64,000 bases of DNA from IMG/VR virus record IMGVR_UViG_3300023184_003179, positions 1 to 64,000 of that record. One strand, written 5' to 3'. The stretch comes from a virus. Below are positions 1 through 64,000 of the stretch, piece by piece; the stretch's first letter is position 1, and each line of letters opens with the position of its first letter. The notes under the pieces were generated by a model, which saw nothing but the letters and a program-made list of their open reading frames with translations, did no database searches and was not told where the DNA came from. The position numbers were made by a program, and so were the translations under genes.

Positions 1-23
1 AGGTTCAAGTCCTACCTGCTGTA
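1..23 (+). tRNA. 3' end of a tRNA cut by the window edge
   Basis: The first 23 bases look like the 3' half of a T arm (loop TTCAAGT closed by AGG/CCT), the 3' acceptor strand CTGCTGT and a discriminator A. The anticodon lies outside the window, so the identity is unknown. It sits 4 bases before a complete tRNA, so a larger tRNA cluster probably continues upstream. Confidence 0.7.
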
Positions 24-27
24 CTAG

Positions 28-100
28 TGGTCTGTAACTCAATTGGTAGAGTGCCAAACTGTTAATTTGGAAGTTGCAGGATCGTGCCCTGCCAGACCAG
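28..100 (+). tRNA. tRNA-Asn (GTT)
   Basis: A complete cloverleaf can be drawn: acceptor TGGTCTG/CAGACCA, D arm around AATTGGTAGAG, anticodon stem CCAAA/TTTGG with loop CTGTTAA (anticodon GTT), T stem GCAGG/CCTGC. Discriminator is G and the CCA end is not encoded. Phage-borne tRNA-Asn could help an AT-rich phage decode AAC/AAT. Confidence 0.93.
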
Positions 101-104
101 CAAA

Positions 105-177
105 GCCTCTGTAGTTCAGTGGATAGAACAATGGACTTCTAAGCCATGTGTCGCAAGTTCAATTCTTGCCAGGGGTA
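105..177 (+). tRNA. tRNA-Arg (TCT)
   Basis: Acceptor GCCTCTG/CAGGGGT (two G-T wobbles), D arm GTTCAGTGGATAGAAC, anticodon loop CTTCTAA giving anticodon TCT, T stem GCAAG/CTTGC around TTCAATT. The discriminator A is at 177. It reads AGA/AGG codons, which are frequent in AT-rich phage genes and typically rare in actinobacteria. Confidence 0.92.
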
Positions 178-197
178 CTATCTGGTATCATAGATGT

Positions 198-299
198 ATG
201 TTTTGTAACTACTGTGGTGGCAGGTTAGTTAATGGTGATTGTAACAATTGTTTTAGCAATTCAAGTGCCCTGAGAGATTTTGAGGATGAAGATGACTAA
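198..299 (+). CDS. 33-residue zinc-knuckle microprotein
   Basis: A longer in-frame reading from 84 would run through both tRNAs, so the ATG at 198 is the sensible start. The product begins MFCNYCGG and has a second pair CNNC, giving a CxxC...CxxC zinc-ribbon pattern followed by an acidic tail (FEDEDD). The stop overlaps the ATG of the next gene at 292, suggesting translational coupling. No function is recognised; the four cysteines suggest metal binding. Confidence 0.6.
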   Translation: MFCNYCGGRLVNGDCNNCFSNSSALRDFEDEDD

Positions 300-519
300 C
301 TGGACAGAAGAACTTACAGAAAAACAAAAAGAACAGGTTTGGGACTTCATTGTTTTTACAGTAAAAGAAATTAGAGATCAAATTGCTGTAGATATTGAAG
401 GCACTTCAAAACTTTGGAAGGCTAAAGGATTAAATAAATCTCGTAGAACTCAAAAAGCATTTGAGATATCTGCTGCCATAGCAAGAGGCCAGAATGAGGT
501 TCAACTTGAAAAATCTTGA
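292..519 (+). CDS. Small hypothetical protein (75 aa)
   Basis: ATG at 292 has a GAGGA ribosome-binding site five bases upstream and overlaps the stop of the preceding microprotein. In-frame TTG (280) and ATG (286) starts are less well placed. The product is mostly charged and helical (begins MTNWTEELTEKQKEQV) without cysteines or membrane segments. The downstream gene starts inside its 3' end. I do not recognise the family. Confidence 0.65.
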   Translation: MTNWTEELTEKQKEQVWDFIVFTVKEIRDQIAVDIEGTSKLWKAKGLNKSRRTQKAFEISAAIARGQNEVQLEKS

Positions 520-670
520 AGATGGAATAAAATCAATACTTCTTGATATTGGACAGGATTTAAAAGTTCATAAACTAGATACGGACAATTATATTATTGA
601 TATAGAATATGACAAGTATACGATTAGAGTTATGGAATTATTTAAAGAATATTTAGAAGATAATGGCTAA
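494..670 (+). CDS. Small hypothetical protein (58 aa)
   Basis: An open frame of 58 codons from ATG 494 to TAA 668-670 fills the space between its neighbours, overlapping the previous gene by 26 bases and the following glycosyltransferase start (663) by 8. The product (starts MRFNLKNLEDG, ends KEYLEDNG) is acidic with alternating beta/alpha character. Evidence is the tight packing and the absence of any other coding frame here; function unknown. Confidence 0.6.
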   Translation: MRFNLKNLEDGIKSILLDIGQDLKVHKLDTDNYIIDIEYDKYTIRVMELFKEYLEDNG

Positions 671-1619
671 TATAGTTTTTCTTGGTAACTTTGAGGTATC
701 TTATAGTAGTGAGAATCATCATGCTAAGTCTTTAGAGTCTCTTGGACATACCGTTGAAAAATTGCAAGAAAAGAAAGCAACAAGCAAACAAATATTAAAA
801 AAAGCATTGCAGTCAAACCTATTTATATGGGTTCACACACATAGATGGAATACACCAGGATCAATTCTAATGGATGAAGTACTAAGACAATTAAACTCTG
901 CTGGTATTCCTACCATGACATACCATCTTGATTTATGGTTTGGAATTGAACGACAAAAAGATTTAGAGAATGATAACTTTTATAAAACAATTGGTCATTT
1001 CTTTACAGTTGATAAACTAATGGCTGATTGGTTTAATGAAAACACAAATGTAAAAGGACACTTTATTCCTGCTGGTGTTTATGATAAAGAATGTTATATA
1101 CATTCTGATTACGATGTTAATAATTTTGAAAATGATGTAATATTTGTTGGCAGCAGAGGCTATCATCATGAACATAAATATCGTCCAGAACTAATAGACT
1201 TTTTAAGAAAAACATATGGTAAAAGATTTCTTCATGTTGGTGGAGATGGGGATACTGGAACTGTTCGTGGAGATGCTTTAAATCGTATCTACGCAAAAAG
1301 CAAAGTAGCGATAGGAGATAGTTTAAATATTAACTTTAACTATCCTTACTACACTAGTGATAGGCTATTTGAAAGTACTGGTCGTGGTGGCTTTACCATT
1401 TACCCTCGTATTAAAGGTCTTGAAGAGTATTTTGAAGATAATAAAGAGATTATATTTTATGAGCATGGAAACTTTGATGATTTAAAAACAAAAATAGATC
1501 AATATCTTTTTGATGGAGTATCAAGAGAAAACATAAGAGTAAATGGGCATGAAAGAACAAAGAAAGAACATACCTATGTACACAGATGGGATGCAATAAT
1601 CAGAGAGTTGGGTATATAG
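663..1619 (+). CDS. GT-B type glycosyltransferase (CgeB/GT4-like)
   Basis: A 318-residue protein with an N-terminal Rossmann start (MANIVFLGNFEV) and a C-terminal domain resembling the Glyco_trans_1_2 half of CgeB-type GT-B enzymes: a beta strand NDVIFVGSRGY around residue 155, then a region ending in DRLFESTGRGGF (about residue 245), where the conserved E and glycine-rich turn bind the sugar nucleotide in this fold. It probably transfers a hexose to an unidentified acceptor. First gene of a coupled run of glycan genes ending at 7001; its ATG overlaps the preceding stop. The donor sugar cannot be read from sequence. Confidence 0.75.
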   Translation: MANIVFLGNFEVSYSSENHHAKSLESLGHTVEKLQEKKATSKQILKKALQSNLFIWVHTHRWNTPGSILMDEVLRQLNSAGIPTMTYHLDLWFGIERQKDLENDNFYKTIGHFFTVDKLMADWFNENTNVKGHFIPAGVYDKECYIHSDYDVNNFENDVIFVGSRGYHHEHKYRPELIDFLRKTYGKRFLHVGGDGDTGTVRGDALNRIYAKSKVAIGDSLNINFNYPYYTSDRLFESTGRGGFTIYPRIKGLEEYFEDNKEIIFYEHGNFDDLKTKIDQYLFDGVSRENIRVNGHERTKKEHTYVHRWDAIIRELGI

Positions 1620-2548
1620 TGAAAAGCATAGCAATTACTGGAGCAACTGGACTGCTTGGTTCTCATTTATCAAACCATTATCTTTCTTTGGGCTGGGATG
1701 TTTTTGTATTATTAAAGGATGAGCATAGCCGTACAGAACTTTCTAAAGATGTAAACAAGGTATATGGAAGTATTAATAATAAAATAGACATTGATTTCTT
1801 TATAGAAAAGTCAAGACCAGATTATTTTATTCATCTTGCAGCACAAACACAAGCATATGATTCAATCAAGTACCCATACAGTACTTTTTATACAAATGTA
1901 ATTGGCACACTAAATGTTCTTGAATCATTAAGAGAGTATAAAAAATGTAAATCAATTATCGTTGCATCTAGCGATAAAGCCTATGGTGAATTAACTAAAG
2001 ATGAATACTTTGAAGATCATATTTTAAATGGAGTTTATCCATATGATGCCTCTAAATCAATCACAGATATCATTTGTAACTCCTACAGAAATACTTACGA
2101 TATGCCTGTTATAACTACTCGTGCATGCAACATTTATGGAACTGGTGATAACAATGTTCAACGATTGATCCCTGGAATTGTAAGGGCATATAAAAACGAC
2201 GTATTATTTACCATAAGAAATGCTGGTAGAGATATTAGAGAGTATATAAATGTTAAAGATGTTGTGTCAGCATACTCCAACATACTTACATACGGAGAAA
2301 CAATTAATAACATTCCATCATTTAATATATCTTCTGGCGAAAGATATTCAACTCTTGAAGTATTTAACATTGTGCAAGACGTAATTGGTAAAAAAGTTAG
2401 ACATGAGATAGTTGCAAGTGATGGATTTGAAATTAAAAAACAATTTATGAATTCATCCTTACTACAAGAAAAAACTGGGTGGAAGTCAGAACATACTATG
2501 AAAGATACAATGAAAGAAATAGTTGATTTTTACATGGAGAACAAATGA
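1619..2548 (+). CDS. NAD-dependent sugar epimerase/dehydratase (extended SDR)
   Basis: Starting at GTG 1619, which overlaps the TAG of the previous gene, gives 309 residues with the usual length of extended short-chain dehydrogenases. Residues 8-14 carry the NAD-binding GATGLLG motif, 117-123 read SSDKAYG and the catalytic YxxxK is Y142-K146. The SSDKAYG stretch and the later ACNIYGTGDN segment resemble CDP-glucose/GDP-mannose 4,6-dehydratases. It probably makes a modified nucleotide sugar for the neighbouring transferases. An upstream in-frame start at 1586 is less likely because it lacks a plausible ribosome site. Confidence 0.85.
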   Translation: MKSIAITGATGLLGSHLSNHYLSLGWDVFVLLKDEHSRTELSKDVNKVYGSINNKIDIDFFIEKSRPDYFIHLAAQTQAYDSIKYPYSTFYTNVIGTLNVLESLREYKKCKSIIVASSDKAYGELTKDEYFEDHILNGVYPYDASKSITDIICNSYRNTYDMPVITTRACNIYGTGDNNVQRLIPGIVRAYKNDVLFTIRNAGRDIREYINVKDVVSAYSNILTYGETINNIPSFNISSGERYSTLEVFNIVQDVIGKKVRHEIVASDGFEIKKQFMNSSLLQEKTGWKSEHTMKDTMKEIVDFYMENK

Positions 2549-3054
2549 ATATAAACTTTGGATGTGGAAGCATTCAGCCACCTGATTGGATTAATATAGA
2601 TCTTGATCCAGAATATAAAACAGAACATAAAAACTTACATCTCATTACAGATGCATCAGCAGACATAATTGTTTCCCATGCAACAATTTGTTCAATACGG
2701 TATCATGAAATTAAAGCAACTTTATTAGAATTTTATAGAGTTTTAAAACCTAATGGAATACTTAGAATTAGTCTGCCAGATATTATTTCTGGATTTGATG
2801 CATATAAAAATAACAACATGAACTTTTTTCCTAACTCTGAGCATAATTTAGATAGACGTTTTTCTTCTTGGTTAACTTGGTATTCAACATCAGTATCATT
2901 ATTAACTGAAAAAGCATTAGAATATAAACTAAGTGATAGTGGATTTAAAAATATAACAAAAACACAATACAAACAAACCACATTTTCAAATAATAAATCT
3001 TATGAACTTGATACAAGAGAACATGAATTTTATTTTATTGAGGCAACCAAATGA
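2545..3054 (+). CDS. SAM-dependent methyltransferase, small class I
   Basis: 169 residues, starting at an ATGA overlap with the upstream SDR gene. Motif I is NINFGCG at residues 2-8, an acidic residue follows (NIDLDPEY), and the post-motif region FYRVLKPNGILRISLPD (about 72-88) is typical of class I methyltransferases acting on small molecules or sugars. It is shorter than most free-standing members and largely lacks a substrate lid. Substrate unknown; context suggests a sugar or glycan. Confidence 0.75.
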   Translation: MNINFGCGSIQPPDWINIDLDPEYKTEHKNLHLITDASADIIVSHATICSIRYHEIKATLLEFYRVLKPNGILRISLPDIISGFDAYKNNNMNFFPNSEHNLDRRFSSWLTWYSTSVSLLTEKALEYKLSDSGFKNITKTQYKQTTFSNNKSYELDTREHEFYFIEATK

Positions 3055-3758
3055 CAGGAATGATTAAGGCAACACTTAATGGTGAATTTGAAATGTTTCT
3101 TCCAAAGCATCGTGCAGACAGACCAGATTGGTATGAACCTGATGGATGGGAAAAACCTAGACTAAAATCAATGCATAATAATATTACCAATGGCGATGTT
3201 GTTTATTATGTTGGTGCAGAAGAAGGAGAGTTTCCAGCACTTTGTCAAATGTGGGGAGCAGAAGTAGTTTTATTTGAACCAAACCCCAAAGTATGGTCAC
3301 ATTTTCCTGCAACTTGGACTGCAAATAATTTAGAACTTCCATTAGTTTGTATTCCTGGATTTGCTTCTGATAAAATAAACAGCCTTGCACGTATTTATTA
3401 TAATGAATGGCCACCAGAAGTTGATAATGAACTTATAGCAGCACATGGATTTAAAGAGTTATATCTTGAAGGTGATTCATATGGTCAAATTACTATAGAT
3501 TCATGTGTATATGATCACGGGATTAAACCACCTACCGCAATTTCTTTAGATGTAGAAGGTAGTGAATGGCGAGTCTTAGGAGGGGCTGAGAAGGTTCTTA
3601 AAGAGTATAAGCCTAAGATATGGCTATCTGGACATCCTGAATTTATGTTGCAACAATGGAATGAATCTTTATATAATCTTAGACAATGGATAAAAGAATT
3701 GGGTTACAAAGAAGTATTACTTGACTATCAACATGAGGTTCATTTATTTTATGAATAG
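3051..3758 (+). CDS. FkbM-family methyltransferase
   Basis: 235 residues starting at an ATGA overlap with the preceding gene. Recognisable FkbM features are the SAM site GDVVYYVGAEEGEF (about residue 44), VVLFEPNP (around 72) and the late ISLDVEGSEWRVL motif (around 164) that is diagnostic for the family. FkbM enzymes O-methylate sugars and other small molecules and are frequent in polysaccharide clusters, which fits the surrounding transferases. Confidence 0.85.
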   Translation: MTGMIKATLNGEFEMFLPKHRADRPDWYEPDGWEKPRLKSMHNNITNGDVVYYVGAEEGEFPALCQMWGAEVVLFEPNPKVWSHFPATWTANNLELPLVCIPGFASDKINSLARIYYNEWPPEVDNELIAAHGFKELYLEGDSYGQITIDSCVYDHGIKPPTAISLDVEGSEWRVLGGAEKVLKEYKPKIWLSGHPEFMLQQWNESLYNLRQWIKELGYKEVLLDYQHEVHLFYE

Positions 3759-4368
3759 TCTTATTTTTTCTCCACACACAGACGATGCAATTTTTTCTTT
3801 AGGCGATCATATCATTGATAATGATCATAATTTTACTATTGCATCCGCATTTGCTGGGATACCAACAGATGATGTTGGATATAAAAAACACACTACGTTG
3901 AGACAGGAACATTCTGAAGCCTGTTCTATGATTAATGCTAAAGTTATTAATGGAGACTTATTAGATGATGTTTATGGAAAACAGAATGAAGATGATTTAA
4001 CTAATTGGATAAAAAATACTATAATAAATTTTGACAATGTATATATTCCATTGGGAATTCATCATCCAGATCATGTTTTTTTATCAGATATTTTATTCAA
4101 TTTAATGAAAGATTTTAATAAAACATATTTTGTTTATGCTGAGTTACCATATAGATTATTATATCCAGAATTACATAGAACAAGATTAAGAATCTTTGAA
4201 TCAAACCATATTTTAGAAAATGTTAGTATTAACTTTACACAACATAAAATTAATGCAATAAAAAAATATAACTCACAGATAACATACGCACAAAATCCAT
4301 CATACATAGATGAAGATTTAATTGGTAAACTTGTTGTAGAAGAAAAACTTTGGAGAGTAGTAAATTGA
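3751..4368 (+). CDS. PIG-L/LmbE-family deacetylase
   Basis: The ATG at 3751 overlaps the previous stop by 8 bases and yields 205 residues. The zinc-binding motif PHTDD sits near the N terminus (FSPHTDDAIFSLG, residues 6-18), and a second family motif LGIHHPDH follows near residue 100. PIG-L enzymes remove N-acetyl groups from GlcNAc-containing conjugates; in actinobacteria relatives act in mycothiol and glycan synthesis. In this cluster it would create free amino sugars. Earlier in-frame starts at 3721 and 3733 lie inside the FkbM gene and are not favoured. Confidence 0.85.
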   Translation: MNSLIFSPHTDDAIFSLGDHIIDNDHNFTIASAFAGIPTDDVGYKKHTTLRQEHSEACSMINAKVINGDLLDDVYGKQNEDDLTNWIKNTIINFDNVYIPLGIHHPDHVFLSDILFNLMKDFNKTYFVYAELPYRLLYPELHRTRLRIFESNHILENVSINFTQHKINAIKKYNSQITYAQNPSYIDEDLIGKLVVEEKLWRVVN

Positions 4369-5213
4369 TAAATGCATACTTATACTCTTTTAATGAAGAG
4401 GATTGTGCTGCTGATAAATGGGATTATGGTCTTCTCAAAGAAGTTTTTGATAAATATAATATAGATCAAATAAAAGTAACTTCTATTCCTAAAGTTGATC
4501 GTGGATTTGTTGTTGTTCCTGGACCACAAAATCTTGGATACGAAGATAATGTTAACAAAGAAATACAAAACCTTTCTAGACTTGTGTTATTTATTACGGG
4601 GGATGAAGAAAGCAGATTTGATATAAGTAAGATTAACCATCCTAATGCTGAAATATGGGTTCAATATTTTAATGAAAGCAATAAACAATATAATAAATTG
4701 CCTATTGGAGTCCCCCAACATTTAAAACAATTTATTCCAGATTATCCTATTAAGAATTATGATTTATATTTTGGTGGTCAAATAACTCATTCAAGAAGAA
4801 AACAGTTGGCAAAGGCTATAGAGACAATGCCAAATACCCTTTATAAGCCTACAGCAGGCTTTGCACAGGGCGATCAGGCAATAGACTACTACCGCAACCT
4901 TGCTAGTGCTAGGATTGCTCCAGCACCATCTGGGGCAGTTACAATAGATTCCTTTAGATTTTTTGAGGCTATAGAAATGTTATGTTTACCAATAGGAGAT
5001 AGTGTTGATTCAAAAAATAGGAATATTGATTTTTATAATATTTTGTTTGAAGGAAATATACCAGTTAATTTTGTTTCTAATTGGGCTGATTTACGTTTTT
5101 TGGTTCCTGAACTATTAAATCAATACCCTCACAATATGCATAAGGTGGTATGCTGGTGGATAAAGTATAAGCGAGATCTTGGAATAAAACTAATGAGGCA
5201 AATTAATGAATAA
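4365..5213 (+). CDS. Exostosin-like (GT47-type) glycosyltransferase
   Basis: TTG at 4365 overlaps the upstream TGA and has GGAGAG eight bases before it, better than the frame start at 4350. The 282-residue product has the pattern of exostosin-like domains: NYDLYFGGQITHSRRKQL (around residue 140), then ARIAPAPSGAVTIDSFRFFE (around 188), matching the LCPxGxxxxSxRxxEAI core that binds the nucleotide sugar. Function as a glycosyltransferase is inferred from that core and from its neighbours; the donor is not known. Confidence 0.65.
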   Translation: MINAYLYSFNEEDCAADKWDYGLLKEVFDKYNIDQIKVTSIPKVDRGFVVVPGPQNLGYEDNVNKEIQNLSRLVLFITGDEESRFDISKINHPNAEIWVQYFNESNKQYNKLPIGVPQHLKQFIPDYPIKNYDLYFGGQITHSRRKQLAKAIETMPNTLYKPTAGFAQGDQAIDYYRNLASARIAPAPSGAVTIDSFRFFEAIEMLCLPIGDSVDSKNRNIDFYNILFEGNIPVNFVSNWADLRFLVPELLNQYPHNMHKVVCWWIKYKRDLGIKLMRQINE

Positions 5214-5967
5214 AAATGATGTAACAATTATTTTAGCAACATCTGTTTTACCAAGTCACCCAGACACAAAAATTATTGATGAAACTATTAAATCTATTAG
5301 GTTTCATTTTCCAAAAAATGAAATCATAATGCAAATTGATGGATTACGAAGAGAACAAATGGATCGTGAAATAGATTACAATGAATATAAAAATAAAATT
5401 CTTTGGAAATGTATGCATGAATATCAGAACATACTTCCAATAATATTTGATAAGCATAGTCATCAAAGCACAATGATGCGTAAGACTATTGATGATATTC
5501 AAACATCTGTTTTGCTTTATGTTGAAGGTGATGCCCCACTAACTACAGATGTAGAGATTGATTGGCAAAAATGTTTTGATATGCTTGGATATGAAAAAGC
5601 AAATACAATTCGTTTTCACCATGAATCTTTTATACCAGAGCCACACAATCATTTAATGTTTGGCTTTGATGATTGTTTTATTAGAACGTCTCAGTGGAGT
5701 CAAAGACCACACCTTAGCAAGGTTTCATATTATAGAGAAGTAATACTTCCACCACTTGAAGATAAAGTATTTATTGAAGATACAACTCATGGAAGAATTC
5801 AAGATGAAATTTCTCCATATAATAATTTTAACAAAGAGGGTTGGGATAAACATAAATTATGGATATACCATCCAGAAGGAAACATTAAAAGATCTTATCA
5901 TTTAGATGGTCGTGAAAATGGAAGAAAGTTTACATCAGATGATGATGTTTGGTTTAATAAAAAATGA
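5206..5967 (+). CDS. Probable GT-A (family 2-like) glycosyltransferase
   Basis: 253 residues starting with an 8-base overlap with the previous gene. The N terminus (DVTIILATSVLPSHP) is a GT-A beta strand, an ETIKSIRFHFP helix follows, and YVEGDAPLTTD around residue 104 is in the place of the metal-binding DxD motif (here EGDAP). The protein is shorter than many family 2 enzymes and the DxD is degenerate, so activity is not certain. Confidence 0.6.
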   Translation: MNKNDVTIILATSVLPSHPDTKIIDETIKSIRFHFPKNEIIMQIDGLRREQMDREIDYNEYKNKILWKCMHEYQNILPIIFDKHSHQSTMMRKTIDDIQTSVLLYVEGDAPLTTDVEIDWQKCFDMLGYEKANTIRFHHESFIPEPHNHLMFGFDDCFIRTSQWSQRPHLSKVSYYREVILPPLEDKVFIEDTTHGRIQDEISPYNNFNKEGWDKHKLWIYHPEGNIKRSYHLDGRENGRKFTSDDDVWFNKK

Positions 5968-7001
5968 GACTAGGAATTATTGCTAGATCAGATAACACTG
6001 GACTTGGAAATCAAACAAAAGAACTTGTTGATATGCTAAAGCCAGATAAAATATTACTAATAGATTCAACACCATTTAATAAAAATAAACAGCACCCAGA
6101 ATGGTACAGCGAATATAACTGTATTAGATCAACTGGATTTCCAACCTTACAACAAATAAAACTATTTCTTGCTGATATTGATGTTGTTATTAGTTGTGAA
6201 ACATTTTATGATCAAAACTTTATAAAATATGCAAAAAAATATGGTGTAAAAACTATACTTCAATACAATTATGAACTTTTTGCAAATCTAGCAGCACCAA
6301 ACCTTGCACTACCAGATGTTCTTTTATCTCCAAGCGTTTGGCATATTGATCATGTTAAAAAACTTTTTCGCAACCAAACTAAAGTTATACATTTGCCACC
6401 ACCAACCAATTCTTTAACTTTTTCTAACGCTAAAGAAATAAACATGTCAAAATCGCATAGCAGACTTTTGCATATTGCTGGTAAAAAAGCAGCAAAAGAT
6501 AGAAATGGAACTAATAGTGTTCTTGAAATGCTTAAATATTCTAAAGCAGATTATGAATTAGTTATTAGAAGCCAGAGTGAAATAGAAACAAATATTAAAG
6601 ATTCAAGGCTTACGATAGAGATAGACAACATAAAGGATAGAGAAGATATGTATAGTGGATTTGATGCTATGGTTCTTCCTAGACGATATGCTGGTCTTTG
6701 TTTACCTATGAATGAGGCTCTTATGAGTGCCCTGCCAGTTTTTATGACTGACATATCTCCTAATAACGCAATCCTGCCAAAAGAATGGTTAGTTAAATCT
6801 CATTCTTTGGGTACTTTTAGAACAAAGGCTAGAATTGAATTATTTGAAGCAGATATAAAAACTTTTGCAATGACTATTGATGATTACTTTATTAATCAAG
6901 ATAAGAATATAAATAAACAAAATGCATTTAATATAGGATATACAAACTTTGCACCAGAAAATTTAAACAATAGTTATTTAGATATTATTTCTCATATTTA
7001 G
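5964..7001 (+). CDS. GT-B glycosyltransferase (GT4-like)
   Basis: 345 residues, ATGA overlap with the gene before. N-terminal Rossmann start RLGIIARSDNTGLGNQ, a mid-protein linker with PDVLLSPSVWHIDHV, and a C-terminal nucleotide-sugar domain with MVLPRRYAGLCLPMNEAL (around residue 237), where the E of NEAL corresponds to the conserved EX7E glutamate of GT4 enzymes. Last gene of the plus-strand cluster; its 3' end overlaps the convergent minus-strand gene by 17 bases. Confidence 0.75.
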   Translation: MRLGIIARSDNTGLGNQTKELVDMLKPDKILLIDSTPFNKNKQHPEWYSEYNCIRSTGFPTLQQIKLFLADIDVVISCETFYDQNFIKYAKKYGVKTILQYNYELFANLAAPNLALPDVLLSPSVWHIDHVKKLFRNQTKVIHLPPPTNSLTFSNAKEINMSKSHSRLLHIAGKKAAKDRNGTNSVLEMLKYSKADYELVIRSQSEIETNIKDSRLTIEIDNIKDREDMYSGFDAMVLPRRYAGLCLPMNEALMSALPVFMTDISPNNAILPKEWLVKSHSLGTFRTKARIELFEADIKTFAMTIDDYFINQDKNINKQNAFNIGYTNFAPENLNNSYLDIISHI

Positions 7002-7677
7002 TTTTTTTAATAAATTTTTCTTTAAGTATATTATTTAATATTATATCAAATGAATTATCAGCACTTGATAAATACACATGTTCATCTTTATTTATGTTAT
7101 ATGATTTTAAAACTAATGGACCTTTGCTGTAAACCTTTACATCTTCCATTTGCTCTCCACCTACAGCAAATACATTTCCGTATATAGATCTCCACAAAAA
7201 TGAATCATTGTCTTCAAGCGTTTGCTTTAATTTTTTCTTTTCCATAACCATAGGTATATGTAGTTCATAGTCAAGTGGATTTTCAATGCCAAGTGATTTA
7301 ATTTTTTTATATGTAGATGCAAGTTTTCTAGTATAGTTTGAGTTTGAATTTATTTTTTGATATAAATTTATTTTATCTAAAAGCAAACCACCGTGATATG
7401 TTTTAATTGAATTAATATTTTTTATAATATAAAAGTCATCATTCATTAATATAAATTTTTCAGATATTTCGTTTGAGTTGCATATTGCACGAAGGTTTTG
7501 AATTGCATTCCTATACTTTGTTAATACTTGTCTAACATTTATATAGTTTCCAGCATACCAACTTGGCTTACCACCAACAATCCATATTTTTGAGTCTGGA
7601 AAACTTTCAACAACAGATCTAATTGAATACCTTAGTTCTTCATTGACTCCATCTTTACATATATAAACAAAATCCAT
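6985..7677 (-). CDS. Stealth-like sugar-phosphate transferase
   Basis: 230 residues. The start MDFVYICKDG and the central FILMNDDFYII stretch (about residue 75) resemble conserved regions CR1 and CR2 of Stealth proteins, which transfer hexose-1-phosphates during capsule synthesis; a later HIPMVMEKK segment resembles the HxPxxxxK part of CR3. The family in actinobacteria and pathogens is longer, so this is a compact version. It lies beyond a terminator at about 7691-7735 and has its own TATAAT eight bases upstream of the start. Confidence 0.6.
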   Translation of the reverse strand: MDFVYICKDGVNEELRYSIRSVVESFPDSKIWIVGGKPSWYAGNYINVRQVLTKYRNAIQNLRAICNSNEISEKFILMNDDFYIIKNINSIKTYHGGLLLDKINLYQKINSNSNYTRKLASTYKKIKSLGIENPLDYELHIPMVMEKKKLKQTLEDNDSFLWRSIYGNVFAVGGEQMEDVKVYSKGPLVLKSYNINKDEHVYLSSADNSFDIILNNILKEKFIKKTKYEK

Positions 7678-7685
7678 GTTTCCTC

Positions 7686-7691
7686 ATTATA
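7686..7691 (-). promoter_or_regulatory. Candidate -10 element for the Stealth-like gene
   Basis: Minus strand reads TATAAT, then GAGGAAAC, then ATG. The GAGGA can serve as ribosome site, and the short distance would also allow a nearly leaderless mRNA. It overlaps the T-rich tail of the upstream terminator. Confidence 0.5.
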
Positions 7692-7735
7692 AAAATTAAG
7701 AAAGGCGAACTTATTTTAAGTAAATTCGCCCTTCC
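7691..7735 (-). terminator. Rho-independent terminator after the holin-like gene
   Basis: On the minus strand GGAAGGGCGAA pairs with TTCGCCTTTCT over 11 positions (with G-T wobbles that only work on this strand), the loop contains a further ACTTA/TAAGT pairing, and the stem is followed by TTAATTTTT. It ends the long minus-strand array 12 bases after the holin-like gene. Confidence 0.75.
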
Positions 7736-7746
7736 TAATTAACTAA

Positions 7747-8031
7747 CTACTTCTTTTTAGCAGCAGCCTTTTTCTTTTTTGGTGCACTCTTAACAGGCAC
7801 AATTTTACCAAGAGCATCTGAAATTGCTCCTGTATCTGGCAATACGCCAAAAGCCTTGTCATTAGGATTAAGTGCTCTCAATGCAACGGGTGCAAGGGCA
7901 GCAACTAATGCAGCCCAAAGATCTTTAGGATCTGTTACGCCAGCCATATAAAGTGCAATGACTGATCCAAGAACAGATCGTCCGTATGATGCAAGCATTG
8001 CCTTTGTTTTATCGTTTAGTATGTTATTCAT
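7747..8031 (-). CDS. Holin-like small membrane protein
   Basis: The ATG at 8031 has a strong AGGAGGAAT ribosome site; a longer frame to 8160 is out of context. The 94-residue product has two hydrophobic helices (SVLGSVIALYMAGV near residue 18 and ALVAALAPVALRAL near 42), an ALNPND turn and a very basic tail rich in Lys and Ala, the layout of small phage holins. It is far from the endolysin gene at 21666, where another holin-like protein lies, so its role in lysis is uncertain. A terminator follows. Confidence 0.6.
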   Translation of the reverse strand: MNNILNDKTKAMLASYGRSVLGSVIALYMAGVTDPKDLWAALVAALAPVALRALNPNDKAFGVLPDTGAISDALGKIVPVKSAPKKKKAAAKKK

Positions 8032-8039
8032 TATTCCTC

Positions 8040-8198
8040 CTAGGATATAATTCGTGTTATCGTTGTGAAGCCAATCCATAAACCAATAATTCCTGCGACT
8101 CCCGCAAAAACTGGTGGTGCTGGAACTGGCAATTTGAGTGCTGCGAACACGACACCGCACCCAAAACCTGTTAATATAGAAAAAAATATTTCTTTCAT
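8040..8198 (-). CDS. XapX-domain membrane protein (52 aa)
   Basis: An open frame of 52 codons from ATG 8198 to TAG 8040-8042. The product has two hydrophobic helices separated by LKLPVPAPPVFAGVAGIIG, which matches the XapX domain pattern (P-x-PAPP-x3-G-x2-GI-x-G). XapX proteins are tiny membrane proteins of unknown function. Its stop lies in the ribosome site of the holin-like gene, so the two are probably coupled. Confidence 0.75.
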   Translation of the reverse strand: MKEIFFSILTGFGCGVVFAALKLPVPAPPVFAGVAGIIGLWIGFTTITRIIS

Positions 8199-8201
8199 TT
8201 T

Positions 8202-8561
8202 TTAATCCTTTGTTATATTTTCTGGAAGTAATTCCATAAGTTTTTTTGAGTAATGATTAAGACCTTGATTTTTTAATTCTTCTGAAACTTCTTTAATTGT
8301 TTTTTGAGATGTTTCAATATATTCAAATGCCCAATCTCTTGAGTCAGATAAGAATTTTATAAAGTTTTCCTTATGTACTACATCGTCAGACTGAGTGTCA
8401 ATGTTTTTATTTTGAAGAATAATCTCTTTTAATCCTTCATTTTCAAGGAACAGTTTTGTAATAGCAAGATTACATTTTTTTAATTTATCAAATAAAGATA
8501 AATATGCAATTGCAAAAGATATTGACATTGTTGCAAAAAACATTAAAATACCAGTTCTCAT
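8202..8561 (-). CDS. Single-pass membrane protein with coiled coil
   Basis: 119 residues: an N-terminal helix (GILMFFATMSISFAIAYL) followed by charged helical sequence with heptad-like spacing (about 27-110). The start has no ribosome-binding site but lies 7 bases after TACAAT, suggesting a leaderless transcript. It may be an inner-membrane protein acting with the neighbouring microproteins. No family is recognised. Confidence 0.6.
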   Translation of the reverse strand: MRTGILMFFATMSISFAIAYLSLFDKLKKCNLAITKLFLENEGLKEIILQNKNIDTQSDDVVHKENFIKFLSDSRDWAFEYIETSQKTIKEVSEELKNQGLNHYSKKLMELLPENITKD

Positions 8562-8568
8562 ACTATCT

Positions 8569-8574
8569 ATTGTA
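8569..8574 (-). promoter_or_regulatory. Candidate -10 for a leaderless mRNA
   Basis: Minus strand TACAAT is followed by AGATAGT and then the ATG at 8561, the spacing expected if transcription starts on the A of the start codon. No clear -35 is seen. Confidence 0.45.
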
Positions 8575-8591
8575 CTCTATTCTGTAAGGTA

Positions 8592-8723
8592 TTAAAAATC
8601 ATCTTCTTCAATATTAAATAAATCTAGTTCAGATAGTCTGCTCATTCTTGAAGCAAAAAACAAAGAAAATGCAATAATGCTTGAAATTATTGCTAATATT
8701 AATATTGTTATCTTTTTTTTCAT
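8592..8723 (-). CDS. 43-residue membrane peptide
   Basis: ATG 8723 has GGAGGAAC about 10 bases upstream. The product starts MKKKITILILAIISSIIAF, one membrane helix or an uncleaved signal sequence, and ends in an acidic tail (NIEEDDF). It overlaps the TGA of the DUF1660 gene upstream as ATGA. Function unknown. Confidence 0.6.
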   Translation of the reverse strand: MKKKITILILAIISSIIAFSLFFASRMSRLSELDLFNIEEDDF

Positions 8724-8839
8724 TTTTCTATTGTTCCTCCACATCTTAAACATCCCATATAGGTTTTACCAGTAAATGGACAGGATCCAGCATCAAACAA
8801 GTTATGTTTTTTAATCTTACAAATAAGTAACTTAATCAT
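8720..8839 (-). CDS. DUF1660-like zinc-ribbon protein (39 aa)
   Basis: Frame from ATG 8839 (GGAGAG upstream) to TGA 8720. The product contains SCPFTGKTYMGCLRCG, the hallmark pattern of DUF1660 prophage proteins, with four cysteines (positions 7, 20, 30, 33) that could bind zinc. The start overlaps the end of the halogenase-like gene. Its function is not known in any phage. Confidence 0.75.
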   Translation of the reverse strand: MIKLLICKIKKHNLFDAGSCPFTGKTYMGCLRCGGTIEK

Positions 8840-10433
8840 TATAATATCTCTCCTTTAAATACTCATACATTGTTGGTGACTCTTTTGCAATTTTTTCCCA
8901 TTCGTTTTTCCTATAATCAGATATTGTAAAATAATCTTTCATTGTTTCTGAATAATCAACATTATAAGAAATTTCTCCAATTCGTGAAAAAACATTATCT
9001 AATATAAAATAGTTCATTCCAGTTGCGATACATGTCATTGCAAGATTATATCCAGTACCGCCAACAGTATCATGTGTTCTAGTTTTCATTTCATATAACG
9101 CAAACAAGTTTGAAGAAAGTTCTTTCTTTTTATCTATATTATCAAAAGAGTACACCCTTTCACTATTTGATTTCCAATATTCAGAATCATCTCTTATGCT
9201 TAAGCAATAATGAACTATTATAAAGTCAACAAAAGAGTCATAGATTCTTTTATTAACTTCGTTGTAGTTGTGTATATTCCACGATGTAATTTTTTCCTGT
9301 TTTAATACACTTACAAGATTAAATAAAAACTCATGAACAGTAAATAAACCATTTGACTCTAATGGTTCAATAAAACCAGCAGACAAACCTATTGCTGCAA
9401 CATTTTTAACCCAAGTTCTTTTATGTATGCCAACACGCATTTTTAAATTATTAAAATTTAAATTATTTATTTCTTTTTTTGATATCTTGTTTGTTGAATC
9501 TTTACTTAATAGATATTCTTTAAATTCTTTAAGTGCATCTTCATCACTTGTAAATTTATCACTATAAACATATCCAGTACCTATACGAGAATACAAAGGA
9601 GTGTGCCAAACCCATCCATTTTTTAACGCAGTGCAAGTTGTAACAGTAAGCATTTCTTTATTTTTATCCTTATATTGAATTTGCACAGCCCATGCACTAT
9701 TATTTGGTAGTTTATTTGTATAATCTATGAACTCTTCATTTAATGATTTTCCAAGCAACAAACTATTAAATCCAGTGCAATCAATATATAAATCTGCTGT
9801 TATTTTTTTCCCATTATCTAATAATAAATATTTAATTCCATCATCATCTGTTTCTACATGAATAACTTCTGCAAGTATATTTTTTACACCACGGACTTTT
9901 GCATATTTTTCTTTTAGCCATAATGCAAATTTTTGTGCATCAAAATTTAATGCTGTGTTAATTCTTGGATCAAAAGCAGGCAACTGACCATCTTTATTAT
10001 CACAAAAAGTATTATTTTCAATAAGATGTGCTACTGGGAAGTATGTTTGTGCAAAGTCAGTAACTGGAACTGAGTCATCTTTGTATTTTTTAATTAACCA
10101 ATCTTGCATACCCCATTTAGTTTCTTCAAGGTATGGCCTGCCAAATGGATACAAAAATGATGTATTATCTTTTTTATAAAAATTTTTAAATCTAAGTCCT
10201 AGTTTTATTGACGCATCTGTAAATTTAATAAAATCGTTTTTATCTATTCCCAAGTATTCAAAATAATAATTAATTCCATCAAAAGTGCTTTCTCCAACAC
10301 CAATTGTTGGTATATTTGGACTCTCAATAAGTTTTATATTTTTATTTGGAAAGTCTTTAATTAAAATTGATGCTGTCATCCATCCAGCAGATCCGCCACC
10401 AACAATTACAATATCGTTAATTATTTTTGACAT
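8832..10433 (-). CDS. Flavin-dependent tryptophan halogenase-like enzyme
   Basis: 533 residues, full length for the family (PF04820). FAD site GGGSAGW is at residues 12-18, the GWxWxIP signature appears as GWVWHTPL (273-280), SAGFIEPLES (351-360) places E356 at the catalytic-glutamate position of PrnA-type enzymes, and K77 (in DASIKLGLRF) is positioned like the catalytic lysine. Family members oxidise chloride, bromide or iodide using FADH2 and halogenate an aromatic substrate; marine phage versions are known. No flavin reductase is visible, so reduced flavin would come from the host. It lies in an operon with sugar and phosphodiester genes, so the substrate need not be tryptophan. Confidence 0.88.
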   Translation of the reverse strand: MSKIINDIVIVGGGSAGWMTASILIKDFPNKNIKLIESPNIPTIGVGESTFDGINYYFEYLGIDKNDFIKFTDASIKLGLRFKNFYKKDNTSFLYPFGRPYLEETKWGMQDWLIKKYKDDSVPVTDFAQTYFPVAHLIENNTFCDNKDGQLPAFDPRINTALNFDAQKFALWLKEKYAKVRGVKNILAEVIHVETDDDGIKYLLLDNGKKITADLYIDCTGFNSLLLGKSLNEEFIDYTNKLPNNSAWAVQIQYKDKNKEMLTVTTCTALKNGWVWHTPLYSRIGTGYVYSDKFTSDEDALKEFKEYLLSKDSTNKISKKEINNLNFNNLKMRVGIHKRTWVKNVAAIGLSAGFIEPLESNGLFTVHEFLFNLVSVLKQEKITSWNIHNYNEVNKRIYDSFVDFIIVHYCLSIRDDSEYWKSNSERVYSFDNIDKKKELSSNLFALYEMKTRTHDTVGGTGYNLAMTCIATGMNYFILDNVFSRIGEISYNVDYSETMKDYFTISDYRKNEWEKIAKESPTMYEYLKERYYND

Positions 10434-10663
10434 TATTTTATTGCCTCTCTAGTTACTAAAATAACTGCTCCACAATCTTCTAAAGCCTTTTTTAATTTTA
10501 CCACATACTGCAAGGCTGATATTTTATCATCATGCCCCATATATAAAAACTTTTTTTCATCCAATTTTATTGTAAGAAAATATTCATTGTCAATAACTTC
10601 TACACTAAAATTTTTAGGTGCATTTATAGAATGAAATGCTTTTCTCATGTTATCTGTATACAT
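10433..10663 (-). CDS. Small hypothetical protein next to the halogenase
   Basis: 76 residues, no recognised domain. Predicted alternating beta strands (FSVEVIDNEYFLTIKLDEKKFLY broken here only by turns) and a C-terminal helix ending in AVILVTREAIK. It is coupled to both neighbours by overlapping stop/start codons, so it is likely co-expressed with the halogenase-like enzyme. Confidence 0.7.
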   Translation of the reverse strand: MYTDNMRKAFHSINAPKNFSVEVIDNEYFLTIKLDEKKFLYMGHDDKISALQYVVKLKKALEDCGAVILVTREAIK

Positions 10664-11103
10664 TATTCATTCCAATACATATAGTCACTACAAATGCCAG
10701 CAGGTAAAACATTAAAATCTTTAACATTTGGCTTATCTAAGTGTACCAAAATTGACTGAGAAGATACTTCTTTTTCTGGGTAAGTCCAAATATATTTTGT
10801 ATTTGTTAACGTATAGTCATCATTATTATGATAAAAATAATTAACATCTTCAAATTTTGATAAAAATGTTAGTGCTTCTAGGTTTTTACAATGAAACCAT
10901 CCACGATTTCCAATTTGATTAATAAAAGGTTTATCAATTTGTGTTTTTGGTCTGTCATGACCCAAATATATTAAATTATTAACAACCCATATATCAATTT
11001 CAACATCAAATCCTTCTTGCAATGCAAACAAAATTGATTCAATTGTATTTTCATTTTTTGGATCTGGACCATTAAGATTACCTCTATGTGAAATTTTTTT
11101 CAT
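10663..11103 (-). CDS. Glycerophosphodiester phosphodiesterase-like protein
   Basis: 146 residues with the N-terminal half of a GDPD barrel: SHRGN (5-9), ENTIESILFALQEGFDVEID (18-37) and YLGHDRP (47-53), matching the HRG, ENT and EID catalytic/metal motifs. It is much shorter than the usual 230-250 residue enzymes, so it may be a minimal version or a fragment. GDPD enzymes cleave glycerophosphodiesters; relatives with unusual substrates occur in polysaccharide clusters. Confidence 0.72.
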   Translation of the reverse strand: MKKISHRGNLNGPDPKNENTIESILFALQEGFDVEIDIWVVNNLIYLGHDRPKTQIDKPFINQIGNRGWFHCKNLEALTFLSKFEDVNYFYHNNDDYTLTNTKYIWTYPEKEVSSQSILVHLDKPNVKDFNVLPAGICSDYMYWNE

Positions 11104-11435
11104 TACAATGTTCTTTCTATAACTACTTTATCATTTGTAATATTAGGAGATTTTATGCAAATTATTTCACAGTCTTCTAAAAACTCTGGATCAGCAATTT
11201 CTAATTGCTCTAAAACAAAAACATCTCCAGACATTAAAGTTTTTCCTTGTATTGTCATCTTGCCACGAACAAGCAAATTAATTTCATCTAAATGCTCGTG
11301 ATAATGCCAATCCCATTTTTCATTTTTTTTATGTATTTTATAAGATACTTCAAAGCCATTTGTTTTATATGCAGCAGGTTCAAAATTTCCAATAAACCAG
11401 CCACCAATATAATCTTCAATTCTTGTTATTTTCAT
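11103..11435 (-). CDS. Cupin-fold protein
   Basis: 110 residues with cupin motif 1 WHYHEHLDEINLLVRGKM (about 43-60: two His and a Glu for metal) and motif 2 with GDVFVLEQLEIADPEF (about 69-84). Single-domain cupins act as sugar isomerases/epimerases, dioxygenases or small-ligand binders. Its overlap with the nucleotidyltransferase-HAD gene suggests a sugar-related step. The second-motif histidine is not obvious, which lowers certainty about metal catalysis. Confidence 0.75.
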   Translation of the reverse strand: MKITRIEDYIGGWFIGNFEPAAYKTNGFEVSYKIHKKNEKWDWHYHEHLDEINLLVRGKMTIQGKTLMSGDVFVLEQLEIADPEFLEDCEIICIKSPNITNDKVVIERTL

Positions 11436-12526
11436 AAACCATAAGTCTTCCAGTTAATATTTTTAAATCCACTATCAGTTAATAAATTAATTGCAACTGC
11501 ACGATCATTATCTAACTCTTTTAGTTTATCATTTAAAAGAACTCTTGTCCCACTGGTAATCCCCATTAATAAATAGTCCCAACAAAATCCAAGTTCTGTT
11601 AATTGTTTTTCTGTAATATATCTTGCAGATTCTTTTCTTGCTGTTGTTAAAATAATTTTATACCCTAAAGTATCCCACTCATTAAACTTATCAATAGTTC
11701 CAGGAAGTTCTAAAGCATCTTCTTTTCCTATATGACTAAACTTGTGTGCATGTTTTAATATTGTTCCATCAATATCGCAAAATATTGTTTTTGGTTTTTT
11801 TGTATAATATTCTTTAATTTTAGCAACATATATATCAAGATCCTCTGGAGTACCTAAAGAGATATATGAATTTTGCGGAGCATAAAACGGAACAATAGTT
11901 TTACCGATATCTATTAGGTATTGATAGGTAGTTGATATATAACTTTCAGTATTACTAAATAAATTATTAATTAAATTTTCAGCACTAGAAACAAAATCTT
12001 TTCCATGCTTCCAATAATGCAGACCAACTAAAGCGTCATCACTTATTACTTCCTTTTCTTTAATTTTAGTAATTTTATTATCATTAATAATTACATAACT
12101 ATGTTTTATGTTGTTTGATTTATGTAGTACAACGCAACCATCGCCATCAGTATTTTCTATAAAATTAGAAAAGTTATTTAAATCCCAATCAAAAATTTGA
12201 TCACAATTTGTTATTATTAGCCCTTCTTCATTATTGATTAATTCTTTTGCATAAAGGCATGTTTCTGCAGGACCAGATGTTAAAAAATTAATTTTAATTT
12301 CAATACTATTTGGTTTTATCTTTTTTAATAAAGCGCTTAAATCTTGGTTATATTTTTTATCTTCATACTCTTTTGTAATAAAGATATAGTTTGCATCAAT
12401 ATTTATTGATGAAAGAGAATGCTCAATAAGAGTTTTATTATTTACTTTTATAAGTGGTTTCGGCATATCAATGCCAACTTTAGAAAATCTTGTTCCAAGA
12501 CCAGCAATAGGAATAACAATGTTCAT
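11432..12526 (-). CDS. Sugar nucleotidyltransferase fused to HAD phosphatase
   Basis: 364 residues in two parts. Residues 1-235 form a sugar-phosphate nucleotidyltransferase with MNIVIPIAGLGTRF at the start (GxGTR phosphate loop) and KPLIKV. Residues from about 244 form a HAD phosphohydrolase with FCDIDGTIL (DxDGT nucleophile motif) and ILTTARKE (motif II). Such a fusion could make a nucleotide-activated sugar and dephosphorylate a precursor. Start overlaps the GT61-like gene and its stop overlaps the cupin start. Confidence 0.85.
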   Translation of the reverse strand: MNIVIPIAGLGTRFSKVGIDMPKPLIKVNNKTLIEHSLSSINIDANYIFITKEYEDKKYNQDLSALLKKIKPNSIEIKINFLTSGPAETCLYAKELINNEEGLIITNCDQIFDWDLNNFSNFIENTDGDGCVVLHKSNNIKHSYVIINDNKITKIKEKEVISDDALVGLHYWKHGKDFVSSAENLINNLFSNTESYISTTYQYLIDIGKTIVPFYAPQNSYISLGTPEDLDIYVAKIKEYYTKKPKTIFCDIDGTILKHAHKFSHIGKEDALELPGTIDKFNEWDTLGYKIILTTARKESARYITEKQLTELGFCWDYLLMGITSGTRVLLNDKLKELDNDRAVAINLLTDSGFKNINWKTYGL

Positions 12527-13440
12527 TGTTTTAATCCTAAACTATTTAATTTATGAACTACATTGTCTGCATCATTATTAATATTTGGAATACCTAGATA
12601 TGTTTGATTTTTTAAAAAAGTAAGTAGATTATAAAAATAGTGTAATTGTTTTGTGTTTTTTTCAAGTATCTTTTTATCTGCTGATGTGATGTCTAAGGTA
12701 TTTGGTGTCATAATTTCTAAAACTAAAGTATTTTCTTGCATGAATATAGCGTTAGTTAATCCTGCACCACTTACAGATGCTAGTGTTTTAACGCTATAAA
12801 AATAATCAATTTGTTCTTTAAAACTTTTAAAATCTTCTGAATAAATAGTTTCAAATCCAAGATCATTAAAACATTTTTCTACTTTATTATTATTGCTAAT
12901 TCCCCTATTATCTTTTCTGGATAGGTAAACATTTTTATATGGTTTTACACTTAAATCATTTATGCTATTTTTATAAAAATTAAAAACTGTTTCAGGGATA
13001 TTAATCTTGCCATTGGGAAAAGACTTAACAGCAAAAAAATTATTTGCATGTATAACTGTATCCTTATTGCAGTTAATCAATTCATAGTCAATGTTATTAT
13101 TTTTTAAAAAATCAATAAAAAAATTATAAAATGAACAATTTTGGTAGTCAGCAATTTGTGAAATATCAAGAACAAAAATACAATCTTTTATTGTTTCATA
13201 ATATCCAAATAATATACCTAAAGAATCATTATGAAAATGATAGTAGTTTGGGTCTAATGAAATAAATATTTTTTTTCTTGGAGATACAAACTTTAAAAAA
13301 TTTTCAGTTATTGTAATTGTATTGCTAAGATTTGGAGATAAAAGTGGAATTGATAAATTATTAATAGTAATTTGATGAATATCAGAATAAAACTGAATAT
13401 CTGATATTTTTTTTGAATCTTTTAGAATTGTGTATATCAT
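12523..13440 (-). CDS. GT61/DUF563-like glycosyltransferase
   Basis: 305 residues. The C-terminal half has the DUF563 signature: VYLSRKDNRG (about 170), GFETIYSEDF (about 194), and SVSGAGLTNAIFMQENTLVL (about 219-238), equivalent to the GAGLTN...F core of GT61 enzymes. The N-terminal half is divergent. Inferred role is sugar transfer onto the product of this operon or onto a glycan. ATG overlaps the WhiB stop. Confidence 0.75.
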   Translation of the reverse strand: MIYTILKDSKKISDIQFYSDIHQITINNLSIPLLSPNLSNTITITENFLKFVSPRKKIFISLDPNYYHFHNDSLGILFGYYETIKDCIFVLDISQIADYQNCSFYNFFIDFLKNNNIDYELINCNKDTVIHANNFFAVKSFPNGKINIPETVFNFYKNSINDLSVKPYKNVYLSRKDNRGISNNNKVEKCFNDLGFETIYSEDFKSFKEQIDYFYSVKTLASVSGAGLTNAIFMQENTLVLEIMTPNTLDITSADKKILEKNTKQLHYFYNLLTFLKNQTYLGIPNINNDADNVVHKLNSLGLKQ

Positions 13441-13724
13441 TTTTCTTCCATTGTTAAAGAGGTCCAGATATCTGACCAGTCTTTTTTAGTTTTATGTTTG
13501 TTAAATTCTCTTGAAATTTCTCCAGTTTCAAGATAAACTCCACCCCAAACACCCCACTCTTTGCCAGAAACGCCATTTGCAAAGCATGTTTTTCTAACTG
13601 GACATTGCTTGCAAAGCGCATCAACGTTAGGTCTAATGCTTTCATTATCTTCATATTTATCAAAATATAAATTTGTTTCAAGACCTAAACAAGCAGCCTG
13701 ATCTTTCCATAAGTGCTGCTTCAA
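13437..13724 (-). CDS. whiB: WhiB-family iron-sulfur transcription factor
   Basis: 95 residues with the four cluster-binding cysteines at 12, 38, 41 and 47 (C-x25-C-x2-C-x5-C) and the GVWGGVYL turn (58-65) before a basic C-terminal stretch. WhiB proteins are essentially confined to actinobacteria and their phages, where phage copies can displace or repress host regulators. This is one of the strongest clues to the host. Confidence 0.95.
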   Translation of the reverse strand: MKQHLWKDQAACLGLETNLYFDKYEDNESIRPNVDALCKQCPVRKTCFANGVSGKEWGVWGGVYLETGEISREFNKHKTKKDWSDIWTSLTMEEK

Positions 13725-13726
13725 GT

Positions 13727-13936
13727 TTACTCCCTATACTTATTTGGAATATCCCAACCATTACGACCTGGCTTGTATATTTTATGTAAGTACCACTTAT
13801 CTTTTACCCTAATTCCATTAACAGATGTTTTTGCCATATCTGATTCTTTTAAATCAATAACATCCCAGCCATCCCAAATAAGATTATTATTTTTGTTTAT
13901 AATTTTATCCATTGTATTTAAACTTCTAATAATCAT
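13727..13936 (-). CDS. Small hypothetical protein (69 aa)
   Basis: Starts MIIRSLNTMDKII and contains LIWDGWDVIDLKESD and GWDIPNKYRE, so it is rich in Trp and charged residues. No metal-binding or membrane features. It precedes whiB by two bases and is likely co-transcribed with it. Function unknown. Confidence 0.65.
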   Translation of the reverse strand: MIIRSLNTMDKIINKNNNLIWDGWDVIDLKESDMAKTSVNGIRVKDKWYLHKIYKPGRNGWDIPNKYRE

Positions 13937-13944
13937 ATGCTCTC

Positions 13945-14295
13945 CTAATACCTAAAAATTCCAACTTCAATATTTTTTGATTCAGCACTAGAAACTAATC
14001 TAGATTTTGATTCATTTGGTTTGCTTAAAAAAACAAAATAATTTATCTGATTCATGTTTGTATCAAGCCATGAAGGAGCAGTATTATAAAACTTAATTTT
14101 TTTACCCCTAGCCTTCATACCACGTTCAGATAAATTAGAAAATTCAGAAACAAAGTTATTAACTCTTGCTGGACCAACTGAATAAATTATAAATTCTTTA
14201 TCATCTTGTTTCATTCCAGACATGGCAACACTCATAGCACGTAAAAAAACAGTATAGTCGTTAAATTCCGCTGTTCCCTGCACTGCCACTATCAT
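13945..14295 (-). CDS. Hypothetical protein, possible SLOG-like fold
   Basis: 116 residues. The N terminus IVAVQGTAEFNDYTVFLRAM and the middle FIIYSVGPARVNNF alternate strands and helices like DUF2493/SLOG nucleotide-binding proteins, but the typical GSR motif is replaced by GTAEF. The family call is tentative. Its start lies inside the end of the upstream membrane protein gene (35-base overlap). Confidence 0.6.
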   Translation of the reverse strand: MIVAVQGTAEFNDYTVFLRAMSVAMSGMKQDDKEFIIYSVGPARVNNFVSEFSNLSERGMKARGKKIKFYNTAPSWLDTNMNQINYFVFLSKPNESKSRLVSSAESKNIEVGIFRY

Positions 14296-14689
14296 TTGAT
14301 TCCATCCCTTTTCTTAAATCATCTAATATTGATAACATCTTACTTAAATCTTTTTTTGACAAATTTTGAATATCTAATGGTTCTACAGTGCTTTCATCTA
14401 CCCTTCCATTGATAGCGTTAGCAGTATAAAACACATTATTTAATATCCAATATGCTTTACCTTCAGTTATTACAACTTTTAACATATTTTTTTGAACATG
14501 TTTTTGAGACTGCGTTATAACTTTTGGTTTATCAAACATTTCTTTTGGAATAACATCTTTAACCATTTCATAGATATTGCTTTGTCTATATCTAATCTTT
14601 GATAAAAACCTTCCTCTTTTTTTGTTTGATATTTTAATTATAGACCATGACACAACGAATGTCAAGCCTACAACTAATAGGTATTCCAT
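14261..14689 (-). CDS. N-terminally anchored hypothetical protein
   Basis: 142 residues: an N-terminal membrane helix (LLVVGLTFVVSWSIIKI), a basic stretch, then a soluble domain with KVVITEGKAYWILNNVFYTA and a Ser/Gly/Asn-rich C terminus. Probably cytoplasmic with one membrane anchor. No family recognised. Confidence 0.65.
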   Translation of the reverse strand: MEYLLVVGLTFVVSWSIIKISNKKRGRFLSKIRYRQSNIYEMVKDVIPKEMFDKPKVITQSQKHVQKNMLKVVITEGKAYWILNNVFYTANAINGRVDESTVEPLDIQNLSKKDLSKMLSILDDLRKGMESNDSGSAGNSGI

Positions 14690-14697
14690 ATTTATTT

Positions 14698-14859
14698 TTA
14701 CTTAGACTTTTTTGCTGGCTCTTGTGTTGAATTTAAAATAACAGAGTTAAGTTTATTATACTTAAGTTGTAATTTTAATAACTCAAGTTCAGTATCTGAA
14801 GCCTTTTGCTTATAAAAAGTTGTTAACTGAATGAGTTCTTCTTTACTTAGATCTTCCAT
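14698..14859 (-). CDS. Small coiled-coil protein (53 aa)
   Basis: ATG 14859 preceded by GTAGGGGGAT, TAA at 14698-14700. The product (MEDLSKEELIQL..., ending EPAKKSK) is a single amphipathic helix with leucines at heptad spacing (LELLKLQLKYNKL). It fills the only gap between its neighbours. Function unknown. Confidence 0.6.
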   Translation of the reverse strand: MEDLSKEELIQLTTFYKQKASDTELELLKLQLKYNKLNSVILNSTQEPAKKSK

Positions 14860-14865
14860 ATCCCC

Positions 14866-15231
14866 CTACTTTCTTAGATCAAAGGCAGTTCCTTGCCAAA
14901 CCTTTTCTGTTTTTTTCTTTTCACGCTCTACAATTGCACGACTCCATGTAAACCCAGCGTCTCCACCCCATGCATCCCACATGATACGACCATTAGATGG
15001 ATTGCTAGTATTATAAAAATCTTTACCTTTTTTATCTACTTCGTGACGTGAAAAAAATGAATACATTCTTTTAACAGTATCAAGAGACATAGAGGATCCA
15101 TTAACTATATCTGTTGCTCTGCCCCAACCAACTGGAGTGCCAGCACCTGTTGCTTTGCCATCAGCCTTCCATTTAAGAGCACGACGTGCTGCAGACTTCA
15201 TGCCATCATTGGGAGAGTATGTGTCAGCCAT
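14866..15231 (-). CDS. Phage-associated conserved domain protein
   Basis: 121 residues matching a domain often seen in actinophage and cyanophage proteins, in which a GMKSAARRALKWK motif is followed by GWGRATDIV, MYSFFSRHEVDKKGKDF and RIMWDAWGGDAG. It usually occurs as a module in virion or capsid-maturation proteins; here it stands alone. No enzymatic motif can be named with confidence. Confidence 0.65.
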   Translation of the reverse strand: MADTYSPNDGMKSAARRALKWKADGKATGAGTPVGWGRATDIVNGSSMSLDTVKRMYSFFSRHEVDKKGKDFYNTSNPSNGRIMWDAWGGDAGFTWSRAIVEREKKKTEKVWQGTAFDLRK

Positions 15232-15382
15232 TTACAGTCTTTTTCTGTGATTTACTTAAATACGGACCAAGGTCTGCTTTAACAGATCCATCTTTTCTTA
15301 AACGAACAATTCTTCCATTTTTAATTTGCATTGGATTAAATGCATGATTTGAATAATAAGAAGCAGAAGATCTTTTAGCCAT
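15224..15382 (-). CDS. Small basic hypothetical protein (52 aa)
   Basis: Frame from ATG 15382 to TGA 15224, overlapping the next gene by 8 bases and the previous stop by one. The product is basic (GRIVRLRKDGSVKADLGPY) with a short KKT tail. It belongs to the small array of domain proteins at 14866-16179. Confidence 0.6.
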   Translation of the reverse strand: MAKRSSASYYSNHAFNPMQIKNGRIVRLRKDGSVKADLGPYLSKSQKKTVNG

Positions 15383-16179
15383 TACTTTGCAAATCCTTTT
15401 GGATCAAAAGAACCATCCCAAATACTTTTTGTTGTATTTTGTGAATCTGTCTTATACATTCCGCCACGACGTTTATACTCTTGCACTACCCATGAGTTAG
15501 CAACTGCAGATGGATAAACATCAAATTTATCTTTTGCTGCTTGTACAACTGTTGCATATAATTTTGGATTTGAAGGAGTTGATCCACCTCTACGTGGTTT
15601 AATTAAATCTTCATATTTAGGTTTTGCTGCTTTACCCATTTGTGCATCGTACATTGCCATTAACATTTCAGAGTCTGGTTGTGGAATTCCTGAATTATTT
15701 GAACCCATTTCAACAACTAAGTCTACAGATACTGATAATGATTCAATTTTAACTACTTCTGACATACGAACATAATAAACATATTCTTCTTCAGACCATG
15801 AACCATTTTCTTCTTCATAGCAACGAACAATAACTGGCTTATCATCTTCAGCATATTCCATTGAATATTCAGAACCAGGAAGTCCTAGAGTTCCAGGGTT
15901 TGTCATTACATATTCAACACGACCAACTTCAATTTCATCATCTTCATTAATAAACATAACAAAGTCACCTTCTGTGACCATTGATTTTTCTACTAATGTA
16001 ATTGACTTACGAGCAGTACTTGCCCATATAGCACGAGCCTGTGCTGCTGCTTTAGCCTTTGTTGGATGGCATCCATGTACTGTTCCATCTGCACTTACCG
16101 TTGGATATCCATCGCATCCAGAACTACCTTTTTTGCCTGCATGGTATCCCCCTGCTGGCTTTCCTTTTCCTGCTGGCAT
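15382..16179 (-). CDS. DUF5872-containing multi-domain protein
   Basis: 265 residues. The N terminus is Gly/Lys-rich with GCDGYPTVSADGTVHGCHPT and AAAQARAIWAST. The middle is an acidic beta-rich domain (EDDEIEVGRVEYVM...). The C terminus resembles DUF5872: NPKLYATVVQAAKDKFDVYP (about 203-222), then NSWVVQEYKRRGGMYK. Such domains are found in large-virus and phage proteins, possibly DNA- or virion-associated. Its ATG has AGGAGG upstream and a TGATATAAT element at 16205. Confidence 0.65.
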   Translation of the reverse strand: MPAGKGKPAGGYHAGKKGSSGCDGYPTVSADGTVHGCHPTKAKAAAQARAIWASTARKSITLVEKSMVTEGDFVMFINEDDEIEVGRVEYVMTNPGTLGLPGSEYSMEYAEDDKPVIVRCYEEENGSWSEEEYVYYVRMSEVVKIESLSVSVDLVVEMGSNNSGIPQPDSEMLMAMYDAQMGKAAKPKYEDLIKPRRGGSTPSNPKLYATVVQAAKDKFDVYPSAVANSWVVQEYKRRGGMYKTDSQNTTKSIWDGSFDPKGFAK

Positions 16180-16204
16180 AATAAACCTCCTAGGTTATAT
16201 ACTG

Positions 16205-16210
16205 ATTATA
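16205..16210 (-). promoter_or_regulatory. Extended -10 promoter for the 16179 gene
   Basis: Minus strand reads TGATATAAT ending just after the stop of the upstream gene, with a leader of about 20 bases containing AGGAGG before ATG 16179. Confidence 0.5.
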
Positions 16211-16573
16211 TCAGTTTTCTTTCTTAAACATAAGACGTTTAAGTTCCATAACTGACCATTGCTCATCTTTACTTAGTTTTGCCACTTCTAAGTCTATAAG
16301 AGATTTTTTTGATAAGGTTATTACTGGATCATCAGCAAGAAAGTTTATATTTATATACCCTTTTTCCCAAAGAGATAACATATCTTGATTGATTGTATTT
16401 ATATGCTCTATGTATAGATCTGGCATAAGTTCTTTAATTTTTGTGGTAAATGAGTATAAGAAAGATCCGTTTGATGAATCAACCCCAACTATCTCTAATC
16501 CACCATTAAGAATCAAATAGTCCATAATCTCTTGATCTTTTGGAATCATATTTTTATCGTCAGGATTAAACAT
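16211..16573 (-). CDS. Hypothetical protein (120 aa)
   Basis: ATG 16573 overlaps the thioredoxin stop by 8 bases; an upstream TTG at 16609 is less likely. The product starts MFNPDDKNMIPKDQEIMDYL, has a beta-rich middle (LEIVGVDSSNGSFLYSF) and an amphipathic C-terminal helix. No recognised domain. Linked translationally to thioredoxin. Confidence 0.65.
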   Translation of the reverse strand: MFNPDDKNMIPKDQEIMDYLILNGGLEIVGVDSSNGSFLYSFTTKIKELMPDLYIEHINTINQDMLSLWEKGYININFLADDPVITLSKKSLIDLEVAKLSKDEQWSVMELKRLMFKKEN

Positions 16574-16844
16574 TCTTTTTAATATCTTTTTTATTAGTAA
16601 TAAACTCAATTAACTTTTCCTTTGTTTGTAATCCAGTTATACGGTTAATTTCCTCACCGTTTTTTATTAGGATAAATGTTGGAACAGATTTTATTTCAAA
16701 CTTTTTAGACAAAGCCATTTCAATTTCGGCATCTATAATTTGAAAAGTGTTTGGAAACATATCTTTTGACAATTCTTCAACAATTGGCCTTACTTTTTTG
16801 CATGGCTGACACCAATCTGCTGTAAAATAGAATACAGTTTTCAT
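16566..16844 (-). CDS. Thioredoxin
   Basis: 92 residues, slightly shorter than standard thioredoxin. Active site WCQPC (C12, C15) and the cis-proline loop SVPTF near residue 54 are present. It would reduce disulfides, and phage thioredoxins can serve ribonucleotide reduction or polymerase processivity; no reductase partner is seen here. Overlaps the SNase gene at its start. Confidence 0.93.
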   Translation of the reverse strand: MKTVFYFTADWCQPCKKVRPIVEELSKDMFPNTFQIIDAEIEMALSKKFEIKSVPTFILIKNGEEINRITGLQTKEKLIEFITNKKDIKKNV

Positions 16845-17248
16845 TTACCAGACTTTAGTCTAGCCTTTTTTAATGCGTCAAAATCTTTAATTTTTGTATC
16901 ACCAAGATATCCCCAAGCATATCCATCATTAATCATTTTATTATTCACTGATTCTGATTCCCCATTAACATACACCCAGCCAAGAATGCGACCATACTTT
17001 TCTGATGAATCCATTTTTTCTGTACGAATAACTACAGACTTAGCATCCTTTAGATGCTTCTTAAGATATTCTTTAGCCTCAAGACCAAGAGCCTTTTCAG
17101 CCTTATCTGTTGTGCGAGATTCTGGTGTATCAATACCTGCAAGTCTTACACGAGATGCAAATAAAATATCAAACCCTAAATCAATAACAACGTCAATGGT
17201 ATCTCCATCAACAACATTTTTTATTTCTTTAACAAAATACTCATACAT
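16841..17248 (-). CDS. Staphylococcal-nuclease-like thermonuclease (SNase)
   Basis: 135 residues with the SNase OB fold signatures: VVDGDTID (D14, D16 for Ca), RVRLAGIDTPE (around 33-43), and KYGRILGWVYV (around 84). This family degrades DNA and RNA. No signal peptide is evident, so it probably acts inside the cell, for example in host nucleic acid breakdown. Confidence 0.93.
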   Translation of the reverse strand: MYEYFVKEIKNVVDGDTIDVVIDLGFDILFASRVRLAGIDTPESRTTDKAEKALGLEAKEYLKKHLKDAKSVVIRTEKMDSSEKYGRILGWVYVNGESESVNNKMINDGYAWGYLGDTKIKDFDALKKARLKSGK

Positions 17249-17502
17249 TAGTAGTCCTTACCTTTCTCTTTATCCTCAATTAGTTTATCTCTTTCATCAA
17301 TAATGCTAATCATAAATGACATCATTTTTTTGTACCCTTCGGCATCATCAATAATCTTATTATAGTGATGACCACAAAACATTAAGTCTCCAGAGATTCC
17401 AGTTACTTTTACTAGTGCTTCTGCTGCACACGAATCACAGCGATCAATAGCACTTAAAGTCCACTCTTTGCTTACAACTTTTTCTGCAATCATTGTATTC
17501 AT
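17248..17502 (-). CDS. DUF7455-like zinc protein
   Basis: 84 residues with CDSCAAEALVKV and LMFCGHHYNKII, the CxxC...CGHH pattern of DUF7455, a short protein found in actinobacteria and their phages. Function unknown; probably binds zinc. Adjacent to SNase with a one-base overlap of stop and start. Confidence 0.8.
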   Translation of the reverse strand: MNTMIAEKVVSKEWTLSAIDRCDSCAAEALVKVTGISGDLMFCGHHYNKIIDDAEGYKKMMSFMISIIDERDKLIEDKEKGKDY

Positions 17503-17511
17503 AGTATACCG

Positions 17512-17685
17512 CTACTTTCTATTATCAGACGAATAAAATCCTGGTGCATTAAACATTACCCCAGGAGCAGACCATTGTCTTTGCATTATGTCATTACAAC
17601 ATGATGGTTCTCTATCTTCACCAAATTCTCTTTTGAATTCTATAGTAGAAGAACACGCATTGCATTTATAATCATATACTGGCAT
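17512..17685 (-). CDS. FmdB-type zinc-ribbon protein (57 aa)
   Basis: ATG 17685 follows TGGAG, which supports this start over the frame start at 17724. The product begins MPVYDYKCNACSSTIEFKRE, the FmdB/CxxC signature. The second cysteine pair is degenerate (CCND instead of CPxC), so the zinc site may be altered. Possible transcriptional regulator; no direct evidence. Confidence 0.8.
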   Translation of the reverse strand: MPVYDYKCNACSSTIEFKREFGEDREPSCCNDIMQRQWSAPGVMFNAPGFYSSDNRK

Positions 17686-17723
17686 ATTTTCTCCATTGTA
17701 ATAACAATACATTAATTGTATCA

Positions 17724-17999
17724 TTATGCTATCTTGTTTGTCAACCTTTCGTGTGTTCTTATTCTATGACAATTTGCACAAACAACTTCACACTTTTCTA
17801 TTTCTTTTTTAATTGCTTTCCATGAAAATCCATCGTGAATCATTCTTGAAATATTATATTTTTTATCTCTTATGTGATCAAAATCTAATATAATATGATT
17901 TTTAATTCCACAATCAAAACAACCAGAATTTTCTTTTATTTTAGCAAGACGAAGTTTATACTCTTGCTTGTTATAATTATCTAACTCTTTGTCAGTCAT
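17724..17999 (-). CDS. HNH endonuclease (91 aa)
   Basis: CFDCG (about 27-31) and CANCH (about 74-78) form the zinc site and LDFDHIRDKK (about 38-47) holds the DH of the HNH motif, followed by RIRTHERL. The enzyme is stand-alone, with no sign of an intron or interrupted gene nearby. It begins 8 bases after TGATATAAT, consistent with a nearly leaderless mRNA, and follows the structured RNA element at 18028-18106. Confidence 0.9.
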   Translation of the reverse strand: MTDKELDNYNKQEYKLRLAKIKENSGCFDCGIKNHIILDFDHIRDKKYNISRMIHDGFSWKAIKKEIEKCEVVCANCHRIRTHERLTNKIA

Positions 18000-18007
18000 T
18001 AAACATA

Positions 18008-18013
18008 ATTATA
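18008..18013 (-). promoter_or_regulatory. Extended -10 promoter for the HNH gene
   Basis: TGATATAAT on the minus strand, then TATGTTTA, then ATG 17999. No ribosome site lies between, so a leaderless transcript is possible. Confidence 0.5.
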
Positions 18014-18027
18014 TCAGCGTGTATAAG

Positions 18028-18106
18028 CCCTACACAGGCATTCCAGGCACGATAGCCAGGGAATATATAGAAAGGTAACTACTCCATCCCAAGGTCCTGT
18101 GTAGGG
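18028..18106 (-). ncRNA. Candidate structured RNA of unknown class
   Basis: The 122-base gap between Hsp20 and HNH has no ORF but a perfect 11-bp inverted repeat, CCCTACACAGG/CCTGTGTAGGG, at 18096-18106 and 18028-18038. Read on the minus strand, the 57 bases inside contain a second hairpin (ATTCC-CT-GGC / GCC-T-GGAAT with loop TATCGT) next to a GGGATGGAGTAG segment. A TATAAT lies just upstream (18116-18121), so a transcript starting near 18109 would begin with this stem. It does not fold as a tRNA and lacks a U-tract after the stem, so it is not a simple terminator. Could be a small RNA or a cis-element for HNH. Confidence 0.55.
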
Positions 18107-18115
18107 ACTATCTAC

Positions 18116-18121
18116 ATTATA
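18116..18121 (-). promoter_or_regulatory. -10 element ahead of the structured RNA
   Basis: Minus strand AGTATAATGTAG overlaps the Hsp20 stop region. The expected start point is 6-9 bases downstream, right before the 11-bp stem of the RNA candidate. No convincing -35. Confidence 0.5.
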
Positions 18122-18535
18122 CTACTTGATCTTAATAGACTTAGGCTTTTTTTCTTCTGGAACAATTCTATCAATATTAATTGTTAGCATGCCATCCCTA
18201 AGTTCAGCACCAGTTACTTCCATATATTCACCAAGAGCAAATGTACGTGTAAATTTACGAGCAGCAATTCCCTTATGAACAACTTCAGCATCTGTTACTT
18301 CTACAAGTTCTCCTTTAATGACAAGAGATCCATTGTCAATAGAAACATCAATGTCTTCTTTTGTAAATCCTGCAACAGCAAGAGATAGGCGATATGTATC
18401 TTCATCTAATTTAAGAAGATCATATGGAGGATATGATTGGTTGTTTGTTTTATATACGTTGTTTAACTGTGTTAGGTTTCTATTAAACCCAATAAAAAAA
18501 GGGTCATTAAAAATGGCCCATGGATCGTTCATCAT
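18122..18535 (-). CDS. Small heat-shock protein Hsp20 (IbpA-like)
   Basis: 137 residues with the alpha-crystallin domain: PPYDLLKLDEDTYRLSLAVA (about 36-55), VSIDNGSLVIKGE (about 64-76), GELR/GAELRDGMLTINI near 109-120. It holds unfolded proteins; Hsp20 genes occur in many phages, notably cyanophages, and are thought to aid virion assembly or stress during infection. Two tandem ATGs (18535, 18532) make the exact start uncertain. Leader contains a hairpin exposing the ribosome site in its loop. Confidence 0.92.
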   Translation of the reverse strand: MMNDPWAIFNDPFFIGFNRNLTQLNNVYKTNNQSYPPYDLLKLDEDTYRLSLAVAGFTKEDIDVSIDNGSLVIKGELVEVTDAEVVHKGIAARKFTRTFALGEYMEVTGAELRDGMLTINIDRIVPEEKKPKSIKIK

Positions 18536-18536
18536 G

Positions 18537-18559
18537 TTATTCCCCTTTCAAGCGAATAA
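18537..18559 (-). promoter_or_regulatory. Hairpin around the Hsp20 ribosome site
   Basis: On the minus strand TTATTC pairs with GAATAA over six bases and the loop holds AAAGGGG, the ribosome site for ATG 18535. A temperature-sensitive leader is a possibility, since such elements often control small heat-shock genes; the stem is short and A/T-rich. Confidence 0.35.
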
Positions 18560-18592
18560 GTTAATGTACCCCCTTTTGGCAGGTACTTAATA

Positions 18593-18598
18593 ATTATA
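18593..18598 (-). promoter_or_regulatory. Extended -10 promoter for Hsp20
   Basis: Minus strand TGATATAAT, about 60 bases upstream of the Hsp20 start, leaving a leader of roughly 50 bases that includes the hairpin at 18537-18559 and a second weak GTACC/GGTAC stem. Confidence 0.55.
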
Positions 18599-18607
18599 TC
18601 ATATAAA

Positions 18608-19306
18608 TTATAAAAGGTTTTCATTTATTTCTTTTAAAATATATTTTTTACCTTTAAAAATATTATAAAAACTATCCAAACTACCTAATTTTGACTGTGA
18701 ATTTGCAAGCAAATGTCCATCAATCATTTTTTGTAGTTTATCTGTCATTACAAATTGTTTAAAATTAATATTCTCTTTAGTGTGAAATCTTAGATAATAC
18801 ATTACATCTTGATTTTTGACAGAAAAAGTATTAAAGTCTTTTTTTAATATAAAAGATAGTTCTAAATTACGAAACCATTTTCCTATATCATATTTACCTG
18901 GCAAAATCATACATCTTTCAGTTATTGCATTTTCTTCAAATATTGGATGTTCGTATGCTGTCATCTCTAGACTTTTTTCATCGGTAAAAAAAATATACTT
19001 ATTAAGATAACTAAAAAATTTTTTTTCCATTGACCTAACTGAAACATGATCATCAAAAAATTTTTGATCATGCATTTCAGAAAAACAAGAATTATTTTCT
19101 ATAGTAAAAGAGTAATTATATAATGACTTTACAGCATATAAGTTTTTTAATGAACCATTAAAAGATGGACAATGATTTACTGCTAATGGAGTTCTATAGT
19201 CATCATCTTTTATTTTTTTTTCATAAAATCTTTTGCTTACTTTTTCTGGCTCTTCTGCTCTTATCCAATCATCTTCAAGACAAGACCAATATACTGTTAT
19301 TGCCAC
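18608..19306 (-). CDS. Hypothetical protein, distant member of the 20375/39261 family
   Basis: GTG 19306 with AAAGGAG upstream; 232 residues. The layout recalls the two DUF6065-like proteins in this window: an early FYEKK/NHCPSFNGSLKNLYAVKS block (like their CMPVLDVLSAGY blocks) and a late FSVKNQDVMYYLRF segment (like GTPMMQIIPF). Similarity is weak and only the arrangement is convincing. No catalytic motif is known. Probably part of the host-interaction set. Confidence 0.6.
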   Translation of the reverse strand: MAITVYWSCLEDDWIRAEEPEKVSKRFYEKKIKDDDYRTPLAVNHCPSFNGSLKNLYAVKSLYNYSFTIENNSCFSEMHDQKFFDDHVSVRSMEKKFFSYLNKYIFFTDEKSLEMTAYEHPIFEENAITERCMILPGKYDIGKWFRNLELSFILKKDFNTFSVKNQDVMYYLRFHTKENINFKQFVMTDKLQKMIDGHLLANSQSKLGSLDSFYNIFKGKKYILKEINENLL

Positions 19307-19339
19307 ACGACGCTCCTTTATCTATAGTTTTATAAAATC

Positions 19340-19411
19340 TAGCCCTACAGAGAATTGAACTCTGCTCACCAAGATGAAAGCCTGGTATCCTGACCACTAG
19401 ACGATAGGGCC
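19340..19411 (-). tRNA. tRNA-Glu (TTC)
   Basis: Minus-strand cloverleaf: acceptor GGCCCTA/TAGGGCT, TCTAGTGGTCAGGA D arm, anticodon stem CCAGG/CTTGG with loop CTTTCAT (anticodon TTC), T stem CAGAG/CTCTG around TTCAATT, discriminator A. CCA not encoded. Confidence 0.95.
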
Positions 19412-19412
19412 T

Positions 19413-19488
19413 TGGAGCGGAAGACGAGACTTGAACTCGCAACAATCTGCTTGGAAGGCAGAAACTCTACCAATTGAGTTACTTCCGC
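19413..19488 (-). tRNA. tRNA-Gly (TCC) with encoded CCA
   Basis: Minus strand: acceptor GCGGAAG/CTTCCGC, D arm ACTCAATTGGTAGAGT, anticodon stem TCTGC/GCAGA with loop CTTCCAA (anticodon TCC), T stem GCGAG/CTCGT, discriminator T followed by an encoded CCA. It lies one base upstream of tRNA-Glu, so the pair is probably processed from one transcript. The other complete tRNAs here do not encode CCA. Confidence 0.95.
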
Positions 19489-19497
19489 AACATTCTT

Positions 19498-20112
19498 TTA
19501 TGGCTTTACCCAAATTCCCAGAAGTTCTTTGAGTTTATTAATTTTTGCACTTAATAAACGAAGATTTCTAAAAGCAACTTCAATTGAAATTTCAGAAAAA
19601 GATTTTCTTTCATCAAAACTTAATGACTCATAACCATCAGTTGTTGTGACTGAAACTGTTGCTCCAACACTTGACTTTGGCTCAATTTCTTTTTCTACAT
19701 TCAATAAACTATTCCCAAGGGTATCTTCATATTTAAATGTATATGCGCTTCCATTAACTGTAGCAGTAGTAGCACTAATAATATTATTATTTTCATCATA
19801 TTCAATTTCTGAACGTGTAATAGGAATGTTTCTATTTACAGCAAAAGTTCCATCTTGAGAGTATGTTGCAGTTCCAGCACCATTCCAATAACCACCACGA
19901 TTTTCACCTGTAACTGGATCGGCAGCCACTTGAAGAACGACTTTCTGTCCACCAAAAGTTCCAGTTTCACACGCTGCACCACATATAATAATGTTTGTAA
20001 CATTGTTGTTTTCATCAAGTACAGCATATGTTGGATCTGCATTTGCAGTTGAAACATTTAGAATTAATAATCCTGAAACAACTAACGTAATAAACTTTAT
20101 TTTATTTTTCAT
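19498..20112 (-). CDS. Secreted protein of unknown function (204 aa)
   Basis: Signal peptide FITLVVSGLLILNVSTANA with a probable cleavage before DPTYAVLDENNNV. The mature part is beta-rich with a CGAAC motif (about 44-48), and a charged C-terminal helix ending SAKINKLKELLGIWVKP, a short lysine-rich helix like the C-terminal end of the S-layer-like protein at 25682. AAGGAG lies before ATG. It could be exported to the cell surface during infection; the function is not known. Confidence 0.75.
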   Translation of the reverse strand: MKNKIKFITLVVSGLLILNVSTANADPTYAVLDENNNVTNIIICGAACETGTFGGQKVVLQVAADPVTGENRGGYWNGAGTATYSQDGTFAVNRNIPITRSEIEYDENNNIISATTATVNGSAYTFKYEDTLGNSLLNVEKEIEPKSSVGATVSVTTTDGYESLSFDERKSFSEISIEVAFRNLRLLSAKINKLKELLGIWVKP

Positions 20113-20114
20113 TA

Positions 20115-20330
20115 TTACTCCTTTATTTTAAATACAACTTGACATGGGTCTCCACCTGATTCCCACTCTTCTTGCTCTTCTTCTGTCATGTATGGATCTC
20201 CATCATGAGTATTGCAGAACGGCTCTGTTATCCATCCCCGCTCAATTCCATTTTCAAGCCAGATGTCAAACTCTTTATTTTCCGACTCTTTGCTTTGAAT
20301 ATTTTTTAATATTTCTTCAAATTCTTCCAT
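20115..20330 (-). CDS. Acidic hypothetical protein (71 aa)
   Basis: Strongly acidic (MEEFEEILKN... EEEQEEWESGGD) with two cysteines in FCNTHDGD and GGDPCQVVFKI. The N-terminal half is a probable helix. The arrangement resembles short proteins of actinophages carrying a C..THDG...E..D.C pattern. Possible metal binding; function unknown. Confidence 0.65.
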   Translation of the reverse strand: MEEFEEILKNIQSKESENKEFDIWLENGIERGWITEPFCNTHDGDPYMTEEEQEEWESGGDPCQVVFKIKE

Positions 20331-20374
20331 ACTATAAGTATATCCATTTCTACAATAATTGTCAAGTTTAAATT

Positions 20375-21061
20375 CTATAAATAAGATTTTGAACTTCTAA
20401 AAATTTTTTTATATCCACTATGAATCTTAGTTGTTAGGATATTTCCTATTTTTTGTGTTTCAAATGCAGTTCCTCTTGTTATTTCACATTTCCAGTCTTC
20501 TCTTTTAAATGGTATTATTTGCATCATTGGAGTTCCTTTTTGAATTATTCCAGAAAAATCTTTTTTTAATACAAATGGAGTATTTATATCTCCATGATAT
20601 GTATCAGAATCAACAATGCCACTATATGAATAAAATGGTAAATTTTTATATCCAAATGGGTGTGTAATTAGTGCAGAGTATCCTGGAGGAGTTTTAATAA
20701 TCCAATTAGTTAAATATTTAAAAATAGATTCTGAGTATCCCTCTGGGATTTCTAATCCATCTACTTTTCCTGCCAGGTGTTGTTCAGCAACTGGTCTGTA
20801 AGTAGCCCATGTTATAAGTGGATTATTTTTATTACTTACAACTTCTATATCAGCATGAAGTGGGATTATATATCCAGCGCTTAAAACATCTAAAACTGGC
20901 ATGCATCTTTTAAATGTAGAAAGAGTAAAATTTTCATTATTTGGATGTTCAAAACTTGATTTTGAGTTTTTCCACCAATCTGGAATTGATTTATTTGCTG
21001 GATATGGTTTTTCACAAAATTCAAAAGTCATTTCGTCTATAGATCTAAATTCTATAATCAT
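20375..21061 (-). CDS. DUF6065-like protein, copy 1
   Basis: 228 residues. Shared blocks with the protein at 39261: PDWWKNSKSS (here 25-34) versus PTWYRNQK; a TFKRCMPVLD block versus TFKLCVPLVD; WIIKTPPGYSALITHPFGY (about 118) versus WIIKTPPGYSTWITHPSQR; GIIQKGTPMMQIIPFKREDW (about 170) versus GIIPEGTPIAQLIPIKRESW. The PPGYS...P core is found in DUF6065 proteins, mainly from phages and cyanobacteria. Function unknown. Confidence 0.75.
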   Translation of the reverse strand: MIIEFRSIDEMTFEFCEKPYPANKSIPDWWKNSKSSFEHPNNENFTLSTFKRCMPVLDVLSAGYIIPLHADIEVVSNKNNPLITWATYRPVAEQHLAGKVDGLEIPEGYSESIFKYLTNWIIKTPPGYSALITHPFGYKNLPFYSYSGIVDSDTYHGDINTPFVLKKDFSGIIQKGTPMMQIIPFKREDWKCEITRGTAFETQKIGNILTTKIHSGYKKIFRSSKSYL

Positions 21062-21076
21062 ATAATAAATATAGCC

Positions 21077-21601
21077 TTAAATGCTTACTACGTCAACTGG
21101 ACCCATGCAAGATGGATTAAATTTAATTGCTGCATTTACTGCAGATACAACCCTATTCCTTGCATTTTTTTGTTTATCTGTTGCATATAAAACTCCGTAT
21201 GCATACTCAGACCCAGAACCCATTGCTAAATAATCAATTGTATATTTAGATAAAGACATATCTACAGAACTATGCTCATATATTTGTCCACGAACAGCAA
21301 TAATTAAACCAAGATCGCCCTCTTTTGATGTATCAACCCAAAAATCATTATAAAATTCTCTAAGTTCTTTAATAAACTTAGTCTGCATAAACTTATCAGT
21401 ATCTTTAATATTTGGAGCAGTTGGCTTAAAATTATAACGAATTCTTTCTCCGTCCATTGACCCAGCATATCCAATTAAATATGGACCAATTTTCCAAACC
21501 TTTGGAGCATCAAGTGCTAAGATTGTTCCATCATCACTAGCCCCACGATCACCAGCCATATATATCTTATCTTCATGGCGAACTACAGCAATACAAGTCA
21601 T
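21077..21601 (-). CDS. HslV/proteasome-beta-like Ntn hydrolase
   Basis: ATG 21601 has GAGGGG nine bases upstream, giving MTCIAVVRHE... After Met removal Thr is residue 1, and counting from it Asp is at 17 (GDRGAS), Lys at 33 (APKVWK) and a GSGS turn at 127-130, exactly the positions of the catalytic Thr1/Asp17/Lys33 and the Gly-Ser-Gly of proteasome beta and HslV subunits. At 174 residues it fits HslV size. It could form an oligomeric ring and would need a partner ATPase, which is not found here. In the accessory region, just downstream of the endolysin. Confidence 0.85.
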   Translation of the reverse strand: MTCIAVVRHEDKIYMAGDRGASDDGTILALDAPKVWKIGPYLIGYAGSMDGERIRYNFKPTAPNIKDTDKFMQTKFIKELREFYNDFWVDTSKEGDLGLIIAVRGQIYEHSSVDMSLSKYTIDYLAMGSGSEYAYGVLYATDKQKNARNRVVSAVNAAIKFNPSCMGPVDVVSI

Positions 21602-21665
21602 CAGAATACCCCTCAAGAATGCGGTATATTTAGTATACCAGCAAAACTTTAAAAGGTCAAGCAGG

Positions 21666-22244
21666 CTATTTTATATTTTGACCGCAAGATGGGCAGGTTT
21701 TTGCTTTATTTTGAGATTTTTTAGCAGTATTTGCTGTGGCAGAGGCTCCAAATTTTGGACGACCAAACCCAACAATTGAGATTAATACTCCAGCCTTATT
21801 TTTCTTATAGGCACGTAGTTGCTTGCAAACCTCTCCGCCATTTCTTTGGCTTCCAGATTTCTTTGAAGATGTATTTCCTTCAATGCACCAAACGGTTCCG
21901 TCTTCATTATCTTTAACAACAATTCCTACGTGAGACACCCTATCAACGCCATCTGAAGGGAAATCAAAATAGGCTATATCTCCTGGCTCTGGATCTGCAA
22001 TGTCTATATCAATCCATGAGTTTGCTTTTTTAAATGCTGTTACTCCTGCTGGAGTATAGACTGTATTAGGAATTTTTACGCCAGCCTCATTACCGCACCA
22101 GTTTACGAAACTTCCGCACCATGGTTGAAAGTTAGCCTTTGTGTAAGCACCATACTTTGTTTCGTTATCTTTAGGACCTTCAATAGTCCCAATTTCTGCT
22201 GTAGCAACTTCAATTAAACGTGCTGCTGTGCCTTGTTCTGCCAT
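21666..22244 (-). CDS. CHAP-domain endolysin
   Basis: 192 residues. Catalytic Cys43 in PWCGSF and His105 in SHVGIVV match a CHAP amidase/peptidase. The C terminus has a short basic linker and a CPSCGQNIK zinc-ribbon-like end that could be a cell-wall binding element. It would cut peptidoglycan at the end of infection. It follows a holin-like and a lipoprotein gene, as in a lysis cassette. Confidence 0.9.
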   Translation of the reverse strand: MAEQGTAARLIEVATAEIGTIEGPKDNETKYGAYTKANFQPWCGSFVNWCGNEAGVKIPNTVYTPAGVTAFKKANSWIDIDIADPEPGDIAYFDFPSDGVDRVSHVGIVVKDNEDGTVWCIEGNTSSKKSGSQRNGGEVCKQLRAYKKNKAGVLISIVGFGRPKFGASATANTAKKSQNKAKTCPSCGQNIK

Positions 22245-22246
22245 TT

Positions 22247-22651
22247 TTATTTATCCCAATTAGTATCTACTGGTTGTTCTTCTGGCATTTGTCCATCTGG
22301 CTTTGCTGCCAAACGTGCTGCTGTTGCATCAATTTCTGATTCTAATTTTTTATCTGCTTGCATATTTTTAGCATCTGTTTCTTTATTTGCTATCTGTGCA
22401 GTCATTACATCTTTGGCACCATCTCTGCCAATCAAGATACCAGCAAGTGTTCCAGTAATAAATGTTGCCACAGATGACAAAACGTTGAAGAACATTTTAT
22501 CGTTTTCTGACACACTGCCAAGTGGTTGAGTTACAAAAACAAGGGCATATAAAATACCCATTGTTGTAAATAATAAAATTGCTCCTAATGTTAGTCCAAG
22601 AAAAAATTTTAATCTTGCTTCTAACTGTTCTGTAGTATATTTTTCTCTCAT
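22247..22651 (-). CDS. Two-helix membrane protein, possible holin
   Basis: 134 residues with two hydrophobic helices (LGLTLGAILLFTTMGILYAL around 19-38 and LSSVATFITGTLAGILIG around 58-75) and a charged C-terminal tail. Directly upstream of the endolysin with a 2-base gap, the usual place for a holin. Long and with a large cytoplasmic tail for a holin, so the assignment is by position. Confidence 0.65.
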   Translation of the reverse strand: MREKYTTEQLEARLKFFLGLTLGAILLFTTMGILYALVFVTQPLGSVSENDKMFFNVLSSVATFITGTLAGILIGRDGAKDVMTAQIANKETDAKNMQADKKLESEIDATAARLAAKPDGQMPEEQPVDTNWDK

Positions 22652-22845
22652 TTTATTGTTACCTCTCTTGGATCATAGCCATAAATATCATCTATGCATT
22701 CTCCATACCCCAAACAAGTTGGTGGGTTACATGACTCTTTATTCCAATTTTCTGGATCTTGACATGTATAACGATAATGATTAGCGCATCCAGTCAAAGA
22801 TAGGGCTAATAGTGATATAACTAGTAGGCTACGAAGGGTTTTCAT
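22648..22845 (-). CDS. Small lipoprotein
   Basis: 65 residues: signal LLVISLLALSLTGC with lipobox LTGC (C19), then a mature peptide with cysteines (RYTCQDPENWNKESC). Similar small lipoproteins with a YRYxCQDPxNW pattern occur next to lysis genes in marine and freshwater phages. Start follows TATAAT by seven bases (leaderless candidate). Role in lysis unproven; no outer membrane is expected for an actinobacterial host. Confidence 0.75.
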   Translation of the reverse strand: MKTLRSLLVISLLALSLTGCANHYRYTCQDPENWNKESCNPPTCLGYGECIDDIYGYDPREVTIK

Positions 22846-22852
22846 AACCTTT

Positions 22853-22858
22853 ATTATA
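22853..22858 (-). promoter_or_regulatory. -10 for the lysis lipoprotein
   Basis: Minus strand AGTATAAT, then AAAGGTT, then ATG 22845. The 7-base spacing is that expected for a leaderless start; AAAGG could also act as a weak ribosome site. Confidence 0.45.
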
Positions 22859-22866
22859 CTATACTA

Positions 22867-23043
22867 TTACTCTTTGTCTTCACGAATGCCAATGGTCATA
22901 AACCATAAGGCAATTGATGCTAAAGTTACATATCCTACTACTGTCTTTGCACTACCCTCTAAAACTACCCACGCTACAAAGAAGCCTAGAAATGTAAAGT
23001 TTTCACTCAGAATCGCCATGATTCTCTTCTTTAACCAGTTCAT
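22867..23043 (-). CDS. 58-residue two-helix membrane protein
   Basis: ATG 23043 (GGAGAAG upstream) to TAA 22867. Product starts MNWLKKRIMAILSENFTFLG and contains FFVAWVVLEGSAKTVVGYVT, followed by a second hydrophobic stretch and a charged end. Very similar small membrane proteins are found in freshwater and marine phages near lysis genes. It overlaps the 838-residue gene by 1 base. Function unknown. Confidence 0.75.
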   Translation of the reverse strand: MNWLKKRIMAILSENFTFLGFFVAWVVLEGSAKTVVGYVTLASIALWFMTIGIREDKE

Positions 23044-25559
23044 TATCTTCTCCTTATCATTGCACTACCAACTATGACCTGTCCAACTAGCACTGCTGCT
23101 ACAAGGACTTCTTTAGCCTTTTGTCTTTCTTGTGGAGACATATCAGCACCAATACTTACTAATGCTAAGAATACCTCACATTTTTGTTCTTCTGTTAAGC
23201 CTTCAATAGCCTCATCTGGATTAAAACATCCAGCGATTGCTCCTACCAAAGCAGCAGGAGATTCAAGGGTAAGAAGGGCTGATGCTACCTCTGCTGTAAT
23301 AACAACAGGATTTCCATTTAAATCTTCTCTAACTTCTACTGGAATTTGTGGTGGAAGATCACGATATTCAAGTCCCGCTGCTTCTATATTTGCTGCAGTA
23401 ACTGGCTCACCATCTGCTGATGCAATCAAAACTTCTGCAACCAAATCTTTTTCTGCTAGGGTAAATGTTCCATCTGCAGTCAATGCATCTGATAAATTAT
23501 TTACTTCTGCATTTGTAATTTGTCCATCAGCGTTGAGTGCGTCTACAATTAATGCTGATTCGTTAGCACTTAAAGTTCCATCTGATATTAATTGATCAGT
23601 TAATGTATTTATTTCAGATGATGTTATTTCTCCATCAGACATAAGAGCATTTAATACCACTTCAGCATCTGCTGCTGTTAAATTTCCATCTGCAACTAAA
23701 TTTTCTACTACTGAAATTATTTCTTCAACGGTTAATGGTGCTTCTTCTTCTGGAGCAAAAGGCTCATCTAGAGGTGGTTCTTCAGCAGGTGGTTCCTCAA
23801 CAGGTTGTTCTTCTACGGGTGGCTCTTCTACTGGAGGCTCTTCCACTACAGGTTCTTCTATAGGAGGTTCTTCAGCAGGTGGTTCAACGGCAGGAGGTTC
23901 TGACACTCCTCCACCATTTAAGTTTGCACTTTGTGTTGCAGGTATAGAAATAACAGTTTCAGTATAACTACTTACAGGTCCAGACCAGTTAGCAACTCTA
24001 ATAGTATATGTAGCACCTTCTGTTAAACCAGTTAATTGAATAGAACTTGGAGCACCATCTGTATTTAATGTTTGTCCAGCATAGGGATTTTCTGCTGTTG
24101 GATCATTAGCAATAACCTGATAAAACCATGTATTAGGAATAAATCCAACTGGCAGTTCTGGTGTAATGATAACTGTTGTTCCTTCAATAATAGGCTCTGC
24201 AAGTATTGGAGCAGGTGTTGGAATATTATTATTAATAGTATTAGTTAGTATTATGGCTCTTGCATCTAATGTTGTTTGTAAAGTGTTTTTTGTTGATATA
24301 GCAGAGTTAACTGTATTATTCAATGATGTTATATTAATAGCATTTAATGCAGAAGTATTTGATGCATTTTGTGCAACAACTGGAGAAAGACTTTGATTAA
24401 GTTGAGTAATTGTTGCATTTGCTGCATCTACTGCTGCTTGAACAGTTGATGTATTTAGATCTACATATGGAGTAAATAATGCACCTTGACTTATTTGTCC
24501 AGCAAAACCTGATCCAAGGTTTGTATCTATAATATTAGTTACTGCACCACCAGTTGTTTGTCTATAATTAAATCTAGCACCATTTGGAATTGGACCAGTA
24601 GCGGTAACATCTGCCATCCATGCCCCATCAATTGGATTTACATCAGCATTAAATCTAACTTGAACCATCTGTGTAGAAGCATCTCGTTGTGGATAAGGAC
24701 GAAGATCCCAAGCAATATCTAAACTTGTTCCAGTAGTTGCATAAGTAATTCCTGTTCCTGTACTCCAGGTTGTCCAATCCCATCCAGCAATAGAAATTGA
24801 TGGAGCATTAGGTGTTGAATAATAGTTTGATCCTTCATTTACACCAAATGTTATTGTTGCATTTGATCCTACATAAATATTATTATATAAAGTCTGTCCC
24901 ATCAATAGATTAAATGGCAAGTTCATTCTAACTCCAGCATCATCCACATTGGCCAAAACATTTGTGCTGGTTCCAATTGTTGCCTGTAATGCATTTACAG
25001 CATTTTGAGCATTGTCAATTGCTATGTTTGCTTGGGTTAGTTCTGTTTGTGCAGTTGCTTGAGCAGTAACTGCTTCTGATTTTGCTGTAGTTACTTGAGA
25101 TATTTCTGTCTGTGCTGCAGTTGTATTAATATTATTAATGGCAGTTTGGGCAGTTGTTATAGTTGTTTTAGCATCTTGAATAATTTCAGAACTTTGATCT
25201 ATTGGATTAACTGTTAAATCAATAGCATTAACTGTATTGATAGCATTTTGAACATTATTTACACTTGTTTGTGCTGTAGAAATTGTAGGTGCTATTTGAG
25301 ATACCGCTGTTTGAGCCTGTGATAGTTCTGTTTGTGCCTGAACTACTTCAGTAGTTACAGTTGTAGTTGCATCTATAGCCTGCTGAACCTCTGTAGTGGC
25401 TGTTCCAAGTGCTGTATTGACTGCTTGTTGAGCAGGACTTACAACAACCTGAACAACTTCATCAATAGCGTGAGCACGATCAGGTGCCATAATTCCAAAA
25501 ATTGTTATGCATAGCCCTACCCCAAAGCCTATTAATAGTTTACGCTTTAGGTTTTTCAA
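23043..25559 (-). CDS. Large secreted protein with coiled coil, Fn3-like domain, PE linker and EF-hand-like repeats
   Basis: 838 residues, TTG start with AGGAG upstream. Order: signal peptide (GFGVGLCITIFGIMAPDRAHA, 12-32, shown as a range), Thr/Ala/Gln coiled coil to about 205, a beta domain with DAGVRMNLPF, GWDWTTWSTG and DVNPIDGAWM (about 210-360), a second coil, a fibronectin-like domain (about 465-555, TYTIRVANWSGP), a Pro/Glu-rich linker, about five 18-residue repeats with DGxxT spacing, and a hydrophobic C-terminal helix ending IRRR. This looks like a surface-anchored adhesin or scaffold exported during infection. No homolog can be named. Confidence 0.8.
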   Translation of the reverse strand: MKNLKRKLLIGFGVGLCITIFGIMAPDRAHAIDEVVQVVVSPAQQAVNTALGTATTEVQQAIDATTTVTTEVVQAQTELSQAQTAVSQIAPTISTAQTSVNNVQNAINTVNAIDLTVNPIDQSSEIIQDAKTTITTAQTAINNINTTAAQTEISQVTTAKSEAVTAQATAQTELTQANIAIDNAQNAVNALQATIGTSTNVLANVDDAGVRMNLPFNLLMGQTLYNNIYVGSNATITFGVNEGSNYYSTPNAPSISIAGWDWTTWSTGTGITYATTGTSLDIAWDLRPYPQRDASTQMVQVRFNADVNPIDGAWMADVTATGPIPNGARFNYRQTTGGAVTNIIDTNLGSGFAGQISQGALFTPYVDLNTSTVQAAVDAANATITQLNQSLSPVVAQNASNTSALNAINITSLNNTVNSAISTKNTLQTTLDARAIILTNTINNNIPTPAPILAEPIIEGTTVIITPELPVGFIPNTWFYQVIANDPTAENPYAGQTLNTDGAPSSIQLTGLTEGATYTIRVANWSGPVSSYTETVISIPATQSANLNGGGVSEPPAVEPPAEEPPIEEPVVEEPPVEEPPVEEQPVEEPPAEEPPLDEPFAPEEEAPLTVEEIISVVENLVADGNLTAADAEVVLNALMSDGEITSSEINTLTDQLISDGTLSANESALIVDALNADGQITNAEVNNLSDALTADGTFTLAEKDLVAEVLIASADGEPVTAANIEAAGLEYRDLPPQIPVEVREDLNGNPVVITAEVASALLTLESPAALVGAIAGCFNPDEAIEGLTEEQKCEVFLALVSIGADMSPQERQKAKEVLVAAVLVGQVIVGSAMIRRR
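23430..23730 (-). repeat. EF-hand-like 18-residue repeats
   Basis: About five tandem protein repeats of the form xxDGxxTxxExxxxxxxL (examples: VADGNLTAADAEVV, MSDGEITSSEINTL, ISDGTLSANESALI). Each could form a calcium-binding-like loop followed by a helix. Confidence 0.7.
23757..23895 (-). repeat. Pro/Glu-rich linker repeats
   Basis: Repeated PPVEEPP and PPAEEPP motifs encoded by a near-repetitive DNA stretch. Such linkers span cell walls in secreted proteins. Length variation between relatives is expected. Confidence 0.75.
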
Positions 25560-25595
25560 TTTGGGGGCTAACTCCTATGTTTAACTATATGGTTA

Positions 25596-25601
25596 ATTAT
25601 A
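25596..25601 (-). promoter_or_regulatory. Extended -10 promoter for the 838-residue gene
   Basis: TGATATAAT on the minus strand about 37 bases upstream of the TTG start, between the terminator at 25637 and the coding start, which fits a fresh transcription unit. Confidence 0.5.
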
Positions 25602-25636
25602 TCATTTTTTATTTAATTAAACAACAAAAGTGCAAT

Positions 25637-25667
25637 AAAAAAGAGGGCAGAAATTAATCTGCCCCCT
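25637..25667 (-). terminator. Rho-independent terminator after the S-layer-like gene
   Basis: Minus strand: GGGGCAG pairs with CTGCCCTC around loop ATTAATTT, followed by TTTTTTA. It sits 15 bases after the stop of the S-layer-like gene and closes its transcript. Confidence 0.85.
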
Positions 25668-25681
25668 AATTTATTAAGAAT

Positions 25682-27292
25682 TTACTTCTTTAGAAGTGCC
25701 TTCTGTAGTGCTGCAATCTGCTTGTTGATTGTTGCAATAAGTGCAACGATCATCTTTAGAATTTCAGCATTGCTTACAGTAGCAGTTGATTCTGCAACCT
25801 TGTATGAAACTACTTTAGCAGAATCTGTTGATACGTATGCAGGTAGATCAACTACTGCATTAAACGCACCAGCATTATTACCAACGGTAAACTGATAAAT
25901 CTTTGATCCGTTTGTAAATGTATCTGTTGAAGTTGCTGTTCCTATTAGTGTCATTCCACCAGCAGAGATTGCTACTCCAGTTCCAAGTGTTGCTGCATCA
26001 TAAACCTTTGCACCTGAAATATCAGTTGCAGAAACAGTTAACTTTGCAATTTCGCCTGGAAGGTATGATTCTTTGTCAAACTTTGCTGTGTATTTATTAA
26101 CACCTTGACCGCAACGTGCATCAAACTCATTTGAGTAGATTACGCTTAGATCTGCAAGTGTATGCTTAATACGTACCTTTGTTGAACCTGATGTAGAGGC
26201 ACATGTCCATCCACCAGTTTGCACTACTGTAGCAGATGATGCTCCAGCAACAGAAACGGCAGTTACCTGTGCGTTATACTTTGCAGTATCAGCAGTTGGA
26301 GTGATTCCAGCAAGTTGATTTCCAGAAGCATCCTTGACTGCAAAGTCATATGTTCCTGTACGTGTTCCGCCTGCTTGTGCAATGTCTTCACCAGAAACTA
26401 CAATAGATGCAGCCTGTCCAGTAAATGTAATTGACTTAGTTGTTAATACTGTTCCATTGTATGAAATTGTGATTGTTGTTGCAACTGGCTTGTTCTCATT
26501 AGCAGTACCCTGCTTAATGTGAAGAACACCACCTACGCCGTTCTTTGCAGCAAATGAAACTTGTGTGCTTGGAGCACCGTCCCATGCAACAACTGCTCCA
26601 TTTGTAGCGGATGCTTGTAGAACACCATTAGTTGCAAGTGTAGCATCATATCCGTCTTTTGCAAGAACGTTTACATATCCTGTTCCACCATTTACAACTG
26701 TTGTTGATCCAGTAACGTCTACGCTAGAGGCAAGAGTTCCTTGTGTTGCTGTATCTTGAACACGACCAAAACTGTTTGCTACAGAAAGAATATCTGTCTT
26801 TGCAACAGTTCCAGCATAAATTGTCTTGATATCAATAACAGAAATTGCTGCTCCAACTTTTTTCTTTTGAGTTACTGTAATTGTGCCTGAGCCATTAACA
26901 GTTAACTTTACATTTGTAGGCAATCCAACAGCACTTGATGTTGTAGCGGTAAATGTAAATGCCTTACCTAAATTGGTAAGTGTTACCCCAGTAGGGTTTG
27001 ATCCTGCTGCTGTGTAATCAGTAAATGTTGCAGGACCAGAAATTTCTAGTGAAACATTATCGTCTGCTGTAGAAGCCAAGGTATCGCTTGTTGTTAGTGC
27101 AAGAACTGCATTAACTCCAGCCTCTGCCTTAGTTGTGTCTGTCAAAACTGTTACTCCACGAGAACCTGCAGCCAACGAATCTGATAATACATATCCGTTA
27201 GTTACTGCTGCTGATGCTTGAGGAATTGCAACAAAAAATGTGCTTGCTACTGCTGCAGCCGTAACAAGTGCGATCTTTTTAAATGAATTCAT
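25682..27292 (-). CDS. S-layer-like secreted surface protein
   Basis: 536 residues with signal peptide AAAVASTFFVAIPQASA (about 12-28), then Thr/Ala/Val-rich beta domains (Ig-like repeats, for example KLTVNGSGTITVTQ), two cysteines in GGWTCASTS and FDARCGQG, and a C-terminal helix with SNAEILKMIVALIATINKQI ending ALQKALLKK. That C-terminal helix resembles the tail of surface/S-layer proteins of freshwater acI actinobacteria (from memory, not checked). If right, the phage carries a homolog of a host surface protein. It has its own promoter (27314) and terminator (25637), suggesting strong expression. Confidence 0.75.
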   Translation of the reverse strand: MNSFKKIALVTAAAVASTFFVAIPQASAAVTNGYVLSDSLAAGSRGVTVLTDTTKAEAGVNAVLALTTSDTLASTADDNVSLEISGPATFTDYTAAGSNPTGVTLTNLGKAFTFTATTSSAVGLPTNVKLTVNGSGTITVTQKKKVGAAISVIDIKTIYAGTVAKTDILSVANSFGRVQDTATQGTLASSVDVTGSTTVVNGGTGYVNVLAKDGYDATLATNGVLQASATNGAVVAWDGAPSTQVSFAAKNGVGGVLHIKQGTANENKPVATTITISYNGTVLTTKSITFTGQAASIVVSGEDIAQAGGTRTGTYDFAVKDASGNQLAGITPTADTAKYNAQVTAVSVAGASSATVVQTGGWTCASTSGSTKVRIKHTLADLSVIYSNEFDARCGQGVNKYTAKFDKESYLPGEIAKLTVSATDISGAKVYDAATLGTGVAISAGGMTLIGTATSTDTFTNGSKIYQFTVGNNAGAFNAVVDLPAYVSTDSAKVVSYKVAESTATVSNAEILKMIVALIATINKQIAALQKALLKK

Positions 27293-27309
27293 CTTTCTCC
27301 TTGTTTAGT

Positions 27310-29082
27310 TTATATTATATTTAATCTATCAAGAAAGTCTCTGATATCTTCAGGCATTTTCTTGTTATCTAATTCTACCATAGCCCTCTGCTTCTCTGCA
27401 AGTCGTGTAGAGGAAGACCAGGTATGGATATCAATCTCAAGATTGGTATCCTTTGGGGTATGTGATATTGCTCCAAAAACAGCGCCACATACAGCGTCTG
27501 CTAAGTCTTTAGATTTTTTTCTAGGGTGATCAACACGATTACCCATCATTATTTTTAATTCTGACATTTCTTCTAACAGTAATGGAATCATAGGGATTGC
27601 AACACGCTCTTCATAAATCATCATTGCAAGATCTTCATAATGTTTTTTAGCAACAGAAACAGTATCAGTTCTTATTCCTACTGCCTTTAATTCATTTTGA
27701 ATATCAAATGATTGCCAACGGTCAAAAGATACAATGCCAATATTAAAACCTTGTCTACGTAGATTAATAATCCATTGCTTTACCTCAGATAGGTTTACTG
27801 GTCCTTCTGATTTTGGTTCCCACCATGCAACTGCATCCACTATTACGATTGGGGCTACTTGTTCATAATCTTTAATTACCTGAATATTTACCCACTTATC
27901 TACGTGAGCAATTGCTACCGCACATTTATCGTGTTTTTGTGCAAGGTCAGCATGGATATAATAAACTTTGTCTGGGTCTGGTTTAAAGTTTTCTGAGAAT
28001 CTTCTAAAACTATCAACAGGGTTTGCTAATGTCATACACTTTATTAACTTATCTTTTTGTTTAAAAAATGCATCTGAAGAGTATGTTGGTGTACAAAGAA
28101 AACGCATCATTGCATCTCCAAGGTCAGTTAAAAATGCAATTTTAAAATCATCAATCTTGCGTGTTGGGTTTACTTCCCACGTTGGACGTTTAAGTGCTAG
28201 TATTTTTGGAATTTTATAAGAAAGAATATGGTCTTCTTCCCAAGTTATTTCAAATTCATTATCTGGACCTTTTGGTAATTCTTCATTAATAATAAATTTA
28301 TGTCTGCGCTCAATTGTTTCTTTTTCTGCAATAACAGAATCATATCTTTGAGAAATAAAGTCACCTTGATATCTTGGAAATGAAAGTAAAACAACTTTTC
28401 CAAGATCTGGAAAACGAGAATCTACGGTACCACGAAATGCTTTATAAATGTTGTCAGCAGTTTTCCCTTGTTCATTACCTGTATTATTCTCAGATGCAAA
28501 ACCAGAAATTTCGTCAAGAACTGCAAGGAACAAGTTTAAACCTTCATGCGATTCTCTTTCTGAGTGTCCAGAATAAACAGTAATTGCTTTATCAAACTCA
28601 ACGGAGTCTGCTTTTGGATTATACTTTCCAGCAAACCAAGGAGACTTTTCAATCTTAGTTTTAAAACCTTTAAAGAAAACATTCTTAGCCTGTTGTGCGT
28701 TAATGGCAACGTTAATAATATCTATAGCATCTCCAGATGGTTTTCCATAGTATGACGCTGGATCTTTGAGACATAATAATTTATATACTACATATGCACA
28801 GGCTACTGTTGATACGAAGTCTTTACCGCTACCCTTGCCAAGTTGAAGAATAATTTCATTTTTTGTATATTTATTAAAATAATTTAATCCTTCTACGCTT
28901 CCATAAAGTTCTTGTAAATCTTCTTTACGATAAATCTGGCTCATTGCCTCAACAATGTCATATTGAACTGAAGATAGTTGTGGCTGACCTAAATATTCTG
29001 GAGACTCAACAAATGTTTTTGCATCAACAGGTTTTTCAACAAAGTGATTTTCTTTAAGTACTTCAAAAAAATCATTGAACAT
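27310..29082 (-). CDS. terL: Terminase large subunit
   Basis: About 590 residues from ATG 29082, which overlaps the TerS stop (a TTG at 29091 is also possible). ATPase: Walker A QLGKGSGKD (about 80-88), Walker B LFLAVLDE (about 184-191). Nuclease: IHADLAQKHDKCAV, then VSFDRWQS, then DLADAV, giving the acidic cluster of RNase-H-like terminases. It packages DNA into the prohead in ATP-driven cycles. Located after the replication genes rather than next to portal. Confidence 0.95.
   Translation of the reverse strand: MFNDFFEVLKENHFVEKPVDAKTFVESPEYLGQPQLSSVQYDIVEAMSQIYRKEDLQELYGSVEGLNYFNKYTKNEIILQLGKGSGKDFVSTVACAYVVYKLLCLKDPASYYGKPSGDAIDIINVAINAQQAKNVFFKGFKTKIEKSPWFAGKYNPKADSVEFDKAITVYSGHSERESHEGLNLFLAVLDEISGFASENNTGNEQGKTADNIYKAFRGTVDSRFPDLGKVVLLSFPRYQGDFISQRYDSVIAEKETIERRHKFIINEELPKGPDNEFEITWEEDHILSYKIPKILALKRPTWEVNPTRKIDDFKIAFLTDLGDAMMRFLCTPTYSSDAFFKQKDKLIKCMTLANPVDSFRRFSENFKPDPDKVYYIHADLAQKHDKCAVAIAHVDKWVNIQVIKDYEQVAPIVIVDAVAWWEPKSEGPVNLSEVKQWIINLRRQGFNIGIVSFDRWQSFDIQNELKAVGIRTDTVSVAKKHYEDLAMMIYEERVAIPMIPLLLEEMSELKIMMGNRVDHPRKKSKDLADAVCGAVFGAISHTPKDTNLEIDIHTWSSSTRLAEKQRAMVELDNKKMPEDIRDFLDRLNII
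27314..27319 (-). promoter_or_regulatory. -10 for the S-layer-like gene
   Basis: TATAAT on the minus strand overlapping the terminase stop, about 22 bases before ATG 27292, with AAGGAGAAAG as ribosome site between. Confidence 0.5.
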
Positions 29083-29608
29083 CGTGGACAACTGTAATCA
29101 CTTCGCCCTCTTTGGCAATAGCCGAAAGTTTATGCATAATAATATCACGAACCTCTGGATGAGAAGATGCAATGTCTCTAAGTATTCCAACAAGAACTTC
29201 TTGTTTACGTTCAATCTCAATCATTTCTTCTGCAAGTTCTTTGTTTTCAAGAAGGCCAGCCTTTTGCAACATGTCCATTCTTTTAGATTCAATATCCATA
29301 ACAAGTTTTATTCCTGCTGTTTTTGCACTTAGGTTGCTTGTTAAACTTGATTCATCAATAACTTCATAGGCTTTTGTAATAAGTTTTGTATAGTGTGTGT
29401 CTGCACCGACCAGAGCCTCTTTAGCACGAGCACGTATTGCATCATTTGCAGATGCCATAACCTTCCACTCATTAATTAGTTGGACAACACGAGTGCGTGG
29501 AATTTCAAGTTCTTTAGAAATAACTGTTGGATCATTGCCTTTTAAATATTCAGTTACAACAGTATTAACCTGGTCTAGGTGATCCACTAAATCTTTTTCA
29601 GTTGACAT
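29072..29608 (-). CDS. Probable terminase small subunit
   Basis: 178 residues. N-terminal helix-turn-helix (DPTVISKELEIPRTRVVQLI, about 28-47), then a long helical region with heptads (KLVMDIESKRMDMLQKAGL) and an acidic end. This layout (DNA-binding HTH plus oligomerisation helices) and the overlap with terL support TerS. Sequence identity is not recognised beyond that. Confidence 0.7.
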   Translation of the reverse strand: MSTEKDLVDHLDQVNTVVTEYLKGNDPTVISKELEIPRTRVVQLINEWKVMASANDAIRARAKEALVGADTHYTKLITKAYEVIDESSLTSNLSAKTAGIKLVMDIESKRMDMLQKAGLLENKELAEEMIEIERKQEVLVGILRDIASSHPEVRDIIMHKLSAIAKEGEVITVVHDVQ

Positions 29609-29933
29609 TTTTTTCCTTTGCTATTTTAAGCAAAACTAAATATCCAATAAGGTCGTCAATGTCGTTGTCTCCAACGTACTCAGTGCCCTTCATTAATCTA
29701 CTTAACTTATCATCAATTCTAACTCTAAGTTGTTCTGCTGGATCGGCTTTGCTAAAAATTCTAACAGGGTCTAGTGCAGAATCTCCATATGCAATATTTT
29801 TTTCAATAAGCATTTGTGCTATTGCGTGACATGTTCTCCAAATTTCATTACCAGATGGTGCGCCAATGGAGTTTAGATACAGGTCTTGGCAACTAAATTC
29901 TGTAACATCTGGAAACACTGGGTTTAGTTTCAT
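29598..29933 (-). CDS. Nmad1/DUF1599-like protein
   Basis: 111 residues. KNIAYGDSALDPVRIFSKAD (about 45-64) followed by RVRIDDKLSRLMKG and DIDDLIGYLVLLKIA matches the nucleotide modification associated domain 1 (DUF1599), which occurs in phages next to DNA modification or thymidylate-type enzymes. No base-modifying enzyme is visible here, so a role in nucleotide pools is possible. Activity unknown. Confidence 0.8.
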   Translation of the reverse strand: MKLNPVFPDVTEFSCQDLYLNSIGAPSGNEIWRTCHAIAQMLIEKNIAYGDSALDPVRIFSKADPAEQLRVRIDDKLSRLMKGTEYVGDNDIDDLIGYLVLLKIAKEKNVN

Positions 29934-30085
29934 CGCTTAGACTTCCTCAATCCAAACTTTGCAAGGTAGACATAAACAGTCTCTACTGTACATCCACACT
30001 CCTTTGCAATTTCTTCTGGAGTCTTTTTATCCATAACATAACGTTTACGCATAAAAATCTCTGATGTATATAGTTTAGCAGCCAT
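29930..30085 (-). CDS. Small HTH DNA-binding protein
   Basis: 51 residues from ATG 30085; a start at 30133 is possible. KTPEEIAKECGCTVETVYVY (about 20-39) is a helix-turn-helix of the sigma-like/resolvase type, flanked by basic residues (ending RKSKR). It lies just after a conserved hypothetical gene and before the Nmad1-like gene; may regulate or be a TerS-like helper. Confidence 0.6.
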   Translation of the reverse strand: MAAKLYTSEIFMRKRYVMDKKTPEEIAKECGCTVETVYVYLAKFGLRKSKR

Positions 30086-30089
30086 AAGA

Positions 30090-30734
30090 TTATTTGTCAA
30101 CTTCCGCCTCAGAAATATCATAGTCATAGGCATTTGAATCTTCTAATACCCATTTATCATAACTTTCAACGTCCCATTTGTTTGTATTAATCAGTCTTTG
30201 AATAACTAGATCTTTTTTAGTTACAAATGATGGTTCTTTTAATCTAATGCGATTATTAGGCTGTATTGCAAAATTTCCATCATCTCTTTGAATAACATGA
30301 CCACATTTATGTTGCCCTGGGTTTTCTGAATATCCATCATCTAGGATATTGGTTTCAGGATTATGCCAATCTAAAGTAAATAAATATTTTCCACCAACGT
30401 TATTTTTATTTCTATCTATATATGACATTCTCATATTATTTAAGTTTTCAAATTTTGTAACTGCTATATATGGACTAAAAGAATTCCAAAGCACAAGGTT
30501 GTAGATTGGCTCTTCTGGAACACCTGGTTTTGTACAAAATGCATTGATTGGCATTCTCCACCAAATTCCTCCATCTTCCATTAAGAAGTGAAATAAAGGA
30601 CTTCTGCTTTTAATACTTGATACGCCAAAGATGACACATGGAAAATATTTATCATGACTATCTTCCTGGTCTCTTAAAAAATTACCACGTACATAACATT
30701 CAATTGGTGGTATGTTTGCATTTAACTCTGGCAT
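30090..30734 (-). CDS. Conserved hypothetical protein (214 aa)
   Basis: Beta-rich protein: VRGNFLRDQEDSHDKYF, CVIFGVSSIKSR, WWRMPINAFCTKPG and GHVIQRDDGNFAIQPNNRI. Trp/Tyr- and Asn-rich loops suggest a virus-specific protein rather than an enzyme, and similar sequences occur in cyanophages. No catalytic motif. Stop/start overlap with the 57-residue gene upstream. Confidence 0.7.
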   Translation of the reverse strand: MPELNANIPPIECYVRGNFLRDQEDSHDKYFPCVIFGVSSIKSRSPLFHFLMEDGGIWWRMPINAFCTKPGVPEEPIYNLVLWNSFSPYIAVTKFENLNNMRMSYIDRNKNNVGGKYLFTLDWHNPETNILDDGYSENPGQHKCGHVIQRDDGNFAIQPNNRIRLKEPSFVTKKDLVIQRLINTNKWDVESYDKWVLEDSNAYDYDISEAEVDK

Positions 30735-30907
30735 TATTCTTTGCTCCTCTGGATTGTTTTAAGTTTATCCCAAAATCCTCCAGGATTTCCTTGATAAGTT
30801 TGCCCAGTTTCACGATCTATTAATAACCATTTTTCTGGACATAACGTTTTAACTATTAACAAAACTTCTGAATCTTCTTCTTTAAAAATAAAACTGCTTC
30901 TATTCAT
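30734..30907 (-). CDS. Small hypothetical protein (57 aa)
   Basis: ATG 30907 to TAA 30734-30736. Product contains CPEKWLLIDRETGQTYQGN and GGFWDKLK, a tiny beta domain seen in several phages with no known role. It sits in a TAATG coupling with the next gene and overlaps the RuvC-like stop. Confidence 0.65.
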   Translation of the reverse strand: MNRSSFIFKEEDSEVLLIVKTLCPEKWLLIDRETGQTYQGNPGGFWDKLKTIQRSKE

Positions 30908-31475
30908 TATATCCTACTGCTTTATCCCAATTATTAATAGCCCAATGACCGATACCACAAGCGTCAGCAATGTCATTATCGTTAATAATTTTATCATAGT
31001 TAATTTCAATTAACTTCATTGTCCTTTCTTTTCTAAACTGTCTTTCATATGTTTTATACCAAGAATCTGATTTTCCAGGATTCTTTGATCTAAGTAACAA
31101 TTGTTCTTCTTTTGTTAATTTTTTATTACCAAGATAGTTTTGCCAAGTAATTGGAGAAACTTTTCCAATTGTTTTAATACCATACATGGCAGCAGCCCCT
31201 AACAACGCTCCTTGAACTAGCGCCAAATCAGCAGCAGTTTTTGGACTATTCATAAACACAGTGTGCTCAATGACAATAGCATCTGTTTCTATTACTGCAT
31301 CAAAATATGCTAATGTTTTTCTTGCTGCATCACCAATTTTTTCATAAATGTCTTTGCCTTGAAAATTAATTTTACCAAACTGTGTTAATTCTTTATCAAC
31401 AAAAAGTGCATATGCAAAACTGTTAGTGCTAGCATCAATAGCACATATTCTTTGTGGCTTACCAGTCTTGTTCAT
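30900..31475 (-). CDS. RuvC-like Holliday junction resolvase
   Basis: About 191 residues from ATG 31475, preceded by AAAGGA. Catalytic acidic residues can be placed as D14 (AIDASTNS), E68 (VIEHTVFMNSPKTAADL), and D in NDIADACGIGHWA. Resolves recombination or replication intermediates before packaging. Part of the recombination set with RecA and Cas4-like. Confidence 0.85.
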   Translation of the reverse strand: MNKTGKPQRICAIDASTNSFAYALFVDKELTQFGKINFQGKDIYEKIGDAARKTLAYFDAVIETDAIVIEHTVFMNSPKTAADLALVQGALLGAAAMYGIKTIGKVSPITWQNYLGNKKLTKEEQLLLRSKNPGKSDSWYKTYERQFRKERTMKLIEINYDKIINDNDIADACGIGHWAINNWDKAVGYNE

Positions 31476-31752
31476 AGTCAACAATTCCTTTTAATTGTTT
31501 TAACATCTTATCTACTTCTTTTTTACTTATATTACAATTAGAGCAAAATCCAGAGTCATTATATATTGATAGTTGCTCTCCACAACCACCAAGACATATT
31601 CTTTTTTTACCAATCCTTCTTTGTCTGCGAGTTATTTGATATCTTTCTGCTATCTTTTCTTTTGTTGCATCATCTCTGCATGATTGTCCACAATAAATTT
31701 GATAACTTACTTTAGGCTCAAAATGATTATCGCATCGTTCACATAGTTTCAC
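31459..31752 (-). CDS. Zinc-finger protein (97 aa)
   Basis: Cysteine pairs CERC (4-7) and YCGQSC (20-25), a basic helix (RRQRRIGKKR), then a second set with CLGGC and CSNC. Two zinc sites joined by a basic stretch suggest nucleic-acid binding. Co-transcribed with RuvC and the Cas4-like nuclease. Confidence 0.7.
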   Translation of the reverse strand: MKLCERCDNHFEPKVSYQIYCGQSCRDDATKEKIAERYQITRRQRRIGKKRICLGGCGEQLSIYNDSGFCSNCNISKKEVDKMLKQLKGIVDYEQDW

Positions 31753-32554
31753 TTAACCCCTCCAGGGATTTAAGTTTAATCACTCCAGTTCCTGCATCTG
31801 CACATGCCTGTTGAATAGGACATGTTTTACAGATTTTTGAGTTTGAGCGATAATTTTTTGTAGGTAATGTGCGATCTACCCAAGCCTTGCGAACATCACG
31901 CATCCATTGAAAAGTATTATCAATCCATTGGCGATAATAGTCATCTACTTCAACTGGAAGAACTAATAATTCATGATTGTTTTTATTTTCATAAATTAAT
32001 ACACCTTTTTTCTTACCAAGAATTTTCATGTAAATAAGTAATTGAATTAGGTGTCCTAATTTTGGCTTCATTGAATTTTTACGATACTCAAAACCTTCAT
32101 TAAGCATTGTTTTAATTTCTCCAACAATTTCTTCGCCTTCCCACTCAAGCATGGCATCCCCGTAACCAAATATTGGTGGATCGTCGTATCTAATTTTAAA
32201 TTCTGTTGTTGGTTGATTGTCATCATCTCTGAATATTTTTGCTACTCCAGCATTCATCATTGCTGATTGAATTCTTCCGTGTGAAAGAGTACCAGCAGTC
32301 ATATTTGCTGCACCATATGCGTCTGCATTATCTTCAAATGTAGCACCGTCAAACGCTAAGTACCAATATCTAGGACACTCTCCATGGCTGTATGCAATAG
32401 TTGATGGAGCAAATGTTTTCTTTGTTTGAAATTTTGGTCCACGATTAACAACATATCCAGATTTTATTTTTTCAATTAAGGCATCTGAATTAAGTATATT
32501 GTTCTTGTTAGAAACACTTTTTATCATAACGCTCTGTAGTAAATTTTTTGTCAT
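31739..32554 (-). CDS. Cas4-like PD-(D/E)XK exonuclease
   Basis: 271 residues. GYGDAMLEW (PD-like Asp, about 129-137) and IVGEIKT (E-x-K, about 143-149) form the nuclease site; cysteines CPRYW (near 60) and CKTCPIQQAC (near 246) form the iron-sulfur cluster typical of Cas4/AddB-like nucleases. Phage Cas4 homologs process DNA ends for recombination. There is no CRISPR array here. ATG follows AAGGGAT. Confidence 0.85.
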   Translation of the reverse strand: MTKNLLQSVMIKSVSNKNNILNSDALIEKIKSGYVVNRGPKFQTKKTFAPSTIAYSHGECPRYWYLAFDGATFEDNADAYGAANMTAGTLSHGRIQSAMMNAGVAKIFRDDDNQPTTEFKIRYDDPPIFGYGDAMLEWEGEEIVGEIKTMLNEGFEYRKNSMKPKLGHLIQLLIYMKILGKKKGVLIYENKNNHELLVLPVEVDDYYRQWIDNTFQWMRDVRKAWVDRTLPTKNYRSNSKICKTCPIQQACADAGTGVIKLKSLEGLSETM

Positions 32555-32586
32555 TTTTATCCCTTGTTTGTATTTAAGTATACCAG

Positions 32587-32901
32587 TTAGCGCATTATGT
32601 ACTTGAGTGCTGATACTAGATCGTTAATTGATTGTGCTGCTGTAAAATATATATTTTTCTTTGCCCTGTCAGATTTATCAACATTTGCCATCCAAGTAGC
32701 CTTAAAAGACATCTTGGCAGCAATAGCCTGTAGTCTTACTATTTCAAGACTAGCAGCCTGCAAGGGAATATCTGGCTTAATAATAATCTTTGCGATCATA
32801 GTTAGTGCAACGGTTAACTCTTCATCTTGCATATAGTCTGCAATTTCTGTTAAGCCATTAACCATATCAAGTGTTGTTTTTTGTGGTCCTGTGTCAGACA
32901 T
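32587..32901 (-). CDS. Conserved helical hypothetical protein
   Basis: 104 residues, almost entirely helical (VNGLTEIADYMQDEELTVAL...), with a positively charged patch (KATWMANVDKSDRAKKN). Found in this recombination cluster in related phages; function unknown. Could be an accessory factor for the neighbouring nucleases. Confidence 0.65.
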   Translation of the reverse strand: MSDTGPQKTTLDMVNGLTEIADYMQDEELTVALTMIAKIIIKPDIPLQAASLEIVRLQAIAAKMSFKATWMANVDKSDRAKKNIYFTAAQSINDLVSALKYIMR

Positions 32902-33193
32902 TTTTATCCCCCTCTGTTAATTGTTCTAGCATGTTCATTTCAATTATAGCAAGTCTTACTTTTGTATTACCTTCTCCAAGAACAACAACTATTGCAGGAG
33001 ATTTATCTCTGCCAGCCTGTATGGAGTCTGTAACGGCTTTAGCCCATACGTCTTTGTTTAGAGTAAATGATTTATTGGCTTCTTTAAAATCAACAACAAA
33101 ATTTCTCCAAGTTGCATCACCTTTTTGAGTATTACGACCAGAATTTTTGTGTTGCTTTGCACCAATTCTTTTTGATTCATTTTTTTCACTCAT
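32894..33193 (-). CDS. Small PD-(D/E)XK-like protein
   Basis: 99 residues from ATG 33193. A basic N terminus (SKRIGAKQHKNSGRNTQK) precedes KGDATWRNFVVDFKEANKSF, where GD and VDFKEA resemble the catalytic D...(D/E)xK of restriction-like/Holliday junction nucleases, and a later PAIVVVLGEG strand. This resemblance is a reading of the pattern, not a proven nuclease. Confidence 0.6.
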   Translation of the reverse strand: MSEKNESKRIGAKQHKNSGRNTQKGDATWRNFVVDFKEANKSFTLNKDVWAKAVTDSIQAGRDKSPAIVVVLGEGNTKVRLAIIEMNMLEQLTEGDKNV

Positions 33194-33371
33194 CAATAAA
33201 ATCCTTTTTCTTTTTCTTTTGAGGTAAAAGTCCAACTTTTGAAATATGTTTTTTTGAACACATCCATGTTGCATCCCCTGATTCAATCCAATATCTTAAA
33301 GATGTTACTTCTTCTTGACAAGTTTTACAAGGAAACTTACCAGGGTATACAGAAAACTTTTTATCAAGCAT
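33186..33371 (-). CDS. Zinc-ribbon microprotein (61 aa)
   Basis: Has FPCKTCQEEV and WMCSKKHIS, a CxxC with a downstream C/H pair. Start overlaps the RecA stop by 8 bases. A basic C terminus (QKKKKKDF) suggests DNA binding. Known from related phages as an unannotated protein next to recA. Confidence 0.65.
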   Translation of the reverse strand: MLDKKFSVYPGKFPCKTCQEEVTSLRYWIESGDATWMCSKKHISKVGLLPQKKKKKDFIDE

Positions 33372-34377
33372 TAATTATTTTTAACTTAAGTTGTTCTTGC
33401 AACTCTAAGTCTTCCTTAACTCTATTAATAAAGCCATCACGTCCTTGCACCTTTGTACCATCATCTAGTTGATACCAAGCACCAGTTCTGTTAACAAGCC
33501 CCATTGACTCTGCAGTATCAACAAGATCGCCAATTGTATCAAGCCCAATGTCATCACCTCTGAAATAAAAGTCATATTCTCCAGATTGGAAACCTGGTGA
33601 AGTTTTAGAGAATTGAAGTTCCCAGCGAATTTTTCTGCCAGTTTTTTCTTCAATTAATTTATCTCCAACTTTAATCTTACCTTTAATTGCTTGATTATCT
33701 GATTCAGAAGAAAATAGTTTTATAATGCAAGATGAATAAAACTTTGTAGCCTGTCCACCAGAAGGCTGTTGACTTGTATACATTGCATTAATATTATTGC
33801 GTGATTGAGAGATAAGCACTAACAATGTTGGCTTAACTTTATTATTAGCATAATTTAACATTTTCCAAGCATTACTAAAGTCACGAGACTCTGCACCAAT
33901 TTGTTTAGTATTTTCAAGAGCCTTCATCTCATCTGAATCTTTTTCAAAATATATTGCAGGAAGCATTGATGTAATAGAGTCTACAACAATTAAATCTACT
34001 CCAGCATTCATTAACCCAACACCAACATCAACCATATCGCTGATTGTTCTTGCTTGTGAATAAATTAATTTAGTTGGATCTACACCCAATTGTTTTGCCC
34101 AGTCTTCAGAGTAAGACATTTCTGAATCAATCCATGCACAAACTTTGCCTTCTTTTTGTGCTAATGCAATCATTTGTAGACACATTGATGATTTGGCTGA
34201 AGACTTGCTTCCCCAAATAAGAACTTGACGACCATATGGAAGTCCACCACCTAATGCACGATTCAATCCAAAACTTGGAGTTGGTTGATACTCAAAAGTA
34301 ATTCCTTCTCCTGTACTTAAACGCTTACGCAATCTGGGATCTAGTTGTGCTAATACATCTTCTACGCTAACTGACAT
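33364..34377 (-). CDS. recA: RecA recombinase
   Basis: 337 residues. Walker A GSKSSAKSS (56-64), Walker B VDLIVVDSITS (about 125-135), and a RecA core with SQSRNNINAMYTSQQPSGGQ loops at about 191-210. It catalyses ATP-dependent strand exchange and can support replication-linked recombination. The family includes phage RecA/UvsX forms; the Walker A (GSKSSAKS) departs from the usual GPESSGKT, as in some phage versions. Confidence 0.92.
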   Translation of the reverse strand: MSVSVEDVLAQLDPRLRKRLSTGEGITFEYQPTPSFGLNRALGGGLPYGRQVLIWGSKSSAKSSMCLQMIALAQKEGKVCAWIDSEMSYSEDWAKQLGVDPTKLIYSQARTISDMVDVGVGLMNAGVDLIVVDSITSMLPAIYFEKDSDEMKALENTKQIGAESRDFSNAWKMLNYANNKVKPTLLVLISQSRNNINAMYTSQQPSGGQATKFYSSCIIKLFSSESDNQAIKGKIKVGDKLIEEKTGRKIRWELQFSKTSPGFQSGEYDFYFRGDDIGLDTIGDLVDTAESMGLVNRTGAWYQLDDGTKVQGRDGFINRVKEDLELQEQLKLKIINA

Positions 34378-37300
34378 TTACATCCTCCATTATTACTGTG
34401 CCATCTTTTGTTTTGCCAAAACTAAATCTATAAGCGTTTCCTTCTTGAATATGCATATACGCTTTTGGAAATGCAGTTGGAAATACTGTAACAGAATGCA
34501 AATCTCTTGCAGTATCTGCTAAAGTAAGCGATGCCATTTTTTTTCCAGTTTTTGTAATTCTTGATTTAAAAGAAACAACAAACATTTCATCATCTTTGTA
34601 TGGCAGTTGTTTATAGTTTAAAAATTTTACAAGAGCATCTGATGAACTTTTTAATTCATCAACTGGTATTGCAGACAAAATACGATTATCACTTACTAAA
34701 ATCAAACAAGTTTTTCCAGTTTCAATTTTTGTTTGTTCTTCGTCAAAAATTCCAACACTACCAGTCTTATCAAGTATTTCAACTCTTGACCAGCCTTTAC
34801 CACGTTTAATTGATTTAACCATGCCCATAATGATAAATGATCCTTTTTCTTCAAAATCTTCAATTGGTTGAATAAAGGCATAATAGTGCGAAGGAACTGT
34901 AATATTAAATTCTGGAAGATTTAAATATTCATATAGGTTTTCTTTAATTTCATTGTCGTTACGTGGATTATCAACAAAAGTTGCTGCTCCAGTTAATCTT
35001 AATGCGCTTAGTGCTCTACTGTTTACTCCATTACCTTTAGTAAATGTAAACTCTTCAAGTTCTTTGTAAGTAGCAAATGGTCTTGCTGCAATATATTTAG
35101 ATGCAATATTATCTGAAATAAATTTAATTCCAGTTAGTCCAAAACGAATTCCCTTACCTTCAATTTTAAAATCTAGATCTGAATCATTAATGTGTGGAAG
35201 TTTAACTGAAATACCCATGCGTTTTGCTTCAATTAAATATTCTGTACGACCATCTTTATCTTTTTCATTTTTAAGAAGGGCAAACATAAACTCTAACGGA
35301 TAGTAGTATTTGAGCCACGCTGTCCAATACGAGAGAGTACTGTAAGCAACGGCATGCGATTTGTTAAACGAGTAGCCTGCATGTGCTTCAAAATCATGCC
35401 ACAAATCCAAAGCGGAATTAGGAGTAATATACCTAGAGGCACCAGTAACAAACCTATCACGGAATTCATCAAATTCTTTCGCATCTTTTTTCTTTCCAAT
35501 AATTTTACGAACTTTGTCAGCCTCTGCCATTGTCATTCCACCTAGATGAACGCAAGCCTGCATAACTTGTTCCTGATATAGAATACACCCATATGTATCG
35601 CTAGTAAAATCTTTCATAATTTGATGTATATAAGATACATTTTGCTTACCGTGTTTACGAGCAATATAGTCTTTACCAATTGTATTCATTGCTCCTGGAC
35701 GCACTAGTGCATTTGAGGCTGCTAGTTCATTAAAATTCTTTACCCCCATTTTTACTAGAAGGTTTGTGTATGGAGTTGCTTCACACTGAAACACACCCTT
35801 AGTGTATCCATCAGAAAGCATCTCATAAATCTTTGAATCTGCCATGTCAAGAGTAAGTAGGTCAACATCTACATAGTGATTTTCTTTAATCATAGATACT
35901 GCATCTTGAATAACGCTCAAAGTTTTTAGTCCAAGAGCATCAATTTTAATTAAGCCAATTTTTTCTGCTTCACTCATATCAATTCCAACAACAGGAATTC
36001 TTTCATCTGATCCTGGTGACGAACGAGTTTCTAATGGAGCATATCTAAATATTGGATCTTTACTTGTTACAACTCCTGCTGCGTGAATTCCAGTACCACG
36101 AATTCTTCCACGTAACTGATCTCCATATATAACAACTTCTGGATATTTTTCTCTAAACCAAACAGTATTCTTGGATGTGCAAAACTCATCCCAAGTATCA
36201 ACAAGTTTAAGAACTTTATTAACATCTGTTAAAGGAATATCAAGAACTCTAGAAACGTCTCTTACTACTCCTTTATCTTTAAATTCAAGGAATGTAGCAA
36301 TAGATGCAACGTGTCTATACTGTCTAACTAAATAATCTTTTACATCATCACGTCTTGTGTCTTGAATATCTGTATCAATATCAGGAAAGTCATTACGCTC
36401 TGGATTAATAAATCTAAAGAAAAGAAGTCCGTGTTCTAATGGATCAATATCTGTAATTCCAAGTAGATAACAAACTAATGATCCAGCAGAAGAACCACGA
36501 CCAGGACCAACCATGATGTTTTCTTTTTTAGCCCAAGAAATCATATTTTGAACTACAAGAAAATATGGTGCAAACTTTTTATCCCGAATAATTGCAAGTT
36601 CTTCGTCTAATCTTTGTTCATAAATGTCATTGCCGAGCCAATTAGAGTTAAGTCTTTTTTCTTCTAATGCAGTAAATGCTAAGTTTGCCAACTCTTGATC
36701 TGGATTTTTATATTGAACTGGAAGAAGGTTTAACCCATCTTTAATGTCATAGTCTTCTACTGTATCTGCTAATTTTAATGTATTGTTGTAAATATCTGTC
36801 CTATTAATACCCTGCGCTTCCATAGCAGACTTAATTTCTTCATATGACAACAAGTGAATATCAAATTTGTTAAAGGTAATTTGACGATCTTCTCCATAAA
36901 GATAGTCAAGGCGAGACATCATATTTTCTTTCTTTTTAGACTTTTCATATGATGCTTCTTTATTTACTTTAGCATGTGTATTCATGAGTAATTTAAACTC
37001 TTGAATCTCTCTTTGAGATGTGTCTGAATGGTGGCAGTCTGGAGTTACAACAACATCAATTTTAAATTCATCAGCAAGTTCAATAAGATGTTTATTAATT
37101 TCTGGAGTGTTGTGTGGCATAACCTCAATGTAATAATCACTACCAAAAGTATCTTTAAACCACTGTATATGTTTCTTTGCAAGAGCAAATTCATTTTCTT
37201 CAAGCGCCTTTACAATAACGCTACTTGGACATGCAGAGGTTACAATAATTCCTTCTCTGTATTTTTTAAGAATTTCAAAGTCAAACCTTGGCTTTTTAAA

Positions 37301-37654
37301 AAATCCGTCTGTCCATGCTATTTCACTAATTTTATTTAAATTTTCTAAACCTAATTGGTTCTTGGCTAGAAGGACTATATGGTTATAGACAAGATCTTGT
37401 TGACCTTTTCTTTCAGACTTATCTCTGCGGTCAGAGATGTCTGCACACATATAGCCTTCTAGACCAAGTATTGGCTTAATACCCTTTTCTTTTGCAGCAC
37501 GGTACATTTCTCTGTGACCAGATAGTGAACCATGATCTGTAATTGCAAGAGCGGTCATACCCAACTTGCTAGCACGGTCAACGTACTCTTGTGGAGTCGC
37601 TACGCCGTCAAATAGGGAGTAGTGAGTATGAACATGTAAGCCTACGTAACTCAT
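34367..37654 (-). CDS. dnaE: DNA polymerase III alpha subunit (DnaE-type)
   Basis: 1095 residues, near the usual length. Domains: PHP (residues 1-280) with H7/H9 (LHVHTHYS), ITDHGS; polymerase palm with GPGRGSSAGS (383-392) and catalytic FPDIDTD (423-429); fingers/helix-hairpin region; OB domain near the C terminus (SFIIMGMVKSIKRGKGWSRV). Lacks a separate proofreading subunit, clamp or clamp loader in this window, so these would come from the host. A phage carrying a bacterial-type replicase is notable. Confidence 0.95.
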   Translation of the reverse strand: MSYVGLHVHTHYSLFDGVATPQEYVDRASKLGMTALAITDHGSLSGHREMYRAAKEKGIKPILGLEGYMCADISDRRDKSERKGQQDLVYNHIVLLAKNQLGLENLNKISEIAWTDGFFKKPRFDFEILKKYREGIIVTSACPSSVIVKALEENEFALAKKHIQWFKDTFGSDYYIEVMPHNTPEINKHLIELADEFKIDVVVTPDCHHSDTSQREIQEFKLLMNTHAKVNKEASYEKSKKKENMMSRLDYLYGEDRQITFNKFDIHLLSYEEIKSAMEAQGINRTDIYNNTLKLADTVEDYDIKDGLNLLPVQYKNPDQELANLAFTALEEKRLNSNWLGNDIYEQRLDEELAIIRDKKFAPYFLVVQNMISWAKKENIMVGPGRGSSAGSLVCYLLGITDIDPLEHGLLFFRFINPERNDFPDIDTDIQDTRRDDVKDYLVRQYRHVASIATFLEFKDKGVVRDVSRVLDIPLTDVNKVLKLVDTWDEFCTSKNTVWFREKYPEVVIYGDQLRGRIRGTGIHAAGVVTSKDPIFRYAPLETRSSPGSDERIPVVGIDMSEAEKIGLIKIDALGLKTLSVIQDAVSMIKENHYVDVDLLTLDMADSKIYEMLSDGYTKGVFQCEATPYTNLLVKMGVKNFNELAASNALVRPGAMNTIGKDYIARKHGKQNVSYIHQIMKDFTSDTYGCILYQEQVMQACVHLGGMTMAEADKVRKIIGKKKDAKEFDEFRDRFVTGASRYITPNSALDLWHDFEAHAGYSFNKSHAVAYSTLSYWTAWLKYYYPLEFMFALLKNEKDKDGRTEYLIEAKRMGISVKLPHINDSDLDFKIEGKGIRFGLTGIKFISDNIASKYIAARPFATYKELEEFTFTKGNGVNSRALSALRLTGAATFVDNPRNDNEIKENLYEYLNLPEFNITVPSHYYAFIQPIEDFEEKGSFIIMGMVKSIKRGKGWSRVEILDKTGSVGIFDEEQTKIETGKTCLILVSDNRILSAIPVDELKSSSDALVKFLNYKQLPYKDDEMFVVSFKSRITKTGKKMASLTLADTARDLHSVTVFPTAFPKAYMHIQEGNAYRFSFGKTKDGTVIMEDVNVS

Positions 37655-37655
37655 T

Positions 37656-38312
37656 TTACCAATCTGTGTTGGTTGATGAAGTTACAGATGGAGTATCAAA
37701 CCCCAAATAGAATGCTTCTTGTTCAGCATAAGGAATTTTCTTTAGTGCTAACTCAAGAGGGTATGGCTTAAGTGCTGCCCAGTCAAACGGTTCTTTATCT
37801 GGTGCAGATGGAATTAGCGTATAACTTGTTTCAGTGCCCTGACCATTACGCTTTAACTTCCATGAAATATTTGAGATGCTTCCTGTTTCAAGAGCATATT
37901 CACGAATAGTATTAAATGCAGATTGCTTGCTTACGCCCATTGACCAAATAGCCACGTATGGCGCTTCAATTCCATCATCTACAAGTACGTTGCAATAAAA
38001 ACGAAGACGTGCTCTCCAGCCAGCCTTTGGATCTTTGCGATGCATTTCTTCAGCCCAGTCACGGCCCTCAGATTCCATAGTATCTACAGCCTTACGCTTA
38101 TAGTCTTTTGGATTTGTGTGTTCTTTAACAACCAGTGCTAATCCACGTTCTGGATTATAGTTTGCAGAGTCTTCATCAAGTTCTTCAATGAATCTGATCT
38201 TTGCAGATTGTCCATCAGCAAGTTTTAACCATCTTACCTTTGGTGAGTTTTCGTCATACTTTGGTTTATCAACTAGGGCATTAATGTTCTTGAGTCCCTT
38301 TACAATAGTCAT
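37656..38312 (-). CDS. Probable ssDNA-binding protein
   Basis: 218 residues, between primase and polymerase. An OB-like core with ARLRFYCNVLVDDG (about 100-113) and ISWKLKRNGQGTETSYTLIP (about 149-168, the phage gp32-like strand pair), and an acidic C-terminal tail. The fold and the neighbours fit a replication SSB; family identity is by pattern. Stop and next start are adjacent. Confidence 0.65.
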   Translation of the reverse strand: MTIVKGLKNINALVDKPKYDENSPKVRWLKLADGQSAKIRFIEELDEDSANYNPERGLALVVKEHTNPKDYKRKAVDTMESEGRDWAEEMHRKDPKAGWRARLRFYCNVLVDDGIEAPYVAIWSMGVSKQSAFNTIREYALETGSISNISWKLKRNGQGTETSYTLIPSAPDKEPFDWAALKPYPLELALKKIPYAEQEAFYLGFDTPSVTSSTNTDW

Positions 38313-38337
38313 ATTATTTTTTCCTTTTCTGTTTTAT

Positions 38338-39261
38338 CTATCTTAACATACCAATAATAGAATTGTCAAACTGAAATTCCAGTTTTTTAATTGCATCATC
38401 ATCCATGTCGCCTATATCTTTGTATTTTTTATCTATATAAACTGATGTAACTATAGATCCAAGTTTTTCAATTAACTTATCTCTCATTATTACACCAGCA
38501 TCGTCGTTATCTGCAATCAGTACAACGTTATTAAAATATTTTTCTAATAACTTTATCTGTGCTGCAGAAACATTTGCCCCTAGGGTAGCAACCGCAGGGA
38601 ATCCAACTTGGTCTAGTCTAATTGCATCAAAAGATGATTCAACAACATAAACAGTGCTTGATGCTTTAATTCTATGAAGATTAAACAATACCTTACCTTT
38701 TGGCAATCCAGGTGTATTTTTAAATTCTTTTCCCTCAACAGTTCTAGCAACAAACCCTATACACATTCCATCTGGTGAGTGTATTGGTATTGTTACTGAG
38801 TCTTGTTTTTCTGAATATCCAAGATTAAATTTATTGATAGATTCTTTTGTAATACTTCTTCCTTCAAAATATCTAACTGCCCTTGGAGACTCTAATGCTT
38901 GATTAGTTAATCTTTTAATTAGAAGTTCATCATATTGTACAAATTCTGGTTTTTCAACCAAAGCCCTGTTAACTGAATCTTCAATGTTTGTTTCTTGTTC
39001 TTTGCTTTTAATATATCTAATTGATTCAAAATATGTTCTGTTAGATGTATACATTATAAATTCAATAAGACTTTTTGTTGTTTGGCATCCAAAACAAAAA
39101 AACGTTCCATGATCTTTTGATACTTCTCCAGCAGGAGTTCTATTGTTATTGTGATATGGACAAAAGACAATATAGTCAGTTCCATACTCTGCTTCAATAT
39201 CAATTCCAGCACCAGTTAAAACACGACGTACCTGTTCTGCCGTATATATATCTTTAACCAT
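38338..39261 (-). CDS. dnaG: DnaG-type primase
   Basis: 307 residues. CHC2 zinc finger with C34, H37, C56 and C59 (FCPYHNNN and FFCFGC). TOPRIM domain with VYVVESSFDAIRL (E208) and LIADNDDAG (D251, D253, D254). It lacks the C-terminal helicase-binding domain of bacterial DnaG, so it is a compact phage version. It primes DNA for the DnaE-like polymerase. Confidence 0.93.
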   Translation of the reverse strand: MVKDIYTAEQVRRVLTGAGIDIEAEYGTDYIVFCPYHNNNRTPAGEVSKDHGTFFCFGCQTTKSLIEFIMYTSNRTYFESIRYIKSKEQETNIEDSVNRALVEKPEFVQYDELLIKRLTNQALESPRAVRYFEGRSITKESINKFNLGYSEKQDSVTIPIHSPDGMCIGFVARTVEGKEFKNTPGLPKGKVLFNLHRIKASSTVYVVESSFDAIRLDQVGFPAVATLGANVSAAQIKLLEKYFNNVVLIADNDDAGVIMRDKLIEKLGSIVTSVYIDKKYKDIGDMDDDAIKKLEFQFDNSIIGMLR

Positions 39262-39992
39262 TATTTATATTCTTTTCTTGTCCAAAATTTATATTTATAT
39301 GTTCTAATAAATCTTGTTTTTACTATGTTGTCAAGAATAAAATCTGTTGATGCATCCCTATCCTTTTTTTCTGAAATCCAGGACTCTCTTTTTATTGGTA
39401 TTAATTGTGCTATTGGAGTTCCCTCTGGAATTATTCCAATAAAATTATCTTTTATAAAAAATGGAAGAAAAAGTTTATTTGGATATTTATCTGTATCAAC
39501 AAAAGCAGTTAATGTTGTAAATGGTAAATCATATCTTTGTGATGGATGAGTAATCCAAGTACTATACCCAGGTGGTGTTTTAATTATCCAATCTACTGAC
39601 CAGCGAAATGAAGTTGGATTGTGTCCAGTTGGGATTGGAAAATTTCCTAAAGTGCGATCATCTTGAATATCTGCTGGGTCCCATTTAATTCCCCACTCAA
39701 TATATGGTGAATATCCTTCCTCTGCGCTGTTTGTAACTAAAATATCACATGGAGTAACAAATTGATATCCAGATGTGACTGAATCAACCAATGGAACACA
39801 AAGTTTAAATGTTCCTATATCGTTATTTCCTGATTTAAATGCTTTTATCATATTGTTTTGATTATTTGAAAATAATTTTTGATTTCTATACCAAGTTGGG
39901 ACATTGCTTGTTGATGGTTTTGGAATATCTAAAATAAATTTAGCAGCATCATTACCTTCTTGAAAAATAATTTTTTTATTTTTTTTAAACAT
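39261..39992 (-). CDS. DUF6065-like protein, copy 2
   Basis: ATG 39992 with GAGGAT upstream and an 8-base overlap with the helicase end gives 243 residues. See the copy at 20375: WIIKTPPGYSTWITHP and GIIPEGTPIAQLIPIKRESW are shared blocks, and VPTWYRNQK matches its IPDWWKN. Insertion of a hypothetical gene between helicase and primase is unusual; it could act in replication or simply be co-expressed. Function unknown. Confidence 0.75.
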   Translation of the reverse strand: MFKKNKKIIFQEGNDAAKFILDIPKPSTSNVPTWYRNQKLFSNNQNNMIKAFKSGNNDIGTFKLCVPLVDSVTSGYQFVTPCDILVTNSAEEGYSPYIEWGIKWDPADIQDDRTLGNFPIPTGHNPTSFRWSVDWIIKTPPGYSTWITHPSQRYDLPFTTLTAFVDTDKYPNKLFLPFFIKDNFIGIIPEGTPIAQLIPIKRESWISEKKDRDASTDFILDNIVKTRFIRTYKYKFWTRKEYK

Positions 39993-41211
39993 TTTTATCC
40001 TCATAATCCTTATAGCGATAGTACCCTCTATCAAAATCTACTTGAACTAAAAAGTCACCCATAAAACCATTTCTATTTTTTCTAAATACGCATTCAATAA
40101 TATCACTATTCGTAGCACGACCAAGAGCCATAACCCAGTCAGCATCGTATGCAATTTGTCTTGACCAAGCAGTCTGTCCAAGAGTTGGGGGACTAGACAA
40201 ATCTTTAACATCATCTGGTGTAGCAGAAGAGATAGCCATAATTGGAACTTCTTCGCTAATAGACATAAGTTTTAATTCACGAGAAAGATTCTTCATGCGA
40301 ACTGTTTCATTATCTGATTTTTGATTTGGAGACATAAGTTGTAAATAATCAACAACAACAAAGTCTGGCTTGTACTGATCAATCTTTCCACGTATAACTG
40401 AAGGAGTTACTTCTCCACCACTGTCATTAGATATGATGTGAAACTCTGGTTTACCCTGCAACTTATCAGCATGCCATTTTTTAAGCATATCAATTTCTAC
40501 TTCGCCATTGCTTAGTTTACGATGAGACCAAAGACCTTCACCCATAATTGCAAACACACGATTACGTACTTCTGTTTCAGACATTTCAAGACTTATAACA
40601 AGTGGACTGCGACCCTGTTTCCAAGCCTGTACAGCAAAATACAGAGCCAGCCAAGACTTTCCAATACCTGGATATGCAAGGAATACTCCAAGTTGTCCTG
40701 GCATAATTCCAGATGGTAAATAATTATCAAATCCAGGAAGGCCAGTCTTGATTCCAACCTGTCCAAGGTCTTGCATTTTCTTTACATTTTCAAAATAAGC
40801 AACTGCAGAATCAAGATCAGTTACTTCAATATCTCTAATTGCAGCAGTATTCTTTTTAAGTTCTGATGTCTTAGTAATTAAATGTTCAAGAGCATTATTG
40901 CCATTACCACTTTGAACTTCACCTGCTGCATTACGTAAAATATCTTTAAGGCTATCATTTAAATATTCTGATTGCAATTCTTCAAGGTGATGCTTTGTTG
41001 CCCCAACTCCTTCTACTGGAGCAAAATCTCTAAACTTTTCTACAACTAATGATGTTGGTGGAACTGATTGATTATTTTCTGAATACTGTCTAATAAAATT
41101 CCAGACATCATTATGAGTTCTTAAAAGATTATCAACATTGGCTTGCAAAAGTACGTGAATCTGTTTATCGTTTAATACTGCAGTAATTAATTTTGCTTCT
41201 GTATTATTCAC
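39985..41211 (-). CDS. dnaB: DnaB-like replicative helicase
   Basis: 408 residues. RecA-like core with Walker A AYPGIGKS (179-186), Walker B VVVDYLQL (about 280-287) and an arginine-rich C-terminal half. The N-terminal primase-binding domain is short. It unwinds the fork with DnaG. ATG overlaps the stop of the upstream 102-residue gene. Confidence 0.92.
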   Translation of the reverse strand: MNNTEAKLITAVLNDKQIHVLLQANVDNLLRTHNDVWNFIRQYSENNQSVPPTSLVVEKFRDFAPVEGVGATKHHLEELQSEYLNDSLKDILRNAAGEVQSGNGNNALEHLITKTSELKKNTAAIRDIEVTDLDSAVAYFENVKKMQDLGQVGIKTGLPGFDNYLPSGIMPGQLGVFLAYPGIGKSWLALYFAVQAWKQGRSPLVISLEMSETEVRNRVFAIMGEGLWSHRKLSNGEVEIDMLKKWHADKLQGKPEFHIISNDSGGEVTPSVIRGKIDQYKPDFVVVDYLQLMSPNQKSDNETVRMKNLSRELKLMSISEEVPIMAISSATPDDVKDLSSPPTLGQTAWSRQIAYDADWVMALGRATNSDIIECVFRKNRNGFMGDFLVQVDFDRGYYRYKDYEDKNV

Positions 41212-41512
41212 TAATCCACTTCCTTGCTAGTTCCCTGCGTTCTTTTCTTTCTTTAATATCTTGCTCTACTTCTAGTTTACCATTAAGAATTTTTTCTGCA
41301 TTGTATGCAAAATAATTCCAAGTAGGATTTTCTGCTATTTTAAAATAATAATCTAATAAATCATAACATTGAGAAATACCGTATGATTCAACAAGAGCAT
41401 CTGCAGCCCATTGTTCAACATTAAGATTCATATTAGACTTGGCTTCGTATCTTTGTAGATGTAATTTATTATATCTACTTAGCAAAGCCATACGGTCTTT
41501 GCGTTCAGCCAT
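41204..41512 (-). CDS. Hypothetical protein upstream of helicase
   Basis: 102 residues, helical and charged (MAERKDRMALLSRYNKLHL...). The middle carries WAADALVESYGISQCYDLLD and a hydrophobic PTWNYFAYNAEKIL. It overlaps the helicase start, a position typical of a helicase loader or accessory protein, but no ATPase motif is present. Tentative. Confidence 0.6.
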   Translation of the reverse strand: MAERKDRMALLSRYNKLHLQRYEAKSNMNLNVEQWAADALVESYGISQCYDLLDYYFKIAENPTWNYFAYNAEKILNGKLEVEQDIKERKERRELARKWISE

Positions 41513-41513
41513 A

Positions 41514-41726
41514 TTAGTCCTCTATGAGTGATTCTTTTGCGTCTTTTACCTTTTGAATAACTTGATTCTCAACAAATGTATAAACACGATCCATTGCATC
41601 GCTAGTTGTTTCACCTTGACGCACTTGATCTACTACTCCAAGATCAACTCTTAGAGATTGAAAATTACCTAAATTTAATGTGTATCCTAATGTTGCTGAT
41701 ACCTTTGTGCTGTTATTTTCTTCCAT
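41514..41726 (-). CDS. Conserved small protein (70 aa)
   Basis: Contains GYTLNLGNFQSLRVDLGVVD and VYTFVENQVIQKVKDA, a pattern seen in short proteins of many actinophages and cyanophages near replication genes. Function unknown. Adjacent to the helicase-associated gene with a one-base gap. Confidence 0.65.
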   Translation of the reverse strand: MEENNSTKVSATLGYTLNLGNFQSLRVDLGVVDQVRQGETTSDAMDRVYTFVENQVIQKVKDAKESLIED

Positions 41727-41744
41727 ACCCCACCATTTCTTCTA

Positions 41745-42287
41745 TTAAATATTCTCTGCCCACACAGGAATAAACCTGCCATCTTCTGTCTTCGTATATG
41801 TAAGTATACCGTCTCCCATACGCCTTGTCAATTCTTGGCTTGTAGGAGTCATATTGTTTGTTATTAGTCCATCTTTTCTTGGTTGTCCAATATGTATAGT
41901 AGCCAGTATAGCACGTATGTCTCGTACCATGCTTTCTGAATAATAAGATCTTATTCTAAATCCACGTTCACCATTTAACTTTGCCCCAACTGGTGGCGGA
42001 ATCATTCCAGTTTTAATTAATTTAGGCATGTATTTTCTATGACGATTAATTAATTTAGCAGTCTCTGCTACAGTATATGCACGTTCTCTATTTTTTCTAA
42101 AATCTATACGTAAACATGTTTCAAGTCTATCTTTAGTAATATTATAAACAGAAACTAAACCAGTAGATCTTGAACTGTGATGAAGTCTAACAAGATCACC
42201 ATTAAGGAACCATATTTTTTGATTGCCTTTGATTACAGTTGAGTTATTGTATGTTTCGCTCTGAATAATTCCTTTGCCAGTAACCAT
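41745..42287 (-). CDS. HTH protein with MerR-like helix-turn-helix
   Basis: ATG 42287 follows AGAAGGC and gives 180 residues. The centre has AYTVAETAKLINRHRKYMPK (about 70-89), a winged HTH of MerR/DNA-binding type, followed by a GMIPPP wing. N- and C-terminal parts are beta-rich (LNGDLVRLHHSSRS). It overlaps the zinc protein upstream out of frame by 55 bases. Likely a regulator. Confidence 0.65.
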   Translation of the reverse strand: MVTGKGIIQSETYNNSTVIKGNQKIWFLNGDLVRLHHSSRSTGLVSVYNITKDRLETCLRIDFRKNRERAYTVAETAKLINRHRKYMPKLIKTGMIPPPVGAKLNGERGFRIRSYYSESMVRDIRAILATIHIGQPRKDGLITNNMTPTSQELTRRMGDGILTYTKTEDGRFIPVWAENI

Positions 42288-42424
42288 CTGCCTTCTTCGC
42301 TTTCTGTCGGTGGATGATAAAAAATTCTTGATCCACAGACCATACAATAAATTTCCATATGTTGCAAACCACTATATTGTCTATCAATAAATAGTCTGCC
42401 ATTGCATTTTTTGCAATTAAGCAT
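42233..42424 (-). CDS. Zinc-ribbon protein (63 aa)
   Basis: CKKC (4-7) and CMVC (27-30) form a zinc ribbon; the C terminus (GRWLLAKELFRAKH) is a basic helix. It is the first gene on the DNA-metabolism side of the virion block. Its 3' end overlaps the next gene in another frame. Confidence 0.7.
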   Translation of the reverse strand: MLNCKKCNGRLFIDRQYSGLQHMEIYCMVCGSRIFYHPPTESEEGRWLLAKELFRAKHTITQL

Positions 42425-42439
42425 TATTAATGTTTATCC

Positions 42440-42880
42440 TTAGTTTGGAATTCCAACAATAACTAAATGTACTGCTAGTGATAAATCTCCAGAAGTTCCA
42501 AATCTTACAACACCTTCAATTCTTGAAGTTGTTACAGTTTTTAGAATAACATTTACATTTTGTCCTGCAGGTGTTTGTCCAATATTAACTGCTGTTGCTG
42601 AAACTATTGGAGAGTATTTAAAATCACTAAAATCATATGTAAATGTTTTTTCGTTTCCAGCAGAAACGGTTGAGTTATTTGCAACCTCAACATAGCCACC
42701 AATTATTCTAGTTTCAGATGTTTTAACATTTTGTGCACCAGCACTTACTGTATCTACTGTTGTATAGTTATATGTTGCTGATGAAACCTGTGTAGACAAA
42801 TCATTTACAGCCTCAACAAGTGAATATAAATATGTAACATCAAGAGGTTGCCCTCTTTCTGGTAGTGGTACCTTAGCCAT
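42440..42880 (-). CDS. Beta-rich virion-associated protein (146 aa)
   Basis: AGGAGG precedes ATG 42880. N-terminal helix (LDVTYLYSLVEAVNDL), then beta-sandwich-like repeats (TVSAGNEKTFTYDF, RIEGVVRFGTSGDL). Last gene of the tail block; may decorate the tail or be a fibre-end protein. Family not recognised. Confidence 0.6.
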   Translation of the reverse strand: MAKVPLPERGQPLDVTYLYSLVEAVNDLSTQVSSATYNYTTVDTVSAGAQNVKTSETRIIGGYVEVANNSTVSAGNEKTFTYDFSDFKYSPIVSATAVNIGQTPAGQNVNVILKTVTTSRIEGVVRFGTSGDLSLAVHLVIVGIPN

Positions 42881-42899
42881 TAATTTCCTCCTCTTTTCA

Positions 42900-43325
42900 T
42901 TATACCAATAATTCTATTCCTGAGTCGTATATTTCAAGACTTTCGTTTAGTGTTTTTTGTGATGCCTCAACCTGAACAATAACACGAACATTTGTAGTGC
43001 CAGTATTTAAAAATGAATATGTATGTATTGGTGATGTTCCATGATATGTTGGTGATGTATTATCAAAACCAACAAATATATCATATTTTGGTCTATTTAG
43101 TTCATCTCCCCAAACAACTGTAGTAATTGTTTGAGATATTTGTAATGCACCATTAACTGTAGTAATTGAATCATCTGCAATTATGTTTATTGGGGACCAC
43201 TGAGATGTTCTGTTTTTATCTTCTGATACAACTCTGTATCTAAAAATATATCCAATATTTTCAGAATCAATTGCTGGAAGCAATGCCTTTTTAATAATTG
43301 CTTTTTTTATACCTGAGTCAGCCAT
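42900..43325 (-). CDS. Small tail protein (141 aa)
   Basis: Beta-rich with YIFRYRVVSEDKNRTSQWSP and ISQTITTVVWGD, a fibronectin-like strand pattern followed by YDIFVGFDN. The position after larger tail genes suggests a tail-tip or fibre subunit. No named family. Confidence 0.6.
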   Translation of the reverse strand: MADSGIKKAIIKKALLPAIDSENIGYIFRYRVVSEDKNRTSQWSPINIIADDSITTVNGALQISQTITTVVWGDELNRPKYDIFVGFDNTSPTYHGTSPIHTYSFLNTGTTNVRVIVQVEASQKTLNESLEIYDSGIELLV

Positions 43326-44500
43326 TACGACGTTACTCCGCCTGAAACATCCACAGAAAATCTAAATTCAATATAGTTACTAGTGTTAGGATTTTTAACA
43401 ATTGTTGATGCATCTTGAGTTTGTATAATTGAATATCCAGTTAAACCATAAAGTGGATTTAATGTTGAAACATTTTCTAATCTTAATGCATCTAGAGCAA
43501 CATAATAATTTGGAGATGGAATTCCTATTGGTCCGCTTTCTTCTGCAAAAACACATGCATAAATTTTAACAACTGTAACAGCATTCCAGGTAAAGTTAGC
43601 AGAGGTATATAAGTCTTGAAGTTGTTTAGTTACTACAAAATATCTTTCTGTATCAAAATCATAAGCACCACCACTGCTGTCGTTTACAACTTCAGCCTCA
43701 AATCTAGCATATTCTGCAGTCTCTGTTTCTGTTGATGCAAACTCAATAAGAACTCTAACTCTTTCTGGTATGTCATTAGATGTTGCATCTTTATTAACTA
43801 CAGAAAATGCTAGCCTTAATTCATCTGTTGGAGAGTTTCTTGTAAAATCAACACTAGCACCAGTTAGGTGAATATGGCTTGATCCTGGCTCTATTACAAA
43901 ATGATCTTGGGCTGACCCACTTTCTTCGCTAATTGAAATATCAGCATCGTCGCCTTGAATCATTATTATATTATTTAAAAATCTTGGTCTTTCATATCTT
44001 TCAACTCTTGGAGATTTAAAAAATATTGGATTGTCTGAACTTGTTTGAAATACTGAATTTGTAACAGCAATAATATTATCGTATTCTGGTTGATCAAGTG
44101 CTGCAGAAAATGTATCAATTGCAACTGCTGCTGATGGCGTATGGTGTTGCCAATTTTCTGTTTGTGTAAAAGCAAATACTGTTTTGCTATCAAATGCACC
44201 AGCAGAAGGATTTGATCCAGCAGAGTATATTCCTACTTCAGAGATTTCATATCTTTCTTCTGTTGGTAGTTCTGCTGTTAATACAATTTTATCTAGCCCA
44301 CCTTCGTTTACAAATCCCCTTGAAGAAATTGGGACACGAAACATTTCAAAATCTAGGTTTGTTTTTGTTGAATAATCTCCAAGATTGTTTCCAGTTATAA
44401 GTGGTGTTGCACCACAACCTATGGCAATATAAGATGCATATGCTGGTGCCTGACCAAGCAGGTATTTAGCAATAATTGTCTTACCAGTATTAGTTATCAT
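43325..44500 (-). CDS. Minor tail protein, baseplate/fibre-like (391 aa)
   Basis: Long beta-rich protein with an N-terminal NTGKTIIAKYLLGQAPAYA helix-strand and YIAIGCGAT, as in fibre or tail proteins built on repeated beta domains. C-terminal half has EYARFEAEVVNDSS and YSIIQTQDASTIV. ATG overlaps the stop of the gene above. Likely binds the host surface. Confidence 0.65.
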   Translation of the reverse strand: MITNTGKTIIAKYLLGQAPAYASYIAIGCGATPLITGNNLGDYSTKTNLDFEMFRVPISSRGFVNEGGLDKIVLTAELPTEERYEISEVGIYSAGSNPSAGAFDSKTVFAFTQTENWQHHTPSAAVAIDTFSAALDQPEYDNIIAVTNSVFQTSSDNPIFFKSPRVERYERPRFLNNIIMIQGDDADISISEESGSAQDHFVIEPGSSHIHLTGASVDFTRNSPTDELRLAFSVVNKDATSNDIPERVRVLIEFASTETETAEYARFEAEVVNDSSGGAYDFDTERYFVVTKQLQDLYTSANFTWNAVTVVKIYACVFAEESGPIGIPSPNYYVALDALRLENVSTLNPLYGLTGYSIIQTQDASTIVKNPNTSNYIEFRFSVDVSGGVTS

Positions 44501-45336
44501 GACGTATAGTCTCCAAGATTCGCTTCATATATTGTACCATTTACTGTTATTTGAGTTTCTATTTGTTCATCATTGTTTAAATTAACAAACTCAATAATAA
44601 GATCTCCAGTAGTTTCATCAAAATAAACATTCTCTCCATTTAGCCCATTGCCAACTTCAGGTATTTTATCCTCTAGTTTAATTGAAAATCCAGCAAAAAA
44701 CCTATTTGCAGTTTGTTGAAGTCCTAAAATATTATTTGGATTATATTGTTGTTGAATTGCTGATAGATTTTTTATTGGTTGATAAGATATTTTTTGTCCA
44801 TTGACAGTATCTGATCTAACAATACTAATTAATTCTTGACCACCAATATTTTCAAAAATAAGATCTGACATTATTTCTATTGGAACTGCTGCATCGTCAA
44901 ACAAAATAGTGTCTATTGGGGCTGCTTTAACTAGTGGCGATGTTTCAAACATTCTTGCAGAAAACATTTCTGGCTCTGGTGCTGGAGGTGTTGCTTTTAA
45001 AAATGTAACTGGTTCATTGTTTGTTGGATGAATGCCATACATTCTATTATATTTAATGTCTCCAAAGTATTCTCTTTCTTTTTTATCTAAAATTGCAAGC
45101 ATTCCTTGTGTATTTATGCTTCCATTAGAAAGTGTTACGGATGCTCTTTCATTTGCAGTTAACTGTTGATACTCAGGAACATCATTAAAATATCCTTGAG
45201 AATTTACGCCACCTCTTGCTGCTACTTGCTCTGCTCCAACAATGCTTATTGCTTCTGCTGTTTTTGCAGCATTAATATCTTTATTAACTGTATTATTTTT
45301 TTGGCGTTCATAATTTGCCCAATCTAAAGCACCCAT
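44497..45336 (-). CDS. Tail protein (279 aa)
   Basis: N terminus helical (MGALDWANYERQKNN...), then a loop-rich middle (NSQGYFNDVPEYQQLTANE) and acidic beta end (YFDETTGDLIIEFVNLNN). It lies between the large 1437-residue protein and the fibre-like gene. No recognised domain; may connect tail tip proteins. Confidence 0.65.
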   Translation of the reverse strand: MGALDWANYERQKNNTVNKDINAAKTAEAISIVGAEQVAARGGVNSQGYFNDVPEYQQLTANERASVTLSNGSINTQGMLAILDKKEREYFGDIKYNRMYGIHPTNNEPVTFLKATPPAPEPEMFSARMFETSPLVKAAPIDTILFDDAAVPIEIMSDLIFENIGGQELISIVRSDTVNGQKISYQPIKNLSAIQQQYNPNNILGLQQTANRFFAGFSIKLEDKIPEVGNGLNGENVYFDETTGDLIIEFVNLNNDEQIETQITVNGTIYEANLGDYTS

Positions 45337-45337
45337 A

Positions 45338-48300
45338 TTATACCTCCGCCAAATAAAGTGTCATGTCTGGACCATTTATTTTTCTTGTATAGTCAATATT
45401 ATATACTACAAACTTAGAAGTATCTGAAGTTACTAAATCTACTCCATCAGAATTTTTATAGTCAATATTTATAATATCGCCTAATTGAATTATTGGATTT
45501 GCAAATATTTTTATTCCAATAGATTTTTTAGGTTCCATTAATTTATCTGTTAACCATCCCATTAAACTTTCTGCGTCATCTTGTGTTTGTATATATGGAG
45601 TTTCTAATGTAAACTCATTATTTCCATATATCATTCTACTTAATTTAATTTTATCAAATTTTTCTTTTAATACTAAACTAGATGTAACTAATGAAGATCC
45701 AGTAAGTTCTGGGCTAGAAAGATTTCCCCTTTTCTTAAAATAATTGTCAACTGTTAATTCATGTGTTGTATCTTGTGTAAATGTTATTCCTTGAATTCTT
45801 AAATAATTACCAGTAGTTTCATCAAGGTTTAATGCTGTATCTGTAGAATTAAATATTAAAAATTCTGCACCATAAGAATCTGCATAAAAACCAGATGTTG
45901 TGTATCCTTTTATTCTATTAAATGTTGGTGATAGTTGAGCATAAAGAGCAGGGTATGCACGGTCATACTTTATATCAAAATATGCACACTCTCTCATGAT
46001 TGATCCAAATTCTTCAAAATACATATTATATTTAGGTGGTTGCTGAGAACTAATGCCAGATAAATATGTTGATTTGATTATTCCACTCATTCCATACTTT
46101 CTAAATGATTCATCTGCATCTATTACCTTATCTCCAAATGCAGAAGAAATTGTTTCTCCTACTGTAAATACTGTATTTTGAGAGTAGTTTTCTGAAAGAG
46201 CGTATACGTTTTCAAACATGCATCTAGATGATCCACGAACAAAAGTAGCCATATTATTATATGTTGGAAGCGGATCTGTATCATCAACAACTTTTATTAA
46301 TTTATTATTAATGTATAAATAAAACCTTCTTATTTTTCCAATGTCTTCATACTCTACTGCTAAATCATATACAGTTGGATTTTCTTCGCCAGTTGTTCTG
46401 TATTGACCAGTAAATCTTCCGTCATCAACAATAATCTTTGACAGCCCTCCCCAAAGTTTTACTGGAATTGCATTATTATTAGATGAATCTTTTTTAATTT
46501 TATAAAATACAACATTGTTAATAGATATATCAGATTGACCTTGATTATCTAATTTTAAATAAGAGTTTATATTTTCTTCTGTTAATGCAACAATTTCAAA
46601 ATAATATCCATTATTTGTTTGTGGATTAAGAAGAACCGCCATTCCTCCAGATCCTCCACCAATGCTTACGTTTTGATCTGGCTGAACTCCAGGAACCTGA
46701 TAATAAGTTACGCTTCCAGTTGGTGTCTGGCTACGATTTTCATTGTTTTCTATTTTTCCAACAATTCTTATTCTTGTTCCAAAATGTTTATATGCGTTAT
46801 CAAGTTCTTTATAAACATAAGAAACAAGATTTATTGGTGTTTCTGTTGTTGTAAAAGAAGGACCGTTTATAACCAAAGCAGAAGATTGAATTGTTCCAGA
46901 CTGTGTTGATAGATTGCTGTTTACTTCAGTTTCTGTTATGTGGCTTGACGACATAAAGTTTTTTATTGTTCCGCCTCGCGATGCTTGTCTAGCCTTTGTA
47001 TCATTTATTCCAGCAGCGCCTATACTTGTTGCTGGCAAGGAAAGATTTTCTAGCAATGTTGTTGTAAATAAATATTGAGATTGCATTTCACAACCTCTTA
47101 CGTAGTCATTATTTGACCAATAAGAATTAATGCCAGCAGTGTGCTCTGCAATTTCTGTTCCAAATTGTGCACGACCATGTTCTGATACCGCTCCATTTTG
47201 CAAACGAGTTATTCCATCAATCGTTTCATAATAGGGAACTGTATATATCCTAATTAATCCTGTTGGATATATTTTTCCATTAAATGGAATAGATTTAAAA
47301 TAATTTTGATAATCTTGATTGCTTGTAATCCAAACATTTCCAATGCCAGTAACATTAAATTCTGCTGCATCATATTTAATTATTTCACCATTAGAATAAA
47401 AATATCCTTGGTATCGTGTAAGCCAATAAACGTTTTCACCTAAATCTATAATATTATTTATAACTGAATGATTTACAATTATTGGAGCAATTGCTGGCAG
47501 ATCTGAGTTAAGTGGCATTGCACCCAAAACATACTTTCCTTGTTTTGATGCAACTTCATTTATTGTTTTTGTTGAATCAGTTCCAGAAACTTCCCATAAT
47601 AATGCTGGCTTGTATATCCAAGTTTTTTCTTTATCTATCATACTTGCTTGACGTATAGATCCATAGGATCTTTGTATGTATCTAGATGTATAATTAATCT
47701 TTCCATTATTATAAACCTTTTTATCTTCTGAGGCAATAGAAATAATATTAGGCAATGTACCAGATGTTTGATTTTCAATTATTCCGCTTTGTGATTGATT
47801 ATTAGATCCAGATAAAGTCATATCTGCTTCTCTTGATGTTGGCAACATATAGTTTTTACTCATCATAACAAAATTATTATATTCATCAAAAAACATTGCA
47901 CTTTGTGTTGATACAGCCAACTGATTTAAAACTTCTGCAACAGTTTGATCTGGAGCAATAAAGAAAAATGGAATAATTGGTTCTGGTTCATTTTCTTCTC
48001 TATAAAAAATATAATTACTAAAACCAATATAGTCAAGCAATAAACTAATTGCATAACTAAGAGATGTTTCTGTTGTAAGAATTCTTGGTGCAGGCATTGA
48101 TTCTAAGAAAAAATAAAAATCTCTTAATTGTAATTGTAGCGTTCCAGCAGTTACATCTGCTTGTGGAAAGCCATCTGAGTATAAAGTTTTAATAGGAACC
48201 CAATAGTCAAATCCTTCTACGTTTAATATCTTTTCATAAAAATTAAATTTAATATTTTTACGAATATAATCTTTTACAATACTTGTGGAATTATTATTGT

Positions 48301-49651
48301 TAAATGCTTGATCATCATCAAATAAAGATAGTGAGCCAGTTGATGCAAGTAGTTGTCCTACTGGTAATGCAGAATTTCCAAGATCTGAAAGAATTTTTTT
48401 AACATTATATTCAATAACTTTATCTGATATATCTACTACTAGTCTTGGAGACATTTCAATTAAATCAAACGTAGACTCAAACTTATTCATTCTTTCTACT
48501 GCTACTCTTATTCCACGAATATTTTGAAACTCTCTATACACTACATTTCCATTTATACCTTCTTTAAAATATGCAGGATTTGTAAGTTCTTTTACAAAGG
48601 TTGTTTTATTATCTATTTCTTCATTTCCAAGTATCCAGCCATAGGCAGGGACAAAGTTTTCATACTCATTAGTTGTTCCGTTCCAAATATAAAAAGTTCC
48701 AACATCTTCATTATTTTCAATTACTAAATAAGAATATCCAGTTATTGAAACTGTTGGAAGCAAAGTACTAGAAGACAGCGTTTCTGCAAAAACAAATGAA
48801 TCTTTAAAGTTATCTGGGATGTTTGTTAATCCATATTGCAATTCAACATATCCATCATTTTTAACTATTTGACTTCCGTCTTCACGCAAATCATTTTCAT
48901 TAAATACATATGCATCTGTCCAGTTATCTCCATTTAAATACTGAACTCTCCATCTTGTTGGAGTTGTTTTGTTGTTGTCTCCATAAAATGGATCTGCAAA
49001 TGTTTTTGAAATATCTGTAAAAGTACCAAGATCAATATCCCCAACATTAGTTTGCATTTTAACAATAATTCTATTTGCTGGAACGTTTTCTTTATAAACT
49101 ACAAATGGAACTGCATCATCTATGTAGTAATTACCATTGACTGTTATGTTTGCAATGCCACGCTCTGTACCAGATTCAGTTCTAAAAGATGTCCAGTATT
49201 TAAATTGATCATCTCTGGATGGCATGTAATATCTTGGTCGTCTTGCAAGATTGCTGCCAGAATTTGATAAATACTTTCCATTAAAAAATGTTGCTTTATT
49301 AATACCAGATCTTGGTCTAAATGGTTTAACGCAGTCTTCTAGTGAGTATAAAAGTTTAAGTTTTTCTTTTTTTGATGTAAATGCTTTGGGGGTTCCATTA
49401 TTTTCAAAACCACCATCAACAATAACATCTGCATCTGTTGCTGCTGTATAAAAATTTCCAGTATCAGCATTATCAAATGTATTAAAAAGTGTTAAGAACT
49501 GAGAGTTTTGTTCTTGTGGTCTATATCTGTAGTTACCAAGTTTATAAATATTATCTGGCATATTCATATTCCACTCAGCAAGAACTAATGACTGAGTTTG
49601 AATTGTTGCTGATGTTTCAAAGTGATTTTTTAATTCTGTACTTTCAAACAT
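45338..49651 (-). CDS. Large minor tail protein (1437 aa)
   Basis: Starts with ATG at 49651 (MFESTELKNHF...). Long, beta-rich with many aromatic residues; central region has SQTPTGSVTYYQVPG and a DGRFTGQYRTTGEE stretch resembling jelly-roll (LamG-like) fold; C-terminal half has MGWLTDKLMEPKKSIGIKIF, a baseplate-hub type motif. Size and location after the tape measure and a distal-tail-like protein fit a tail-associated central hub/fibre. Not assigned to a named family. Confidence 0.75.
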   Translation of the reverse strand: MFESTELKNHFETSATIQTQSLVLAEWNMNMPDNIYKLGNYRYRPQEQNSQFLTLFNTFDNADTGNFYTAATDADVIVDGGFENNGTPKAFTSKKEKLKLLYSLEDCVKPFRPRSGINKATFFNGKYLSNSGSNLARRPRYYMPSRDDQFKYWTSFRTESGTERGIANITVNGNYYIDDAVPFVVYKENVPANRIIVKMQTNVGDIDLGTFTDISKTFADPFYGDNNKTTPTRWRVQYLNGDNWTDAYVFNENDLREDGSQIVKNDGYVELQYGLTNIPDNFKDSFVFAETLSSSTLLPTVSITGYSYLVIENNEDVGTFYIWNGTTNEYENFVPAYGWILGNEEIDNKTTFVKELTNPAYFKEGINGNVVYREFQNIRGIRVAVERMNKFESTFDLIEMSPRLVVDISDKVIEYNVKKILSDLGNSALPVGQLLASTGSLSLFDDDQAFNNNNSTSIVKDYIRKNIKFNFYEKILNVEGFDYWVPIKTLYSDGFPQADVTAGTLQLQLRDFYFFLESMPAPRILTTETSLSYAISLLLDYIGFSNYIFYREENEPEPIIPFFFIAPDQTVAEVLNQLAVSTQSAMFFDEYNNFVMMSKNYMLPTSREADMTLSGSNNQSQSGIIENQTSGTLPNIISIASEDKKVYNNGKINYTSRYIQRSYGSIRQASMIDKEKTWIYKPALLWEVSGTDSTKTINEVASKQGKYVLGAMPLNSDLPAIAPIIVNHSVINNIIDLGENVYWLTRYQGYFYSNGEIIKYDAAEFNVTGIGNVWITSNQDYQNYFKSIPFNGKIYPTGLIRIYTVPYYETIDGITRLQNGAVSEHGRAQFGTEIAEHTAGINSYWSNNDYVRGCEMQSQYLFTTTLLENLSLPATSIGAAGINDTKARQASRGGTIKNFMSSSHITETEVNSNLSTQSGTIQSSALVINGPSFTTTETPINLVSYVYKELDNAYKHFGTRIRIVGKIENNENRSQTPTGSVTYYQVPGVQPDQNVSIGGGSGGMAVLLNPQTNNGYYFEIVALTEENINSYLKLDNQGQSDISINNVVFYKIKKDSSNNNAIPVKLWGGLSKIIVDDGRFTGQYRTTGEENPTVYDLAVEYEDIGKIRRFYLYINNKLIKVVDDTDPLPTYNNMATFVRGSSRCMFENVYALSENYSQNTVFTVGETISSAFGDKVIDADESFRKYGMSGIIKSTYLSGISSQQPPKYNMYFEEFGSIMRECAYFDIKYDRAYPALYAQLSPTFNRIKGYTTSGFYADSYGAEFLIFNSTDTALNLDETTGNYLRIQGITFTQDTTHELTVDNYFKKRGNLSSPELTGSSLVTSSLVLKEKFDKIKLSRMIYGNNEFTLETPYIQTQDDAESLMGWLTDKLMEPKKSIGIKIFANPIIQLGDIINIDYKNSDGVDLVTSDTSKFVVYNIDYTRKINGPDMTLYLAEV

Positions 49652-50287
49652 TTATACTTCTTCCAGCGTTACCGATATATTCCAAAGATCGTGATTATTT
49701 GCTCCACGCTTTACAACAGAATAGTTAAAGTCTGCAAAATAAACTTGAATTATTTGATTATATCTGTTTAAAGCATTATATTGATAATTTTGTCCTTCAA
49801 GATTTTTATATTTATCATATGCTAAATACATCCAGAATGGTCCTTGATGATTTTCATACCAATCAAGAAGTTCTCCTCCACCTGCTCCACCATCTGCAGT
49901 ATACTCATCTGTTGTTCTTATATTTGGGGATAATCCTGTTGTTTCGCTATACCCTGGCAAACCAGAATATCCTCTTGATGGAAGCATATTCCAAGATACT
50001 GACATATTTAGTTTATCTGCAATATGATAAGAGCGCATGCGACCGTTAATTGTTCTTTGGCGCTCTTCAATTCTTTGATTATTAAACTGCATCTCTCCTC
50101 TATTATGGTCAGATAATATAATGAATTGGTCTAATAGGTCTGTGTCAGTTTCTTCAGTTGTTGCTCCAACCTCTATGCCATTAGGTACGTATAAGCCATT
50201 GGAGAGGGTTCCAGCGTTGTTTGCCCATAGAATGCTCTGTGGTCTAGAGTATCTTTTTCTACCCGTTAAATATGCGCTTGTGGCCAT
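49652..50287 (-). CDS. Minor (distal) tail protein (211 aa)
   Basis: Tyr- and Asn-rich; starts TSAYLTGRKRYSRPQSI and has a FWMYLAYDKYKNL and VYFADFNYSVVKRG block. Follows the tape measure immediately, the usual place for a distal tail (Dit-like) protein. Family not proven. Confidence 0.7.
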   Translation of the reverse strand: MATSAYLTGRKRYSRPQSILWANNAGTLSNGLYVPNGIEVGATTEETDTDLLDQFIILSDHNRGEMQFNNQRIEERQRTINGRMRSYHIADKLNMSVSWNMLPSRGYSGLPGYSETTGLSPNIRTTDEYTADGGAGGGELLDWYENHQGPFWMYLAYDKYKNLEGQNYQYNALNRYNQIIQVYFADFNYSVVKRGANNHDLWNISVTLEEV

Positions 50288-53200
50288 TATCTACGTTGCC
50301 CCCTAATTCTTTGTGCATCAACATTTTTAATTTGTGTCATAACTGCTCTAGCAATGTCATTAGCATTTGAACTATTTCCATTAATGTTAAAGCCTAAACT
50401 ATAATTATACACTGCTGTAGAGTTATCACTTACTGAACTAGATACATTATTTATTGGGGCACCGTAACCTGAACTTCCTGCTCCAATCATTGATGGATAT
50501 TTAGATTCATTAAGTGATTTAAGTAATGGACCAAATCTCTTAGATGCTGCTTTATTTACAACAAATTCTCCAGGGGTTAACATTGTAGGAACTGAGTCAG
50601 ATCCTATTCTTCCACCACTTGCAAAATATTCAGGAACCATTCCACCCATAGACATTGCTTTTATTTTTCCACCGTACATTCTGTCATTAATTCTAAATCC
50701 AGTAAATGGACTATCTGTCGTTGTTGATGCTTTAGTTGTTGAAGCAGTAGGAGCAGTTGGTGCTGTACCAGTAACATAGTTTGTTGTAATTGTAATTACT
50801 TTGTTATTTATTTGTTTCCATGCTGCAAGTATTCCTTCGGCTGCAGTTTTTGCTTCTTTTATATTTTCCTTTGTAAATTCAAGTTGTGCATTTGCAGCCT
50901 CTATTTTAATTCTATTTGCTTCCCATTTATCAGCAGTTTCACCAAGGTATGTAACGCTCTCAACAATCTTATCTGTATATGCGTTATAATCCTTAAGTGT
51001 TTGTGATGTACTATCAACTATTTTTTGATTTGGAATTAATGAATTTTGTTTAACTGTATAGATCTGCTGCTCAATTGCATAGTTCTTATCTTGAATAACT
51101 GTAATCTGATCTTGTAAAACTTTTTTCTGTTGTTCAAGTAAAAATGTTTGTTGTCCAATTTGATATGTACGTGCTTCAATTTGATCTTTAGTCATACCAC
51201 CAGCAGTTAATCCAGTAAGTGCTGCTTGGCGTGATGCTTCCATAGATTTTTGCTGTTGATCTATTCTTGCTGCTGCTGATGCTGCACGTGCTTCTTGTAC
51301 TGCTACTGCTGCTGCAGAAATATCTCCAGACGTTAATGCATCTGCAATTGTAAGTCTTGATTTTTCCTGTGCTGCAAGTTCTTGATTAAGTGATGATATT
51401 TTTTCAAGAGCATCAATTTGTGCATCATACTGTTTGTTAATACTGTCTTCTTGTTTACGAATAATGTCAAGATTATTATTTAATATTGTTGACTCATCTT
51501 GTAACTTTTGAATTGGTCTATCATAGTTAAGTTCAATTTTGCGATTTAATAAATCTGCTTCATGATTATTTGCATCAATTAGTTCTTGCTTAGCGTCAAT
51601 TTCTTTTTGTGCAGCATCTACTGCTTTTTGAGCATTGTCAATTTTTGACTGTAATAGATCTGCTTCTGACTTTCTTTGACGTCTAATCAATGCTTCTTGT
51701 GAATCAAAGAAGTTTTTAATAATTGCATAGGCCTTATTGTATTTTTCTATATTTGTTATTTTTTCAGTGGAAGTTCCTGCATTTTTTGCTGCGGTTGCCA
51801 TTTGCTCTAAAAACTTAGTTGCTAAATTGATTTGTGGATTAAGTTCATTTTTTACTCTTCCTGCAGTACGTTGTGTTGCTCCATCCCATTTTCCAGTTTC
51901 TGTAGAAGCAGCAGCAAGTGCATTAATCATACTTTCTGTTACTGTAATTCCAAGGGAAGCAGCCTTTAAAATAAGTATTTGATCTGCAACATTTTTAATT
52001 TTTACTGCTGCTTTTGCAAGTTCTGAAGGTAAAGATTTCATTAAATTTGACATTAAAAATAGTGCTTCAGGCTTTGGCATTGCTTTGATACTTGCAGATA
52101 TTCCATCAAATGATTGACTAAATTGTTCTGCATTAATAGTACCAGATCGTAGTTGTGTGTCAAGGCTCATAAACGTATTTTGAAGTACATTTGAAACTGT
52201 TGCTAAATTCTTTTTTAGGTCTTTGCTTAAAACTTCTACTTCTTTTACTACTCCTCCACCACGACCTGACCCTACATAAATTTTAGTTTTTGCGTATCCT
52301 TTATTAAACGCAGATTGATAATCTTTTAGCAATGTATCTACAGAACTTTGTAGTCCAGCCCGTCCTTCTTTTGTATTTAAATCAATACTCTTTAAATCAA
52401 ATTTAACATCAGTTCTTCCTGCTTCTTGCTGTAGTGTATAAATAAAATTATTTATTGCTTCTTTTGTTGCTCCTTGTCCAGCAAGTCTTAGTGCTAATGA
52501 TTTAAATACAATATCTGTAGTTTTTTTATCTGTAACAAAGTTATTGTTTTTATCTTTAGCACCCAATGTTTTAACTTGTGCTTTAAATTCTTTATCTGTT
52601 TGTAGCAATTTTCTTGTTTCTTCAACTTGTTTACTTTGTTGTGGAGTGAGACCAGATACTGCTGGTTTAGCCAATTCTAAATTACTTTTAAGTGGAGTAA
52701 AGTTTAGTATTCCTCCAAGTTTTTCAATTTGTCCAGAAGATAAATTAGCAGCCTTGCCAAGACCTTCAATTGATTGACGTTCTTTTTCTCTAAGGGCGTT
52801 AGTTATTTTTATAATTCCATACATTCCTGCCAAACCACCAGCAACCAATTTAAGTGGACCTGGAAGCATCATGATTGCTTGTGCAGCAAATGCAATACCT
52901 GAAGCCTGTCCAGCAATGTTTCCTGCTGTTCCTGGAAGCATAGATGCAGCCATTCCTACACCCATCATTCCCATGCTAGCCTTCATTGGATTAACATTTT
53001 TTAATCTTCCAAGTACGCTTGGCTTTTGTGTTGTTCCACCCATCATTCCCATTACCTTTGGACCTATAGCCATTTCTTGTTCAAGGTTTTTATATTTTAA
53101 TTGTTTCTCTAATTGTCTACGGATAGACTTTGTAACAGGATCAATTCCACCTGTTGTTCCATACAAATTTGTTTTTGAAAGTGTTGCAATATCTGCAATT

Positions 53201-56200
53201 TTTGCTGCTTCAGTTTGTAGAGGTGTTTCTCCTTGTTTTAATCCAGTAAGAAGTCCACCAATAATATTTTTTCCAAGTCGCATAGTACGTTTTGAATCGG
53301 AATGAGTTTCTGCTTTTTTTTCTAATGCAGAAAGCATTTCTTCCATTCCTGCAACACCTTGCAATTTAAGTTTTTTTACAAAACTAGATTGTCCTCTATA
53401 TGTTGCTAATGCAAGATTTCTTTTAGCCAATGCTAATTCTTGTGGAGTTCTAGAACCAACACCTGGGCTTGCAGGTCCCATTGCAGCACGAGCACCTGCT
53501 GCTGCTAATGCGCCTTTTGCTGTTGTTGCAAGTCCTGCAGACGTTGTTTTCATAAGGGCAGTATCTGCAAGCATTTCTTTTAATACTTTTGCTTGTATCT
53601 GTAATTCATCTTCAGTTAATGCAAGATTTTTTGTAATTTTTTCTTGAAGAACATTTTTTTCTTGATCTGTTGCATCTACTTTAGATAATGCAGTTAGATA
53701 TGCTTTTTGATTTCTTTCATATGTAAGAGATTGGCTTAATTCATTTTCAGCGTGGGTTTGAACAACAAATGCATTTTCTTGCCATGCTTCACCATATCTT
53801 TTTTCTGCATTTACAATTTCAATAACATGTGCTCTGTCAATTTGAAGTGCCTCATTTAGTTTGCTGCCAGTAATACCAAGGTTTTGATATTCTTTATATA
53901 CTGCTTCTGCTGCAGCATTTGCTCTTGCTACTTCTTCTGCACCTGCAGCGCCACGGCTTGCCATTTGTTCTGGAATACTTGCTGTAATTCCAGCCTTTTT
54001 TGCACTATATTTTCTTGCTCCAACAACTGATTCTTTTAATTGTACATTTTCTAAAGAATGAGTTACAATATCTAATTCTTTTATAAATGATCTAAAACTA
54101 ACTTTAGAATCATCTGCAACTCTAACTAATGTTTCTGCAACTATACCTTCTGCATCGGTTAACTCTGTTCCTCCAGACAAAATTTTATTAATTACTGATT
54201 GTATTTGTCCAAGCGCTCCAGCAGAATTAAAATTCATTTCAACTGCTTTTCCACCTACATTTAATGTACCTTTTGCATATCTACTTGCAACCTTGCCAGA
54301 AAATAATGATGCAAGTAATCCCATATTTTCTTTAGCAATACCTTTTGGAACAACCACTTCTCCAGGTGTAAGCATTGCTGGAACTGTGTCTCCATTTCCA
54401 GATCCTGGAACAACACCACCCTTTGCAAACTTTTTACGTCCCTTGATTGGCATCATCATTCCTGGATTTGCCATTGCAAAACTTGATGAAGCCTTAATAG
54501 CGGATTCATAAGCAAGAACAAGTTGTTTAACTGCTGATGTTTCTGCTGTAAATGTTTGTGTTAAATTAGCATGTGTTTGATTAAGAGAGTGTGCTGCTGC
54601 TGCAGCATCTAACTGTTCCATAGTCATGTACTGTGTTTGTTCACCAAGAACTTGTGTTTGACCAGTTAATCTTAGATATCCACCACGAAGAGTTAAAAAT
54701 AATTTTATAATGTTTGCAAGACCATTAGCAAGCAAGCCAAATGTCATAAGAAGTATTGGTCCTGCAGCACCTATTCCTACTGTTAGCAGGGTAATTACTT
54801 TTTTTGTTCCGTCTGAAAGTTTGCCAAATTTTTCAAGAATATTTCCAACAAATTCAACTATTGGAGTTGCTGCTTGTAAAAATGCCTGGCCAACTGGAAC
54901 AAGGGCTACCTTTAAATCTTCAACGCTCTTTTTAAATTTATTCATTGCAGAGTCAGCAGTCATTCCTAATTCTTTTTCAGATAATGCTGAAAGTTGCTCA
55001 ACAGAAGCATTTGCTAAATCAAGAACACGAGATGCTTGATTTCCATCTTTTGCTACGTTAGCAAATAATGTTGATAGACGAGCAAACTGAAATTTACCAA
55101 ACATTTGTTCAATTGCTCTTGCTCTTGCCAGTGGATCTAATTTATTTAATGCTTCTGCAAAGCCAATAACTGTTGCTTTAAGATCACCTTTATTGTTATC
55201 AACAATAGCCTTTGCATTAATTCCATATGATGCAAGCATATCTGATGCTTTTTTAGTTGGATTGATTAAAGATGCAAGACCAGATTTAAGTGCGTTAGCG
55301 CCTTCTGATGCATTTATTCCACCTTCTTTCATTGCTGTTAAGAAGAATGCAAGATCTTTTACGTTACCACCTAATTGTTGAATTACTGGAGCAACTTTTG
55401 GAATTGCTGTTGTAATATCATCAAGAGATGTTACAGTTTGGTTTTCTACAGCGTTTAAAAAATCAATATTAGATGCAAGATCTTGTGATGAAATACTAAA
55501 AGCATTTTGTAATGCAATAGTTGTTTGAAGAGCCTGTTGCTGATCAATTTGACCAAGAACAGCAAGCCTTGTTGCTTCTTTAGTTTGTGCTTGTAAATCT
55601 AATCCTTGAAAACCTGCTGCTGCTGCATCTGCTGCAAGTCCTACCGTTTGAGATGCTGCAACACCATATTTTGTAAATGAGTTGGCAAGTTCTTTAACTC
55701 CAGCAAGTGCTTCGTTACTTTGTGCTGGAGTTGTAAATAAATCTCCATAAACTTTTCTAAATTTTAATGCTTGAGTTTCCATATCCATAAAGGCTTTTGA
55801 TGCAGTGCTTCCAAATGCAACTAATGGAAGAGTAAAACCAACCATCAACTGACGACCAGCCCACTGTGTATTTTTACCAAAATTTAAAAGATTGGTAGAT
55901 CCTTGTTTCATTAATTGATTAAATAATGCTTGTTTTTGTGCTGTTAATTGAACCTGTGTTCCATAATCATCCATATTAAGTTGAGTTGGCATAATAGCCA
56001 TTGCTTTCATTGTGCCGTTTGTATCACGGCCCATTTTAATATATTGTGTTTGTAGTCTTTTTACACGTTCTTCTGCTACTTTGCCAATTGTGTCAAACTC
56101 TGTTTTAAACAGACGACCAAATGTTTTTGTTGATGCTCCCGCATAACGGAAGTATTCTCGCATTGAAAATTTGTTTGACTCTAATGCATGCGTAAATGAT

Positions 56201-56424
56201 TCTGCAGATGTTTTAACTGTTCGCATCTCGGCTGAAAAAGCACCGATAGAATTTATACTACTTAAAAGATTTTTTTGTAAACTTTTTTGTGCAAGTGCTG
56301 CCGTTTCACTTGATTTGGCTATTGAGGTATGGAACTGTGCAATCTGTCGTTGGAGAGATTTTAACTGTGCTAATGCAGCAGATGAATCAATATTAATGTC
56401 AATATTTGCATTAACATCAGCCAT
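50287..56424 (-). CDS. Tape measure protein (2045 aa)
   Basis: The longest gene here. N-terminal helical coil (AALAQLKSLQRQIAQFHTSI), hydrophobic segments (GTAGNIAGQASGIAFAAQAI, LKLVAGGLAGMYGIIKITNA), Gly/Ser-rich centre and very long coiled coil with QKAVDAAQKEIDAKQELIDA (about 1650). At about 1.5 Angstrom per residue it implies a tail near 300 nm. It sets tail length and may form the DNA channel. Directly follows the tail assembly chaperones. Confidence 0.95.
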   Translation of the reverse strand: MADVNANIDINIDSSAALAQLKSLQRQIAQFHTSIAKSSETAALAQKSLQKNLLSSINSIGAFSAEMRTVKTSAESFTHALESNKFSMREYFRYAGASTKTFGRLFKTEFDTIGKVAEERVKRLQTQYIKMGRDTNGTMKAMAIMPTQLNMDDYGTQVQLTAQKQALFNQLMKQGSTNLLNFGKNTQWAGRQLMVGFTLPLVAFGSTASKAFMDMETQALKFRKVYGDLFTTPAQSNEALAGVKELANSFTKYGVAASQTVGLAADAAAAGFQGLDLQAQTKEATRLAVLGQIDQQQALQTTIALQNAFSISSQDLASNIDFLNAVENQTVTSLDDITTAIPKVAPVIQQLGGNVKDLAFFLTAMKEGGINASEGANALKSGLASLINPTKKASDMLASYGINAKAIVDNNKGDLKATVIGFAEALNKLDPLARARAIEQMFGKFQFARLSTLFANVAKDGNQASRVLDLANASVEQLSALSEKELGMTADSAMNKFKKSVEDLKVALVPVGQAFLQAATPIVEFVGNILEKFGKLSDGTKKVITLLTVGIGAAGPILLMTFGLLANGLANIIKLFLTLRGGYLRLTGQTQVLGEQTQYMTMEQLDAAAAAHSLNQTHANLTQTFTAETSAVKQLVLAYESAIKASSSFAMANPGMMMPIKGRKKFAKGGVVPGSGNGDTVPAMLTPGEVVVPKGIAKENMGLLASLFSGKVASRYAKGTLNVGGKAVEMNFNSAGALGQIQSVINKILSGGTELTDAEGIVAETLVRVADDSKVSFRSFIKELDIVTHSLENVQLKESVVGARKYSAKKAGITASIPEQMASRGAAGAEEVARANAAAEAVYKEYQNLGITGSKLNEALQIDRAHVIEIVNAEKRYGEAWQENAFVVQTHAENELSQSLTYERNQKAYLTALSKVDATDQEKNVLQEKITKNLALTEDELQIQAKVLKEMLADTALMKTTSAGLATTAKGALAAAGARAAMGPASPGVGSRTPQELALAKRNLALATYRGQSSFVKKLKLQGVAGMEEMLSALEKKAETHSDSKRTMRLGKNIIGGLLTGLKQGETPLQTEAAKIADIATLSKTNLYGTTGGIDPVTKSIRRQLEKQLKYKNLEQEMAIGPKVMGMMGGTTQKPSVLGRLKNVNPMKASMGMMGVGMAASMLPGTAGNIAGQASGIAFAAQAIMMLPGPLKLVAGGLAGMYGIIKITNALREKERQSIEGLGKAANLSSGQIEKLGGILNFTPLKSNLELAKPAVSGLTPQQSKQVEETRKLLQTDKEFKAQVKTLGAKDKNNNFVTDKKTTDIVFKSLALRLAGQGATKEAINNFIYTLQQEAGRTDVKFDLKSIDLNTKEGRAGLQSSVDTLLKDYQSAFNKGYAKTKIYVGSGRGGGVVKEVEVLSKDLKKNLATVSNVLQNTFMSLDTQLRSGTINAEQFSQSFDGISASIKAMPKPEALFLMSNLMKSLPSELAKAAVKIKNVADQILILKAASLGITVTESMINALAAASTETGKWDGATQRTAGRVKNELNPQINLATKFLEQMATAAKNAGTSTEKITNIEKYNKAYAIIKNFFDSQEALIRRQRKSEADLLQSKIDNAQKAVDAAQKEIDAKQELIDANNHEADLLNRKIELNYDRPIQKLQDESTILNNNLDIIRKQEDSINKQYDAQIDALEKISSLNQELAAQEKSRLTIADALTSGDISAAAVAVQEARAASAAARIDQQQKSMEASRQAALTGLTAGGMTKDQIEARTYQIGQQTFLLEQQKKVLQDQITVIQDKNYAIEQQIYTVKQNSLIPNQKIVDSTSQTLKDYNAYTDKIVESVTYLGETADKWEANRIKIEAANAQLEFTKENIKEAKTAAEGILAAWKQINNKVITITTNYVTGTAPTAPTASTTKASTTTDSPFTGFRINDRMYGGKIKAMSMGGMVPEYFASGGRIGSDSVPTMLTPGEFVVNKAASKRFGPLLKSLNESKYPSMIGAGSSGYGAPINNVSSSVSDNSTAVYNYSLGFNINGNSSNANDIARAVMTQIKNVDAQRIRGQRR

Positions 56425-56445
56425 TTAGTTCCATACCTCTTTAAA

Positions 56446-56775
56446 TTATTCAGCCATAGTTACGCCAAGAACGTCTGAAACTTCAGCAAGTTTTACACCT
56501 GATGCTGCTTCAACAATCTTGTAAACAGTTGGAAGATCAACAATCTCTTCTAACTTTGAAACGTCTTCTGAGAGTTCTGGCTTATATTGTTTCATTGCAA
56601 TCTGAACACATTCCATAAGAATGTCCATAGATTTTTCATTGTTATCCGCCACTGCTCCCACACCCTCAAACTTCTTCATAAATGGACGAAGTAGAGAGAT
56701 TTTTAGAGGACGTACTGTAACCTTTGTGCCATCAATTAGCGTAAGAATTTGTTCCTCATGCGTAGTTGTTGCCAT
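56446..56775 (-). CDS. Tail assembly chaperone, short form
   Basis: 109 residues. Shares the whole N-terminal domain with the 231-residue gene upstream: both begin MATT, have LIDG...LKI..LR.FM..FE, ECVxIAMKQY.PE and P-T-V/I-YKI motifs. Lacks the C-terminal domain. In most phages the two forms are produced by a programmed frameshift; here they are separate genes. TAGGAGG and TGCTATAAT lie upstream. Confidence 0.8.
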   Translation of the reverse strand: MATTTHEEQILTLIDGTKVTVRPLKISLLRPFMKKFEGVGAVADNNEKSMDILMECVQIAMKQYKPELSEDVSKLEEIVDLPTVYKIVEAASGVKLAEVSDVLGVTMAE

Positions 56776-56800
56776 TATTTCCTCCTATAGGTTAATAGCA

Positions 56801-56806
56801 ATTATA
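56801..56806 (-). promoter_or_regulatory. Extended -10 promoter for short chaperone/tape measure
   Basis: Minus strand TGCTATAAT, about 26 bases before ATG 56775, with TAGGAGG between. Could add transcripts for the chaperone and tape measure genes. Confidence 0.55.
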
Positions 56807-56817
56807 GCATAGAAACG

Positions 56818-57513
56818 CTATTTTCTAAGGTCTTCATAATCAAGACCCATACCAATTCCAAACCCTGCTTGCCTTGCATTTTGTCCTTGAAGTGCTAAGA
56901 TATCATTGCTATCATTTGTTGCACCTTTACTGAATACTCTTGCCTTTAAATCTTCCCATTCTTTTTGTCCCCTGCTAGATCCAGCCTCTTTATCTAAATC
57001 TACACCCTGAATTGCTGCAAGAAATTTTTTCTCTTCATAATCAAGTTCTCTACGACTTGATAGAGTTGCCATTAGTTCTGGCATAGATAATGATTCTTCT
57101 AATTCTTTATAATCTTTCCAAATACCCAATAAAAAAACCTCAGATTCTATTTTTGCAAGATCCAAGTCTGACCATGTTGCTCCACTATCTGTTGCTTGAT
57201 CCTTTACAGGCTCTTCTGATTTTTGATTAATTTTAATTCCAGCAGAAACATCTAATATTTTATAAATTGTTGGCATATCAAAACTATCTTCTACGGCTTC
57301 TTTTGTTTTTGATATTTCTGGATAGTATTGTTTCATTGCTATTCTTACACACTCAACCAAATTCTCTATGGCTTCGTCATCATTTTTTGTTAATTTAACA
57401 TCTTCAAACGCCTCCATAAATTCACGTAAATATTTTATTTTTAATGGAGTTATTTCTAATTCTGAACCATCAATTAGATTTATTATTTTACTTTGATAAA
57501 CAGTTGTTGCCAT
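56818..57513 (-). CDS. Tail assembly chaperone, long form
   Basis: 231 residues. N-terminal domain (1-95) homologous to the short form; a C-terminal domain from about 105 with ATWSDLDLAKIESEVFLLGI and KKFLAAIQGVDLDKEA, a pattern typical of the long tail assembly chaperone in actinophages. Chaperones the tape measure. Lies after a terminator at 57541-57568; a TATGAT 18 bases upstream may be its own -10. Confidence 0.82.
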   Translation of the reverse strand: MATTVYQSKIINLIDGSELEITPLKIKYLREFMEAFEDVKLTKNDDEAIENLVECVRIAMKQYYPEISKTKEAVEDSFDMPTIYKILDVSAGIKINQKSEEPVKDQATDSGATWSDLDLAKIESEVFLLGIWKDYKELEESLSMPELMATLSSRRELDYEEKKFLAAIQGVDLDKEAGSSRGQKEWEDLKARVFSKGATNDSNDILALQGQNARQAGFGIGMGLDYEDLRK

Positions 57514-57540
57514 AATCTTTCTATTCTATCATAAACAAAA

Positions 57541-57568
57541 CAAAAAACCCACCTCGTTAGAAGTGGGT
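57541..57568 (-). terminator. Rho-independent terminator after the tail tube gene
   Basis: Minus strand ACCCAC pairs with GTGGGT around a 10-base loop, followed by TTTTTG (A run at 57542-57547 on plus). It lies 23 bases after the stop of the major tail gene (57591) and should limit read-through into the chaperone genes. Confidence 0.8.
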
Positions 57569-57590
57569 CTTTAGTTAATCTAAAGTTAGA

Positions 57591-58223
57591 TTATGACTGT
57601 CCCCAAGTACGATCTACGATCTTACCATAGGATCCAGATGTGTCTTCAGGAAGAAGACGGAATGAAACTTCAAACATTGACGCTTCGTCACGTTTAGCAG
57701 ATACTGTTACATTTTCAATTGAAAGTGCACGGTATGCTGTGTAAACACGCTCAATAGAGTCAGATGCATCACAGTCTCCAGTTCCTGGTCCAACTGCAAC
57801 AATTCCTCGTTCTACTGGACATTCTCCAAGTTCACCTGCAGATAGATTAAGTGTCTGACCTGTAGATGCTGCCTTGTTTCCTGTAAGTTGTGTATCTTTG
57901 AATGCTAGTGCAAGAAGCAAGTTTTCTAGTGTTGCTTCAGCAAAAGCGGTAGCAAGATTAACCTGCATACCTTGCTTATATAGTTTTGCAACGTCAAGAA
58001 TCTGATCAACTGCAACCTCACCGAAATCAGGTTGGAATTGTAGTTCAAGACCGTTCATGGTGTAACCTACGTTGGTGTAATCTGCTTGTGCTGAAAGCGT
58101 AGTCTTAAAAGACTCGCTTGAATCAAAACCTTCCAGTGTACCTGGAGTAAGTGTTGTATCCGCAACAAAAAGTGCTGCTGCACCAACGATAATGTTATTT
58201 GACGTACCACGGCTATATGGCAT
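57591..58223 (-). CDS. Major tail tube protein
   Basis: 210 residues with VGAAALFVADTTLTPGTLEG, YTMNGLELQFQPDFGEVAVD and ENVTVSAKRDEASMFEVSFRL, the beta-barrel pattern of siphovirus tail tube subunits. AGAGGTG precedes ATG. Terminator downstream and TATAAT upstream (58283), consistent with high separate expression. Confidence 0.85.
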   Translation of the reverse strand: MPYSRGTSNNIIVGAAALFVADTTLTPGTLEGFDSSESFKTTLSAQADYTNVGYTMNGLELQFQPDFGEVAVDQILDVAKLYKQGMQVNLATAFAEATLENLLLALAFKDTQLTGNKAASTGQTLNLSAGELGECPVERGIVAVGPGTGDCDASDSIERVYTAYRALSIENVTVSAKRDEASMFEVSFRLLPEDTSGSYGKIVDRTWGQS

Positions 58224-58282
58224 ATTTGTTCACCTCTTTCATAAAGTATTATTAAGTTGTTTGGCGTGTTTCCTCAAAACTA

Positions 58283-58288
58283 ATTATA
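58283..58288 (-). promoter_or_regulatory. -10 for the major tail tube gene
   Basis: Minus strand CAGTATAATTAG within the spacer, leaving a leader of about 50 bases before ATG 58223. The spacer is otherwise free of ORFs. No strong -35. Confidence 0.5.
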
Positions 58289-58295
58289 CTGCCTT

Positions 58296-58865
58296 TTATG
58301 TATATCTAGAATCGGCCTCTGTTTTTATATGGTAGTCATACTCAACAATAATCTTATTGACAAAAAGGGTTCTTGCTGAGGCTAACTCTGCAACGTCTCT
58401 ACTTTCATCTGCTTGATAGACCCTAGTGTTGTGAAAGAAGATGTTGTATGGAATTGTATCCCCTTGAGAGTTTAGGACTGGATTTGCAATAGCCCAGGAG
58501 TTGATATCTTGCGCTGATGAATCTTCACGATCAAGGGCATTAGATATTACACGAACAGAGTCTATCAATTTTCCAACATCTGTTGAATACAAGAAATATA
58601 TTAATTGTTCTCTTTTACGAGCATAGAATGGCGTTGGCCTAAACCTCATAAGTCTGTCATACACAACCAACAGTGGACTTTCTGTTTGTCTTATTACAAT
58701 GTTGTCATTGTATAAATCTTCAATGTTTGTTGGAAACTGTGCTGGAACCATTGGGCTTGGATTAAGTAGGTCTGCTTCAGCAATTAAATTATAATGAGCC
58801 AATTCTGAAAGAATGTATCCATTTAAAAATGTTGGTGGAAATCCAGTATCTGTTAATATAGTCAT
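58296..58865 (-). CDS. Probable tail terminator/completion protein
   Basis: 189 residues with YNLIAEADLLNPSPMVPAQF and PLLVVYDRLMRFRPTPFYAR. It directly precedes the tail tube gene, where tail terminator (Tail completion) proteins are usually found. Beta-rich; identity based on position. Confidence 0.6.
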   Translation of the reverse strand: MTILTDTGFPPTFLNGYILSELAHYNLIAEADLLNPSPMVPAQFPTNIEDLYNDNIVIRQTESPLLVVYDRLMRFRPTPFYARKREQLIYFLYSTDVGKLIDSVRVISNALDREDSSAQDINSWAIANPVLNSQGDTIPYNIFFHNTRVYQADESRDVAELASARTLFVNKIIVEYDYHIKTEADSRYT

Positions 58866-58869
58866 AGGT

Positions 58870-59547
58870 CTATTCTACTCCAATTGTTGCATTGGCAATC
58901 CATTTAAATCCAGTTTCAATACCTTTGCTTCTTCCCATTCTTGATCCAGATTTTAGATTCTTTTTATATAATGTTGGTTTTTTAATATATTCATAAAGTC
59001 CAGATGCTTTTAAAAATGATTGTTTAAAATATCTTGAAATAAAAATATCAACTGTTGATTCAAAACTGCCAAATACTGCATCTCCTCCTGGAGAATCAAC
59101 TTTAATTGGTTTCTTAGTAAAAACATCTCCATTTGGACCACTAAATTTTAAAACTTGTGATCTAGTAGGTGAAATTGTAACTGGAATTCCATTTTCCATA
59201 ATCTTGGCTTTATTATAAAAAGGCACTGTCATGTTTTCTGATACACTTCTTGATTGTCTAAATGTAGAGTTAATTGATAGTCCAAGATTGCTAACTGTAT
59301 AATTAAGATCAAACAACCTAGATGTAGGGCTTCCAGTTTGATTCCATTCATAAACGTGATGTAATGCTTTTGGATTAGATCTTGCCTCAACATCAACGTA
59401 TTGAGCAAGGGCCTGTATTACACCTTTGCCAAGTTTATCAAGAAATATTTTTTTACCTTTTTGAACTCCTTCTAAAAAACCAAAGGAATAATTAACTATG
59501 TTATTCATTTGCATTTCAAAACTTTTAGAGTTCATTGTGACTATCAT
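58870..59547 (-). CDS. Head-tail connector/neck protein (HK97 gp10-like by position)
   Basis: 225 residues. Contains LDKLGKGVIQALAQYVDVEA (about 38-57, helical, typical of gp10-like proteins), then beta-rich sequence with RLFDLNYTVSNLGLSI. Ends in a basic stretch. Position between stopper and tail terminator supports the call; sequence similarity not proven. Confidence 0.6.
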   Translation of the reverse strand: MIVTMNSKSFEMQMNNIVNYSFGFLEGVQKGKKIFLDKLGKGVIQALAQYVDVEARSNPKALHHVYEWNQTGSPTSRLFDLNYTVSNLGLSINSTFRQSRSVSENMTVPFYNKAKIMENGIPVTISPTRSQVLKFSGPNGDVFTKKPIKVDSPGGDAVFGSFESTVDIFISRYFKQSFLKASGLYEYIKKPTLYKKNLKSGSRMGRSKGIETGFKWIANATIGVE

Positions 59548-59996
59548 TAGTCGCCTACCGTTTGATTCTCAGTTCTGCGCCAGAGCATTTTATAATATTC
59601 TATATTTCCAAATGGCCCAGTAAAAGGCTCTACAGTTGCTATTTCATAAATAGTTCCTCTACCAGATCTAGCGCCTGCAGTTTCTTTATATATAACCAAA
59701 TCATTTGCGGTTCTGATGTTTGTAATCAGTATGTTCGTTATTGCATTGTATGAACCATTAGATGATAGTCTTGGATCATTACTTGTTCGTGCAATTAGTT
59801 TATTTTCATATTGCAAAAATGCTTCTGGCTTTATATCTTCAGTTCCTGCTCCCCCTACTGGTGTTGCATTACATATAATTGTTCTGTCGTATACCCAGTC
59901 TTTTTTAGGTTGTCCATAGTCGCCTTGGGCAAGGATTGGAAAATATATATCTGCCTTCATTGGATACATGAAATCTGTAATTTCACATACAGTCAT
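59547..59996 (-). CDS. Probable head-tail stopper
   Basis: 149 residues. Beta-rich; begins CEITDFMYPMKADIYFP and has TRTSNDPR-type loops, ending with FGNIEYYKMLWRRTENQT. The pattern of a small beta barrel next to a connector is that of stopper proteins. Position-based. Confidence 0.65.
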   Translation of the reverse strand: MTVCEITDFMYPMKADIYFPILAQGDYGQPKKDWVYDRTIICNATPVGGAGTEDIKPEAFLQYENKLIARTSNDPRLSSNGSYNAITNILITNIRTANDLVIYKETAGARSGRGTIYEIATVEPFTGPFGNIEYYKMLWRRTENQTVGD

Positions 59997-60982
59997 TACA
60001 ACACTCCAGGACGAACAATATTATTAACATATTTAGACAAAATCTTGTCTACAATAATATTTCCAGTACCCTCAATCATTCTCTTATCATATTCAATCTT
60101 AAATTGATCAGTACTATAATTCTTTACATATCTTTTATAGTAATCTAATTTCCCACACTTAATATCATCAATTAACAGTTTAGTTGCATCTTGAATATCA
60201 ATGGGTACAACTTTATATCCAGTTTCAAGTAAGAAAATATAGTCTGTACCTTGTTGGAATCCTACACCAGGGGTAATTGTCTGTGTGTTTCCGCTGTCTC
60301 CTGTATCAAATAATGCGTATGAGTCAGAGACTGCCAAAGGAATTCTTGATGGGCGTCTTTCTGCTCTATTTAATGAGTCTGTTGCTTGAACAGGATCTTT
60401 TGTAATTGCTGTTTTATCTTTTGTGATAATATAATTAAAGTCTCCAAGTGCTGGACCATCTGCGTCACTTGTATCATATACTAGTTCTGCATTTTCATAT
60501 GCCTTTAAAATTTTATGTGTTCTATCCCAAAGAGGAATATAGTCTGTTTCTTGTCCTACAACTTCTAGGTAATTACGTCTATAATAAAATCCATTAACTA
60601 TTGAATCAATAATTGCTCTAGCCAAAAATTCGTGTTGTTTATATTCTGCTATTTCTGTTGCTGTTGTTCCTAAAGTATTTGGATCAACATATGGACGTTC
60701 AATCTGTAGATTGTCTTCAATAACAATATCTCCACGTTCGCCATCAATGTCTTCATATACTGTTACAGAATAAGACTTATCATATTTTACAAAGTCTCCA
60801 GACAGGGTGTATGTTATGGTTCCTTCTGATGAAGATGTTTGTCCAGACTCTCCACTGACAAACACTTCAAGTTCTGTTTGCTCTGGTACGTCTTCAATAA
60901 CAAGTATGTAATCTGCTGACTCATCTGGAACTGTATAGGTTACAGAAAGCGGGTATGGTGGAATGCGAAGAATGACTGACAT
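59996..60982 (-). CDS. Head-tail adaptor with N-terminal Ig-like domain
   Basis: 328 residues. N-terminal domain (1-95) looks like a beta sandwich (SVTYTVPDESADYILVIEDV..., TITYTLSGDF). C-terminal 240 residues are helical with DATKLLIDDIKCGKLDYYKR, the connector core. It would bind the portal ring. The Ig-like extension is an unusual decoration. Confidence 0.65.
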   Translation of the reverse strand: MSVILRIPPYPLSVTYTVPDESADYILVIEDVPEQTELEVFVSGESGQTSSSEGTITYTLSGDFVKYDKSYSVTVYEDIDGERGDIVIEDNLQIERPYVDPNTLGTTATEIAEYKQHEFLARAIIDSIVNGFYYRRNYLEVVGQETDYIPLWDRTHKILKAYENAELVYDTSDADGPALGDFNYIITKDKTAITKDPVQATDSLNRAERRPSRIPLAVSDSYALFDTGDSGNTQTITPGVGFQQGTDYIFLLETGYKVVPIDIQDATKLLIDDIKCGKLDYYKRYVKNYSTDQFKIEYDKRMIEGTGNIIVDKILSKYVNNIVRPGVL

Positions 60983-60984
60983 TA

Positions 60985-61320
60985 TTATTTACCGTAGTAT
61001 GAGGCTACTTCTTCAGGCTGTGCAATTCTGACTGCCTTACGAGTAATCCACTTTTCCGATGCCTCCTTTGAGACGATGTTATATCCCACTTTTACTTCTC
61101 CAACCCCATCCCAATAGATGTTTCTATCTGAATAAAGTGCTACCTTTTCAATTGGTGCTTTTTGTTCTGTAACGACTTCTGTTTGTCCGTTTGGAATAAA
61201 ACTTGCAATTACTTCTAAAATTTCTAATTTAGTAGATACCCCAAATAGATCAATGTTATTTTTCTTAGCATAAGATTTTAGTTCCATTACGGTCTTTTTT
61301 GCTAATTCTTCAATTGTCAT
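60985..61320 (-). CDS. Small protein with SAP/Rho-N-like helices (111 aa)
   Basis: ATG 61320 with GGGAG five bases upstream; a start at 61338 lacks a site. N-terminal EELAKKTVMELKSYAKKNNI DLFG-type helix-extended-helix (SAP-like) and a beta tail with LYSDRNIYWDGVGEV. Often found next to capsid in actinophages as a head-associated protein. Function unknown. Confidence 0.65.
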   Translation of the reverse strand: MTIEELAKKTVMELKSYAKKNNIDLFGVSTKLEILEVIASFIPNGQTEVVTEQKAPIEKVALYSDRNIYWDGVGEVKVGYNIVSKEASEKWITRKAVRIAQPEEVASYYGK

Positions 61321-61343
61321 ATAATCTCCCATACTCATTTGTA

Positions 61344-61349
61344 ATTATA
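61344..61349 (-). promoter_or_regulatory. Extended -10 promoter after the capsid hairpin
   Basis: Minus strand TGGTATAAT directly after the hairpin at 61364-61393, with a leader of about 17 bases to ATG 61320 containing GGGAG. Suggests restart of transcription for the connector genes. Confidence 0.55.
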
Positions 61350-61363
61350 CCAGAATATGACTA

Positions 61364-61393
61364 AGGGAGGACAGAAATTAATCCATCCTCCCT
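61364..61393 (-). terminator. Hairpin after the capsid gene (weak terminator)
   Basis: Minus strand GGGAGGA pairs with TCCTCCC (8-bp stem with one more A-T pair), loop contains ATTAATTTCTG. No good U-tract follows (TTAGTCATA), so it may be a weak terminator or an mRNA-stabilising element for the capsid transcript. Confidence 0.5.
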
Positions 61394-61412
61394 CAATCTG
61401 GGTGGTCAATGA

Positions 61413-62567
61413 TTACGAATCAGTTGCATCTGCATCTGCATAAGATACAGCGTCTAGTTCTTCCCATTGAATACCAAAACGGACGAATACTGTGTATTCA
61501 ATTGTGTCCTTCTTTGGCTTGTATTCACGGTTTACAGTGATGTCTCTCTGGAATCCCCATACACGGTTTGCTGGGAATGTAAGATCTACATAACCTGCAG
61601 GGTAGTAAGGAACTTCAAGAACATCTACACCTAGTACACGAGTTGTGCGTGAGTTACCAAGTGTTTGTGCATTTCCATCAAGATAATCTTGACGGTTTGC
61701 TGGTGTTCCTGCTGTACGAGTAGCGAATGCTTCTGCTACTGCATCTGCAAGTGTACCGTTATTCTTAACGATACCTTGGAATGCATCTGTACCTGCATAG
61801 AACTTAAGATTGCTCTTAATTGCACGATACTTACGTGGCATGGCCAAGATAATGCTTTGCATTGTGGCTGTTGTCCACTCGTTGTTTGCTACAGTAACTG
61901 CTGCTTCGTGAGCATCATTTGCTGCAACTTGGTTTACCTGAGCAACGAAGCCAGGCATAATTGAAAGGAATGCGTCTGCGCCAGTTCCAGTTCCATTAAT
62001 CGCAAGATCTTCAATATCGTTAGCAAAAGCATTTGTCATCAAACGAACTAGATGATCTTCAAGTGCTGCACCTTCAATATTGTCTTCAAGTGATTCTGTA
62101 GAAACTTCCCAGTCCAAACGAATCTTCTTTGTTGTGAGTTCTACCTTAGAAAATGTAGCACCAACGTTTGTGTAATCTGGTGCACCCTGTGCTGCTGCAC
62201 GGATAACACGCTCTCCAACGTTGACTTTCTCAATTTCCATTGTATTTGCTCGCATAGTGACCTTACGGCCATCTTTGGCGAGAACAGTTGCATCCCACAC
62301 GTAGTCAATAAAACGACGTGCTTGTTCAGGTGCTAGAATACCACCAGAGACTCCTGTAGGATTTACGGCATTTGCTCCTGTTGTAGAACCAAATGCTGCT
62401 GTTGCTGTGTTACCAAGTTGTGCTGCTGGACTTACGTTACCGTCAGCATTACGTCCTGTTGCACCACCAACACCACCAGATACTAATGCGCCTTGGGAGT
62501 TAATTTCTGCTCCTGAGCCACCTGAACCTGGATAGTTTTTTTCTATATTTGTATTTTGTTCCGACAT
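61413..62567 (-). CDS. Major capsid protein (HK97-like)
   Basis: ATG 62567 is 9 bases after TAGGAGGTG; a GTG in that site at 62576 is not the start. 384 residues. Gly/Asn-rich N-terminal arm (GGVGGATGRNADGN), E-loop and P-domain pattern with QGAPDYTNVGATFSKVEL (about 129-146) and ESLEDNIEGAALEDHLVRLM, ending with ITVNREYKPKKDTIEYTVF. Most abundant virion protein. The strong ribosome site and the flanking hairpin fit high expression. Confidence 0.93.
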   Translation of the reverse strand: MSEQNTNIEKNYPGSGGSGAEINSQGALVSGGVGGATGRNADGNVSPAAQLGNTATAAFGSTTGANAVNPTGVSGGILAPEQARRFIDYVWDATVLAKDGRKVTMRANTMEIEKVNVGERVIRAAAQGAPDYTNVGATFSKVELTTKKIRLDWEVSTESLEDNIEGAALEDHLVRLMTNAFANDIEDLAINGTGTGADAFLSIMPGFVAQVNQVAANDAHEAAVTVANNEWTTATMQSIILAMPRKYRAIKSNLKFYAGTDAFQGIVKNNGTLADAVAEAFATRTAGTPANRQDYLDGNAQTLGNSRTTRVLGVDVLEVPYYPAGYVDLTFPANRVWGFQRDITVNREYKPKKDTIEYTVFVRFGIQWEELDAVSYADADATDS

Positions 62568-62594
62568 ATTGTTCACCTCCTAGTGATATATACC

Positions 62595-63146
62595 TTAGTT
62601 AAATAGGTCGGTATTTGTGAGGAAACGACCGCCCCATAGGGATTTTTGAACCACTTGTGGTGATTCCTGTACGATCTCGCCTAGATCGCCAGACTTGCGG
62701 AAAGCGGTGTCTTGTTCTACAAGATCTACTCGCTTGCCAAACTCGTTAAAGTTACTCTTAATGCCATTAACATCAGATGTTACTGTATCAAGAGACTTTG
62801 TTACTGCTGCTACCTGCTCATTAAGAGACTTAATAGTTGCAGCAAGATCGCCAAAGGCATTAGTAAGAGAAGCATTAATTTCTGAAACTGCTTTAGCAAC
62901 TTCTTCTTTAACTTCTGAAACGGCGTCAACCACTGCTTCTTCTGCTTTCTCTACTTCTACTGCTGCTTCTTCAGCAACAGGAGAATCTGCACCGCCGTCA
63001 ACTGCTTCTGCTGCAGGTGCTTCAATAGCAACTGCAACTTCTTCAGCAACTGCAGGAGTCTCTACAACTTCTGCTGGTTGTGCCTCTGGAGCAACCTCTG
63101 CATTTTCAACTACAGCGTCTACGGCTGCTTCTGTTGATTCTGTCAT
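62595..63146 (-). CDS. Nested scaffold protein (in-frame internal start)
   Basis: ATG 63146 is in frame inside the protease gene and has AAGGAGGT seven bases upstream (63154-63161), one of the best ribosome sites in the window. It yields 183 residues: the Ala/Glu-rich acidic part and the coiled-coil. This copies the lambda C/Nu3 logic, where a protease and its scaffold share one frame. The internal product has not been shown experimentally. Confidence 0.75.
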   Translation of the reverse strand: MTESTEAAVDAVVENAEVAPEAQPAEVVETPAVAEEVAVAIEAPAAEAVDGGADSPVAEEAAVEVEKAEEAVVDAVSEVKEEVAKAVSEINASLTNAFGDLAATIKSLNEQVAAVTKSLDTVTSDVNGIKSNFNEFGKRVDLVEQDTAFRKSGDLGEIVQESPQVVQKSLWGGRFLTNTDLFN

Positions 63147-63905
63147 GGGATTTACCTCCTTAGTAATCTTAATTGTACTAATGCCTTTAGCACTATCAAC
63201 TAAGAATTTTATCATTTCTGTATTTTCTTTATCATTTTTTTCTACAAAACCTATGTTCTGCATCTTATTACCATTGGTTGGGCTTACTGCTGATTCAGCA
63301 TCTGATACCATTACAATACCGCTTTCTGAATCCCAAAATACATTTTCAACTTCTGCTTTTGATAAATATCCACTAACAACATTTTGTCCATTTACTTTTT
63401 CAATAGATACAATGTTGGCAAATTGGTTTGCTGGATTATCTACCAAAGAAAGTTCATGTAGTTCATAATTCTTAATTACACGGATTGATTTATCTATTTT
63501 TTCATCATAGGCATCGTCCCATGTCTTAATATTTCCACCGATTGAAAAACCAGTATAGGTTCCATCCAGAACCTTTTCCCATGCATCTTGTGCACCCTTT
63601 GAAACGTATGCAGATACATAGACTCCGCTGTAAAACTTCTTATCGTTTGGATCAAAATATTTATCTTCTTTAAATGAAACAATTTTTCCAACGGCTGATG
63701 GTTGGTGCATTTCACGAAGGTTTCCACGGAAGTTTTTAAATGCTTCAACGCTGGATTCTGTTGTTACAATATCGCCCTGCTTATCAACGTTATCAAGCGT
63801 TGCAAATCCTGACACCATACGGCGTTCAACGTCTATTTTTCCAATGGGCATTGAGAGACGAACATTGTCACCTTCAGTTACCCAATGAGCCTTGTTTGTT
63901 AACAT
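62595..63905 (-). CDS. Prohead protease with C-terminal scaffold
   Basis: 436 residues. Protease part (1-170): H67 (EMHQPSAVGK), S121 (YTGFSIGG) and E151 (HELSLVDNPAN) give the S78/HK97 catalytic triad. Residues 254-436: Ala/Glu-rich scaffold with long coils (EEVAKAVSEINASLTNAFGD) and KSLDTVTSDVNG. An internal start at 63146 makes the scaffold alone. Start has no ribosome site but lies close after TGCTATAAT, suggesting a leaderless mRNA. Confidence 0.88.
   Translation of the reverse strand: MLTNKAHWVTEGDNVRLSMPIGKIDVERRMVSGFATLDNVDKQGDIVTTESSVEAFKNFRGNLREMHQPSAVGKIVSFKEDKYFDPNDKKFYSGVYVSAYVSKGAQDAWEKVLDGTYTGFSIGGNIKTWDDAYDEKIDKSIRVIKNYELHELSLVDNPANQFANIVSIEKVNGQNVVSGYLSKAEVENVFWDSESGIVMVSDAESAVSPTNGNKMQNIGFVEKNDKENTEMIKFLVDSAKGISTIKITKEVNPMTESTEAAVDAVVENAEVAPEAQPAEVVETPAVAEEVAVAIEAPAAEAVDGGADSPVAEEAAVEVEKAEEAVVDAVSEVKEEVAKAVSEINASLTNAFGDLAATIKSLNEQVAAVTKSLDTVTSDVNGIKSNFNEFGKRVDLVEQDTAFRKSGDLGEIVQESPQVVQKSLWGGRFLTNTDLFN
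63154..63161 (-). promoter_or_regulatory. Internal ribosome-binding site for the scaffold
   Basis: AAGGAGGT on the minus strand, in codons for Lys-Glu-Val of the protease linker, 7 bases before an in-frame ATG at 63146. Confidence 0.75.
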
Positions 63906-63914
63906 AACGCTTCT

Positions 63915-63920
63915 ATTATA
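63915..63920 (-). promoter_or_regulatory. Extended -10 promoter for protease/scaffold/capsid
   Basis: Minus strand TGCTATAAT with a TTGAGA 19 bases upstream as a possible -35. The start codon at 63905 is 9 bases downstream without ribosome site, so the mRNA is leaderless or has only a few bases before ATG. Confidence 0.6.
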
Positions 63921-63945
63921 GCATTTGTTTATAAGTTTTTCTCAA

Positions 63946-64000
63946 CTATTGAGACGCTCTACCTTCACCTTGTGGATTACGTCCAGACACTGTAGTTGTT
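63946..64000 (-). CDS. C-terminal end of an upstream gene (probably portal)
   Basis: The minus strand reads TTTVSGRNPQGEGRASQ then TAG at 63946-63948; the gene continues past the window. Next to prohead protease and capsid in minus-strand order, the portal protein is the expected neighbour. Only 17 residues are visible, so the identity is positional. Confidence 0.5.
   Translation of the reverse strand, partial: TTTVSGRNPQGEGRASQ

Follow-up and report, generated by a model that had tools for sequence, protein, structure and literature searches.

The genes at 8832-13440 of the window, the whole stretch of 64,000 nucleotides analysed here, probably make up a freshwater actinophage's modular cargo locus and not one dedicated pathway. 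Three core genes, encoding a WhiB-like regulator, U76 and HP8202, frame two exchangeable slots, with a sugar module in slot A and a VirX1-like halogenase in slot B, as shown in Table 1.

Gene layout and the sugar module

All six open reading frames at 8832-13440 were confirmed on the minus strand, with overlaps of 1 or 4 bp at their start and stop codons, as the first-pass annotation had described. The WhiB-like gene overlaps the GT61 gene likewise, so the overlapping run is longer than six genes, and 42 of the 74 same-strand neighbour pairs across the 64-kb window overlap or abut. Start/stop overlap was therefore rejected as evidence of a special operon. The single six-gene operon proposed earlier retains its contiguous, overlapping genes, but the WhiB-like gene joins the run, such overlap is routine in the window, and U76 is a core gene. 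Given the overlaps, the slot A and slot B genes are probably co-transcribed, which leaves room for their joint use in the window phage.

Table 1. Genes of the locus and its bounds (all on the minus strand; positions in the window)
Feature	Position	Strand	Assignment and evidence
WhiB-like regulator	13437..13724	-	core gene, upstream bound of slot A; PF02467 E=4e-12
GT61 glycosyltransferase	12523..13440	-	slot A cargo; PF04577 E=2e-19
Sugar-1-phosphate nucleotidyltransferase + HAD phosphatase fusion	11432..12526	-	slot A cargo; PF00483 E=7e-9, PF03767 E=5e-7
Small cupin-like protein	11103..11435	-	slot A cargo; phrog_24762 E=9e-29 (phrog without assigned function)
Short GDPD-like protein	10663..11103	-	slot A cargo; motif and fold match
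U76, 76 aa	10433..10663	-	phage-family core gene between slots A and B; not cargo
VirX1-like flavin-dependent halogenase	8832..10433	-	slot B cargo; PF04820 E=3e-102, phrog_2928 E=1e-130
Small core protein	8592..8753	-	downstream of slot B; homologues 3' of U76 in most U76 loci
HP8202	8202..8561	-	core gene, downstream bound of slot B; same relative place in most U76 loci

The GT61 and nucleotidyltransferase-HAD assignments were upheld by their Pfam matches, and the latter protein also shows weak similarity to the HddC and RmlA models, under their cut-offs. The cupin and GDPD-like calls turned out weaker than first stated, since all Pfam cupin matches of the former are sub-threshold (best E=0.05) and the latter has no Pfam match in the profile search. 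The GDPD-like call is based on an invariant motif and on a fold match. The motif, HRGN...ENT...EID...GHD, has H6, R7, E18, E35, D37 and H49 invariant across 19 homologues and includes the GDPD catalytic and metal residues (HR, E-x-D and H, here H6, R7, E35, D37 and H49), and the AlphaFold model (pLDDT 95.7) has as its best PDB match in Foldseek a GDPD, 1zcc (prob 0.99, E=0.021, TM 0.43), for a 146-aa protein that may form a full TIM barrel. Relatives of the nucleotidyltransferase-HAD gene were linked to a GDPD-like gene in 24/24 GDPD-sampled loci, and about one GDPD locus in two has a cupin-like gene near this pair; the three (the cupin gene often, the others as a rule) move as a group without a halogenase. 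Most likely, the slot A glycan module (nucleotidyltransferase-HAD, cupin-like protein, GDPD-like protein and GT61) would activate a sugar for transfer to a glycan of the surface or of the virion. Comparable NTP transferase/HAD-GDPD-like sugar clusters are found in cyanophages S-SM2 and B23, where a GDPD-like gene sits beside a gene annotated as nucleotidyltransferase or phosphoheptose isomerase and polysaccharide genes, but these clusters differ from the window in having no halogenase in the stretches examined.

Slot contents across the phage family

U76 belongs to the core genes of a large family of freshwater actinophages; IMG/VR contains at least 535 relatives of it, whether or not halogenase and sugar genes accompany them. 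Its AlphaFold model is confident (pLDDT 93.3), and a fold search of the PDB gave no match at E<0.001. U76 was rejected as a partner of the halogenase, being a core gene mostly found without one. The order WhiB-[slot A]-U76 is conserved in the U76 loci, and slot A is elsewhere empty or filled by sulfation, methyltransferase or DUF6065-like genes. Slot B, between U76 and HP8202, holds the halogenase here, and two distant halogenase clades use it across the family: the slot B copies of, e.g., L045, L046, L050, L083 and L086 occupy the same place as the window copy, but are only 23-29% identical to it and belong to a separate clade. A quick tree without bootstraps placed seven of the eight slot B representatives in one region and the window copy in the VirX1/cyanophage-type clade.

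The contents of the two slots are independent, and each is found without the other. Among the halogenase-bearing loci, eight have an occupied slot A and five an empty one (Fisher p=0.36 for slot independence). Sugar genes persist in close relatives that lack a halogenase. Loci L008 and L009 carry sugar genes in slot A, GT61 included, and a slot B without halogenase, and among the GDPD-like loci (n=29) a halogenase was also present only in L012 and in the copies from the window phage itself. The step from adjacency to a joint halogenated-glycan pathway, suggested by the first-pass annotation, thus finds no support in the window's phage family, and gene neighbourhood alone is no proof of a halogenated sugar, because the halogenase and the sugar genes are separate swappable cargo in relatives.

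The halogenase and its candidate substrates

By sequence comparison, the slot B protein is a full-length PF04820 flavin-dependent halogenase homologue of the VirX1 type, as had been proposed: it scores 343 bits against PF04820 (curated cut-off 21), and its best PDB match is VirX1 (6QGM; residues 5-531, E=6e-93). The GxGxxG dinucleotide-binding motif is present as GGGSAGW (residues 12-18), K77 and E356 do not vary in two sets of aligned phage sequences, one of 12 and one of 8, and F354, P357, S360 and G362 of the FxxPxxSxG tunnel motif are invariant in its alignment. Of the signatures listed earlier, WVWHTP is a variant of WxWxIP in which W274, W276 and the Pro are kept and Ile is replaced by Thr, a change also seen in other phage copies (WVWNTP). 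VirX1 of cyanophage Syn10 shares the FAD, WxW, Lys, Glu and FxxPxxSxG residues and is 38% identical in the alignment, with WVWNIP in place of WVWHTP; its gene is carried by a cyanophage, whereas the window halogenase occupies slot B of an actinophage. The tryptophan-halogenase-like genes of cyanophages and pelagiphages (phrog_2928) belong to the same protein family and are likewise sporadic phage cargo (PMC3037559, PMC10452541), but adjoin 2OG-Fe(II) oxygenases and virion genes, which the window copy does not. Among 80 genome loci, only a few align full length to the halogenase and none is an actinobacterial record, so that no host donor was found among them; one of the few full-length matches, L276, looks like phage DNA.

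FADH2 would be supplied by the host, since no flavin reductase of the family searched (PF01613) was found in the phage record. The enzyme would form hypohalous acid from O2 and halide, and this would move along the tunnel to K77 and halogenate an electron-rich aromatic group. Such a group might belong to tryptophan, indole or some other small aromatic secondary metabolite of the host, modified independently of the neighbouring genes so as to alter host physiology or competitors; we regard this as possible but rather unlikely. According to a review (PMC8407142), VirX1 has an open active site and in vitro accepts many small aromatics and heteroaromatics as substrates for halogenation, and phage halogenases are usually classed among the auxiliary metabolic genes whose products act on host metabolites (PMC10452541). 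However, no biosynthetic partner gene lies near the halogenase, and its C-terminal region is unlike that of tryptophan halogenases, because alignments with those in the PDB end at about residue 425-442 and the one with VirX1 at 531; sequence comparison found no tryptophan-binding C-terminal region. A phage or host protein or glycoprotein appears somewhat more likely as the substrate than a free sugar, because the closest relatives adjoin 2OG-Fe(II) oxygenases and Gly-rich tail-fibre genes.

Gene company of phage halogenases

A search for the same gene order in other phages found relatives of the window nucleotidyltransferase, cupin, GDPD and GT61 genes in 0/79 halogenase-sampled loci; phrog_3980 matches near halogenases were rejected as relatives of the window nucleotidyltransferase, being RmlA-like genes of a different operon. 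Among immediate halogenase neighbours, 39/106 matched the 2OG-Fe(II) PHROG_81, against 5/56 distant ORFs (p=9e-5). Gly-rich (fibre) proteins were present in 38/79 halogenase loci and in 0/183 control loci (U76 0/80, GDPD 0/24 and RmlA 0/79), the sampled loci being best-scoring matches and not random ones and the control sets differing in phage type. The density of Gly-rich genes drops with distance from the halogenase, from 0.149 to 0.018 per kb. The association of both the 2OG and the Gly-rich genes with halogenases may be positional, tail-fibre regions being general cargo hot spots. Neither kind of gene lies near the slot B copy, and the 2OG-Fe(II) families PF13640 and PF13759 were not found in the phage record; the phage does have another halogenase, with collagen-like and DUF6065-like genes in its vicinity. 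Accidental and recurrent company can thus be told apart: the window sugar genes are accidental, i.e., independent cargo, while Gly-rich fibre genes and 2OG-Fe(II) oxygenases recur, as does a deoxysugar operon in one clade. This narrows the substrate question to a few proteins and pathways that can be tested.

That operon comes from a phage group with T4-like replication genes, in which a VirX1-like halogenase lies inside a dTDP-deoxysugar operon of RmlB-RmlA-RmlD-like, RfbH-like and epimerase genes. The six representatives of this halogenase (L130, L127, L144, L362, L371 and L402) are 51-74% identical and form a single clade at 99 SH-aLRT; the halogenase follows RmlA in 12/81 loci examined and lies between RmlD-like and DegT genes in L371/L444. 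In addition, the halogenase of actinophage DSL-LC01 overlaps a GT2 gene by 4 bp, and in L123 the gene after the halogenase encodes a NodU-type carbamoyltransferase. The link between halogenases and sugar genes, which finds no support in the window family, is kept alive in general by two independent cases, the deoxysugar-operon clade and DSL-LC01. These analogues, along with the tight adjacency and likely co-transcription in the window, are what speaks for the halogenase and the glycan genes jointly making a halogenated (or halogenase-oxidised) glycan or glycoconjugate. We consider this unlikely, since the deoxysugar genes, although they too place sugar-nucleotide genes beside a VirX1-like halogenase, are not homologous to those of the window and occur in a different phage group, the window halogenase falls outside that clade, most RmlA operons have no halogenase, the slots are independent in the window's own family, and flavin-dependent halogenases are known to act on electron-rich aromatic groups and not on sugars (PMC8407142).

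It is quite improbable that the protein is an oxygenase-type flavoprotein maturing a protein in vivo, like LodB, GoxB or QhpG: its weak similarity to these models (E=8e-10, 2e-5 and 2e-8, respectively), the WVWHTP variant, and the 2OG-Fe(II) oxygenase and fibre genes that accompany its relatives are outweighed by scores far under the curated cut-offs, by the retention of both motif Trp, K77, E356 and the FxxPxxSxG residues, and by the nearest solved relative, VirX1, being a demonstrated halogenase (PMC8407142).

Returning to the modular cargo locus, we offer a broader and speculative proposal, doubtful as a whole: VirX1-like phage halogenases might tailor phage surface structures, acting on fibre proteins or on the glycans of these together with 2OG-Fe(II) oxygenases, DUF6065-like proteins and sugar-nucleotide or glycosyltransferase genes. 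Both halogenases of the window phage, the one in slot B and the one near the collagen-like gene, would then contribute to this, and the same structure would receive a sugar from the slot A module.

DUF6065-like genes were rejected as specific partners of the slot B halogenases, being present in 7/13 loci with and 24/70 without halogenase (p=0.22); such genes do occur near halogenases elsewhere (random-anchor p=0.054).

Gene content of the halogenase locus

The virus record is 88,586 bases long, with the window covering its bases 1-64000, and the six ORFs of 8832-13440 were present as the first-pass annotation had described them when it proposed an overlapping operon that joins halogenase and sugar genes. 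The GT61 and NTP-HAD (sugar-1-phosphate nucleotidyltransferase fused to HAD phosphatase) assignments were well supported, while the cupin and GDPD calls were weaker. Among solved structures, the best relative of the halogenase was the cyanophage Syn10 enzyme VirX1, whose alignment covers residues 5-531, whereas alignments with tryptophan halogenases end at about residue 425-442. Its Trp motif is WVWHTP, and the catalytic K77 and E356 do not vary in either of two alignments with relatives from phages. The start/stop overlaps do not mark a special operon, because the WhiB-GT61 junction overlaps in the same way as those among the six genes, and 42/74 same-strand gene pairs across the window overlap or adjoin without a gap.

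Features of the window and of related loci (L numbers, sampled loci with their own coordinates; G000, the whole record of the window phage; L004, its second-halogenase region)
Feature	Coordinates	Remarks
Halogenase	window 8832-10433	PF04820 E=3e-102; phrog_2928 E=1e-130
U76	window 10433-10663	76-aa core protein
Glycan island	window 663-7001	+ strand
Second VirX1-like halogenase	G000:86149-87741 (L004:4149-5741)	46% identical to window halogenase
DUF6065-like gene	L004:3390-4121	
Collagen-like gene	L004:1828-2562	
Halogenase within dTDP-deoxysugar operon	L130:965-6369; L144:3563-8318; L371	RmlB, RmlA, RmlD-like, RfbH-like, epimerase
APS-kinase-like gene in slot A	L082:6190-7038; L072:1404-2216; L086:7249-7977	
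Tandem Gly-rich tail-fibre-type genes	L150:3376-8974	
Shorter second PF04820 family	L126:4409-5599	~396 aa
Lytic-transglycosylase-like ORF	L003:14621-15193	+ strand

Two cargo slots beside U76

At least 535 relatives of U76 were found in IMG/VR; the annotated phage collection yielded none. In the best 80 of these loci, WhiB, slot A, U76, slot B and the core gene HP8202 follow one another in a conserved order, with more core genes flanking this stretch on either side. Slot A measures between about 5 bp and 3.4 kb and is empty in many. In the window, slot A carries GT61, NTP-HAD, cupin-like and GDPD-like genes, and elsewhere it holds, for example, APS-kinase-like genes with sulfotransferases, a methyltransferase, a DUF6065-like gene or an Asp/Asn hydroxylase. 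The closest relatives at this place (L008 and L009) have sugar genes in slot A and a slot B without halogenase. For the 13 loci with a slot B halogenase and a measurable slot A, the latter was empty in five and occupied in eight, and halogenase presence was independent of slot A state (p=0.36).

Sampling from either side gave the following. With the GDPD-like protein as query, 25 loci were obtained, all with NTP relatives and about half with cupin relatives, while a halogenase occurred only in the near-copy of the window and in L012; GDPD-like genes also sit in polysaccharide clusters of cyanophages. With the halogenase as query, the best 80 of at least 589 loci were taken (79 once the near-copy was set aside), and 0/79 contained a relative of NTP, cupin, GDPD or GT61. 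Independently of the halogenase, the sugar module probably synthesises an activated sugar and transfers it.

The APS-kinase-like gene stands in slot A of many relatives, accompanied by a sulfotransferase in several, and this set is possibly a phage sulfation cassette. The glycan island of the window, which faces the halogenase locus, contains glycosyltransferases, an NAD-epimerase, an FkbM methyltransferase and a PIG-L-type deacetylase, several of its genes being shared within the phage family.

Halogenase phylogeny and usual neighbours

A quick tree, with SH-aLRT as its only branch support, placed 7/8 slot B halogenase representatives in one group, with the window halogenase far from them among VirX1/cyanophage-type sequences. 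Its sister, L182, is from the same phage family and lies after a DUF6065-like gene at a place other than slot B. The two separate groups on this tree indicate that slot B gained halogenases at least twice.

Matches to PHROG_81 (2OG-Fe(II) oxygenase) were found in 39/106 immediate halogenase neighbours vs. 5/56 ORFs at distances above 5 kb (p=9e-5), and a stricter random-anchor test at the same loci gave 43/69 observed against 34.9 expected (p=0.0025). Gly-rich tail-fibre-type proteins occurred in 38/79 halogenase loci vs. 0/183 loci sampled by U76, GDPD or RmlA, with their density dropping as distance from the halogenase grows. Position alone could be the cause of this company, because cargo genes are known to accumulate in tail-fibre regions, as described for cyanophages (PMC3037559).

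Up to five such Gly-rich genes in tandem adjoin halogenases in L150 and 35 other halogenase loci. In 28/79 loci, ORFs related to the shorter PF04820 family are no more than 2.5 kb from the halogenase, and the lytic-transglycosylase-like ORF was seen by eye among virion genes.

Sugar-linked halogenases and proposed mechanism

Phage halogenases are already known (PMC3037559, PMC10452541, PMC9964418), and a search among open-licence papers found none on halogenases inside phage sugar operons. In L127, L130/L131 and L144, a VirX1-like halogenase overlaps RmlA and precedes RmlD-like, DegT/RfbH-like and epimerase genes, with RmlA and RmlB above the NCBIfam cut-offs and RfbH below its own. With RmlA of these operons as query, 79 new loci were obtained and viewed along with L144 and L127; RmlA was followed by an RmlD-like gene in 37 of them, by DegT in 24 and by a halogenase in 12. 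The halogenase position differs between operons, lying between RmlD-like and DegT in L371/L444. The halogenases of these operons group in a single clade (99 SH-aLRT, 51-74% identity), so the gene has stayed in the operon through deep divergence. In actinophage DSL-LC01 (L506; PMC10611076), the halogenase is flanked on one side by collagen-like and YHYH-domain genes and on the other by a GT2 gene that overlaps it; genes for WhiB and a pyrimidine dimer glycosylase are also nearby. Both cases support a link of some phage halogenases to sugars, but with sugar genes and a halogenase clade other than those of the window.

If the enzyme works as VirX1 and other flavin-dependent halogenases do (PMC8407142), which is most likely, FADH2 supplied by the host would react with O2 and halide to give hypohalous acid, which would move to K77 and then attack an electron-rich aromatic group. 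A PF01613 reductase was not found in the 88,586-base record. The same phage carries a second VirX1-like halogenase, directly preceded by a DUF6065-like gene and less than 2 kb from a collagen-like gene.
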